64,000 nucleotides of DNA from Macrocystis pyrifera (taxonomy: Eukaryota; Sar; Phaeophyceae; Laminariales; Laminariaceae): contig JASSKH010000020.1 of the NCBI GenBank assembly GCA_031763025.1, forward strand, positions 2,077,756-2,141,755, given 5' to 3'. The notes beneath the pieces were generated by a model, which saw only the letters and a program-made list of their open reading frames with translations, ran no database searches and had not been told where the DNA came from. A program made the position numbers and the translations under genes. This document shows, piece after piece, positions 1 to 64,000 of this stretch. Numbering within the stretch: the stretch's first letter is position 1; each line of letters begins with the position of its first letter.

Positions 1-3000
1 TGTTGTTGAAGTGGGCATTGCTGAGTTGTCCTAGAATTCAACTCATGATTGAAAGGTGGAATTCTCTCTTTGCAGCCACAGCAGTAACAACGTTGTAGAC
101 ATACAGCTGGTAGATCTGCCAGATAAATCGTTTTACGTGCTCGTCGGAAAAAAAACAGACTACTGTTGCGGTGAATGAAGTATGGTATTATTAGTAATAG
201 GGTTTTGTCACGACAGGGTACAAGACTTGTTTTATCCCGATGGTGGTGGTGCTGTTTTCGGCCCCTCGGAGAACGGTGTGGCCATCACGCCGACCCGGAG
301 CTCCCAACCCTAACACCCAGCGGCCTGTTTGAGGCAGGTGTGCCGTGGGGTGGTCGTGCTGGGCATGACCGTACTACTAAATAATGTATTAATAGTCGTA
401 GCGATCCTTATATGGTGTCGATTGCTCGGCAGACTGCCGGTCTTGTTCGGTGGCGTACTCCGTACTGTTGCACTGGTTCATTGCTATGAGTGAACATCCA
501 AGGGAGTTCTCTTCCTCTCTCCTCCCACATCCATCCCTTGTCGACCAAAAATTAAGGGCATATTCATACGAACGGAAATACGTGTTCATACGAACGGACA
601 GCGTCCGATACGTGTTCATACATTCACAACGGGTACCTGGTAGGCTGGTCGGTGAGGTAGATGTCGTATGCGGGTTGCCCTGTAGAGTATTTGCCGAACG
701 CTGAACATTTCGTCGTCACTCATCAGCAGTGATATTGATTGGTTGAGCTTTCGTGCTGCAATCAAATCCATCATCATCGTTTTCGTTCGACTGCGCTCTT
801 CCGTCCATTATATTGGCTGATGTTGCCCGGTTCATGCTGTATTGGTTGTGGCTGTACATGAACTGTCGCTGAATGAACCTTCCAGAATATGTGCAATTAT
901 TTGCGGATATCGTTCACTCGTTTTTCTTCAATAATATACGTGCTGCCGCATGCGTACGCGTAATCTATCTAGAATAGTAACAAAATGTCGGGCTTTCCGT
1001 TTGTGTACCCCGGAGGGACATATTGTGTGGATACAACCTGGGATGAAACGCAATAACTGCACTGACATAATTATTATTTAGATCAATATTTGTTTTACTT
1101 ACTATTATTATGCTTGCCTTACGACAATATATATTAATAGCGTATGTTCAAGCATGTAGATACCTACAAGCAACGAAACCCGTTCTTCTTCCATCGTCGA
1201 CTCGCGTTGAGTTGTATGTACCTTCTCCACCCAGACGCTCTCAGCGGTTGATCACTTTTTTTTTTGTCCAAGGCATTCACGATCACACCAAGGTGGGACT
1301 GAAACTCCAGGACCAACTTTGCAGTTGACTGCATTCGAAAATTGTATTCGACGGTGACCTCTGTAGCGGGGGCCGGGCGACCGTCACACATCACACCCAT
1401 CATATTAGACACCGGCGTTTCTCTTCGAGTTGGTTGTTGCTCGGTATATCATATACTGCTGCTGTAGAGCAGCCGAAATATTTCACGTCGGCATTTTCCA
1501 GTTGTCAATTGAGGGCTCTCCATCTTGTCGGTCCCCGGGAGCACGATACTCCTGTGTACAAAAAAAGAAAAAAAGACCGAAGAAACCACACTGCCTTTTA
1601 CCTGGCCGAGCGGCGCCTGAGATGAGATTGGAGCTGGTGTTGTTTCGTGCTGATTGAACGTTCGCCGCAGAAAGGTTGCCTAGGCTGTGCCTGATCTGGT
1701 CACCAGTGAGCCAGCCCATCAACGTCGGGCATTATTCACCGTGTCATCGGCACCACGAGCTGATACGCATACACGCCACACCGTGATAAGTAATAGACAA
1801 TGGCACCGGTACTCTCGCGCACGAGTGACCTTAAGAAGGCTGGGTGACGAATCAATTCTGAAAGCGAGAACGCAGAAAGGACAAGCCATGTGTGATCTGG
1901 TTCTCTGCCCTCTCCCGTCTGATTTTACCGGTTCGCCGTCGTTGCGCGGAACATGTACCTACCCAAACATGAACTAACCACCATATGGAAACCACCCCCT
2001 CCCTTGCTTCGGAAACGGTTCCAACACCCCCTCGCCTGCCTCGGACACGGTTCCATGTCCCACACTCTTGAGACTTGCCAGCTCGGCTCCGGGGCCTGTA
2101 CCCCCCTAATTTGAACGACCGGCGAGACGGGGCGTTTTCCGTGTGGCCGGGGCGTTTTCCCCATGTATTACCCCTTGAATTAGAAATAGGGGGGCGTCTA
2201 CTACGTGGCGGAGGCGTTTTTTTCGCCTTTTTGGTGTGTCAAGGGGGCATTTTCTTCCGACAAGTTCTCGCCCGTTTTCGCTTAAAATAGGCCCCCGGCG
2301 CACTTACTACGATTGCAGTGTCCACGGACTTCAACTACTAGACCGTCGGGGACGCTGCCTGGTTAGCCAATCGTAGCCGAGCGACGGCCACTACATGTAT
2401 CGGGACTGCGGTACATGGCCACTTAGATTCGGAGACGCAGAGAGTTGGCAAAACTACAGCTGTACCCTGTGCTTCGAGTCTTGGCAATTATTCACCAGGT
2501 CGTATGTATGCAGCAGTACCCCCGAGGTTCATTAAATTCCGTGTCGAACGGAAGGCCTGCACGAGCGGACAAGCAGCCCTGCACACACTGGCCCCACGAC
2601 AATCATCCCCTCTCCGATAGCTGCTATTAATAGAATGTAAGTTAGATATAATGTATAATACCAGGGGTACCTACTCTGCATGTCTATATACGCATATGAT
2701 CCGTGCAGTGCATTTTGTTAACCTGTTTTCTGCTAGTAATATATTATTAATACCAGGTAGTAACTTTCGAAATACGAAGAATTGCCAGGTAAGTCCATGA
2801 CAATCGTGATGACCGTTGCTGAGCGAACTATTTCTGTTTACGTACTCGTAGGCAGTTTTCCTTTTTCGTCCACTTTAAACTAAAACAAGCCCCAGGTTGT
2901 CAAATGCAAGATCATGAGCAGAACCAGCTATTGTTGAAAAACCACGAATATTTCGCGAAACATCGTATACAGTTAGTTTTATATATAGGTTCCCCGCGTA

Positions 3001-3574
3001 TGCACGAAAGGAATCGTTTGTGGACCTCTATTCCTACATCTGTCGGATGAAAAACTTATACTATTGAAATATGAATCATGTTCCGAATTGTTTCTTCGTT
3101 ATTTTAATATATATAAATCGGAATACCACGTCACCTCCATGAACCCCGACAGCTGCCGAAACCCGTTGCATATATAGTCCTATGAAAAGCCTACGCTTCG
3201 TAACATCGAAATTTTGTTTTGCCCTTGATTTATCATTTTAACTCGCCGACCTCCTACCGAGTGCCAGACCCCAAATCGTCCACACCCACGAGTAGAGCTC
3301 CGTGCTATATGGCCTTCTTCGTTTTTATCTCGACCCTTCCTTTCCTCTGTCTTCCCAGTGCAACCAATGGATCCCGTCGTTGTGACGACCCTCTTCCCCA
3401 TCCCCTCTTTTCAACGATTCGAAACCTGTCCACGAACACCAGAATAGGGTGGCGTTTGTGTGTGTAGCGCACTTCGACACACGTTTTCAAAGGGATAACA
3501 TCCCGAATGAACTGAACTCTTCTTGCGGTGAAAACAGTGAACTGAAGACATGCGCCCCCCCCGTAACCTGTTAC
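1..3574. other. Unassigned stretch, no supported gene
   Basis: No exon could be supported. The first bases (3-35, plus) read LLKWALLSCP, similar to the start of the ankyrin exons at 6334 and 9051, but the reading is cut by the window edge and soon ends. A short internal duplication lies at 1995-2058 (CGGAAACGGTTCCA-like units). Dispersed words such as TACCAGGTA, CTATTAATAG and CAGCAGTA occur. Confidence 0.5.
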
Positions 3575-4160
3575 GGGGGGGGGGGGGGGGGGGGTGTACT
3601 CATTATCATGCATGGCCGTAGTCGTATGACCATGGACCATCGCATCCCTACAATGCCGGGACGGAGAACGTCGGGTTTTCACCAACCAGGCAGACATTGC
3701 TTACACCAAGCGCGAAGCGCCGTGCGGTGTTGTTGGGCGACTGATTCGCATGAAGGGTGAGCTGCATCCTACTAAGAACCGCTTTACAGGTGGACTTTCT
3801 TGCATATGGATGACAGCATCAATAGCTTTACAGGTGGACTTTCTTGCATATGGATTATCGCATCAATAAATTGATTTAATTTCTGGTGTGACCATTTCCA
3901 GAGACAGCAATGGGTTTACTATGTAACTGCCTCGTGGGTGCCTCACCATAGACACACTACGTAATACGAGCATCCCTCTTGTGCGGAGTGAAGGTTCTCT
4001 CCACACAAAAATGATCAACTCAACCGCCAGCCGTGGTGACGAAAAAAAAAAAAAAAAAAAACGGTACCCTGGCTGTGCAGCTCACGCGGTGAGAGGCGTG
4101 TTCTACAGCGTCGTCGCCAACCGACGCCAACCCAACCTATATATACCAGGTATATAATAG
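3575..4160 (-). mobile_element. PolyC-SINE copy, near full length
   Basis: Read on the minus strand this is a nearly complete copy of the poly(C)-tailed family. It starts near an AT-rich TATATA segment at 4160, runs through an internal A/T run (4041-4060) and the shared 3' tail, and ends in 20 C (G on plus, 3575-3594). The tail contains GGCCATGCATGATAATGAGT. A 46-bp internal segment (GCTTTACAGGTGGACTTTCT...) is tandemly duplicated around 3782-3870. Confidence 0.8.
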
Positions 4161-5243
4161 AGGGGGGTCACTGCTATGTGACCCCAAAGTTTGTATTGCG
4201 AAAGGATAGACCTGGAAAAGCAGGGTAGGCGTAATATTGCACCCGTAAATGGGATATGGGATCTGACGGAAAAATAAAGTAGATTCGCACGCGATCTGCC
4301 CTCCGGAATTAATTAGGGTCTATCGATGTTTTCCATTGAATTTAGAACCATGACATTTTGTCTTGTTTTTCTACAGATGATCGCAGATTTTCAAGGTCGG
4401 CCTACTCACAATCTGCCCTGACCTTGATCGTACATACCAGGGGGTTGGTTGGACCAGGTGTACAGACCGTGCAATTGTTTGAGGTATTCACGTGGAAACG
4501 TGCATATTTACCACGGATCGTGCCTGGCCATCGTAAATTGGGCCTTATCGGGACACCCGCATGATAACCACACCGTTGATAAAATGCAATCGCCCCCCCC
4601 TATGGTAATAAGGTGTAATGGATGCACCTCGTATTGTCGTTGGCACAGACATTACTCTGGAGTGATTTAGCACGTTACCGTTACATATAGCATGTCGTTG
4701 GTAACGTCCATCGATAGGCTACTTTCCCAACGAATTGCTGAGAGGCGGTAGTGTGTGTTGAAGAATAAGTGCCGTGGTTGGACGCTTTTAACGCCACCGA
4801 CAAAACGCTGTCGATGTACAGCTTGCACAATAGATTGCGTTCCACGATGGGTATCAATGTTACCGCGCACGCGTCGCGCATATATAGTCGGTCAGATGTC
4901 TTGGTGCATGACAAAAAAAAACACTTGACGACACGACATTATTAAAAAGGTCAAAACGAACAACACAGCAGTGTGGGGTGGCATTTTCTGCTCGACGTAA
5001 GAGCACACGAAAAACGGTATTTTCTTCAAATTTGGGTTCACCATGTTTCACTATACCCCCTGTCTGGGTCTCGGCAGGGGTTAGCGGGGTATCGGAATGG
5101 TTGATGTATATAGTACGTGCGTCAACCCCTGCAGAAACCATTGTTTGGTGTCTGGTTTCGGGTGTTCCCCCAGCGATACCGACCGTATCCCTGTGGATCC
5201 TGCTGATGAATGAAAAACTCGGCGTCCAATCACACTCGCGCAG
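4161..5243. other. Unassigned stretch before ankyrin exon
   Basis: No repeat family or exon was recognised. Overlapping ORFs on both strands lack any recognisable domain. A first exon of the ankyrin gene could lie here, but none can be identified. Confidence 0.4.
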
Positions 5244-5462
5244 GACTGTGAGTGGGACCAGAGCACGTGCACATCCGCCATCTACGAGGGTCAGCTGGAC
5301 GCCCTCCGGTGGGCGAGGGCCAACGGGTGCCCCTGGGACCCGGACGCGTGCCGATTCGCGGCTGGCCACGGGCACCTGGAGGTTCTGGCGTGGTGTAAGG
5401 ACAACGGAGGACGACTCGACACCCGAATTTGCATCAACGCGGCGGGCTCCGGACACCTCGAT
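5244..5462 (+). CDS. Ankyrin-like exon A (73 codons)
   Basis: The acceptor is CGCGCAG before GACTGT and the donor is GAT|GTGAGC, giving exactly 73 codons in phase 0. The reading has C-x-W-D and then LRWARANGCPWDPDACRFAA, GHGHLEVLAW and AAGSGHLD, i.e. about two and a half repeat units. Upstream in the same frame a TGA occurs about 30 nt before the acceptor, which supports a splice start. Codon third positions are strongly G/C, unlike the flanking DNA. Confidence 0.7.
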
Positions 5463-8400
5463 GTGAGCAGGCCGGACATCTTCAGTTTAGAGTAAAACAA
5501 AACACGCACAGCAGTACTGTTAATTATGCAATTAATGAGTTCCAAGTATTAACCAAGGTCATCGGATTGTTCCTCGGTTGGAACGCCGAGACAGCGACTA
5601 AACTACTGTAGCAGGCCACGAGCACGAGCGGCGTGAGCGCCCAGCCGCAGTACGGCTGGGATTCATGTTGCGCCCGTACCCGTACGGCCTCTTACCTCAA
5701 CCATTGTGTCCCGGACACCAATCATTGTATCATGCCCCAAATACGTGGTGACCGTTGCTGTAATCGCCACTTTTGTCACCGTCAAAATGACCCCCTCTGA
5801 AGTCCCATAGGGTTTAATAGCAGGTATCAGAGGATGTCGACCGATTCTGTTTAGAGTTTTGAGTACGATTTAGTCTGAAATTTCTCACCACGTACATACT
5901 GCATGATAACCCAGGTTGTACATACTGCATGATAACCCAGGTTGTATAGCTGTAGTTCGGACGATATGCTGAATCCAAAGTGTGAACCATCCGTCATTCG
6001 GGCGTTCCAACCCCTACAATATTAAATAGCTTTTTCTTGGCATACCTTGGGGTTGGGTAAGGTATGGAGCTCAAGTGAATAGGAGTCGCAAACTATTTTG
6101 GTGGTATGAGAACCCCAATTTACCGTATATGCCACTCGTCACAAGCTTTTTATGGAAATACTTGCACCCCACATCCAATTCCGAAAAAAGGTAACGCGGC
6201 GCACGCAATCCAATGGCCACCTACTGCATTCCAATTGGCTAAGGTTCAAGATCGACTAGAATTGTACAACATGCTTAGGCTACATGATCATGATTTTCAT
6301 ATCCTGCTGTTCATGCGTAATTGCTTACCGCAGGTCCTAAAATGGGCTCGAGAAAACAGCTGTCCATGGGATGAGGAAGTCTGCGCATCGGCTGCTTCGG
6401 GCGGACACCTGGCGCTGCTGAAGTACTGCTGGGCGCATCGCTGTCCGTGGAACGAGTACACCTGCGAGCTAGCTGCGGAGGGGGGACACTTAGAGGTCCT
6501 GAAGTGGGCACGGTCTAAGGGATGTCCTTGGGACGAGGACGTCTGCGCCTTCGCTGCGGAAGAGGGCCACATGGAGGTCCGTCCGTCGTGAATCGTGTCC
6601 CTGAGTTGCAGAAACAACCATAGCAGTCTGTTCGAAATGAGGAAGTCCTTCGTCGGCCATTTCAGTAAACCTTCAGAGCCTTTTGGCTAACCTGAGCACG
6701 TTCCACGGACAGCGATGCGGGACCCCTGCTCGTTCTTTAGTGAACAAACGGCCAATAGACGCAGCTGCTGTTGTGTGAAGATGGGCACCCATGCCAGACT
6801 GCTGCTGCTGTCTCGTTGTCGCTGCGTAGGCCATCTGAGCAGTGCTCCATTCTAAGACGCAGAACCGTCCTCTCGGCGAAGTGAGCACGGCTTGGGGCAC
6901 GAGCAGCATGCGACGGGGGGGCTAACTGGTAGCCCTCTTCAGGACCCGGCCGTGTCAAAGACGGTCCGGTGTAATTCTCGCACTGTGAAAACGCAACTTT
7001 GACAAAACGATTAGAGTCAGACAACCATTTTCGAAAAATATAGGCAACCAGCAGAAAACACTACAGTAATATATCCTAACGCGCGCGCCCGCTCGATGAC
7101 TATTGAAGCGGATTGCGGAACTCTGGTCGCGCTTCGAGCGCCCTGCATATTTCTCCTTATTACAAGAACGATGGAAATGGAGAGCGTGATAGGGTAGACA
7201 GTAAGCTACTGCTGCGTTGGTGGTTCTTGTATAGGGCATGTATGTATTGTATGTATTGTGCACCACCACCAACTTACACCATCACGACCTTAGCTACAGC
7301 TGCAAGAAGTACATGCATAAGTTCCAAAAAAAAAAGTCACCGGCAACCTTTTACGTCTTGGGCCGCCGATATTTCGTCGCACCTGGGGCTGGCACGCCCT
7401 CCTGCATACTGCACGCAGATTTAGGCCCCGGGCGTGCTCTGTGGCGCGCGCTCTCGGCGCTCAAAGTCGCCGCCAGTTGGCTTTTTTCGAGGTATCGCTT
7501 TCCGTCCAGCCAAAGCCGAGCAGGCCAGTGGAAACCCCGAACAGTATTTTCGCCATGTTGTTGTGCTCTGATTATGTTTCTGATTTTTCCACAGAAGCTC
7601 TCAAAGGTTAGGCAGACACGGCACAAGAGCAGGCGCGCTTTCAAGTTGTTGCTTTTGTGACGACCGCCCCCAGTGTTTCTGCGTCTGTGCGTGTTTGTTT
7701 GTGTGTGTTTATGTCATCCTAGGATCCTACAGCCGTATGATGGAAACCAGGGACATGACCCCAAGAAGAGAGGTGCAATTTCAGCTTTTTTATAGTTTCC
7801 TTACTTTTCCTTAGCTGTCTGGTTTGGCTGGGGATTTGTTTCACACCGTAAGCTTTGGATGTTGTGGTAGCCATGGCCGAACGGCAGCCGTGTACCTCTC
7901 AGTTTTGTTTCGTGACAGGTAAGAACGGTGCCCCTGTGTATGCGTCTGTGCGCCCATGTGCGTGCCATTCCGAAGACAAACAAACGTTAATAAGCGTACC
8001 TACTTCGTACGAGTATCATTGGTTGCGGCACTGGTAATACGAGTTCTTCTTGAATCCCACTCACCTGCTCACCTACCCAGTCAACGCAGTCAACGGCAGC
8101 GTCACTGATATGTACCCGCATCGAGTTGTCCATCCGTGCTCGGTGTTCGATTTGTTTTTCGAGGAAACAAACATTTCCTACCTTCGGGATGACTAATTCG
8201 TGTTTGTGTTCTGCTTCGCTTATGTTTGCGTCTGTTTATGTAGTGCACATCCGCGCGGCCACCGCATCGAGTTGTCCATCCGTGCTCGGTGTTCGATTTG
8301 TTTTTCGAGGAAACAAACATTTCCTACCTTCGGGATGATTAATTCGTGTTTGTGTTCTGCTTCGCTTATGTTTGCGTCTGTTTATGTAGTGCACATCCGC

Positions 8401-9146
8401 GCGGCCACACGTGGAAATCCCGCGAGCACCACGAGCACTACTACTCGTTCCCACACCTCTCTTCGATATTAAGAAGCGCTGAAAAACGTAAACTCTCAAG
8501 AAACCATGCCTGGGCTCTTCTCTCCCCGAACGCAATCTATCCAATATATATTACTAGTACTGCTGCTGTGTCGAAGCCGGACCTGTTCAATTTTTGGTTT
8601 ATCGATATCGTACCATGCCTGATATTCATGGTACATGGTATAGAGCTACTAAACTGACCGTAGGTTAGCTCCGCTTCGGCCTCACTATGCTGCAAGTATT
8701 GAAGCCGGCAGTGAAGAAAAACAGGCCAGTATCAAAGGAACTGATCGAAAAGCTTCGAAAGACGATAAACGTCGAAATCGTACATATTTATTCAGTTTTC
8801 GTTTGTCGATATCTCGTAATGGATCGTATCGAACCCCGTTTTTTCTCCGGATTGGCCTCGCAACTGCAGCTATGGCTGTTGAAGTTGGCAGGCAGTGGAA
8901 AAAGCAGGCCGATATGAAGCTGAACGAAAGGTTTCAAGATATTCGTGGTCGAAAATCGATATCGTATGCACTCAATTTTCGCTCATTGATATCTCCCAAG
9001 GTACCATATTGAACCCCTTTTTTTCTGCTTTGGCCACGCTACTACTGCAGGTGTTGAAGTGGGCGGTGGAAAACGGGTGTCCCTGGGACAAGAGAGTCAG
9101 AGATTTCATGCCCGGTGGCGCATGCGGTTTTATAGCTTTGCATCAG
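5244..9146 (+). CDS. Ankyrin-repeat-like gene, partial, with decaying exons (gene span)
   Basis: Two good exons (5244-5462 and 6334-6576) encode tandem repeats of the type LKWARxxGCPWDxxxCxxAAxxGHLE, a variant ankyrin repeat family common in stramenopiles and some large viruses. Both exons start after CAG and break in phase 0 exactly between HLD/HME and the VLKW of the next repeat, so repeat units and exon borders coincide. Further downstream, 8690, 8880 and 9051 show the same acceptor plus VLKW start in increasingly damaged or divergent form. No first or last exon was found, so the gene may be partial or a pseudogene. Ankyrin repeats mediate protein binding; the partner is unknown. Confidence 0.5.
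5463..6333 (+). other. Intron between ankyrin exons A and B
   Basis: This 871-nt interval separates the phase-0 donor GTGAGC and the acceptor TTGCTTACCGCAG. It contains a perfect 28-bp tandem duplication (ACATACTGCATGATAACCCA...) at about 5887-5942. No other element was recognised. Confidence 0.5.
6334..6576 (+). CDS. Ankyrin-like exon B (81 codons)
   Basis: The exon follows the acceptor TACCGCAG and begins VLKWARENSCPWDEEVCA. It carries three tandem units, each with CPW, a Cys, an AA pair and GHL. The break after GHME at GTCCGT keeps phase 0 and matches the HLD end of exon A. If this donor is not used, the frame runs four more residues to a stop at 6591. The same frame is open upstream to 6106, but the protein similarity begins exactly at the acceptor. 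Confidence 0.72.
6577..7414. other. Unassigned intronic or intergenic stretch
   Basis: No exon or repeat family was recognised. If the ankyrin gene continues to 9 kb, this is intron. Confidence 0.35.
7415..7700 (+). repeat. Dispersed repeat, second copy at 54.34-54.64 kb
   Basis: The order GTGGCGCGCGCTCT, CTCAAAGTCGC, AGCAGGCCAGTGGAAACCCC and later CTTTTGTGACG is shared with 54340-54640. The two loci are about 47 kb apart. Neither copy has a convincing ORF and the element class is unknown. Confidence 0.5.
8117..8408 (+). repeat. Tandem duplication, 146-bp unit x2
   Basis: Two nearly identical 146-bp units (8117-8262 and 8263-8408) each start CGCATCGAGTTGTCCATCCG and end in CATCCGCGCGGCC. 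The near identity indicates a recent duplication. Confidence 0.85.
8580..9050 (+). repeat. Degenerate tandem intron-exon cassettes of the ankyrin gene
   Basis: Three blocks of about 175-190 bp share a segment like TCGATATC...ATCGAACCCC followed by a CTGCAG/CTGCAA acceptor-like site and a TTGAAG start. In block 1 (8690) the acceptor is CTGCAA|GTATTGAAG, so the AG is lost. In block 2 (about 8860-8905) the TTGAAG is displaced by an insertion. Block 3 leads into the intact acceptor at 9051. The blocks look like duplicated intron-exon units at different stages of decay. Confidence 0.55.
9051..9146 (+). CDS. Divergent ankyrin-like exon C (32 codons)
   Basis: The acceptor CTACTGCAG is intact and the reading starts VLKWAVENGCPWDKRV, matching exon B. 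The second half has lost the AA and GHLE signature. CATCAG|GTGAAC gives a donor that keeps phase 0. It may be a functional terminal variant or a relic. Confidence 0.4.
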
Positions 9147-12100
9147 GTGAACAACATTCACCAAGGGATATAGTAGTATCAGAAGTTGCGATGTACCTGG
9201 TTTGATACTGCACACGATGTATCGAAACGCCGCGGGGTGAGCATCCCCTTACACTCCAACAGCCGAATTCGTGAAGTATACTGCTGTGCGTATATCCGAT
9301 ACATAATAGAACGGGCATGCGAATAAGAACATGCTCTACGTACACATGGGATGAATGCCGTCAGTGGGAAACGTTTGACCTATATAATACTACAATCAAG
9401 TAGATCCCCTACCCCTACCACAGCACCTCCAATATCGAAATTTCCACATAATTATGCATACATCGATGTTGTACAGATTTTTCGGCTTTTCATCGGGTGA
9501 GGGCAATACATTTACTTTTTTTGCCTTTTTTGCCCTCTGGCTATTCATCGTGCATGTTCCATGCCGACCTGAACCGAATACTGGTATGTGTACCAGGTAC
9601 TTATTTATCCCGCCAGCGGGGAAGGTTTGGCTCCGAAAGCGCAGCAACTACCCCTACCGCAATACGGCTCGAATATCGAACCTTTCAAGCGCGACACCCG
9701 GCCCGCCCGTTTGACACATTCATCAAAGCCTACTATACCACGACCTGTTTTTAATGGATCCGTACTGTAATTCAAAACTAAGTTTTCACCTACGAGGCGC
9801 ACACCATAATCGGTGTAGTGCCTTATAGTTTTTTTGGCTTTTCATCAGAAAGTGAGGACAATAATGATGTACCATCTTTATTTGAGTTTCTCCCTCCGAG
9901 AATGTATGGCAGCGCATGCTCCATTCCGACATGAATCGAATCGAAACTAGCCCTGAGGGACCGCCAGGCAGCTAGGGAAGGGAGGAAGAAGCCGGAGGAA
10001 TGCGACCAATGACCTGGGGATGGAACGTTGATGAGGAATAGGATATATACTAAACCGGTAGCTAAAATGAATTGATATGGGGAATGGAAATTGGGAAACG
10101 ACTGGCAGAGAAGTGTATGAGGGATACTACTGATTTGCGGAAGGATAATCGGTTTATATAGGAACGGCATTTACGCTATATTGTCGGAAGGCAAGAATAA
10201 TAATATTGATACCTGGTATATTCGGTGACCGCATTATTCCCATGTACAGCAGTAGTCTCTCCTATACCACTGTGAACCAATAGGTATCCCACTTTCCCTT
10301 CATGGAGGCTCGTACTCGTGCCTGCTTCCCTTCCCTTTCGGCGAACCCTCTTGTACCCTCCTCTTCCGTCTAATGTTCCAACCAAATGGTCATCGTGGCA
10401 GCAGCGATCCGATATTTTGTGAGGGACAACGTGATTCCGCGCGTGTTTTGCGAATTGTCTGGACAACCATATGATGTTACATAAATACCGCCGTTGTGTT
10501 CAAGCACGATGTACCAGGTTTGCGGGTCGATTTTTCTGACGACTGATGTGCTGCCCGACCGCCCCGGTCCGGCTCGGTCTGAATCATGGCAACAGGACAT
10601 GGGCAACAACCAGGATACGACTTCGTCTGGCTCGGACGACGGGAGCCGCGAAGAGAACTCGCCAACAACGACCTCTGCGCTCGAGTCGGTGCAAGGGCCC
10701 ATCTGCTGAGAGGGCTGTAGCTTTATCCTTGCCTGATACAGAACCTCGGACACCTTTATACAGTAGTATTAATTGTATCACCGGCCCCCAGTACTAAGAA
10801 CAAGAAGCCGGGACAGAGACCCAGGCTAGGCTTGTTCTGTCGAGACCGACTCAACTGCGAAACCGAGACACTGGCTTGTGGTTGAATTCGTATTTTAAGA
10901 AAGGTTATACGTCACACTACCCGTAAAGTAGTGTAACCGCTCTCTCTGTATCTTTTCGGTTTCTTGTTTTGGCCTAAAATTATTTCTGGGAAGTTTGAGC
11001 TTTCCTCGGGGGTATGTCTTGTGGAGGAGAGGCTCCGTACTTCCTTGAGTGTACACGTACAGCAACAATATTATAGTAAGCAGTCAACTTGTAAAGAATT
11101 AATATGTTTTCTCATACCTGCTATATATTTGCATTTTCAATTCCGATTTGTTTTTTTCCGGGATAGCGCGACTTTGCCCATCAACAAGCTTATCTTGCAC
11201 GGCCGCTGTCCTTTTCGGAAAGCAGAGCCCATGATTGCTCGTTCAACATAAAACAGAGTAACATATTTCTCATGTTTTATTTATATCGAACATAATGGCG
11301 TGACTGGTGAGGTCTGAAACCAGCAAAAAAAAGCTGCCTTCTGACAACACAATCGCATTTCCAAAGGCAAACAAAATGCACAACAACTATCGGAGTTTCA
11401 CGCGTGGAAATAGAGTTTTGCATTTGGGAGAAAAAAGCGTCAAAACAAAAGGGCATACACATCCAGGGTCAGGCCGGAAGTTCAGGTCCGGGAGAGATCA
11501 GGGTGCCAACCCGGAGGGTAAATACATTAGGCATGCCCAAGTTCTGGTTCTCCGGGTTCTGTGTAGGATTCATTCAGATCCAGGCGGCGAGGGATCTACG
11601 TAGGCTTGTCGGAGTTGTTTTTAGATGGCGCAGGTCCGGGTGGCATGGAATCAGGTGGCTAAGCGGGAGGACTACGTGTAATTTAGGCGATTCGTACTGC
11701 TACCTCTACGACTAAAATATTTTGTCGTGCCGCATATATCCACGTGATGTACCCGTCTACTGTAGTATAGTAGGTCCTTGTTTTTGATTGATCCGAGTGG
11801 GAATGCTGCCTGTACTACCACCACTGCTAGTGGTGTTCCGGTTTGCCAGGTGTAATACGTATCTGCTGTAGTATAGAAAGCATCGAGCCGAATGTGTGCT
11901 GTTACAGAGCACACCTACCTGGTACAGTCTACAGTAGTATGATGTGGGTTAGGGTAATAGGGTGAACAAATCCTACCGTGACCGCTTCAAGTGCCTTGGC
12001 GTTTTATGTGCATCATTGTTTGATATAATATGGTATCGTGCCCTTTTTTCGTCGCTATATATAATATATACAGCAGCTGCGAGCCGGTGAAGCTATCTCC
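9147..12100. other. Unassigned stretch with one dispersed duplication
   Basis: The segments 9476-9590 and 9829-9945 are diverged direct copies (both contain GGCTTTTCATC and a CATGCTCCATGCCGAC-like core). A GC-rich patch at 10540-10710 reads in several frames on both strands without a recognisable domain. No other repeat or exon was identified. Confidence 0.4.
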
Positions 12101-12119
12101 GAGTCGACACCCAGGCCTA

Positions 12120-12665
12120 GATCGGCGGGGGTGCACTGCTGTCGGCGATATTTAAAGAGGGCTTCGTGATTGGGTGGGCACATTCGGCGCTGTTTCCTGA
12201 GAAGTGTTTTATTGGCCGGGCACTGTCGGCGCAATTTCGTGTTTTTTATAAAAATACTATTGGCGGGGGTAAGCACTGTGTCGGCGTTGCGGAAGAAGGG
12301 ATTTCCTTTGGTTGAAAATCGAAGTCGTAGTTGCAGGGGGAGGTTTTGACTGGCCAGGCACTGCCGTCGCTGTGTCATGGGAGACTTTGATTGGCTGATG
12401 GGCGCTGTCGGCGCTATTTCGCTGGAGGGTTTGATTGCCTGATGGGCACTGTCGCGGCGCTACGGCGTAATATCATAAGGGATGCCGTTTGGTTGGGAAT
12501 TGAATTCGCAGTTCATGAGGGGTTTTGATTCGCTACGTAGCCACTACTCACTGTCGGTGCTTTTTTTCATGATGAGGGGGTTTGATTGGTTAGGAGCTTT
12601 CTCCGCTATTTCGTGGGGGTTTGCGTGCGATGTAGCTGGGCACTGCCGGTACTTTTTCGCGGGTT
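12120..12665 (+). repeat. Minisatellite, about 55-60 bp unit, roughly nine diverged copies
   Basis: The recurring core is GGGCACTGTCGGCGCTATTT followed by a G-rich TTTTGATTGGC segment. Unit lengths vary and some units carry insertions. No reading frame is preserved across the array. Confidence 0.7.
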
Positions 12666-13080
12666 TTCTCTCCTCATTCGCTAGGACGCTAGGACAGAAA
12701 AAGGGCTCTCTAGTCTGTCGCTGCGGTGTCGACAGTCGTTATGCGTTGACATACCGGATCTATATTTCCTGGGAGGAGCTACTATTGGTCGTTTGTTTCG
12801 TCACGTTTGTTTACGGTCGAGCTCAACTCGTAGATTAGGACAAGGTCATCGTCAGCGTCGTTGACGGACGGACCCCACATGGTAATAAAGGGCGTTAGGC
12901 CAAAGGAACCGTATTATGACAATAATTTCAGGAAATGCAGGGTTTTAGATTTCGGATGCAAAAGCCTGAAAAGCCTATAACGTGTACGTAATTGCCGATA
13001 TGCCCCGTTCGCTCCTTTTTGGAAGCCCGTTGCTTGATGTCTGCTCGTCGACGCAACCCATTGGGGGTGTACGTACTCGT

Positions 13081-13150
13081 GTCATGCATCGCCGTATACT
13101 CCTACTGCGACCATTAACTGTCGCACCCCTACAATGCTGGGACCGGGGGT
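13081..13150 (-). mobile_element. PolyC-SINE fragment, diverged
   Basis: The minus strand retains the CCCAGCATTGTAGGGGTGCGA and catgac-like tail pieces of the family in the correct order. It is heavily diverged and lacks a C-run. Confidence 0.4.
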
Positions 13151-13294
13151 AAGAACCTTTGTAACGTTTAGTACGTTCGCTTCATATTTGCTTGTGACCT
13201 TTTCTCGGAAAATCCCCAAGCTGGTTTTCTTGTATTAATAGAGTTGGAAGGATTAGTTTTTCAAGCTTATTTTCTCAACAACCGAGATATTACA

Positions 13295-13475
13295 AAAAAA
13301 ATGCCGAGCGACCAGTCTACTACGAAAAACTCTTGGCGACGTCTTCCCCAAAGTCGTTACGTACTTTCGTCGTGTGAGCCCCCCTTTCTTTTGGTGGAAA
13401 GTCGGCTCTGAATGTCATCCCAGGAGTACTCAATTATGTTGTGTCATCACCCGTGTGATAAGGTTATCACCCGTC
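13295..13475 (+). mobile_element. Divergent copy of the 230-bp TIR MITE
   Basis: The internal order CGAGCGA, TCTTCCCCAAAGTCGTTACG, TTTCGTCGTGTG, TTTTGGTGGAAA and a final TATCACCCGTGTGATAAGGT block parallels the better copy at 26031-26263. The left terminus is unclear. Confidence 0.4.
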
Positions 13476-13944
13476 CGTGCGGTGCGGTGCGGCAGCAAAC
13501 AACGATACAATAGTCGAAACGCTCTTTACACACGTATAGCTCGAGGTGTGGACGGACGTTCATCATGCTTGTGGCGAAGGCCTGGCTATACATAGCAGAA
13601 TGAACCTGTATGTCGAAACGCTGTTTGTTGTTTGCTCGGCGTGTGGGGGCGATCAACATGTTACCCTACAGTACTTGTATATATTTTGTGCATAGCGGGA
13701 AGAACTTGCGAAAACGAAAGCCAGCTGAACTGTTGGCCTGTATTAACATACGACACCTCTTGGCAACATCGAGGCAACGACACACGCCGTGAACTCCTGC
13801 CTATAATAGAACCACGAAATGTGTCGAAATACGGCAGTACGTACGTGGTAGATGTACGTGGGGACGGTCATTGTCCCACCTCTCCGACAGATCGCGGCCT
13901 ACTGTATATCATATTTGTAGATCCTAAGCTGTCATTCTGATATT

Positions 13945-14120
13945 ATTGCTCAGGATCTGTACAGTACAGTCCCAACCCAGGAAACATGTGTCATACGTCA
14001 TGCAGATGATGCAGCTCCCCCTCGGCAACATGAGCTAGATCATACAGATCATGTATATGTCTATCTTCCCTGAAAGATCTAGATCAAGTGGGGATTGATG
14101 ATCTGTGTCCGAGGTATGCA
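13945..14120 (+). repeat. GATC-rich dispersed repeat
   Basis: Hallmarks are ATGAGCTAGATCATACAGATCAT, split here as GAGCTAGATC and ATACAGATCATG, plus GAAAGATCTAGATCA and GATCTGTGTCCGAGG. The same order recurs at 24795, 45785 and elsewhere. Confidence 0.6.
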
Positions 14121-15159
14121 GTGCTTTATCCTATGCACGAAGCAGCACACGGGAAGAAGTTTCACCCAATTTGCTTGTAGACCGAATACAAGTTGAGCTG
14201 TTGAGCTGATCTGATGTGTGGCGCACACGTACCTGGTACCTGGCAACAACTACCTGGCGATACTCTCCTGACAATTGACGTGACACTATACATACCATCA
14301 CCGTAAAGAGTAGTGGCACAAGGACAACAAGAAAGCCGTACGAACGTTCTAGGGTATGTATGATGACTCATTCCACAACAAAAGAGGATCGTCGTGCTGA
14401 GCAGAATTCTGCGCTCGCTTGTGTTGACCACAGAGACGCCATTATTGTACGTACCTGGTACGTACGGTACTACGGTACATATGCAGGAAGGCGGGTGCTG
14501 CGGTTTGACCGGTTTGACGCTGTGACTGACTGGTTTGACCGATGAGCGCAACGGTAGGGGGTACGTAGCACATTTCGGAACATCCACCTCACCCAAAAAC
14601 TGTTGTTCAAGTGAAAAAAAAAAACAGAATCGTCAAGTTTAACCCGATGAAAATCTAATCCCATGGCGTAGGCAAAAACAAAACAAGTCACCACGTCGTA
14701 GAGTATGGATGAACGTGATGCCCAACCACGTTTGGGTGTGTAACCTTTTCAGGTGACAAGCCCCGTCGGTCCGAAATACTTCAGCCAAAAACTGCAATGA
14801 AAAATGTCACCCCCCGCCGTAGGAGCACGGGTTCCCTCTACTACTAGGGCTACTACTAACCGGCATCTTAAGGCTCAAAACGAGGCCTTAACTCGCCAAA
14901 AAATAAAACGCTTCCCCAGCTGTGAAAAAGAACGGCCTCCCCGCTGTGCTTGACGCCACACACGGATAGCCAAACACATGACCAAAAACATTTAGCGTGG
15001 GTGAATGGTGAGTGGCAAAAAAATACGGGCTACTCACTGTTATCGTAGGCAATCCTCCCTGTTTGACACGTTCAGGACTGACTGCATTCCCGTTGTCCGT
15101 ACTAAACACTTTGAATTAATTGGAGTAATATTCAGGTACAAGTACAGTAGTGCACTACT

Positions 15160-15490
15160 AAAGGGGTTCAGAGGTGAATCCTACTACTAACAGTGAACCC
15201 TGCTACTAAAACCTACAGTTAGGTCCATCACAGGCAAGGCAATCCTCCTACAGGTAGTGAAACTCTTTTGATAGTGAACGTTCCTGCGCACTATTAATAA
15301 ACGGTGAACTATATGCTAGATGAACACTACAGATAGGTCCAGTTTACTAGCTAGGCCAACCTCTTACAAAAATTATGAATCCTCCTAACAGTGAATCATG
15401 CTGATGAATCCTACAGACGAACCCCTGACAAGCGAAGCAACTCCAGATCTACATAACGAACCCTGCTACAAAGACGTAAACCCTCCGCGC
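15160..15490 (+). repeat. Degenerate short tandem repeat
   Basis: Loosely repeated words such as GTGAATCCTACTACTAACA, GTGAACCCTGCTACTA and AGGTCCA recur at irregular spacing. No coding signal was seen. Confidence 0.4.
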
Positions 15491-15559
15491 AGTTTTGTCT
15501 TCCTATAGACAGGTTTATCGCCTCCCACAACTAGAACAAACATGCCGGTACGTACGGCG

Positions 15560-15790
15560 ACAGGGCGGCCCGCGCCCGGACATGCAAATGCATCAACCGG
15601 GTACGCTGCGTCGAAACATCGACATTTCTAGTCGGACGTCAAGAGAAAGGGTACACCTTATCGAAAATAGAACCGACGGTACACGCCCGGACGTGCAAGC
15701 ACGCCAACCAGGCACGCTGCGCTGAAACATCGACACTCCTATTCAGACTTGAAGGGAAAGAGTACACATTGTCGAAAACGGAAAACCGAC
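15560..15790 (+). repeat. Tandem duplication, about 114-bp unit x2
   Basis: CGCCCGGACATGCAA... at 15572 and CGCCCGGACGTGCAA... at 15685 begin two diverged units, each followed by GAAACATCGACA and an AAAGRGTACAC segment. Confidence 0.7.
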
Positions 15791-15963
15791 GATACAGCAG
15801 GCAGGAAGCACCGATATCCGTCGTTAGCAGGTGGGGGGATGTAAACGTCCCATGCATATGTCCCAGCCACAATGAAAGACGCGGTCTCGAACGCAGGCAC
15901 GCGCGGAGCATGATACTACCGCTACTATCAGTCGTACTTCTGCGCCCCCGCCGCCACTCATTC

Positions 15964-16192
15964 AATGCAAGAAAGTCCGCCTCACACACATGCTCATTTT
16001 TTTTAGTAGGGTGCGACACACCGTTCACGCGACTCACCCAACACCTCACGGTGCTTGGTCCTCAAAGCAAACAGTGTCTACCTGGTCAGTGAAAACCGGA
16101 CGTTCTTCGTCCCGGCGTTGTAGGGATGCAAGGGTCTATGGTCATACGACTACGGCCATGCATGACAATGAGTACACTCCCCCCCCTCCCCC
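15964..16192 (+). mobile_element. PolyC-SINE copy, 5'-truncated
   Basis: The copy starts at the GCAAGAAAGTCCGCC segment, continues through ACCTCACGGTGC and GAAAACCGGACGTTC, and ends in GCCATGCATGACAATGAGTA followed by a C-rich tail interrupted by T. Confidence 0.8.
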
Positions 16193-16929
16193 TATAGACG
16201 GTAGACGGTCGACAACACACCGCACCTGCTATGGTCTTAGTTGCTACTCACCGGCGTCCCAAAACAAGGGCAACGACGCGTGCTGTAAGGACCGATCACC
16301 ACGCAACGCCTTTGCCGGCAGAGGGCGCACCCGATGAGAAAATCAAAAGAGCTCGTCCCGACCGCAACCACTCTGATGTACGACCGCTACTGGGTCTCGA
16401 CTGACGACGCCAAGGGTCGTTTCTCGACAGCGCTCGTGTAGCTAACAACGATCACGCAAGGCGATGACGGTGCCCTCCTTCTGAGGCTTCGCGCCTTCTT
16501 GTGCCTGGGGACATACCGTAACGACCCTTTAACTAACTGTTGGTTAACCTAGGTAACCTAGCCAACCCAGCAAGACAGGGATATTTAGCGAACAAGGAAA
16601 CTAGACTCTGACATAATTGTGATTATGTGTAATGTTGGAAGATCGACAACAACACCTAGGGCGACCCGTACCCTCCCGTCTCTCCCTCGCGTTTGCATGT
16701 CGCAAAGGTAGCTATACGTAAGCCTAGACTGCATCGCCAGCGTCGCGGGAAAAAAAGAAAAATAAAGAAATCCCCCCCTCGCCTCCTTCCCTCTACGTCA
16801 CAACGACCCCAACTTAACGCCAACTTAAATAAGGAGGGGATCACCGACCACTGTCTCCTCGTCAATAATCATTTTCCCTGCTTTGCAGCCACATACTGGA
16901 AGCAATCAAAGAAGCGCTTGTTCTGCCAA
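16193..16929. other. Unassigned stretch
   Basis: No exon, RNA gene or repeat was recognised. Confidence 0.4.
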
Positions 16930-17330
16930 AAGATCGAGTAAAAAGATCGGCCGTACCACAAACATCTCGTTGTGTCGCAACCAGTGTGAATATTAAAATC
17001 GGCTTACAGACGTAACCCACATCATGTCCCAAGGCAGTGTAACTGACGAATTCGACCAAAACAATTCAACCGCCCTCTTAAGTCACCAAACAATGATCGG
17101 CAAAATCGGCGAAAACCCCCCATCTTACGACACAAGCAGTGTACGCGACAACCAAATCGGCCAATCAACGCACATCTTATTTTGTCGCAAGCAGTCTGAA
17201 CGATAAAATCGGTAAAACACCGATACCCCAGGTTATGTCACAAGCAGCGTGAATGACGAAATTAGCCAATTACTATACCCCACCTTACGCCACAAGCAGT
17301 GCGAGCGAAAACTGAATCGGCCACAAAGAA
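16930..17330 (+). repeat. Minisatellite, about 65-70 bp unit, roughly six copies
   Basis: The core is TGTCGCAAGCAGTGTGAACG followed by an AAAATCGGCC segment. Copies start near 16973, 17027, 17130, 17188, 17236 and 17288. Divergence between units is high. Confidence 0.65.
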
Positions 17331-17754
17331 GAACAAAAAACGCTCGTCATTTTTCAGCGCCACAAAGAAACAGTGGCGAGCGAAAAAACATGACAAGAAA
17401 AAATCAGCGCCAAACACGATGATAACGAAACCAACTAAACCTGAAACCTCTGCACAACAAACAGCAATGGTTTGGGACACACACAGGCACACTACAGTAC
17501 AGGACACGCCTCATCTAAGTTAACAGGCAAACACTACGAGAATCCAGGGTTGCATCAAACAGAGAAAAAAAAAACACAGAGCCGCTACATCGAAGCCAGT
17601 TTGGATCGAACCTACCCTGTCCAAAAAAGACAATCCAGCCTGGGCCCAGTAATTGGGCTTCCTATTCAATACCAGTACTGAAAAGAGGGGTCAGGAAACA
17701 CGGACGAGTTTGAAGCCTCCACGTCGGAGACCCTATTTGACCCCACGGACTACA

Positions 17755-18055
17755 CCAGCCCACCCCCTTCCTGTGCTCATCTGCAGGATGAACTACTCTC
17801 GGGGCGCCAACACAATATCAGCCCACCCCTCCCCGAGCCATCTTGCAGGACGCACCACTCGCCGAGCCTCCACATAACATCTGCCCACCCCCTCCTTGTG
17901 CTCTCCTCCAGGGAGGGCCTTTCGCGGGGGCGCCTATGCAACTTCACCCAACCCCTCTCTGTCTTCTCCTGCCGAACGGAGCACTCGCGGCGGGCCCACA
18001 TAAACATGAGTCGACCCCTCCCTCCGCGTGCTCCTCTCCTGCCAGATGAACTACC
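17755..18055 (+). repeat. Minisatellite, 62-64 bp unit, five copies
   Basis: Units starting with CCCACCCCTCC-like sequence occur near 17759, 17822, 17884, 17948 and 18012. Each includes a TGCTCTCCTGCAG-like word and an ACTCGCGGGGC segment. ORFs across it are a consequence of the repeat. Confidence 0.7.
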
Positions 18056-18435
18056 AACACCACCCGTACCAGCACCTGCCATATAGTCGCAGTACGACTA
18101 CTCAGGGAGACAAAAGTGCACAGGTACTAGAACGGCTACCGAAGAGCACAACATGTTGCAGGCCACCTTTTGCCGGGTTCAAGCGAGAGTCTATGGAGCT
18201 CAGGCCCATCGCCAGCGCCTCTGCCGCACAGCTACATTTCACAGGCTTCTTGTACCTGATTTTACGCACCGGCACACAGGACGACTCCACAAAGCATTGC
18301 CAGCCGCTGGGTACAGCAAAAAGAAAAAGCAAAAAAGCGGTGCAGGCACTGCATATATATCATGGTGCGTCCATGTCGGACACCCCTTCTGCCATGGAGG
18401 CACTCCAGCTGCTCAACATGCCCCTCCTCTTCCTC

Positions 18436-18497
18436 GTACGACTACGGCCATGCATGACAATGAGTACACCGCCCCCCTCGCCTACCCCCCCCCCCCC
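18436..18497 (+). mobile_element. PolyC-SINE 3' tail fragment
   Basis: Only the last 40 nt of the family (CGTACGACTACGGCCATGCA, then GACAATGAGTACAC) are present, followed by a C-rich run. This is a severe 5' truncation. Confidence 0.7.
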
Positions 18498-18723
18498 GCC
18501 GCCCCGCCCCGCCCCCTCGCCCCTCTCCACCACAAGGAGGAGCCTGGAATCTGGGTCGTCGTATTTTATCTGTCCTCGCGTTTCCTCCGCTACAGGGTTA
18601 ACGAACCCCTTCTCCTAAGAACGCGCCCACGTGTTTGGAAAAACAAAATGGACTTGGCAAATTGACTGGGGCGAGTAAAAAAAGGGGGGGAGTTCCGTAG
18701 GACGCTGTCTGGGGTTAGTGAGC

Positions 18724-18857
18724 TCAGGGCACCACGGCCGCAAGCCCGATAGTCGCCACCGTCGCGACGACGATCCTGAAGGAGGCGGCGCTGGACAGCA
18801 GACCGCTCGCTGAGTCGACCTCGTTCGCCCCCACGTCCTCGGGGTCTTCCTCTGCAT
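18724..18857 (-). CDS. LNR gene exon 3 (hydrophobic C-terminus)
   Basis: The acceptor is TTGCCACAG. Two nucleotides complete an Asp codon, then 43 codons and TGA. The reading is acidic first (EEDPEDVGANEVD), then small residues (SASGLLSS) and a hydrophobic end, the order expected of a GPI signal. The exact frame closure over three exons is the best evidence that the model is right. Confidence 0.75.
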
Positions 18858-21800
18858 CTGTGGCAACGTTTCAAACAAAATTCACCCGATTAGCGCCTTT
18901 GGGACCCCCAGAGAGCAACCATGGCATGAGCAATGGTTGATGATTTCGGCGTTGCCAATCGTGTAGTAGCAGCGCGAGCAGCCTAGTAGCACGGCTTAGG
19001 ATCTCGTTCCGCCCGTACCACTGGACTCCTTGCATTCAACCATTGTACATCGGCCACCAGTTTGTATCACCCCCTCCCCCCCCCTGGACATCCAGGGTAC
19101 CGTTTATTTATTTATTTATTTTGGCGGTTGCCCACAGCTGGTCGTCTAGTTAGATCATTTGTGCGAAGTAAAGAACCTTTACTCTGCACAAGAGAATTGA
19201 TCGTATCACGTAGTGTTCAAGGTACGGCACCCAAGAGGCAGTTACATAGTACTCCCATTGCTGTCTCTGGAAGTGGCCACACCGGAAATTAAACTAACTC
19301 GTTGAATCTGTCCTCCATATGCAAGTCCGCCTCACAAGCGGTTCTTAGTAGGATGCAGCTCACCCTTCATGAGACTCGCCGGACACCTCACGGCGCGTCG
19401 CGCTTGGTGCAAGCAATGTCTGCCTGGTCGGTGAAAACCCGACATGCTCCGTCCCGGCATTGTAGGGATGCGAGGGTCTATGGTCATACGACTACGGCCA
19501 TGCATGAGATCGAGTACATCTCTCCTATCGAGTACACCCCCCCCCCCCCCACCGATCACGCAGTTGCCGTTGTTGCTGAAAGCGTCACTTTTTTTTGTTT
19601 CGCCGTCGTGTTTCCCCCCTCGAGTCCCAACCCAAAGAGGGTTTTTGCGTTTGTTTGGCTTGTTTGCACAACTTTGGATAGGGGACGATATGCTGCTGCA
19701 GACCATATCGTCCGTTATGTTATGTTATGTACGAGATATGTGCAGCCCATAACCAACCCTTGAAAGCATGTCTTACAAGTAGCTCCTGCAGGCGATCCGG
19801 CTCTCACCCGGCAACACGAGCTACACATAGATCACACAGATCATACAGATCATGCAGCTCATACAGATCATGCAGCTCATACAGATCATATAGACCAGGG
19901 CTGTATCTGCCCCGGAAGATCTAGATCGTGGGGCAAGAATCGACGATCTGTTCTGAGATGTGCAAAGTTGGTAATTGTGGCAGGTGGCGTTGGGCGTCAT
20001 CTTCAAGGTCTTCCCCCCTGACACCCGCTGCAAGGTTGCACCCATCGAACAGGGACACAATCCAGATCATCTGAATGAGCCCCACCTCGCAAAGCCGTCG
20101 TTAGGCTTTGTGCAGCACTTGTGAGACACTGATCCAGTCCACGAAATATGTGCTACTGTAGAGATCATGCCGCTCTAGGGGTTTCCACCCGGCAACATCA
20201 TGAGCTACTCTAGGTCATAAACATCAGTATCATATCTGATAAAAAATATCGAGGGCTCTTCATGGGTCTGCACCCCAACCCACCCTTCGGGTCGTGAAAT
20301 TTTCGAAATCTCAAGGGTTCGGGTCGGGTCAGGAACGTTTTAAAACTCTCACGGATCGGGTCCGGTTACCCTTGCCCGACCCGTAACCCGACCCGACCCG
20401 ACCCAACCCGACCCGCGAGGTCCACGGCTCTTCATGGCTCTTGACCCAAACCCGCGGGTCGGGTCAGGAAGTTTTTGAAATCTCACGGATCGGGTCGAGT
20501 TACCCTTGCCCGACCCGTAACCCGACCCGACCCAACCCGACCCGCGAGGTTCGATCCGGCCCGTGAACAGCCCTGGAAACATCTGAACAAATAAGTGGAT
20601 CTAGCTCGGTGGGGAACTATCCGACGGGTGCAAGTCATTGAAAACCCCCGCTCGCGCGCTCAGACGGGACGTTACGTACAAGTCTCACCAGTTGCGGCGT
20701 CATCGTCGTTTACAACCAGGGTGCCGCCGTCACCGTCATCGTCGTCGACGCAACTGGCGTCGGGGTCGATGCAGTTGAAGTTGCCGCCGCAGTTGTTGTC
20801 TGAGCTCACACAGGTGCAGAAGCAGCAGTCGCCTCCGTCGAAGCCTTGCGACAAACAAAACACCGAAGCGGTAAAAAAAAAAACGGCAATACATTCGGAT
20901 AAACGAGAACTTAAGAGATTCGGGTGTCATAGCTGGAGATACCGACATTCAGAGAACAAGATACTGCGCGTAAAGAGATTCAGAGATTTTGTGGCAGTCA
21001 GATAGTTGGGAGACTGGAGACTCCAGCTATTTGAATATTTGGACATGGAAACAATTGGAGATCTAGAGGTTTAGACACGAAGAGGTCGAAGACTGTAGAG
21101 ATGCCGCCGCACGGCAACTCTAGAGCTCTAAACGATGCCGCCGGAGCAGACACAGGCACCACCGTGACAATCTTATACTCTAGAGCTCAAAATGATGCTG
21201 AACGAGCAGACACAGACGCTAGCGATACAGTCTGAAACTCTAGAGCTCTGAAAGTGGTGTTGTCGGAGCAGACACAGGCGCTAGCGTAGCAGCCTTACAC
21301 CCTAGAGCTCTAAATGATGCTGTCAGAGCACCACCCACAGATCTAGCGCAACAGTCGCTCCCTTCGTAGCCTCGCGAAAAAACAGCAAGACAAGAGCAAG
21401 GCAAGAGCAGCGACAGAGGCGTGCCGTGACGATAGGGGTAAAACACCTCTCAGTCCAAAAAAATCTGACAGGCGCCTTTTAGGACTGTTAAGACTGCGGG
21501 CCCCGTTTTGGGGACAAACTCCTTAAAAAATTGCGCGGTTTGTGCCCAAAACGTGACTGCAGACCTAAAAGAGACATAGCTAATATCGTTAGGATATCAT
21601 TATTTCTGCCCTCCCAATTTCGGGCTGACCGGGCTCCTCGACCCTTTTCAGTACTGCGGTCCTGTTTTGGAAACAAAACTTGTTGAAAAAATGAGTGATT
21701 TCGTCCCCCAAAACTGGACCGCATTTCGTAGAAGGGGCTGACCGGATATCGTTAGGATACCACTATTTCCGCCCTGAAAAAAATCGACTGGCGGAGCTCT

Positions 21801-23351
21801 TCGACCCTATTTGGACCTCAAGAGTCCCGTTTCGGGGACAAACTACTTGCAAATTTGAGTGATTTGTGCCAAAAACAGGACTGCAGACTGCAGTCCTACA
21901 GGGGTTGTTTTAATATCGTTAAAAACCCCAATAATTCTGCCCTCAACATAGTTCTGACTGGCGGAGCTCCTTGACCGTTTCAGGACTGCGGTCCCGTTTT
22001 GGGACACAACATCACTTACCCTGTAGATTTTGAGTGGCTTGTGCCGAAAACAGGCCTGTGGTCCAAAAACGGTTATAACCCAATATCGTTCGAATGTTCA
22101 TCGCTGATCGGTGTTTCCAAACAGTTTTTTTTTGTGATATACCTTCTTTGATTTTGGGACTGTCCGCTGGGTTGCACTTTTAGCTTTTCTCCAAAATCAG
22201 CTCTTGGGGTGAGTTATACAGCTCCTCCTATAGATAGATAGATAGATAGATAGATATAGATATGTATATTCAGACATTTGCGGTCGCTGCCCCTACTATC
22301 CTCTCGACATTTTCGGTCGCTATGTACCCCTACCGAGTCGGACATTTTCGGTTGCTCCCCCTACCGGGGCACGCCTCTTGAACACTTTGGTTGTTCATTT
22401 TTTTAGGAGCGGTGAGCCAGTCCGAATGGTTTCTGGGGCTAAAAATACCCCGCTTAGGGCCAAAACGCCCCCCCCCCCCCCCCCCCCCCCCCCCAGACGT
22501 TGACATGCACGTGCAGGAAAAGCACGCACAAAGGTGCCCCAAAGTCCGCCCCACACAATCAGCTCTTAGTCGCATGGAGCCCACCCACTCATGCGACTCG
22601 CCGAGCAACTCACAGCGCTTCTTGCTTTGGTGCAAGCAACGCCTGCCTGCCTGCCTGCCTGTCTGCCTGGTCGATTAAAATCCGACGGGCTCCATCCCTC
22701 CATTCTAGGGATGCGAGGATCTTATGGTTTTACTCCTACGGGCATCATTAGACCACGGCCATACAGATGCATGAGCACAGGGGGCTTAAAAACACCAGGG
22801 CTCGCGGGTCCGGGTCGGGTCAGGAAGTTTCCAAACTCTCCCCGGTCGTAGAGTCGGGTCGCGTCGGGTCAGGAAGTTTCCAAACTCTCTCCGGTCGTAG
22901 AGTCGGGTCGCGTCGGGTCAGGAGATTTTCTCGCACGGGTGGACGCGACCCGACCCGACCCAACCTGACTTGACCTTACCCGCGAGGTTTGACGCGACTC
23001 GTGAACAGCTCTGAACCTCTCCCCCCCCCCTCCCCGATATGGCCATGGCCTCTCACCGCAAACCTCCGAATTGTTTTCGTCGTCGCACTGACTATCCCCC
23101 ACGAACTCGGTGTTGCAGTCCAAGGACCCCCCGCCGGGTTCGTCGTCATCCGTCGTCGTCGCATCCGCGGTAGAGGAGGCCGAAGGGGCAGGAGTGGCGC
23201 TCGTGCCCGAAGCCGTGGGGGAGGGAGAGGGGCTCGCGGGCGACGTTGTTTGCGCGGCGGCGAGGTCGCAGCGAAGAAGGAGCGCAACGGTCACCGCAAC
23301 GGCTATAACCGCGTACCTGGGGGAAAAGCAGAAGCGTCGCACCATCACCAT
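18724..23351 (-). CDS. Secreted LNR-like (Notch-repeat-type) protein, complete 3-exon gene
   Basis: Three exons (23351-23057, 20844-20689, 18857-18724) join with GT-AG borders, both in phase 1, to a 194-residue protein. Residues 7-34 are a hydrophobic signal peptide ending in LAAAQ; 36-60 are a Ser/Pro/Thr/Ala-rich linker; 65-71 are acidic. A Cys module follows (CNTEFVGD..CDDENN...CG|FDGGDCC), then further Cys pairs and a CIDPDASC/acidic segment. The last 20 residues are hydrophobic and end in VVP before the stop, resembling a GPI-attachment tail. In LNR modules DGGDC-type acidic residues bind calcium; one canonical Cys is replaced by Asn here. An extracellular or wall location is inferred and the function is unknown. 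The introns hold MITEs, a SINE and GGGTCGGGT repeats. Confidence 0.8.
19086..19550 (+). mobile_element. PolyC-SINE copy, near full length, in LNR intron 2
   Basis: It runs from CCAGGGTACCG to a 15-nt C tail. It includes the internal hairpin GTGCGAAGTAAAG/CTTTACTCTGCAC (19161-19189), the GCAAGTCCGCCTCACAAGCG box and the conserved 3' tail. The tail ATCGAGTAC is duplicated, as also in the copy at 56587. It lies antisense to the host gene. Confidence 0.85.
19735..19960 (+). repeat. GATC-rich dispersed repeat
   Basis: CACCCGGCAACACGAGCTAC is followed by repeated CATACAGATCATGCAGCT units and GGAAGATCTAGATCG. It lies in LNR intron 2. Confidence 0.6.
20095..20230 (+). repeat. GATC-rich dispersed repeat, diverged
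   Basis: It shares CCACCCGGCAACATCATGAG and the AGGTCATA segment with the family, but lacks the AGATCTAGATC end. Confidence 0.45.
20258..20576. repeat. GGGTCGGGT palindromic repeat, two tandem copies
   Basis: Each copy has GGGTCGGGTCAGGAA, a TCTCACGGATCGGGTC centre, and then CCCGACCCGACCC on the other arm, ending CGCGAGGT. Copies are about 20258-20420 and 20430-20576. The arms are inverted, so the unit can fold back. Confidence 0.75.
20689..20844 (-). CDS. LNR gene exon 2 (second half of LNR, acidic linker)
   Basis: The acceptor is GTCGCAAG and the donor is ACTG|GTGAGA. The exon is 156 nt, phase 1 at both ends. It reads FDGGDCCFCTCVSSDNNC, then a CIDPDASC segment and a run of Asp. It completes the LNR begun by exon 1. 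Confidence 0.82.
21119..21370 (-). pseudogene. Degenerate copy of LNR exon 2 and its 60-bp tandem amplification
   Basis: On the minus strand CGCGAG|GCTACGAAGGGAGCGACTG parallels the start of exon 2 and reads GYEGSDCC. It is followed by four units of 60, 60, 60 and 62 bp, with TAGAGCTC at 21121, 21181, 21241 and 21303. Each unit carries CGCCTGTGTCTGCTCCGACA, similar to the exon-2 core CACCTGTGTGAGCTCAGACA. In-frame TAG codons show it is not coding now. It lies in LNR intron 1. Confidence 0.55.
21470..22115 (+). repeat. Tandem array derived from the 85-bp palindromic MITE, four units of 160-167 bp
   Basis: The GTCCCGTTTTGGGGAC-type palindrome recurs with its centre starts at about 21501, 21661, 21826 and 21993. 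Between palindromes is a shared spacer with AATATCGTTAGGATA and CTGGCGGAGCTCCT. The dispersed single MITE copies lack this spacer. Confidence 0.75.
22230..22262 (+). repeat. GATA microsatellite
   Basis: A short run of ATAG/GATA units (TAGATAGATAGATAGATA). Confidence 0.9.
22468..22494 (+). repeat. Poly(C) tract, 27 nt
   Basis: The C-run is preceded by GGGCCAAAACG and no SINE tail was recognised directly upstream. A diverged SINE copy starts 60 nt downstream. Confidence 0.85.
22553..22785 (+). mobile_element. PolyC-SINE copy, old and diverged
   Basis: The order AAGTCCGCC, TCTTAGTCGCATGGAGC, GCGACTCGCCGAGC, TTGGTGCAAGCAACG, GGGATGCGAGGATC and CACGGCCAT is kept, but there is no C tail. A GCCTGCCT microsatellite has grown inside. 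It lies in LNR intron 1. Confidence 0.65.
22786..23018. repeat. GGGTCGGGT palindromic repeat
   Basis: GGGTCGGGTCAGGAAGTTT occurs repeatedly (two full forward units plus a third start), followed by the complementary CGACCCGACCCGACCC arm and CGCGAGGTTTGACG. It abuts LNR exon 1 and extends its spurious ORF. Confidence 0.75.
23057..23351 (-). CDS. LNR gene exon 1 (start, signal peptide, first half of LNR)
   Basis: The exon has 98 codons plus one nucleotide, starting at the first ATG (MVMVRRFC). The donor is TGCG|GTGAGA. The same frame continues open for about 60 codons, but that extension is intron made of GGGTCGGGT repeat and should not be annotated as protein. Confidence 0.8.
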
Positions 23352-23867
23352 CGTCCTGTGTGGATATAGTCGTTGTCGAACCCGCTCTTGTTACTGTCGG
23401 CGTTGAGGTTTATTGTCGTCGATGCCGATATGTTCAATCTCCGTCTGGGGACGGGAAGAAACTGGCCGCTGATATTCTGTCGCAGTCAAGGCGGTGCAGC
23501 AAGCGCAGGAGATGTGGGGGATTACATTCACTCCCGCGTAAAGCAGGCACAGCAGCACAGGGGATATACATACAAGTTAAACGTTCTTTTTCGCGGCTAA
23601 CTCTAGTAATAGTATGTACCCAATTAGGGGCTATTTCTAGCATGTTATCTTGCGGGATACGCGCTAGTCAATAGACTGTACCCTCGCGTAGCAGCGATAA
23701 TTATCGCTACGAGTGTCCTGTAAGTTTTTCCCTCCGAGAGTAGTGTACAGCCCGATGAGCTTCAACGTCGACCGTTCCTAAAGCATCCTCAGAAAGAAAA
23801 AACAAGCGGAACCAAAGCGAACGGAACCAACCCATCACCTCAAACAAGTCATCGATCCCTCCTTCCT
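23352..23867. other. Upstream region of the LNR gene
   Basis: This is the probable promoter side of the minus-strand LNR gene. No TATA box or other site could be assigned with confidence, and no further exon was seen. Confidence 0.3.
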
Positions 23868-24125
23868 GATCGATAGATCTTTCAGGGCAGATCGGCAGAT
23901 ACATGATGTGTATGAGCTAGCTCATGTCGCCGGGTGGGACCCGTGCAACCTGCAGGATCTACAGTAAGAGATATGTCCTGCTTCGGACCTGTGCTATATA
24001 CAAATCCCGCACCACCAAATCGTAACGGCAGGTTGAGATCTAGATCTATCAACGGCAGGTTGAGATCTAGATCTATCTGCGGATGATCTATCTGATCAGT
24101 AGATCGTCTATCTGTTCGATGTGTG
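23868..24125 (-). repeat. GATC-rich dispersed repeat
   Basis: The minus-strand order matches the family: AGATCTAGATC pieces, GCCGGGTGGGACCCG and GATAGATCTTTC. A 28-bp segment (AACGGCAGGTTGAGATCTAG...) is duplicated at about 24024-24080. Confidence 0.6.
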
Positions 24126-24184
24126 CTATCTCTGCACGTACTATAACTCTAGCGTGTACCTAATTCCGGCTTAGCATGGACCTA

Positions 24185-24404
24185 CCGTAAAACCCACACC
24201 CCCTGGGCCAAATTTCAAACCCAATTTCCTCCAAAACAAGGGGTGGGACACACAACGAAAATGGCGGCTTTGGAAAGGTTTCGTCGAGAAGGCGGCGTAG
24301 ACGCATCGCTCGTCGTACTCAGTACGTCCTCCCCGTTGTCGGGAAACACAGCTTTGACTATCGTCCGAGGGGGTGTGTTATCTTATCGCCCTGGTGTGAT
24401 ACGG
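24185..24404 (-). mobile_element. TIR MITE of the 230-bp family
   Basis: The termini are CCGTATCACACCAGGGCGAT (minus) and a weaker match at 24185. The internal order (CGAGCGATGCGTCTACGCCG, CTTCTCGACGAAA, GCCGCCATTTTCGTTGTGTG) matches 26031-26263 in reverse orientation. No transposase is encoded. Confidence 0.7.
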
Positions 24405-24794
24405 TCCTCCACCTGCTACCCTCGCTCCTTCTTTCCTTATTCCCTTCCCATTAGACGCTCCTTGTTATTTTGACCTTCGTTCTTCTCTCTCCTGCTCCCT
24501 CCCTAAATACTCTCAAGCCGGACCCAGGACCACCTATCAAGCCCATCCCCCACCCCTCTTCAACTGCACGCGCCTAGAAATTGAATCGCGAGAAGGGTTT
24601 AGCGCTTCCTTCCCTCGTCGACTCGCGTCTAGTCGTGCTCATACACAGCAGTCACTGTTACCAGGTATGCTATGACCTCTTACGAAGTACTGCAGTACAC
24701 TGAAGTAAAAAGAGCTACAAGCGCTACTGTAGTAGCCCTTCACGCGCGAAAACAAAAACTTCTCCCACACGTACGTGCGTAGAAGGTTTCACCC

Positions 24795-25090
24795 GTCTCA
24801 CAGATCCCGATCTACAATTGGTACATCATCTATTAATGCTGCTGTACATACTAACCTGCGCTTCATGACGTAGTGAGTGCAGGAACTGTATAGTACAGAT
24901 AGATATAGTAGATCCAAACCCAGGAACCATGTGCTACATAGATCATGCAGAGAGTTTGTACACAGCTCCCACCCGGCAGCATGAGCTAGATCATACAGAT
25001 CATACAGATCATCCACATCAAGAACATAACCGCCTTGAAAGATCTAGATCATCAACTGTAGGCATCGAAGACGATCTGTCCGAGGTGTGG
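24795..25090 (+). repeat. GATC-rich dispersed repeat, full copy
   Basis: CCAAACCCAGGAACCATGTG, CACCCGGCAGCATGAGCTAG, ATACAGATCATACAGATCAT, GAAAGATCTAGATCATC and GACGATCTGTCCGAGGTGTG occur in order. This is the clearest member of the family in the window. Confidence 0.65.
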
Positions 25091-25770
25091 AAAGTGGTGA
25101 TAAAGGCCGTTGTTATGGAAGACCTTCGAAACAAGAAGAAGAAAAGTTAGTGAAATTTGGACTTTCCTGACAGTTTTTTTGCCCTCTGATAAATTTCACT
25201 ACCTGCGTATACATACTTGGAATGAGTCAGTTCTGAAATCGGGAAATCATTTCACAAACATGGAGAAAATTGGGGAAACAGCTCTCCGAAAACAACGGCC
25301 CTAAGCGTGTACAGCAGCAGCACCACCAGCATAGGATAAATCCTGCTCGTAACAGTACTCTCTGGTGCGTCCTTTGCGTCACACTAGTCATGGTCTGCTT
25401 CTTGCGAAAAGCTCCGGGCGCAAAAATGGGCGGGGTTTCACTCAGACGTTTTTTTTTCCCCCTTTCGCCATTGACCCCATAGTATGGTTTGTACGAGTAT
25501 GGTGTACGGCAGGCTTTGCTTGTGGTAACGCATGAAGTATTTTGTACGGTGGTATCCAGGCGTAGGAAGAACCCTATATAAGAGCGTACAGCAGTACGGT
25601 AAGAGACCCAGAACAGCCATACTGAAACACTTGTAAACATATAATACTGACGTCAGTGCCCCCCCCCCCCCCGGGGAACAAATCTATTTATACACAATAC
25701 ATCGGTTCCTTTGTACCGTCGTATATATCAAACGAGGGTATATACTGTATGCGTACCACAAAACATTAGG

Positions 25771-25954
25771 GTTAACACCCCCCCGTATCACACGTGTGAC
25801 AAGATAACACCCCCCCTATCACACGTGTGATAAAATAACACCCCCCCCTATCACACTAGGGTGATAAGATAACACACCCCTATCACACTAGGGTGATAAT
25901 ATAACACACACCCTATCACACTAGGGTGATAAGATAACACCCTCCCTATCACAC
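25771..25954 (+). repeat. Tandem array of a MITE terminus, about 32-bp unit
   Basis: Five to six units of the form CCCCTATCACACTAGGGTGA followed by TAAGATAACAC. This is the terminal sequence of the 26031-26263 MITE, amplified in tandem next to it. Each unit contains the small palindrome TATCAC...GTGATA. Confidence 0.8.
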
Positions 25955-26032
25955 GGCATTGTAGGGATGCGAGGGTCTATGGTCATACGACTACGGCCAT
26001 GCATGATAATGAGTACACCCCCCCCCCCCCCC
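25955..26032 (+). mobile_element. PolyC-SINE 3' end inserted in the MITE-terminus array
   Basis: The copy begins at GGCATTGTAGGGATGCGAGG and ends in GATAATGAGTACA plus 15 C. TATCACAC precedes and follows it; this may be a target duplication or simply neighbouring array units. It is a strong 5' truncation. Confidence 0.8.
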
Positions 26033-26263
26033 GTATCACACTAGGGTGATAAGATAACACACCTGCTCGCACGATTTTCAAAGCTAGGTTTTTCGACAAC
26101 GGGGAGGGCGCGTACGCCGAGCGATGCCTCTACGCAAACTTCTCGACGAAATATTTCCTAAGCCGCCATCTTCGTTGTGTGCCCCCCATGCTTTGGAGGA
26201 AACCAAACCGCGTCTGTAATTCGTCCCAGGGGGTGTGTCATCTTATCACCCAGTGTGATACGG
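26031..26263 (+). mobile_element. TIR MITE of about 230 bp, type copy
   Basis: The terminal inverted repeats are about 33 bp: CCGTATCACACTAGGGTGAT at the left and GGTGTGTCATCTTATCACCC...GATACGG at the right. The interior has no ORF. Related copies are at 24185, 13295 and partly 51910. Confidence 0.8.
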
Positions 26264-26984
26264 TGAGTATATATATATTATCGAGAAAGTATACGTAAAC
26301 TTTAGGTGAAGTACTTGGCACGTTGTGGAAACGTCCGGATGCATAAATGGGCGCCCTTGCATGAAGATTTTTCCTTTTTATTTAATACCCACCAGGGTAC
26401 GTACGTACTCCTCGTGGAGCCCCTACCTACTATTAATGCGAGACTACTTGCACACGAGGAGTACCGCACGCATTCTCGTCGCAACGTGGGGACCTGTTTC
26501 CACGGGGTCTATCCAGTACCCAAGGCGTACTTTGGAGGGAACAGCCGTACGACCGCGCTCTGCAAGAGACCCAGAATCTCCCTCGTGGAAACACTCGTAT
26601 ACGTACGTATACGATATAGTACCAGGTATAATACTGAGAGCAGGGCGGATTCGGACACCTTCGCCCCCACGGTACGTACCAGGTATCGGTATATATTACC
26701 ACATACTCTGCAATACCAAGGTATACACAGGTAGTATACTCCCATGTGGTTTACATCATGTACTCGTACTATGATAGCGTAAATGGTTTGCTTGTTGAGG
26801 AAAGGTCGGGTTCACACAGGGACGGACTGTCAATCTGGTGGGGGGTTTTATTCGTTGGACCTGGTGTTTATTAATAGTGAAAGAGGAAGCTCTCTGTATG
26901 TGGTATCCAGGCTTAGGAAGAAGAACCGTAAGAGACCGTCGAGAGGCCCGGGGTTTGTCCCTTCGAAACCAGCGGTGGTCACAC

Positions 26985-27240
26985 CTTGATCGTGAATATT
27001 GACGGAGCCTTTGTGCTCGGCGCCTAAAGCCGACCCTCCAACCCGAATTCTATATATAACCATAACCCGAACCCTGCACCAGTGGTGAGTGTGAAGTGCT
27101 GAGATGTTGTGCAATGCTAAGGCTCTCGGTCGGGTCGGCCGGCTTGGATGCTGTGCTTAGATAGCCTCTTGGTAGGTTCGGCCGGCTAGGGATGCCGCGG
27201 CTCGGACAGACTCTAGGTTGGCTGAGCCGCGCATAATAGT
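26985..27240 (-). repeat. About 260-bp dispersed repeat (three copies)
   Basis: On the minus strand it shares GAGCCAACCTAGAGTCT-like, CAGCACT..CCACTGG, GGGTTCGGGTT and GTCGGCTT.AGGCG with 46506-46760 and 47034-47285. Confidence 0.55.
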
Positions 27241-27659
27241 ACATACACCCTTAGCCTGTCGGAGCGCACAAACAGCTACCCCGGGAAGCTTCACTATTAA
27301 ATCCTTGGCTCCTACTGCTCGAAAAACGTTTCGTGCACGTATGAGACGTGCTAGGGGGGTTCAGAGGAAACAATTACTGAAAAACAACTAACCCGTGACC
27401 GAAAACAGACTGAATACAGCATCGGTCCCACGACGCATCCCGGGCGGCTGAGGAAGGGGCTGGGGATGCACACGAGCGACATTGTCCGACAATCTCTTCA
27501 TCACGAGGGCCTCGTAACTCGTGACATTGGTCGGGATTGTGCGTGCTCCCACCAGACAGCTGATAAGACCGCAAAAGAAATAGTAGTGGCCGCTACATCG
27601 GGGCCCCGAGGGGACGGGAAAGAGCTACAAGGAGCTACAGCACGCCCATGGGCTGAGAT
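27241..27659. other. Unassigned stretch
   Basis: No exon or family recognised. Confidence 0.35.
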
Positions 27660-28130
27660 AATCACGTATTCCCGGGGTGAGGTATAGGTGATAGCTCATC
27701 TGGACATGTTATCCCCGCTTGAGCTGTAGGCGATAGCTCGCCTGCACGTATTTTCAAAGCTTGAGCTACAGAGGATAGCTCGTCCGCACCAGTTTGCCCA
27801 AGGTGAGCAATAGGAGCTACCTCGTAGTTGCACATGTTTTCCCCCGCTTGAGCTCCGTACACGTGGGCGATACCTCATCCGCACATGACTTCAAAATCTT
27901 GAGTTAGATGGACGAAAGCTCATGCGCACATGCTTGCCCATGGTGAGAGCTAAAGGGGCTACAAGAGCTACTGTAGCTCATCTGTTCCCGGGAAGAGCTA
28001 CAAGAGCTACACGAGCTAAATGAGCTACATGAGCTGCACGAGAGACACATATATGTGCTTCCCCCGGCTTGAGCTATACGAGCAGGAGGTTTAGCTCATA
28101 TGCACATGTTTATGAAGGCTTGGGCTATAC
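27660..28130 (+). repeat. AGCT-rich minisatellite, about 60-70 bp unit
   Basis: The core is GCTTGAGCTAYAGGCGATAG, then CTC, a GCACATG word and CCC. Roughly seven diverged units. Its centre (27955-28035) is a run of GAGCTACAA/GAGCTAC repeats. Confidence 0.65.
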
Positions 28131-28204
28131 ACGGAAGATGAGCTACTACTGTACTACTGCTTGTACATACATGCAGCAGATCATCCGTCGAAACTTGGGA
28201 ATAG

Positions 28205-28360
28205 TTCACGCATCGCACATATCATCGATGTCCACAGTTGATGTTCTAGATATTTCCGGGCAGATATATAGATAGATAGATAACTCGCTGATCTGTATGA
28301 TCTGTAGATCATGTTGCGGGATGGGAGCCGTATACATAATCTGCATCATCTGGGACAGGC
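28205..28360 (-). repeat. GATC-rich dispersed repeat with GATA run
   Basis: TTTCCGGGCAGATATATAGATA and GATCTGTATGATCTGTAGAT precede TGTTGCGGGATGGGAGCCG, the minus-strand order of the family. Confidence 0.5.
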
Positions 28361-28443
28361 TTCCTGAGTTGGATGTCAGCAGGAAGTTGTCCAATAAAAA
28401 CCACAGCAGTACATCTTGGACAACATCTCATAAAACATCTATA

Positions 28444-28600
28444 AGGGTCGATCTTAACGAGGAGTGTTTTTCATTTTTTTTCGGTATTTTCCCGAAGTCT
28501 AAATAATACCGAAAAATAATGAAAAACACTCCTCGTATACCGAAATTTCGGGAAAATACCGAAAAAAAACTGAAAAACACTCCTCGTTAAGATCGACCCT
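28444..28600. repeat. Long inverted repeat (fold-back), arms about 54 bp
   Basis: AGGGTCGATCTTAACGAGGA at 28444 is matched by its complement TCCTCGTTAAGATCGACCCT ending at 28600. The arms extend through AAAACACTCCTCG and CGGTATTTTCCCGAA. A further GAAAAACACTCCTCGTATAC copy sits in the centre. Confidence 0.85.
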
Positions 28601-28620
28601 AGCACCAGGTTAGCATCTAC

Positions 28621-28727
28621 TATTACGGGGGGGCATAGTAAATGGGACCAAATATTGTTAGTAAAATTATGGAAATATATGCGTGTTTGTGTGTACCGTA
28701 GGTCCTGTTAACTATGGTCCCCCGCTA
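28621..28727 (-). mobile_element. TTACGGGGG MITE (110-bp family)
   Basis: Left end TATTACGGGG, right end GGTCCCCCGC; the internal order is reversed relative to the copy at 52194. No coding capacity. Confidence 0.8.
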
Positions 28728-28784
28728 TGCTATTAATACTGCTATACACGTGGTATATATACATACCTGGTATATAGTTTAATC

Positions 28785-28876
28785 CTTTTAGGACTCCAGT
28801 CCCGTTTCGGGACAAATCAACTTGGAATTGGAGTAATCTGTCGCCCAAAAACGGGACTGCAGTCCTAAACGGGTTG
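28785..28876 (+). mobile_element. Palindromic 85-bp MITE (GTCCCGTTT family)
   Basis: CTTTTAGGACTCCAGTCCCG and ACGGGACTGCAGTCCTAAAC form the inverted arms around an AATTGGAGTAATCTGTC centre. Confidence 0.8.
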
Positions 28877-28999
28877 AAAAAAACAGATCGTAATCTGCCC
28901 GACCAGTGGACAAAAAGTACTGCAGCTTCTGTCGTACCCAGTACGATGGCATCGCATCGCATTGCCTACTCGCCTTATCAATGCAATAGTCCATCGCAG

Positions 29000-29908
29000 C
29001 AGTGTTCTGGCCGTTATGGTATCCCTGGTGTGTCGTGCTTTTGTGGTCACATACGTAGGTTGTACCTCTATATTCTGTATTAGGACGAAGAACCGGCAAA
29101 CGGACACCTGAGTGTGTGTGTTCTTCACATTAAACCGTTCTTTCTACCCGTTGACATCCAGCACAACCAGTGTCCCTGCCGATTCTTCATTCCTACGTAC
29201 GTACGTCGTAGAGAGATGCAATTAATTTTTGTGGTCAGAAAACTACGCCACAGCCATACTATTTAATACCTGGTACATTGTTACGTACTATCTGGTACTG
29301 GTATGCAGTAACAAGAGAGCAGGCAATGCAATGCCAAACGCCATGTGTGGGGACCGTCGACCGGAGGAAAACGCTCGAAGAACAAAGACAGACACACACA
29401 CCTTCCGAGGGAGGCTGAGGGCTGACGACTATCCTACTATGTATGATGAATGCAACTGCGTACGTACGTACCTAGCGTGAAAAGCGTTGAGTCCGCGCAG
29501 GGGTGCAATCCTCTGTCGGTCTTCCAGTCAGTGCTCGTTTTTTCTCAAACAACGGCAACGGCTCTAAAGTCGAACATAATAATTTCGGAAGGCTCTCGAT
29601 CACATACATACACACATCTTTCCGAAAAAAAAAAAAAAAAAAAAACCCGGAAAACGATCGCACCCGTGCGCGAACTCAACGCTCTTCACTGTCACGGTAC
29701 GACCCCTTCGGTAGTCACGCATACGTTACGTAACCTCTACCTGGTATTAATCAATAGACCTATTATACCAAATGGTGCTGCCTGCTGTACCTAGAGCAGT
29801 GTCGTAGACTTGAGGTTTCGGCTAAGAGTACTGACTGCTGTTGTATTCTTCGCAGCACTTACTGCTGTACGCACGCACTCTCGCGCGCACTACACAACAG
29901 CAGTATCA
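29000..29908. other. Unassigned stretch
   Basis: No exon or repeat family recognised apart from a 22-nt A run (about 29624-29645). Confidence 0.4.
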
Positions 29909-30018
29909 ATGCTACGGGGGACCATAGCAAACAGGACCTACGGTACACACAAAAACCGATCTATTTCCCTATTTTTACTGACAATATTTGGTCCTATTTA
30001 CTATCGTCCCCCGTAATA
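29909..30018 (+). mobile_element. TTACGGGGG MITE
   Basis: It starts CTACGGGGGACCATAG and ends CCCCCGTAATA with the usual ACACAAAAACC and TATTTTTACTGACAATATTT interior. Confidence 0.85.
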
Positions 30019-30207
30019 GTAGTCGTGACAAAGTAGTGACAGCAGCGTCAGTAAATGTAACTATTAATAGCTGTCCAATCCAGGCAGTTTGTTTTGTGTG
30101 TGTGTTCGGACCGTTTGTTTATGTCATGTATGAAATCGCAATGTTGCTTACTTACATTATTCCGGAGATTCTTAACAGCAGTAGTAGCACCTGGTACAAC
30201 AGCAGTT

Positions 30208-30318
30208 GTACGGGGGACCATAGTAAATAGGACCTACGATACACACAAAAACCTGTATGTTTTCCTATTTTTACTAGCAATATTTGGTCCTATTTACTAT
30301 GTCCCCCCGTAAATAGTA
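30208..30318 (+). mobile_element. TTACGGGGG MITE
   Basis: First of two copies joined head to tail. It starts TACGGGGGACCATAG and ends CCCCCCGTAAATAGTA. Confidence 0.85.
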
Positions 30319-30432
30319 TTATGGGGGGCTGTAGTAAATAGGACCTACGGTGCAGACAAAAACCTATATATTTCGCTATTTTTACTAACAATATTTGGTC
30401 CTATTTACTATGGTCTCCCCCCGTAAATAGTA
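30319..30432 (+). mobile_element. TTACGGGGG MITE, adjacent second copy
   Basis: It starts TTATGGGGGGCTGTAG directly at the end of the previous copy and ends CCCCCCGTAAATAGTA. Confidence 0.85.
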
Positions 30433-33047
30433 CACGTACCAGGTATACAAGTTCAGCGTGCTGGTATTAATATTCGGAATGTACATGCCGTACGCACAAC
30501 AAGCAGTCTCACCACATACCTGGTACGAACAGCACTATTTTTACGAGCATGAGCGGTCAATGTCCAGGGGTAGTATTTTTGTGCCTGGCATTCGAATTAA
30601 AACAACTGAAAAACGTTTTTTTCTTCTGGCTCGTGCATAGTGGAGCCAAATTTTCAAAATTTCAAATTTCCTATACTGTACTCCAAATTTCAAAATCCTG
30701 GCAAAATAATGTCGCACCGACACTTGCACGTGGATATAGCAGTACGTACTACTGCTGCACTGGTACGAAATGAGTGTACAGCATTGTATACCACGTAGGT
30801 CCCAGCTTAGTAACCAGCGCTGGACCTCTATCACACACGCCATACACACCGTACCATGAGCCGAGCGTGCGGCGTGCTTGTGCAGTGTGCAGATGTTCAC
30901 GAGGGGCATTGAGGACCAACCTCGATTCAGATGCTTGAAAGCCAGGGAGCGGTGGTTTAGTTGGTCAGTGCGGTGGAGTGTGGCTGCAAGGTGGTTGGTG
31001 TAGGGAAAGGTATCTCCGTCTCGCAGGTTAACACGTACTGGTGAAGCCGCGTGTCTCTCTCACACAGACCTGAGTAATCGATGAAAACCTCCACAGAGGC
31101 ACAGGAGAGGGGTGAGCGTGCATCTCCTTGTGAACGAAGCCACCCAACCGAGACACTCCCCGAAGCAATCGGCTTGCGGCCGTCGTGGCATCGTTCCTTG
31201 CTCGTCCCGAAACGCCCAATACGTTCCAGTATGAAATACCTCGTTCCTGGTATCCAACCCAGGACTGCTGTATTCAATGTAGCCGAAAATATAATCAATG
31301 TTTTATATTTATATAATAATTCCACCGTATATTATATTTCCGTCCATAGTGGTACGAAAACAGGGTCGGTTTTTGCCTTCTACTCCGCTACGAACCCACT
31401 ACTATGTCCATAACAGTAAGAGTAGTTTTGATACTACTATTGATATCACACCAATCCTTACATTGCCGGACATGTTGGTAGAAGCAGGACACTTTTCCTT
31501 TTCACCAAGTATATACCAGGTGTACGTCATACTGCTGTGCCAGAGGTACCATGCGTGGTCGCAGCGTTCCAACCTCACACCTCCACAACCACTGCCTCGA
31601 ATGCAGTCGACGCTGCGGATCGCCACCGCTAGCTATAGCGTCCTGGACCAGCTAAAGCCTCGGGGTGCATCGCCCACTCCACTACCCCCCGCGCTGCTTT
31701 CGCGCGGAGTCCCATTCTAGCTGATGGATACCCAGGGCTACGCACAACAGAACAGAACAGACGGAGATTTTTTGCGTGCTCACCTTTCGGGTTGAGACCG
31801 CACACTAGTCAGGAAGCCCTGCTTGTGCTGGCACAGGCTGCGAAACTGTCTGCTCCTCGTGAAGCTAGCTCGCTGCAGCTCCTACCTTCGCAAGTAGAAG
31901 AGAGAGGCCACACGCTGATAGAGATGGGCCCAAAAGCTTCCGTCCTTGAGTTGGATAGTGGTTGGTGGCTGGTGTGGTGTTATTTATGCTTCTTATTTTG
32001 TTTTTTCTCGACTGCTGCAAAAACACGCAAAACCGACCAAAATGTTCCGAGAAACTATGACAAACGAAGAATTCTGCTGAGATATGCCGAAATCTTCATA
32101 AATTGACTGTTTTAAAAAAAAAATGGATATTTTGGATATTTCTCGTACGAGTTTGATAGTTCGATGTTTTGATGTTTTGGATCTGCAACATGCGTACTCC
32201 TGTGCAAGCATCCCGCGAGCATGGACTCCGAACTCCGGACGCCTCATGGAACAACAAAAAATCAACAAGCTCTTGACAAGCTCGGTGCAGGCCCATACGT
32301 AAGGTGTGAGCGTCGTCAAAGCGATTACCGGTATAATACTGGTTTGGGGGTGGTGCTTCAGCCTATAGTCAGCGATGGAGAGACTTGCCACCTATCATGA
32401 GGTGCATGCACAGCAGCAGTATAAATGTTTCATTTGCACTGATCATGTTGTGCGTATGTACGTGCTGCTGTTGGACCAGGTAGGTGCTGTCTTTTGTTCG
32501 CGTGTTGTGTGCATTGAGTTTTTCGGGCGCGAAACTTTTAACTTTTGAACCGCATATTATTATATCAATATACCAGGTACCTGGTACGTACTTTCTTTTA
32601 TTATGTTTTCCTTTCTTTCGTATTACGTACTTTCTTTTATTATGTTTTCCTTTCGTTCGTATTCTGTTCCCTCGTCTTCGTGCTTTGCTTTCTTCTTTTT
32701 CTTCTCCTCTTTTTTCGAGTTGTACGCTTGATGGCATGGAATCCGGATATTATGTTCCAGGACCTGGTGTGTTACTTGGTTGCAAGTGATACGGGATGGT
32801 ATACACCACACAACAGCTCCTTAGCACCACGGTCGGTCGTGTATGTATGTGATGATGTATGTGTGTTGTCTTCACGATAATTCGTCCTTTCTACTCAGCT
32901 TCATCAGTGCACCCAGTGTCCGTCCTGATTCCTTATCCTAGAGAGATGATGCTAACTCTGCGTTCACAGAGTGTGAGACAGAGAAAGCCCCAAAAAAAAA
33001 AAAAAAAAAAAAAAAAGCGCAAATTCATATATACCTGGTAGATGGGT
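30433..33047. other. Unassigned stretch
   Basis: Several short ORFs occur on both strands (for example minus 31325-30957) but no domain or splice-consistent exon was recognised. Dispersed words TACCTGGTA, TACCAGGTA, CAGCAGTA and TATTAAT are frequent. A 22-23 nt A run lies near 32993-33016. Confidence 0.4.
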
Positions 33048-33052
33048 AAAGC
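33048..33052 (+). repeat. Left 5-bp target-site duplication AAAGC
   Basis: AAAGC directly precedes the left LTR and is repeated at 35875-35879 directly after the right LTR. Confidence 0.65.
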
Positions 33053-33678
33053 GTGATGTGGTATACCTATTAATAGTATCGGGGTATAAAAGTGGTTATG
33101 AGGTATAGCCCGTAGTGCAAAAGTCCTGAATACCCAATAAGAGCATTCCTGGAGCTCAAAAGTTCCCCCTTGGTAAACAAAAAATAAGGCCCTGAATACC
33201 CTAGGAATAATGCCTTAAGAGTATTCCTGGGACTCTGAAGTTTCTCTCGGTAGATAAGACAGCCAGTATCGTAAGGACACAAGGAACGTTCCTAGAACAG
33301 ACCTTCCTTAAAGACACACGATGACTCGTAGAATTGGGCTTTAATAACATTAAATTTAGACTAAAGAAGAAGTGTCCTAGGGTTGGCTACTCCTTTGGTT
33401 AGGAGCATCGATAGGAGAAGAGTAGATCAGCGTCCGAGGAAAGTTCGTCGGCCAAGTGCATTTACCCGTCTGGTTAACGGAAGGGAGCAGAGTGGGCTTG
33501 ATACCTCGCATGAAGTCCCAATCGAATCACTCTCAAACTGCCCCCTTTTCTCTCATCATAAACGGGAATAACACGACAACAAAAAAGAAAGAAGTCTCCT
33601 GAACAAGAGAAGCTGCCTTCCGAGCCAGTTCCTTCCTGTATTCCGCTTCCCTTTCCATGATGCTCGGGTTCTACTACA
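33053..33678 (-). repeat. LTR (left copy; 3' LTR if coding is on minus)
   Basis: This 626-bp segment is directly repeated at 35279-35874. On minus it begins TGTAGTAGAACCCGAG and ends in CATCAC. It carries a 10-12 bp insertion with CTATTAATAG (about 33065-33076) that the other LTR lacks. Confidence 0.8.
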
Positions 33679-34389
33679 CTTGACGTCGATGGCAGGACAC
33701 ACGGCGGTACGAGAGGAACGTGAACAAGAATACCCACCGTCATAACCGCGCAAGCAACCCCCATCACCGCGGCTATAGCGGCCGTTCCCACAACGGACAC
33801 CGCAACCATAACCGTTCGTACGGCGGCGAACCGCTCCCCGGGCCAACAACCGCGCATCGAGACTGCTGCGGCCACCTCGGCGCCTACGCAAACGCCATCT
33901 ACGGCCTGGATCACACACGCCACGGGAAAAACACCACCTCGTCCGCCCCAGCCGCAAACATGCGGATAGGGCAGGCGATTTAATACCCAAACCAACGGCA
34001 GCCGGGCACCTTCAAAACCAACTGACAGGCCGGTGGTGGAGCATCAGCCGCATCTCCACCAACAGCACTAATTGCGGGCTCCAGGGGCTCCGAAGAAGCC
34101 CGCACGCACGATTTGCACGAAGCCCGAACGAACCCCCCCCTGTCCCCCAAACCCCCCTGCCCACCCACTCAAGCCCCGATTATCTTGCCCCAAGTGATTG
34201 CCTTGAGATGTGGGCGAGAAGAGACAACACGACACAAAACGCGAAATACTATCTGCTACTAGTGGTTGAAGACTAGCTTGGAAGAACTTTGCTATCTCGG
34301 GAGAACTACTCTAGGCCGTGGCAGTGAAAACAATCTAGAACCAAGGACGTGAGGAGAAGGAAGGCTCAATAGGGGGTGGGGGCGGAAAC
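33679..34389. other. LTR element interior, unassigned part
   Basis: Both strands are open over several hundred bases (plus: His/Asn/Arg-rich reading at 33720-33983; minus: Gly/Val-rich reading). Neither gives a recognisable gag or other domain. Confidence 0.35.
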
Positions 34390-35215
34390 GGCGGGGGCTC
34401 CACGGGGCGCATCCACGCTCCGGAGTACCCCGCGGGCTAGGTTCCCAGTCCCGTGGCGCGTTCCAAACACCAGGAGCCGGAGATGGCAATCCGGACGGTA
34501 GTGTAGCGGGCAGGCTGCAGGTAATTAGGGTCGGGGTCGTCTAGGACTCAGATTACGTAGGAGCCGTCCGGGGATGAGGCTTAGGGCTGTCCATAGAGAC
34601 GTCCGGAGGGGGTTCAAGGGCGCGCGGTGGGCAACCTTGCTCAGCAACCAGTGGCCGTCGTGCACCTTGTACCAGATGTGGGCCCCGGAGGGGAAGATGG
34701 TTGTGTTGAAGTTGCGGAGTCAGAGATCACTGTAGACCATGGAGTAGCCGGGGACGAGGAAGATTTGGCCTTGCGATCTTGAGAGTTCCCGGTGTGCGGC
34801 GCCTATGCGCGTTTGTTGGTAGAGGCGATTCGTCTGCCTTTGTTGCGCAGGTTTAGCGGACCAGTAGAGTATGATGTGGCGTCGGTAGTGTTGAAGGTCG
34901 AGCTCACGTTCCCAAGAGGGGCTGAGAAGTCCGGCCCCGTGATTCTCGTACAGGACGGTGATAACGCCACCGCGGCCGCGTATGGTGGCCAGTGATACGC
35001 TCGACCTCGAGGCGCTCCGGGGGTGGTGAGATGTTGTCGACGGCTACATGGTAGGGTGGAGACTTGGTGGCGGAGGCAGTGAGGACGGGTGTTGTGAGGT
35101 CCGCGCGCAGATACTCGAGGAGGTCGGTGATGTCGTCGGGGCTCCGGCAGGGCTTGCATCGTTTGACGGAGTCACGGGCTTTGGAGTCCCGTCCGGAGAG
35201 GTCGGCAGGAAAAAA
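34390..35215 (-). pseudogene. Retroelement polyprotein remnant (chromodomain-like part), frameshifted
   Basis: Across at least two frameshifts and internal stops the minus strand reads VERITGHHT, GVITVLYENHGAGLLSPSWE, LDLQHYRRHIILYW, then AHIWYKVHDGHWLLSKVAHR and DGSYVI*VLDDPDPNY. The V-E-R-I, SWE and spacing resemble a chromodomain, as found after integrase in Ty3/gypsy chromoviruses; this assignment is by eye. It is not translatable as one protein. Confidence 0.5.
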
Positions 35216-35278
35216 TTAGGGTTATCATTCATCGACCGTCGTGTGGTCTGCATATACGACTATCGAGGGTGGGCTAAT

Positions 35279-35874
35279 GTGATATGATATAATCGGGCTA
35301 TAGAAGTGGTTATGAGGTATACCGGTAGCCCGTAGTGCAAAAGCCGTGAATACCCTAAGAGTATTCCTGGGGCTCTGAAGTTTCCCGTGGTAAACAAGAA
35401 TCAAAACCCTGAATACCCTACGAGTATTTCTGGGGCTCTGAAGTTTCTCTTGGTAGATAGGACAGTCATTAATATTAAGGCCTTCGTAAGGACGCAAATA
35501 ATGTTCCTCGAACAGACCTTGCTTAAAGACAGAATGATCCGTAGAATTGGGCTTTAGTAGACTACAGGAGTATACTAGGGTTTGGCTACTCCTTTGGTGA
35601 GGATCGCCGTTAGGAGAAGAGTAGACGAGCGCCCCAAGAAAGTTCCTCGGCCAAGTGTACTTACCCGTCTGGCGGTTAATGGAAGGGAGCAGAGTGGGCT
35701 TGATGCCTCGAATCAAGCCCCAATCGAATCACTCTTAAACTGCCCCTGTTTCCCTCATCTTAAACGACAAAAACAGGACAACAAATGAAATAAGCCTCCT
35801 GAACAAGAGAAGCTGTCTTCTGAGCCAGTTCCTGCGTTCCACTTCCCTTGCCACGATACTCGGGTTCTACTACA
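35279..35874 (-). repeat. LTR (right copy; 5' LTR if coding is on minus)
   Basis: Direct repeat of 33053-33678, 596 bp. On minus it begins TGTAGTAGAACCCGAG and ends CATATCAC. Confidence 0.8.
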
Positions 35875-35879
35875 AAAGC
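35875..35879 (+). repeat. Right 5-bp target-site duplication AAAGC
   Basis: It matches the AAAGC at 33048-33052 on the other side of the element. Confidence 0.65.
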
Positions 35880-37011
35880 AAGTGTAGTGATGTACGGACT
35901 ACTATTTCGTAACAGGGACTGCTTGTTTGTTTTTCTCCCACCGAGATTCACTTTTTTGCCTGTTATGTTTGTGACCACAACAGACAGGATTCAGGGAAGC
36001 GAGGTAATGTGAGAACACCAGTATCATCCTCATCACAGCACCCACTCTGTCTGTCCGGTAATATAAGGAGTGTGTGTACATCCATATGAGAATTAAAATG
36101 TCTTTATATCTCTAAACAGCTCGGAAATACCTGCGTATACCGTGTACAACGGTCGTGAAGGGTACTACAGCAGTATACCAGGAGCAGTGCCAACGATATG
36201 CGTAGCTCTTGTTAAGATATGGTCTTGTATGAGATTGAAAGCCCGGTAACTACCTGGGTTTAGTCACTGGGAACGTATTTGTAGTACTTGGAAGGCGTAT
36301 CTTAGATGGAAAACCAGGGGTTTTCCAGAGGAGCACGAGCTTGGTCTCAGTCTCCGCGTGTACGAAAGGAATAAAACTGTTCTTCTGTAGCTAAGCAAAC
36401 AACACATGTGAGTGCAATGTTTACCGACTTAAAAGGCAGACCTGTCCAGGGATACAAAGTGTCCCGCAACCCTTGATCTTAACACTCTGCTGTTCCCCAG
36501 TGTGCTGCTTAATTACGAAGAAGGTTGCACGCTCGCGCATACATCCAACACAAGGAGGAAATGCGGAGCATACTGTACGGAGCAGTACCAGTATGATGCC
36601 TGTACGTATTACGAGCTTTCCGGCTCCGCTGGATTCGCGTGTCTACATACAGCAGTAGTATAAAATAACAGTGTTGGAACGTCACTGGAAGGGGTTACCG
36701 GTAGTACTTTCTTTTTGTACTTAATAGTTAGTCGTACAACAACAAGCTCGTAATATTGCATTTGTGATACAACTATTGGCCGCAATCGATTTCACACTAT
36801 TAATAATTATTTTGGAAAAAAAACTCTCCGATAAGAATGAACCTAACTGCTGTAAGGAAATGGTTGCTGTCATGAGACAGAACTGTTCTCACTGTTTTTG
36901 TTCGCTCTATGCCTGGTCCAGAGCAAACAATCGGCATTTTGACTGTAGGTGGACCATGGTGACATGTGGCTGGCGATAATAGGAACAGCAACAACGATGG
37001 CCATGAAGCAA
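35880..37011. other. Unassigned stretch
   Basis: No exon or repeat family recognised. Confidence 0.4.
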
Positions 37012-37455
37012 TACAACAGTAGAACCCGAGTATCGTGGTGAGGGAATATAGAATGCAGGAACTATCTGAAGTGGCTAGGGAGGCAGTTTCTCTTGTTCAG
37101 GAGACTTCTTGCGCTGTTGTATTAGTCCTCTTCATGACGAGAGATGGAAGGGAGCGGTTAAGAGTGATTCAATAGGAGCTTGATTCAAGGCATCAAGCCC
37201 ACTCTGCTCTCCCGCCGGACGTGTAAAGACACTTGTCCAAGGAACTTTCCTCGTTTGCTTGTCTACCACTCCTCTCCTATAGGCCACCCTAACCATTATA
37301 CTCCACGGGAAACCTCGGGAATACTCTTCGGGTGTTACAGGGCTTTGATACTACGGCTATCCTATGACCATTATATAATCCAGCACTACTCCATATCACA
37401 TTAGCCCACCCTGGATAGTCGTAGAATCAGACCACACGACACAAGACGGTCGATG
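37012..37455 (+). mobile_element. Solo or truncated LTR of the same family, inverted, with 55 bp of interior
   Basis: CAGTAGAACCCGAGTATCGT at the start and CCATATCAC at 37391-37399 delimit a shortened LTR in plus orientation. It runs on into ATTAGCCCACCCTGGATAGT, the interior sequence that also follows the right LTR (35278 downwards on minus). This is a 5' LTR plus leader of a second, truncated insertion. Confidence 0.7.
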
Positions 37456-37559
37456 GGTGATAACGGAATTCATCCGAAAATACCGGAAAAGGAAGTCGAT
37501 TACGCGGTTATTCGAAACAACGAAATGAAGCAATAAATTTTCTCCGCACCTCGTAGTGA

Positions 37560-38785
37560 GGCCTTGGCGTCACGGACAGTGTTATTGTCTCAGAAACGCC
37601 CGCTGGAAGAGAAGGTCAAAACCCACAACAGAAAAAGGACAGGGGTCGAAATGAAGGCAACAAGAAATGCTAGGACCAACGCAGAAGAAGAATGCAGAAA
37701 CTTGAAAAAGAGTCAAAAGAGGTACCAAAAAGAGTCAAAAGAGGTACCACAAGACAAATAATGCAGAAGAAGGAGGCGGAACACAGGGGACGGCCGTGTG
37801 CGTCAGGGCTCGTAAGTTCAGCACATGAGTCGGCCCGGGTATAGGAGCGCAGGGCCGGTCATCAAGCGAATACGATGGAGGTACGCAAACGGAAACACCA
37901 CACGGTAGCGTGGAACGTAGTTGATGATGAAGCCGGTGAAGAAGAAAGCGTCGACGTCGGTCGAAGTCGATGGATTCCTGTAGAGAGAGGTTGTCGTCTT
38001 GCAACATAAACCTTGCTCACCAAGTACTTGGAGACAGGGTCCTCCAGGGTATCCACGCCCCGCGTACGCGCGCCCACGTAGACTTTTCCGGGCCCTCGAC
38101 TCTGCCGAACACACCCCCCGCGAACGCGAGGATTCCAGCCAGCGCCGTCCATCGATGTGGTCGGAGGCTATCTTGACTGGACACCATCAGGCGGGCTCCG
38201 ACTTTAAGCACTCCGAGAAACAGACTGAGCCCTATATGCACAAAGTCTAACTCCCTTCATCCTGCCACGCTGCCGTGCTGTTTAAGCTACTCAGTCCCAT
38301 CGTGGCACAAGACACCTACCTACAAGTATCTGCCTACCTACCTGCCAGGAAGCAGGCGTTTCTCTTACTTGGAACAGGGTGCTTTTTTTTCCCATCACCA
38401 CTACTGCAACAGCATTACCAAATATTATACTGGTATACTTACATATTTACGACTGCTGCTACCGCTACTGTGCCACGGCTTACATTATGTTATTTATGCA
38501 GATATACACTCCGTACATGCTTGTGTCCTATGCTCGTATAACTAAAATGCATGTTCCCGGCTGTATCGAGCCTGTGTTTTGCGCTATGCCGGAAAGTGCA
38601 GCCTGTCTTTGCCTGTTGGTGGTGTTGCGCGCTTGCTCTACTGTCTCTAACTTCATCTTCCCGAACCCAACGCTGTATAATTAATTATCCTTTCAGCTTC
38701 GAAATCCTATTAGCCGCACTCAGTAGGCTCCCTCACCACACGACACATGGATGAGTGCGGGTCTTCCCCCCCCCCCCCCACCCCC
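37560..38785. other. Unassigned, with a GC-rich coding-like patch (minus, about 37790-38240)
   Basis: On minus three frames are open in succession. One segment reads KVYVGARTRGVDTLEDPVSK, and a later one, in another frame, FFFTGFIINYVPRYRVVFPF. A possible mini-intron (TTG|GTGAGC...CTCTACAG) does not restore the frame. It could be a frameshifted relic of an unknown gene. Confidence 0.25.
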
Positions 38786-38841
38786 GTCTCGAAAGGGATG
38801 CGTGGTCAATGGTCTAATGACTAAGGCAAGCAACAATGAGT

Positions 38842-38875
<34 letters not shown>
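38786..38875 (+). mobile_element. LINE 3' tail copy with 33-nt poly(C)
   Basis: GTCTCGAAAGGGATGCGTGG, TCAATGGTCTAATGACTAAG and CAACAATGAGTAC match the end of the LINE at 61400-61482 and are followed by 33 C (38843-38875). Confidence 0.85.
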
Positions 38876-39104
38876 TTCCCCTTCCCAAATGTTGGACACA
38901 GGTGGCCGGGACCCCCCCCCCCCCCCCTTGCACAATGTGGGCGTACAACAAGCCTTGTGGAGACATTGAACGATGTTGCAGACCCCACAAGGTCTCGACA
39001 GTTTCTTAATGAGGTAAACCTAATGGTGTGCTATGTTGACTAGTAATGTCTCCTGAAGGATTGTTTACGCCCCACACTATGCAGGGAGGGATGAGGGGTC
39101 CCGA

Positions 39105-39240
39105 CCACCGGTGGAGGTAGGTGCCCCGGTTAGGAGAAGGAGCAGTGCTCTGCCTCGAAAAAAATGAGTTTTCGATGGTGCAAGTGACTCAAGGCAAGCA
39201 AAAATGAACGAGTGTCCCCCTACCCCCCCCCTCCCCCCCC
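39105..39240 (+). mobile_element. LINE 3' tail copy, diverged
   Basis: GGAGGTAGGTGCCCCGGTTA, GGAGCAGTGCTCTGCCTCG, AAGGCAAGCAAAAATGAACG and a C/T-interrupted C tail follow the LINE order. Confidence 0.7.
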
Positions 39241-40107
39241 TTTCTCCGACATTCTCCTTCTATAAACCGTCATCTTGGAGACCCTGCAGGGGTTATACTT
39301 TGGAGCCGGAGACTCGTCTTGAGGTGCCGATCTGGGGGACCACGGAGATGATTCAAGCAGACGCTCCGTCACTACTGCTATGTACCTGGTGTATGTACTC
39401 CTTTCGCCGTCATTGGGAGTCCCTCGTAATTTTTTCTTCCGACGAAGAAAGTAGGCGTTGCCCTTTACCCCGGCACGCGCCAAGCTTCCAAACATTTTCT
39501 GTATATACAAAAATATAGAGATGATATTATTTCTGCTGCCACACGCAGGAAGGGGTAGGAATGGATAGAGGCATTCACCGTCGTCATTGTTTTAGGTGGT
39601 GCCTGGTCTATTAATATTAGTAGAGTATCGCCACACCCCTCCCATGTCACAGAGACAGTCAGATTCATGATATATTTGGAAATTATATGTCGATCTAAAT
39701 GGGTGCTTCCGCGCAAACTTGAGATCATCGACGGCACGTTTTCGCGATGAATCCGAGTAGAACGTCCCGTAAAGCACACACAGGCTCCTTGGCGACTTCG
39801 GCGTCTGCGTTGACTCCATGTTTTATAAATGGTGTCAAATCCAAGAGTAATCCCATTTTTCGTCGTTCCTCTACCACCACAGCCATCTTGAGGTCGTTCG
39901 TACTGTACTACCAGGAAAGGTCAACCTTCAGCCTCGAACGAATTATCAGTAGCAGTCTCAACAGGGAAAATAGTGGTAGCATGTAAGTGGATGTTAACAA
40001 GAGGGGCCATCCGCATCGCAAAAAGAGGCTTCGCGCACGGTGACGCGGAAAGGTTTATGAGAGAGGAAGGCTTAATGCTGAGGGCAGAGGCACAGAGAGG
40101 ACGAGAC

Positions 40108-40690
40108 CGCGACAGCTCTTTACTCGACGCGACCGATAGCAGTATCAGACAGCACTACCGCACTGCCTTCTGTGCGTTGCACTTTACACGCAGCAGCTAC
40201 AAACCAATAATTTATATGGACAGCGGGTTGTCGTTCGTGATTGTCGTTCGATGCTTCTTCGGAAGTGTTTGGCGGGGGAGGGGGGGGGTGGCGCCTTGCG
40301 GTTGGAAGGGGTAAGATTCGGGGTGGGAGCAGTTGTGGTTCGGGGAGGGGGTGCATCGGGCAGAGCCACAGGGTGAGCGAGGCGGTGGGAACTCTTTCCT
40401 TGACACGACCGATAGCAGGATCAAGCAGCAGTACTGCAAAGCCTTCTGCACATTTCCGCTATTTTGTTTTCTGAATGACGGGGGCTCCTTAAACCCGAAA
40501 TCATCGGAATACCAATCTTGTTTTGAAAAATGACGTTTTTATATACTCGAGCCATGGGATGATTCATCGGGATGCAATCTGATTCTTGGTGAAGTCAGTT
40601 CTCGGGTGAGGTATGAAGCTCCTTAAGATCAGGTGAGGAGCCTCAGAACAATTAGGGTGAACCACTAGCGTAGAACGCCTCAAGTGTGTG
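40108..40690 (-). repeat. Third poly(C)-associated repeat family, long copy
   Basis: Segments shared with 43484-43790 and 45042-45300 include GTTTTCTGAATGACGGGG, TCGGAATACCAATCTTGTTT, CATCGGGATGCAAT and CTCAGAA.A.TTAGGGTGAAC. A piece near 40108-40175 is duplicated at 40385-40460 (CGACCGATAGCAG). The orientation is inferred from the poly(C) end of the 45042 copy. Confidence 0.55.
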
Positions 40691-40865
40691 GGAAGGAGGG
40701 CTTGGCCTTTGCAGATGGGGGGGGTAGGGCCAAGAGGGTACATGTACTTTTCGTAGTTTTGTGGTTGTTGGCAAACATCGTTTCACGCTTTCGCTTTTCG
40801 TGGTCTAGAGCTTGAGTTATGTCATCATGTTTTTGGGTATTGGGACTCACGCTACGCGTATGTGA

Positions 40866-40935
40866 TGGTATAACCTACTGAGCTATCGGGGTAAAAGATC
40901 GATCGATTACCCAGCCCAGGGTAATCCTTACAACC
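40866..40935 (-). repeat. tRNA-like element, truncated copy
   Basis: The minus strand has GATTACCCTGGGCTGGGTAA, CGATCGATCTTTTACCCC and TAGCTCAGTAGGTTATACCA, identical to the copy at 41112-41220, but it stops before the B box. Confidence 0.5.
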
Positions 40936-41111
40936 CTCTCCCCCCCTCTGAACGGCGGGATGTTTGGGGCGTCAGAACCGTATACGTCTGTACGCTGACA
41001 TACCCGCTTCGTTTCATTACCTGGGGAACCTGGGAGAGTGTTCTTTTTTTTTTTTTTTTCTTTTTCTTTTTTTTTGGCACGCGTAAGCAAGCGTTTCTGT
41101 AGAAGAAACGT

Positions 41112-41220
41112 TCAAAGTGAGGTTCGAACCCGTGACCCGGACGACGTCAAATGTGATGGTATAACCTACTGAGCTATGGGGGTAAAAGATCGATCGATTA
41201 CCCGGCCCAGGGTAATCCTT
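41112..41220 (-). repeat. tRNA-derived element with A and B boxes
   Basis: On minus an A-box-like TAGCTCAGTAGG is followed 49 nt later by the B-box GGTTCGAACCT. The spacing suits a tRNA or tRNA-derived SINE head. The acceptor stem does not pair (ACCCCCA against TTTGAAC) and the T stem is weak, so it is not a functional tRNA gene. Its upstream 45 bp are duplicated at 40866. Confidence 0.45.
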
Positions 41221-42614
41221 ATAACACGTATCAACTAACAATTAATTTGGTGCCGCCACAACAGCGGGTGAGCTCGTGCGAGTCCCACACTGCCCGGAGG
41301 AGATGATTCTCCCGGGTGGCTATCTCCACCGCACTTGCTCCTCTCGGGGGCTGGGTCGGGTCAACGTCCCCAACTAGCGCCAGTGGTAACAGCAGCCTGC
41401 TCCGATGTTGCAACGGGAGCTACGGGTAAAATTGACACACGACATGAAATTTGAAGCTGGAAGTGTTGTGAGCTTAAGCTAAATTACTACCAATCCGCCG
41501 GAGGATTAATGTATATATACAAGTAAGTGTTGGCAGTATATCACTGAGAGTGTTGAGCTTGCACAGGGGTGTGCGAATGTTTTTCAAGAGGTCGCTTTAG
41601 GCGACAGCTACGGTAAAATGCGCTATTGACTAAATTTTGAACACTATAGTTTCGGGAAAAATCTCTCGACTAGATATTTCCGACAAACACCTTGTTCGGT
41701 TTCTGGCAACCTTAACCTTCCGATTCTGGAATAATCGAGCGCTGAGAAGCGATGGCATCCCTGTGCGATCTCAACGCCCTTTTCGTATTTACCGTATTAT
41801 GGTGACTTCATTTCTATTGCTGCAGTTCTGGAGGACCATGACCAATTCGGACTGCTGTACGAGAGCCGTACATATATATGCCGCATACAAGGCTGGTTGT
41901 GGTGGTGTTTGTGGACACAGAAACGACTTACTCCAAGGTGATACGACATTTTTACAACATCGTTTTGTGTTTTACGAAAGCTGCGCGGGTCTCGCCGGTG
42001 GGACAGCTAGAATAACACAGTTTTTTGCCCAAGGGTCGGGTTGTTTGTACAGCGCATAGGTAATGACATACCGTATGCCTGGTACTGCATATCAGGTGTA
42101 GACTACTGCTGAACGCATCACTGTTAGGTAGACCCCCGTCTGCCGCACGTACCACCATTCCACCATGCCTTCCTGTGACCCGTATACCATGTATCAAGGG
42201 TGCAAGTGATGAGAGCCTCCTCACTTACAGTAGGCCGAGTTACGCCTCTACCCCCCTGTGCTGCTTATTTACGGCCTTGAACGTGTATTTCCTAGGAGTA
42301 TGCATTTTGCCTTCTCGATGTATGTGTGTGCAGCGCCATGGGATTACTTGTTACGCTGCCTGCGCCAACAAAGCAGTGTCCAAGAGTCCGGTTTTGAGTG
42401 AGGTACGGAGTTAGCCACTCGTCCGACTGGTCTAAACGAGGAAGGAGGCGAACATTGGGGTAGCTCCCTGCCATATAGCACCACAGTCATCGTGGCTGGT
42501 ACTGTTGAGTTGATGTTGTGGTAATATCTAGCTGGAACTGTTTGTTCCCCCAGCAGTATGCCCTTTGCGTGCATCTTACTGTGTGTTATGTACGGGTTCT
42601 CAACGTTGCGAGAA

Positions 42615-42616
<2 letters not shown>
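41221..42616. other. Unassigned stretch
   Basis: No exon or repeat family recognised. The 140-codon plus ORF at 41637-42059 has no recognisable domain. Confidence 0.35.

Positions 42617-42683
<67 letters not shown>
42617..42683 (+). repeat. Poly(G) tract, 67 nt
   Basis: An uninterrupted G-run between AGAAGA and TCGGAGGAAATG. No SINE tail was recognised next to it, so its origin is open. Confidence 0.95.
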
Positions 42684-42684
<1 letters not shown>

Positions 42685-42979
42685 CGGAGGAAATGAACAC
42701 GTGCATCCATCCATCCGCGCCACTCATGTCTATCCATGGACGGGCCCATCTACAGTATACTGCTTCTCCCATACACGATTATTCGCGGCCCCCACACCGA
42801 TCGTCGATCGGTTGAGGGCTCCGTTTCTATCTCCGCCAGGAAAGACGTGGCCACTTTGTGTTTTACAAAAAGGACCATGAGTTCGCTGGACTTCACGGCT
42901 AATTGTTCGTTCGGCGGCGAAGCCAGTCCACTAGATACCTACGGTCGTGAAGAAGGGGTCAGTCATTTCTCCCCTGACG

Positions 42980-43204
42980 CTGATGTCATCCACATGCAAG
43001 TCCGCCTCACAAGCGGTTCTAGGTAGGATGCAGCTCACCCTTCGTGCGACTCGCCGAACACCTCACGGCGGCGCTTCGCGCTTGATGCAAGCAATGCCTG
43101 CCTGGTCGGTGAAAAGTCGACGAGCTCCGGTCCGACATTGTAGGGATGCAAGAGCCTATGGTCATTCGACGACTGCAAAGTAATTATATCGATTATCCCC
43201 CCCC
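42980..43204 (+). mobile_element. PolyC-SINE copy, 5'-truncated
   Basis: It starts at CATGCAAGTCCGCCTCACAA and ends in a diverged tail and 8 C. A second copy follows head to tail. Confidence 0.75.
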
Positions 43205-43205
43205 G

Positions 43206-43338
43206 CCTGCTTGGTGCAAGAAATGTCTACCTAGTCGGGAAAAGCCGACGTGCTTCGTCCCGGCATTGTAGGGATTCGAGAGCTTATGAACTTACGACTA
43301 CCGCCATGATAACGAGCGCTACCCCCCCCCCCCCCCCC
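43206..43338 (+). mobile_element. PolyC-SINE copy, 5'-truncated
   Basis: It begins at GCTTGGTGCAAGAAATGTCT, right after the C tail of the previous copy, and ends ACGAGCGCTA plus 17 C. Confidence 0.75.
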
Positions 43339-43483
43339 TCCCTCCGCTGTGCGCTCTGGGTTTAGCATCCGGCGGGACAGGCGTCAGAGCGTTCGGCAGC
43401 GGGAGTTGTTGCCCCGATCAGAGACGGCCGGTGGCGGCATCGGCCAGAATTCGTAGCACCGCTGTGTACTGAAAGGAGACGAT

Positions 43484-43790
43484 CTCATCGTGCCCAATGC
43501 TGTTGATCGACGCGCTCTACGATAGAGGTGGCACAATTCCGCTAAATTGTTTTCTGAATGACGGGGTTGCTTGACCCCAAATCGTCGGAATACCGATCTT
43601 GCTTCGAAAAATGGCGTTATAGTACACTTGGGCCGTGGGATTATTCATCGGGATGCAATTTGATTTTTGCTGGAGTCAGTTTTCGGATCAAGCATGGATC
43701 TCCTCAGAAAATCTAGGGTGAACCTCTATCTATCGTAGAACGCCTCGATCGGCTTTATTTAAGAACTGGCTTGAGACCCGTCCAACGATA
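43484..43790 (-). repeat. Third poly(C)-associated repeat family, copy without tail
   Basis: It shares CGCTCTACGATAGAGG, ATTGTTTTCTGAATGACGGG, TCGGAATACCGATCTTGCTT, CATCGGGATGCAATTTGA and CGTAGAACGCCTC with the copies at 40108 and 45042. Confidence 0.55.
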
Positions 43791-44072
43791 TAGAGGGGTG
43801 GTCACGCGCAACAACGAACGATTTAGTTTTTTTCAAAGTGTAAGGTAAATCCCGATACACGGCAGTCCCATGGGCTATCTAGATAAGCATGAAACCTGTG
43901 AAGCACACAAGTATGTTTCAGACCCAACGATATCGGGTGCTCTGTGAGTTGAGGAGCTCAACCAGTAAGAGACATGCCTACGGGCTGAAAAATGCAGACC
44001 CTGTCGCAGCACTCACTGCAGGACGTTAGTCGCCTGAACCCAGGCAAGCATAGCGAACCTATATTCCCCAGG

Positions 44073-44237
44073 CATAGCAAACGTGTCCACGCAGTAAATG
44101 AAAACAACTTGATGAGCGCTCAGCTAGTGAAGGTGTGTCTCTGTCAGGAGTAGGACCGGTGCTCCCCGTCGAAAGGCATGCGTGGTCAATGGTCGTATTT
44201 CTAGACCAAGCAACATACTAGTACGCCCCGCTCCCCC
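44073..44237 (+). mobile_element. LINE 3' fragment with tail
   Basis: GAAAACAACTTGATGAGCGC, GAAGGTGTGTCTCTGTCAGG, AGTAGGACCGGTGCTCC and GGCATGCGTGGTCAATGGTC match LINE positions 61340-61482. Unlike the tail-only copies this includes part of the coding region. Confidence 0.75.
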
Positions 44238-44343
44238 AAAACCCAAATACCCAACTGGAGGGGGGGTGTGGGGGGCAACGGAATGAAAGCGCCCCTGCAT
44301 GGGGAGCCTCGCGGGCCGGGAGCCATCCCCCCCCCCCCCAGCA

Positions 44344-44371
44344 GGGGGGGGGGGGGGGGGGGGGGGGGGTA

Positions 44372-44422
<51 letters not shown>

Positions 44423-44925
44423 TATTCTTTATCGTGCATGGCCATAGTCATATGACCATTGACCCTCGCATCCCTACAATGCCGGGACGAAGCATTTCGG
44501 GTTTTCACCGACCAGGCGGACATTGCTTGCACTAAGCGCGACGCGCCGTGAGGTGTTGGGCGAGTCGCATGGAGGGTGAGCTGCATCCTGCTAAGAACCG
44601 CTTGTGAGGCGGACTTGCATATGGATTACAGCTTCAATGAGTTAGTTTAATTTCCGGTGTAGCCACTTCCAGAGACAACATTGGGAGTACTATGTAACTG
44701 CCTCTTGGGTGCCTTACTTTGAACACTACGTGATACGATCAATTCCCTTGTGCAAAGTAAAGGTTCGTTACCTCGCACAAATGATCTAACTCAACGACCA
44801 GCTGTGGGCGACCGCCACAAAAAAAAAAAACAAAAACGGTACCCTGGATGTCTAGCTCACGTAGTGAGCGGCATGTTTTACAGTGTCGTTGCCAACCGAC
44901 ACCAACCCAACCCATATATAATATA
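44344..44925 (-). mobile_element. PolyC-SINE copy, near full length
   Basis: On minus it runs from the AT-rich TATATA start near 44925, via TAGCTAGACATCC-like and A/T-run regions, to the tail ATGCACGATAAAGAATATG and a C-run (G on plus 44372-44420, plus a second run 44344-44369). The internal hairpin GTGCGAGGTAACG/CTTTACTTTGCAC is preserved. Confidence 0.82.
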
Positions 44926-44970
44926 TATAATAGTAGGGGAGGGAGGGGTGGGGGGGGGGGGGGGGTGGGG

Positions 44971-44973
<3 letters not shown>

Positions 44974-45041
<68 letters not shown>

Positions 45042-45300
45042 CGCAATGCTAATGTAGGGGTGAGGTGCCGTGTACGGATGGTGCCTTATCCTCGGAGGTC
45101 GCGTTCTACAATAGAGGAAGCACATTTCCGTCGGAATGCCAATCTTGTTTCGAAAAATGCCATTTTTGTATACTTGGGGCATGGGAGTGTTCATCGGGAT
45201 GCAATTTGATGTTGGCTGAAGTCAGTCAGTTTTCAGGTGAGGTGTGGAGGTCTTGAAGTGAGGAGCCTCAGAAAATTTACGGTGAACTGCATCCTGCTAA
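44974..45300 (-). mobile_element. Third poly(C)-tailed family, copy with 68-nt tail
   Basis: On minus the body ends CATTAGCATTGCGC followed by 68 C (G on plus, 44974-45041). Its other end (45290-45320) runs into CTGCATCCTGCTAAGAACCG, a segment of the SINE, so the copy is chimeric. Confidence 0.6.
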
Positions 45301-45339
45301 GAACCGTTTTTGAGGCGGATCTTTCCCCGGGGGTTGGGT

Positions 45340-45379
<40 letters not shown>

Positions 45380-45450
45380 GCGCAATGCTAATGTAGGGGT
45401 GGGGTGCCGTATAGGAGTGGTGCCTTATCCTCAGAGGTTCTCCCATGAGG
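45340..45450 (-). mobile_element. Third poly(C)-tailed family, short copy
   Basis: On minus CTACATTAGCATTGCGCT is followed by 39 C (45340-45378). Only about 70 bp of body are present. Confidence 0.6.
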
Positions 45451-45688
45451 AGCGTAACGCCTCACCCGAAACATCACTTCGAAGAATCGTGTTCGCGTAA
45501 CCCGACGAACATGTCCAAGCGCTATAAAGTGGGTCCTAAACCAAGCACACTACGGTGGTAAACGTACCATACTTCGTGAATGGTACCACTTGAGTTCAGT
45601 CGGCGAGGTCAGAACTAATTCTTCCGAACCGTGTAACCGCTAACGTGGGATAGGTCGCGAGGGGAGGGAGCGGAGGGGGGGGGGGGGG

Positions 45689-45689
<1 letters not shown>

Positions 45690-45728
<39 letters not shown>
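45690..45728 (+). repeat. Poly(G) tract, 39 nt
   Basis: A G-run followed by AGGGTGCCGGAGACGCC; the adjacent body could not be assigned to a family. Confidence 0.9.
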
Positions 45729-45729
<1 letters not shown>

Positions 45730-45784
45730 GGGTGCCGGAGACGCCTCAGAAGGATCCGATGAAGGCACTGTCGGAGGAAGCCTT

Positions 45785-46040
45785 TCACACCTGGGCTGAC
45801 AGATGATGATCTATTTGATCTATCTGTCTACAGTAGATGGTCTAGTTCGTCACCTGCCGTTGCGAGAGGTTGTGCGGGATCTGCCTTATAGGGGCAGATC
45901 CAACCCAAGAATCATGTGCTACATAGATTATGCAGAGATTTTTTTTACACAGCTCCCACCCGGCAACATGAGCTAGATCGTACAGATCGTACAGATCATG
46001 CGATATCGGGAAAAGGGTCATCCGCCTCGAAAGATCTACC
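45785..46040 (+). repeat. GATC-rich dispersed repeat
   Basis: GGCAGATCCAACCCAAGAAT, CCACCCGGCAACATGAGCTA, GATCGTACAGATCATG and TCGAAAGATCTACCA appear in family order. Confidence 0.6.
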
Positions 46041-46304
46041 ATTCTGGCCCTAATCATAACGACCGGTTGTATTCAATCTTGATGTTGAAGCGGTCATTAT
46101 ATTTCAGGACAGAGTTGTAGATGATCCGTTTTGCGGTGTAAAACCGTTTACACCAGTTACGGCTTTCACGTGGAGACGTGGAGACACATCGATAGAGGCT
46201 CTTCACAACGAAACGGGTGTGCTTCGCGCCCAAACAAAAAAGCCTACCTTCCGCCCCGGAACCCCACGACAACTCCCCGACCTAAATATTAATAGTTATT
46301 CATA

Positions 46305-46389
46305 GTAGTGCAGTCCCGTTTTGGGCACAAACTACTTAGGATTTGAGTGGTTTGCCCCGAAAAACGGGACTGCATGCACTAAAAGGGCT
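46305..46389 (+). mobile_element. Palindromic 85-bp MITE
   Basis: Arms GTGCAGTCCCGTTTTGGGCA and CCCGAAAAACGGGACTGCAT with an AGGATTTGAGTGGTT centre. Confidence 0.82.
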
Positions 46390-46440
46390 AAACCGCTTCG
46401 AAGATGTTTTGATATAGGGAGCCCTTGACCGACCTGCCCC

Positions 46441-46497
46441 CCCCCCCCCCCATCCCCCTCTGTGGCGATACGACTGCGGCCATGCATGATGAGTACA
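46441..46497 (+). mobile_element. PolyC-SINE tail fragment
   Basis: GCGATACGACTGCGGCCATG and CATGATGAGTACAT are the last part of the family; there is a C-run just upstream but none downstream. Confidence 0.5.
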
Positions 46498-46505
46498 TGT
46501 TTTAA

Positions 46506-46760
46506 AACGCGGCTCCATCAACTTTCCGAGTCTTTCCCCCACGCATCCCGTGATCATTTCCCAGAGCCAAACCTAGAGTCTTCCCCAAGCTCAGCTATCC
46601 CGACGGCCGAGCCAACCTAGAGTCTTAACAACCACTGCATCCCAGCACTGACCACGTGCATAGGGTTCGGGACGGGTTTCGGGGTTAGGGTTCGGGTCGA
46701 GGTCGGCTTCAGGCGTCCAACACAAAAACCCCCCATAAAGATCTACCCATCAAGGTCTGT
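46506..46760 (+). repeat. About 260-bp dispersed repeat, copy 2
   Basis: AGCCAACCTAGAGTCTTAAC, CATCCCAGCACTGACCAC, a GGGTTCGGG/GGGTTAGGG core and GGCTTCAGGCGTCCAACACA are shared with 47034-47285 and 26985-27240. Confidence 0.7.
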
Positions 46761-46867
46761 CCACCACCAACCCTACCCAAAAACTTCCACAATCCAACAA
46801 AATCCAACCAACCCATCCATCCACCAAAACCACCCATCCACAGTCCATTCCTCCACACTTCCATACA

Positions 46868-46896
<29 letters not shown>
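46868..46896 (+). repeat. Poly(C) tract, 29 nt
   Basis: C-run between CCATACA and GGTTCGACAAAAG; no retroposon tail recognised upstream. Confidence 0.9.
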
Positions 46897-46899
<3 letters not shown>

Positions 46900-47033
46900 T
46901 CGACAAAAGTTCGACAAAAGCTACAGCCAGTACTAAACCTAAGAGTATATACCAGTAGTGGACAAACCTTGACAGTAGATCTTCCTGGGGTAGCTAATTA
47001 GGCACTCTGATTTTGGCTAGGGGTATGTTTTAC

Positions 47034-47285
47034 GCGGCTCAATCAACTTTCGAGTCTTTCCCAGCCACGGCATCCCGTGTCATCCCGAGCCAACCTAGAG
47101 TCTTCCCAAGCTCAGCATCCACGACGGCCGAGCCAACCTAGAGTCTTAACAAGCACAGCATCCCAGCACTGACCACTGGCATAGGGTTCGGGTTCGGGTT
47201 CGGGTTAGGGTTCGGGTCGGAGGGTCGGCTTCAGGCGTCCAACACAAAACCCCCATAAAGATCTACCATCAAGGTCTGTCCACCC
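47034..47285 (+). repeat. About 260-bp dispersed repeat, copy 3
   Basis: Same order as 46506-46760, with GGGTTCGGGTTCGGGTTCGG expanded. The internal telomere-like GGGTTAGGG is only one unit, so this is not a telomere. Confidence 0.7.
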
Positions 47286-47991
47286 CTCTCGTATATACTA
47301 GGCCAAAACAAGCCTCACGCTACTGGTGCGTACGAGGCCCCATCGTTTGATCCATCCGATGAACAGTCGCCAGCTTAGTGGCCAGCAGGTCTGACTCGTG
47401 CTACATTGAACAGACGTAGCACCGGGACTGATGGAGAGGTCCTCAAACAAGGAGCTACGCACGTACCCGGTATCGTCTCATTCATTTTTTGCCGCCTAAT
47501 AGTTTGTGGTCGCCAGCCGATAGGCCCAGGCAGGCCACATGGGATTATCCAACGGGTTAAGCCTGCATACTTATCAAAAGCGAGTTTTTTTTTTTCGGGT
47601 AGGGGGGGGGGTGGGCGTTTTTACGGAGCTCATCAAGCGAGGAGAGCCTCGGAAAATCGCAGGTGAGCACCCCCTTTGGTAGCATGCCTCCTCTGCTATG
47701 ATATTATCACAGAGACGATGATGCATCGTATACCGAGGTACTACAGCAGCTGTAGTAGTCGTCGTGAAAAAACGGAAGCTATGTGCCATGTAGTGTCATG
47801 TCCTCGTATCAGGTGCGACACGCACAACTTGCACACGCCAGCGACGTCACAGGTATGTGTATATATACCGTAGAATGCATGGGAGCATAGGAACAAAGAA
47901 AAACGAAAGAAAAGCGATAAATGAAAAAAAAAAATAGTAAAACGTTTCACTGATCGCCCCCCTTGACTGGAACCAGGCTATTAACGCTGAA

Positions 47992-48235
47992 AGAGACAGA
48001 TCTTGACGCGCGGTCTCTCACTCGAATAATTGCGAGTAAAAAACAGTTCTTGAACGACAAAAAGAGACAGACCTCGACGCGCTTAAAAAAAAAAAGGATC
48101 TCTTGCTCGTATATTGGCGAGTAGAACCAGTTTTTGAACGGCAAACGAGACAGACCTTGACCCGCCAAACATATCGAAAAAAATATATCGGGTCTCCTCC
48201 TACTCGTGTATTACCGACTAAAGCCGGTATTTTTT
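47992..48235 (+). repeat. Tandem repeat, about 70-85 bp unit, three copies
   Basis: Each unit begins GAGACAGAYCTYGACGCG and includes a CTCGTATATTGGCGAGTA-like hairpin and TTTTTGAACGGC. Confidence 0.65.
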
Positions 48236-48483
48236 ACGCCAAAACAGTCCTTAACGCGCCAAAACAAAGGCTGGTATATTTTAGTACTGGTAGTTATAAA
48301 GTTGTGACCAAAACCAGCATATTTATGGCCTCGACAGTCGACCTCCTGGAGATGTGTGACTAAAACTAGTAAATAGTGCCCAAAAAAAAAATTGTGTCTG
48401 TCTCTTAAATGGCATAATTGCAAAAACACGGCCTGTGCACTTACTGTTGCGCACAAACCGATACTTCCGAGGCTCGGCCAAAA

Positions 48484-48486
<3 letters not shown>

Positions 48487-48516
<30 letters not shown>
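48487..48516 (+). repeat. Poly(A) tract, 30 nt
   Basis: An A-run following CGGCCAAAAC. No retroposon was recognised with it. Confidence 0.9.
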
Positions 48517-48517
<1 letters not shown>

Positions 48518-49046
48518 GCCACCCTTAAAAAGAGGCGTTTCAAAGTCAAGATTACTACCTAATACATTTGATGAAAATAACACTCAAGAAACGAGTGAAC
48601 GACTTCGAAGAACTGTCCCAAGATGGGCCCTCCCTCTAAACACTCCCTCCACAGAGACAACTTTTTTTCTTTGAAAAAGAAAACGCTCGAAAATGAAAAC
48701 GACTTCGAACGAACCGGGTCTGACGGACTCTAATAAAAGCTCCACGAGTCGAAGATACTCTACAACTATCCGGAAAGAGACCGGCATCGATACTTGTAGA
48801 TTTCCAAAGCAAGAATACCGTACTCCTACATTGAAGAGGCTAACTAACACCCCTGCCTTCCAAGGCAGGACATCCAACCCCAAATATTTCGGACAGACCA
48901 GAAACGTTACCTGAGCAACTCAACCTGCTCTGAATCGTAGACTCGAGAACTACACCCGCGAGCAAACATCCTCTGCCATCAACTCGCGATTGTGGATACT
49001 TGTAATAGGGCTCCTCACGGTTCACAGCCGTTTTTTTAATTAATAT

Positions 49047-49178
49047 CAAGAGTCGGCTTGGGTCGGGTCAGGACGTTTTCAACATTCTCACAGATCGGAA
49101 CAGGCCACCGTTACCCGACCCGACCCGAACTGACCCGAACCGCGAGGTATGACCCGATCCGTATACAGCTCTGAATAT
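49047..49178. repeat. GGGTCGGGT palindromic repeat
   Basis: GGGTCGGGTCAGGACGTTTT, TCTCACAGATCGG and CCCGACCCGACCCGAAC in the usual order, ending CGCGAGGTATGACCCGATCC. Confidence 0.75.
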
Positions 49179-49184
49179 GTGTAG

Positions 49185-49411
49185 CGCTGTCGTCAACTGC
49201 GTAGGCTAGTAAAAACAAAACACACACACACACATGTCGGAGATGTGCCGTAAGAATCTCATATTTTTTGCTGTAACAGTGTTGGGACTCAAGGGGCCTC
49301 TCTGCCGCGATCAGCTGGAGACTCTCGCCCAGAGCCACTTGCTGCCCCCGCGTCGATTCGATGGCGGGCAATCGGCGCGGCACCTCGTCGCACAGTGTAG
49401 TTGCCCCCGAT
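49185..49411 (-). other. Coding-like patch, unidentified
   Basis: On minus an open, GC-rich reading includes LPAIESTRGQQVALGESLQL and then LIAAERPLESQHC. No family was recognised and no splice context is convincing. Confidence 0.2.
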
Positions 49412-49679
49412 AAGGTAAAGACCTGAGCACCTCGGGCTTTACGAAGTACCTCTCACACCTCGTTCATACAGCTCAAAAGTAAGGCATGCATGCCCTATTC
49501 CCCACCACTCTGTCCCGGAATATAATAAACTTTTGGTTGAACAATTAGTGTAAAAACCGGTTCTTATAAAATGGGACAGAGTGGTACGTCATAGGCGGCC
49601 GTGCAATATAGCAAAAAAAACCCGCTTCGCTCGTCAAGACAAAAAATATGATACCCGCCCCGAAGACACGACAACCTGT

Positions 49680-49912
49680 TCACGCTGTCATCCATGTGCC
49701 AAGTCCGCCTCGCAGGCGGTTCTTAACAAGATTCGTTCAGGTCAGCCTTCATGCGACTCGCCGAACACCTCACTTTTCACCTCGCGCTTGATGCAACCAA
49801 TGTGTGCCTGGTCGGCGAAAACCCGACGTGCTCCGTCCCGGCAGTGCAGGGATGAGAGGGTCTATGGCCATGCGACTACGGTCGTGAATGATATCGAGCA
49901 CACCCTCCCCCC
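49680..49912 (+). mobile_element. PolyC-SINE copy, 5'-truncated
   Basis: CCAAGTCCGCCTCGCAGGCG, GCGACTCGCCGAACACCTCA, GAAAACCCGACGTGCTCCGT and GATATCGAGCACACC plus a short C tail. Confidence 0.78.
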
Positions 49913-49935
49913 AAAAAAACAAGCCAGGCAGTGTG

Positions 49936-50043
49936 TTACCATTGCCTCGAGCAGGAAGCCGACACTACGGCGTCGAGCTCCTTGCGGCTGCAGCCGAACA
50001 GGCATCCTTCTCTTGGCACGGTCTCGCTATCCTCCTCTCTCAG
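49936..50043 (-). pseudogene. Duplicated 3' end of the D27-like last exon
   Basis: On minus it reads EEDSETVPREGCLFGCSRKE and then LDAVVSASCSRQ, closely parallel to EEDETVPRGCLSGCSCKELG and AVVSTSCSKQ of the real last exon 130 bp upstream. It contains small indels relative to it and starts without an acceptor, so it is most likely a non-functional partial duplication. Confidence 0.7.
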
Positions 50044-50172
50044 AAGCCGCGCGTTCCCTTCTATCAACAGAAACACCCTGGTTCGAAACGCAGTAAAGAG
50101 CCGAAATATAAACACCCCCCCCCCACCCCGCTCCCCGAAAAGACAAGACAGGAACAACAAAAACTGCTGCTA

Positions 50173-60076
<9,904 letters not shown>

Positions 60077-60589
60077 CTGTTCAAAGGCGTCCCCCCGTCG
60101 CAAAAGAAGCAAAACAAACAAAAAAAAAAAACAGGCAAAAAGAAGAAAAAAGCCAGACACAATTAAGAGGAAACCCACGCGAGTAACAGACAAAAGTCAC
60201 AAGCAGTAGCGCTAAGTCACGCCAACAGAAGGAGCCCCTCTGATCGAAAATATAAGCATCGTTTCTTCTCCGATACCAAGTTCCAAACGTCCTTACTTTT
60301 CCGCCCAGATTGGCCCAGATTGGCCCAGATCGGCACAGGTTGTTCATTCACACCTTATGGCGTAGATCGTTCAGGGAAGATAAGATTCATGATCTGTATG
60401 ATCTAGCCCATGGCGAATATGTCAGGAGACGTTTCACTCTCCTCCCGTTGACAAGGCCTGAGACGAAACCGACGACCTCTTGGCCTTAGTGCGGAACAGC
60501 CGCCCCCCTGAACCTTCTGCTGACAGCACACGTCTTGCGTCTGCTTGACGTGTCTATCCTGACATCCAATACGAGTTCACGCTGCCGGG

Positions 60590-60770
60590 CGGGAGCCGTC
60601 TATCAAATCTGCATAATCAGCAAGCTCGTATTTTTTTGTTTGGTTCTGCATCTATCAACCGATGCTGCATAACAGATCAAAACGTTAGCTTAGGATCTGT
60701 ACATGATCTATCTGTAGATGGTCTGATCTATGCGACGTGTGAAACGTTTCCCGAGTTGACGCCCCCCCCC
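60590..60770 (+). repeat. GATC-rich block ending in C-run, copy 1 (left of LINE)
   Basis: GTTTGGTTCTGCATCTA, TAGCTTAGGATCTGTACATG, GATCTATCTGTAGATGGTCT, GTGAAACGTTTCCCGAGTTG and C9. Copied at 61590-61738. Confidence 0.65.
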
Positions 60771-61477
60771 CTAGAGAAATAAGGTGGGATGGCGTAGTTG
60801 AGGAAGCATGGAAGGATATAGGGGGAAACCAAGAAGAGATGGTGTCCGCCGGGAAGTTTGGGAGGTACAAGGCAGAAGTAGAAGAAAGGATAGAAAGTAG
60901 GGAAAGGCTAGCGCTAAGAAACAAGGTGGAATCGGGAAAAAAAAAAACACTTTTAGAGATATACGGGGGATTGAGGGAAGGAATAGGAATGAAAACGTAT
61001 TTGCACGGCCCAATGGACTTCGCGAAAACGCTGAAACTGCGCTTTCGTGTAGGGGACCTGGACCTGCCAGAAAGAAGAAAGAGGTACACCAGTAGCCGGG
61101 AGGAAGTAGATGCACAGATGCGCCTGTGTGGCAAAGCAATAGAAAGTAGAACTCACATAGTAGGAGAATGTGAATTACACAAGGAGGAACGGGATGTGTT
61201 AGAAGAGGAGATGAGGAAAATAGACGAATGTGACATGGAGGAGTTTGATACATTGCATAGCAGCGAGAAAACGATCGCTATCCTAGGAGATAGATGGTGG
61301 CCACAGGCGGCCAAACAGGAAGGGGATAAGATTAGCAAAAAGTTTCTATGTAATATATGGAAACAACGTAATGAGCGCCCAATTGTTGGAGGTGTCTCTA
61401 TTAGGAGTAGGAACGGTGCTCCGTCTCGAAAGGGATGCGTGGTCAATGGTCAAATGACTAAGGCAAGCAACAAATGA
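60770..61477 (+). CDS. LINE ORF2-like C-terminal region, 5'-truncated
   Basis: An open frame of about 234 codons without a proper start. It reads FRVGDLDLPERRKRY, then CGKAIESRTHIVGECELHKE, a C-x14-C spacing with a His in between that resembles the zinc-binding region after reverse transcriptase in non-LTR retrotransposons, and RWWPQAAKQ, IWKQRNERP near the end. RT and endonuclease are missing because of 5' truncation, as is typical of LINE insertion. The stop (61475-61477) lies only five bases before the poly(C) tail. Confidence 0.72.
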   Translation, partial: PREIRWDGVVEEAWKDIGGNQEEMVSAGKFGRYKAEVEERIESRERLALRNKVESGKKKTLLEIYGGLREGIGMKTYLHGPMDFAKTLKLRFRVGDLDLPERRKRYTSSREEVDAQMRLCGKAIESRTHIVGECELHKEERDVLEEEMRKIDECDMEEFDTLHSSEKTIAILGDRWWPQAAKQEGDKISKKFLCNIWKQRNERPIVGGVSIRSRNGAPSRKGCVVNGQMTKASNK

Positions 61478-61495
61478 GTACGCCCCCCCCCCCCC
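60770..61495 (+). mobile_element. Poly(C)-tailed LINE, 3' part
   Basis: The coding remnant plus ATGAGTACG and 13 C. The final ~80 nt recur at 38786, 39105, 44073 and 58139, and in diverged form at the end of the PolyC-SINE family. The 5' end joins directly to the C-run of the preceding repeat. Confidence 0.78.
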
Positions 61496-61589
61496 GCCTG
61501 GAGGAAAAAAAAAAAAACAAAAAAACAGAGAGCTTGACCCAGGCGAGCAGACCAGCTGCGGCAGAAAATATCAGGATTGTTTTCCTTGT

Positions 61590-61738
61590 TTGGTCCTGCA
61601 TCTACTGAAAATCCTGCACAACGTATCATAACGGTCGGTTAGGATCTAGATGATCTATTCGTAGATGATCTATCTGTAGATCATATACACGTCCGACGCG
61701 CGAAACGTTTCCCGGGTTGATCCCCCCTCCCCCCAAAA
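61590..61738 (+). repeat. GATC-rich block ending in C-run, copy 2 (right of LINE)
   Basis: TTGTTTGGTCCTGCATCTAC, CGGTTAGGATCTAGATGATC, GCGAAACGTTTCCCGGGTTG and a C/T run match 60590-60770. Confidence 0.65.
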
Positions 61739-62039
61739 AAAAACCAGAGAAAACCGAAGCTATCAGCAAGACCAGTTGAGGCAGAAAATATCAAGCTTGA
61801 GTCGTGCCACGTCAGAAAGGAAGTAAGCACCCAGCCATGGATGACGTACAACGCTTCTCAGCTTCCCTACACGACGCTAACAACATGGGGAGGTGTGCAC
61901 ATACCAGCTACGCCTCGACTAAAACCTGAGCCTGGAGGGAAAATGCACGCGCATTCTGACGGACAGCAAGTCCCATGGCCTATACATGTACCTTCATAAA
62001 AATATCTGTGCACCGCGGGCAGACAATCGACTCCAACTT

Positions 62040-62175
62040 CATGATCAGGTGGATTTTTCAAGGAAGGAGATCTGTTCCTGATTTTGTATGTACGATCTAG
62101 CTCTACCGTAGCGTGCCGGGTGAGACCCGTACAGATCCTGCACAACCTCTCACACTGGCAGGTGAGTAACTACCT
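62040..62175 (-). repeat. GATC-rich dispersed repeat
   Basis: ACGATCTAGCTCTACCGTAG, GCCGGGTGAGACCCG and CTCACACTGGCAGGTGA in minus order; it leads into the ATAG microsatellite. Confidence 0.5.
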
Positions 62176-62194
62176 GTAGATTATCTACTGTACT

Positions 62195-62236
62195 GTAGAT
62201 AGATTGATAGATAGATAGATAGATAGATAGATAGAC

Positions 62237-62299
<63 letters not shown>

Positions 62300-62368
62300 C
62301 AGATAGATAGACAGATAGATAGATAGAGAGATAGATAGATAGACAGATAGATACATAGATAGATAAAT
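62195..62368 (+). repeat. ATAG/GATA microsatellite, about 170 bp
   Basis: A nearly uninterrupted run of GATA units with occasional GACA. Confidence 0.95.
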
Positions 62369-62483
62369 TGTGATCTGGCTATCCGAGGCGTGAATATTTA
62401 ACGCAAGGACTGATCACGGCGTAACCTCGTATTTTTTACCGTGCCAGAGCTGGACGAGATCGAGAAGAAGCATAGCGTTGACC

Positions 62484-62588
62484 CTTTCAAGACCGCAGTC
62501 CCGTTCATGGGGACAAACCACACTAATTCCAAGTAATTTGTCCCCAAAACTGATCTATTAATGAAGAGACTGCACTCCTAAAAGGGTG
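62484..62588 (+). mobile_element. Palindromic 85-bp MITE with internal insertion
   Basis: GACCGCAGTCCCGTTCATGG and the right arm GGAGTGCAGTC-type are separated in the right arm by an extra GATCTATTAATGAAGA-like segment at about 62551-62567. Confidence 0.75.
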
Positions 62589-62600
62589 GACGCGCTACTA

Positions 62601-62709
62601 CTATAACGGGGGGCCATAGTAAATAGGACCTACGGTACACACAAAAACCTATATATAACTATTTTTCTCAACGTTACTTGGTCCTATTTACTATGTTCCC
62701 CTGAAATAT
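62601..62709 (+). mobile_element. TTACGGGGG MITE, diverged ends
   Basis: CTATAACGGGGGGCCATAGT at left and CTATGTTCCCCTGAAATATT at right; normal interior. Confidence 0.8.
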
Positions 62710-64000
62710 TAATAAATATTTAGCATCATGATTCACGAACCCACTGCCACAGCCGAGCTACAGCAGTATAAATGTGTAATAACTATTAGTAGCGTAAATT
62801 GGTTATTCCTTACTCATATCGGTAAACTCTGTTATGGTTGATTTGCCCCCACTCCAAAATCCGCCATCCCCTAGAAGGCCCGGGCAAATACGGGGTAGGC
62901 ACGTACGTATCTATGACCAGGTAGGATGGTATGCAACTCAAGACGGAAAAGCCAAGACCATTCGGATGTGAGCACGAAGACCTAAACGGTCCATGTGCTG
63001 AGTATTATCGAGCCCGTCGGTGCTTGATGAGGCTGCTTGCATATCGCCCCGAACAAGACCGAATTGGCTTTCCACTCGCCCCAAGCCACTGGCAAGCCAC
63101 TGGACCATGTCGGCCGACCGGACGGAGTCCGACCCACCGCCAACAGGGCGAGCGTCGGCCGCAGTGCTCCGGGAATCGGCCTCCGCGTGGGCCGCAGCAG
63201 CGGCAGCGGTGGCCTTGTCTGGCTTCGGGACATCAACCATCGCAACAACAACAACAACAACAACAACAACAAACATCATCATCATCAACAACAGGAGACA
63301 CCAACGGCAGCAGTACGTAACCCCGAAATGTAAACGCCAGCGCCAATCCGAGCAGCGAAAAACGACAGCAGCTCCCACCAGCCCAAGACAAGCTCAAGCA
63401 GTCTTCACCAAGGGTTGTCACGGGGGGACGAGGCCCGAGTGGGACGGGACGGTCGGGTTTCGCTCGCCGGGGGGTGGATTTTTTGTTGCGCCCTCGAGTG
63501 TGATGGGCACGGGAATCCCATCGTCAAATTGTTGCGCCTCCCGTTGTGATGGGAACGGGAAATGCCTACTTGCTTCATACTTGGGACGGGAATGGGACGG
63601 GAAGCTGGGGTATGTTTCATCCGTGTGGCGGTATGGGAGTCGAGCGTGACGCCAACGGGATGGGACGGGACTACCGTGTCGTACAGAGGATGTGGAACGT
63701 GGGGAAAACTATGGGGGTACAACGGGAAACGACGACGGGGAATATATGGGACTGCTCAACGGAAGACGGGAGGTAACACGCCCCCAAATCAGAAACCGAG
63801 GCGTACATAGATATACTTACTTAGATCTCAACCTCTGAGCGTGCTCGGTTGGTACATCCCTGGCCTCTCAGAGCTCCCACTTGGGAATCGCCTCCGTTTA
63901 TTACTTGCCGGACCGTTCCAGCGAGTCTTTGTTTTCTCCATTTCTCGTCGTACTTTCAGTCCTTCTTTCCTTTTTTCTTCTTTCGTTTCGTGTGCGTGCG
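62710..64000. other. Unassigned end of window
   Basis: Between 62938 and 63420 both strands are open with biased composition (plus 63020-63649, minus 63378-62938), including an ACA/CAA microsatellite (63240-63295). Neither reading has a recognisable domain. From 63430 to 63770 the plus strand is rich in TGGGACGGGA-type words. No gene can be supported. Confidence 0.4.

Follow-up and report, generated by a model that had tools for sequence, protein, structure and literature searches.

A LINE and its short partner in Macrocystis pyrifera lie in fixed orientation within C-runs, the probable landing sites of both elements

Pairs of a LINE and a short partner with a common 3' end are already known from brown algae. 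In Ectocarpus, the RTE-X LINEs RTEX-1 and RTEX-2_Ec32 share their 3' end with RTEX-N1_Ec32, a non-autonomous element of about 600 bp that its describers, in the sections of the paper available to us, hesitate to call a SINE and whose 5' region they leave without an assigned origin (PMC12477816). The words poly, homopolymer and insertion preference are absent from the main text of that paper. Simple repeats at the ends of LINEs are known from other lineages; according to excerpts of the respective papers, the RTE elements of Lepidoptera combine endonuclease (EN) and reverse transcriptase (RT) domains with an extremely short 3' UTR, many 3' partial copies and a 3' simple repeat that is part of the element and undergoes slippage (PMC2887409), and Togen, which inserts into (TG)n, is grouped with NeSL-related elements, members of a clade with a restriction-like endonuclease (PMC4640811). 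Most target-specific LINEs, including those specific for simple repeats, are placed in the early-branched, Tx1 and R1 groups in the available part of the latter paper (PMC4640811), and among the tails named in the accessible portion of a review are poly(A), TTG, TAA, TGTAA and poly(T) (PMC3747384). Our search of the literature, much of it in partial text, found no C-homopolymer target or tail; this is weak evidence of absence, bracketed terms such as poly(C) being unsearchable.

The system that we describe here in Macrocystis pyrifera resembles that of Ectocarpus in joining, in a brown alga, an abundant LINE and a non-autonomous partner with the LINE 3' end, but the 5' end of the kelp partner itself resembles that of the LINE. 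It has the domains, the extremely short 3' UTR, the 3' simple repeat and the many 3' partial copies of the lepidopteran elements; in kelp, however, the repeat unit is C, and the repeat also lies on the 5' side, as the probable target. Like Togen, the kelp LINE inserts into a simple repeat, but it is of the APE type and its target appears to be a C homopolymer. We consider it likely that this APE-endonuclease LINE and its derivative of about 520 nt use target-primed reverse transcription to enter poly(C)/poly(G) tracts, and that what looks like a poly(C) tail is mainly a landing site. If real, a LINE aiming at C homopolymers would extend the targets of APE-type LINEs to a new kind, and be an example of how an apparent tail can be a target.

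We analysed a window of 64,000 nt (assembly GCA_031763025.1, contig JASSKH010000020.1, positions 2,077,756 to 2,141,755, forward strand); genome-wide counts refer to the whole assembly of 537,376,219 bases in 223 contigs. The focal LINE fragment and the other features of the window are listed in the table, together with the six clearest target-site duplications. The open reading frame of the focal LINE ends in SNK and a stop codon (AACAAATGA), followed by a 3' UTR of 5 nt, GTACG, and then by the C-run; since the stop codon lies only 5 nt ahead of the run, the tail that the LINE shares with its short partner is coding sequence in the LINE. The run of ten C directly 5' of the fragment had no place in the first-pass annotation, which recorded 3' C-runs.

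Table. Features of the window and the clearest target-site duplications (positions are those of the window; runs are given as C with their length)
Feature	Position	Strand	Details
C10 run	60762-60771	+	5' junction of LINE fragment, upstream part of putative target tract
5'-truncated LINE (focal)	60772-61482	+	C-terminal part of RT ORF; first few junction bases ambiguous
C13 run	61483-61495	+	3' end of focal LINE
Paralogous empty site	61567-61799	+	both focal LINE flanks joined by CCCCCCTCCCCCC, without LINE
32-bp tandem repeat	25773-26050	+	C-run or C-rich stretch in each unit
Near full-length short element	56744-57242	+	C13 after (57243-57255); C12 (56727-56738) and TCACC before
Truncated short element	56587-56701	+	C21 before (56566-56586)
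Truncated short element	57748-57864	-	C25 before (57868-57892)
Truncated short element	57487-57623	-	C27 before (57631-57657)
Very short 3' fragment	50827-50854	-	flanked by C152 (50855-51006) and C52 (50775-50826)
59-nt LINE 3' end	38784-38842	+	flanked by C14 (38766-38779) and C33 (38843-38875)
Near full-length short element	3595-4161	-	3' C20 (3575-3594); 5' C6 (4162-4167)
Diverged LINE 3' end	44102-44225	+	
Diverged LINE 3' end	39119-39222	+	C9TC8 after
Diverged LINE 3' end	58198-58255	-	flanked by C13 (58256-58268) and C8TCCCCTC45
Duplication, locus L047			CCC/CCCC (5'/3' run) + ATCTAATATCT; whole example CCCATCTAATATCT
Duplication, locus L049			C4/C5 + TGTCTCCTATT
Duplication, locus L065			C5/C7 + TGTTTCCT
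Duplication, locus L022			C7/C19 + GTACCAGGT; example C7GTACCAGGT
Duplication, locus L031			C9/C18 + TCGTAACT
Duplication, locus L032			C14/C15 + GAGGTGAT; example C14GAGGTGAT

There are copies related to the focal LINE at about 90% protein identity, and longer copies with both EN and RT. At L043 a single open frame extends over 1137 codons, after which the frame is broken, with matches to Exo_endo_phos (9.5e-11, residues 188-340) and RVT_1 (1.7e-29); the copy at L031 also matches RVT_1 (3.2e-29). R2 and LINE-1 ORF2 are among the ten PDB matches of the RT, and the EN alone has no match in PDB at E 0.01. An RT domain with an AP-endonuclease-like domain upstream of it, 5' truncation and target-site duplications are together the marks of a non-LTR LINE of the APE type, and the extremely short 3' UTR leading into a simple repeat is a trait of RTE and RTE-X elements; for the clade name RTE-X the Ectocarpus paper provides a lead. 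The copies at L043 and L096 begin alike with CACAAAATCT.., behind which monomers of about 130 bp are repeated in tandem (L043:1027-1703, in the 5' region of the LINE, and likewise in L096), and we estimate the full LINE at about 5.9 kb. Both have C-rich upstream flanks, that of L096 being C9TCCTCGCATTC.

The common 3' end of LINE and SINE claimed in the first-pass annotation stood up to alignment: 72 of 87 aligned bases are identical within a shared stretch of about 90 nt, with a local score of 71 where 2000 dinucleotide shuffles reached at most 39. A seed from the SINE end occurs at 18 places in the window, one of them the focal LINE itself, and a seed from the LINE end at 13, of which five are LINE ends (near 61360, 44102, 38784, 39119 and 58255) and the others short-element copies; these numbers agree with the roughly 17 SINE copies and five LINE ends counted earlier. 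Across the genome, CCC comes directly after the exact LINE 3' end at 1917 places and a letter other than C at 100 (reversed-pattern controls, 0). In the 100 exceptions the next letter is mostly T or A and seldom G. The exact 53-letter end of the short element occurs 316 times. A protein search with the C-terminal 234 aa of the LINE gave 18729 first-look candidates, against 1724 with the 201 aa before the RT, which bears out the earlier description of the copies as mostly 5'-truncated. The 30 best LINE matches have a median divergence of 1.2% from their own majority over 640 nt, a value that understates their age because the set was picked by similarity.

The short element is about 520 nt long and starts with CTATATTATATACC. 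Its nt 26-68 are 88% identical to nt 17-59 of the LINE, and the two 5' ends align with a score of 77 (75 with a second LINE copy) against a maximum of 31 in 1000 shuffles; its middle (nt 86-415) does not align with the LINE above shuffles. The element does not qualify as a classical SINE: the 3' tail common with a LINE is there, but five consensus patterns for Pol III A and B boxes found none in one full-length copy, a run of nine T lies at nt 102 of the 517 nt of the copy scanned, and the 5' end is LINE-like. A tRNA search of the window found no tRNA, and an Rfam search with the short element at L071 found no match at E 1; together with the lack of boxes, this leads us to reject a tRNA, 5S or 7SL head. 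In the window as a whole, Rfam at E up to 1 gave nine matches, all below gathering scores, eight to miRNA families and one to an sRNA. The short partner is best read, from its sequence, as a LINE-derived non-autonomous element that has the two ends of the LINE and, between them, foreign or diverged sequence; the earlier notion of a LINE with a dependent short partner is supported, and the LINE enzymes would be what moves the partner. Its LINE-like 5' end suggests where the unplaced 5' end of other brown-algal non-autonomous partners may have come from. RNAalifold predicted no conserved pairs in 16 aligned ends of the shared tail; single folds of both tails contain a small TGGTC-N4-GACTA hairpin, without backing from covariation. 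A search for relatives in viral contigs gave four stretches that fit a pattern, none of them confirmed.

Most copies of both elements lie in fixed orientation in C-runs, with C-runs left on both sides. Copies with a 3' end, 146 by BLAST in the window and at loci L001-L074, were reduced to 133 by removal of duplicates and of copies with too short flanks, and to 119 by dropping 14 copies (seven groups) whose 5' start was ambiguous; of 20 new loci, 19 were then added and one was dropped for a shared flank, to give 138. This sample is not random: most of the LINE loci are top protein matches, and short-element loci are the first 50 in a contig-ordered list of exact 53-mer matches. In 95 of the 138 copies, the 25 nt upstream of the element contain a run of six or more C, and in 118 copies the 25 nt downstream do, against a background of 0.025 of 25-mers, measured on the window with its elements included. 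By class, the upstream run is found for 34 of 45 LINE copies, 40 of 64 truncated short elements and 21 of 29 full-length ones. A control stretch 45-70 nt upstream has such a run in 21 of 118 copies, and none of 119 has six or more G on either side. Genome-wide, eight C occur within 25 nt before the last 53 nt of the LINE in 510 reverse-strand matches, against one for eight G, and in 3263 forward-strand matches, against none; the forward figure counts every overlapping start, and the reverse one has a single entry per site among the matches listed. In the window, of the 46 C-runs of ten or more, 12 immediately follow a same-strand element and 11 immediately precede one (one run does both), 24 adjoin neither element, and on the opposite strand no run of this length is within 40 nt of an element end. 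Among the 27 of 138 copies without even four C in the 25 nt upstream, some have, by eye, misplaced 5' boundaries (the window copies near 16067 and 49793, where element sequence continues upstream) and others have impure or short runs (L047 and the window copy at 25956); the rest are unexplained and tell against the target reading.

Target-site duplications were resolved in 10 of 116 copies, in each of which the C-run is followed by five or more letters common to both flanks. For this count, the null from mispaired flanks has a mean of 1.24 and a maximum of 5 (300 shuffles), and the three weakest of the ten are within reach of mispaired flanks; a looser test found duplications in 22 of 119 copies, against 2-8 in eight mispaired sets. 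The resolved duplications consist of the C-run and 5-11 further bases. The six clearest are 13-22 nt long, and the remaining four (L054, L029, L023 and one window copy) are either shorter or part of interrupted tracts. The insertion by target-primed reverse transcription expected in the first-pass annotation is supported, with duplications above the null; that no more than ten of 116 copies have five or more letters duplicated beyond the run counts against the target reading.

The C-run was already present in both paralogous empty sites of the window, which are paralogous repeats and not orthologous alleles. At the site near the focal LINE (61567-61799), the left flank scores 150 (maximum of 200 shuffles, 41) and the right flank 75 (maximum 40). 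A search with the left flank for further empty sites gave 43 matches (40 of 53 candidates scored), among which only the site itself and the neighbouring repeat cover the whole query. The second case is the 32-bp tandem repeat, whose unit at 25936 holds a truncated short-element copy (about 25956-26017) with a C-run and TATCACAC on both sides. Free units consist of AACA, seven or eight C, and TATCACAC, with a G following the run in one of them; two units are impure. The occupied unit reads CCCTCCCTATCACAC, the element, 15 C, G and TATCACAC. In most copies, then, the simple repeat stands on both sides of the element as well as in the paralogous empty sites, as for a target-specific LINE. Duplications that include the run, runs on both sides and runs already present in the empty sites lead us to conclude that the C-run is mainly target; its earlier description as a tail is not supported.

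We envisage that the APE endonuclease would nick the G strand, either at the C-run or within it, and that reverse transcription would be primed there, a nick position and priming strand that we infer from the insertions; a cut of the other strand further downstream would then duplicate the C-run and leave it on both sides of the insert. Additional C on the 3' side, as many copies have, could come from homopolymer slippage, later expansion or a C tail. Of the runs directly at the junctions, the 3' one is the longer in 29 of 64 copies of the short element and in 21 of 39 of the LINE. Human L1 nicks at TTTT/AA and is primed by pairing with its poly(A) tail. The kelp elements would be like L1 in that a homopolymer RNA end pairs with a homopolymer target and the duplication begins with the homopolymer; they differ in using G/C instead of A/T, and in that the kelp partner shares a specific 3' sequence.

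An alternative possibility is that a poly(C) tail terminates the RNAs and is recognised by the reverse transcriptase, and that C-runs at the insertion site play no special role. We regard this as unlikely, and reject a poly(C) tail as the sole explanation in view of the 5' C-runs, but several observations point towards a tail. The lengths of the 5' and 3' C-tracts are not correlated (119 copies, rho 0.10, p 0.26), and among the 24 copies whose 5' tract is below 6 the median 3' tract is 15; long 3' tracts despite short 5' tracts are expected of a tail and count against the target reading. Among the ten copies with duplications, the 3' run exceeds the 5' run in six, equals it in one and falls short of it in three. 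In the tandem repeat, 15 C adjoin the short element, against the seven or eight of free units, and RTE elements with simple-repeat ends and a very short 3' UTR are on record in the part of PMC2887409 that we cite. A tail does not, however, account for the 5' C-runs in 95 of 138 copies, for the 510-to-1 reverse-strand contrast, or for the runs within duplications and in paralogous empty sites. Moreover, four resolved copies (L047, L032, L049 and L065) gained just one or two C, against gains of 9 at L031 and 12 at L022, and another base interrupts 55 of 119 3' tracts. A C-run target may be joined by a C tail or by slippage.

It is very unlikely, in our view, that the enzymes have no target preference and that copies merely nest in the C-runs left by earlier copies. 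Nesting does occur, as at L032, L068, L074, L029 and L095, and a crude motif test places an element end within 70 nt upstream of 32 of 138 copies. However, 67 of the other 106 copies still have six or more C upstream, and nesting into C-runs would itself be a preference for C-runs. An artefact of long-read assembly or of homopolymers is scarcely credible: run lengths in the PacBio assembly may be inexact (PMC10498591, in part), but errors of run length would not yield an orientation bias, C-runs on two sides, duplications or interrupted tracts.

Insertion into C-runs is also a possible source of the extraordinary poly(C) load of this kelp genome. C-runs of at least 15 number 82,393, as against 34,939 A-runs of this length, a more than twofold excess, and 5,824 of the C-runs directly follow GAGTACR (reversed control, 4). 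The figures given in a portion of PMC2211496 are 396 G/C tracts in C. elegans and 200 in human, but these are tracts of 18 or more and not strictly comparable with ours. It is conceivable, if somewhat doubtful, that the family creates the sites in which it lands, with two C-runs, often lengthened, left by every insertion, and that the 82,393 runs are largely such a product of retroelements. If so, insertions would breed targets, making this a self-seeding target system, of which our literature search found no description.

Several other repeats in the window were noted. On the minus strand, one at 44974-45041 and 45340-45378 ends twice in ..CTACATTAGCATTGCG(C)n, unlike the LINE end by eye, and could represent another C-run-associated family; at 50467-50633, also on the minus strand, two similar stretches end in C-runs, ..AACACCACT with 14 C and ..GACACCGCTCT with 11. 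Small repeats whose ends are inverted, as in GGGGGACCATAGT..ACTATGGTCCCCC, lie at 28627, 30303, 30417, 52293, 53853 and 62608, and the truncated LINE at L010 sits at the CCCCC of such a repeat. An open reading frame at 6079-6591 has weak similarity to ankyrin repeats (Ank_4, E 0.0024, below the cut-off), and 8116-8408 holds two copies of a 146-bp unit that match at 99%, a recent duplication.
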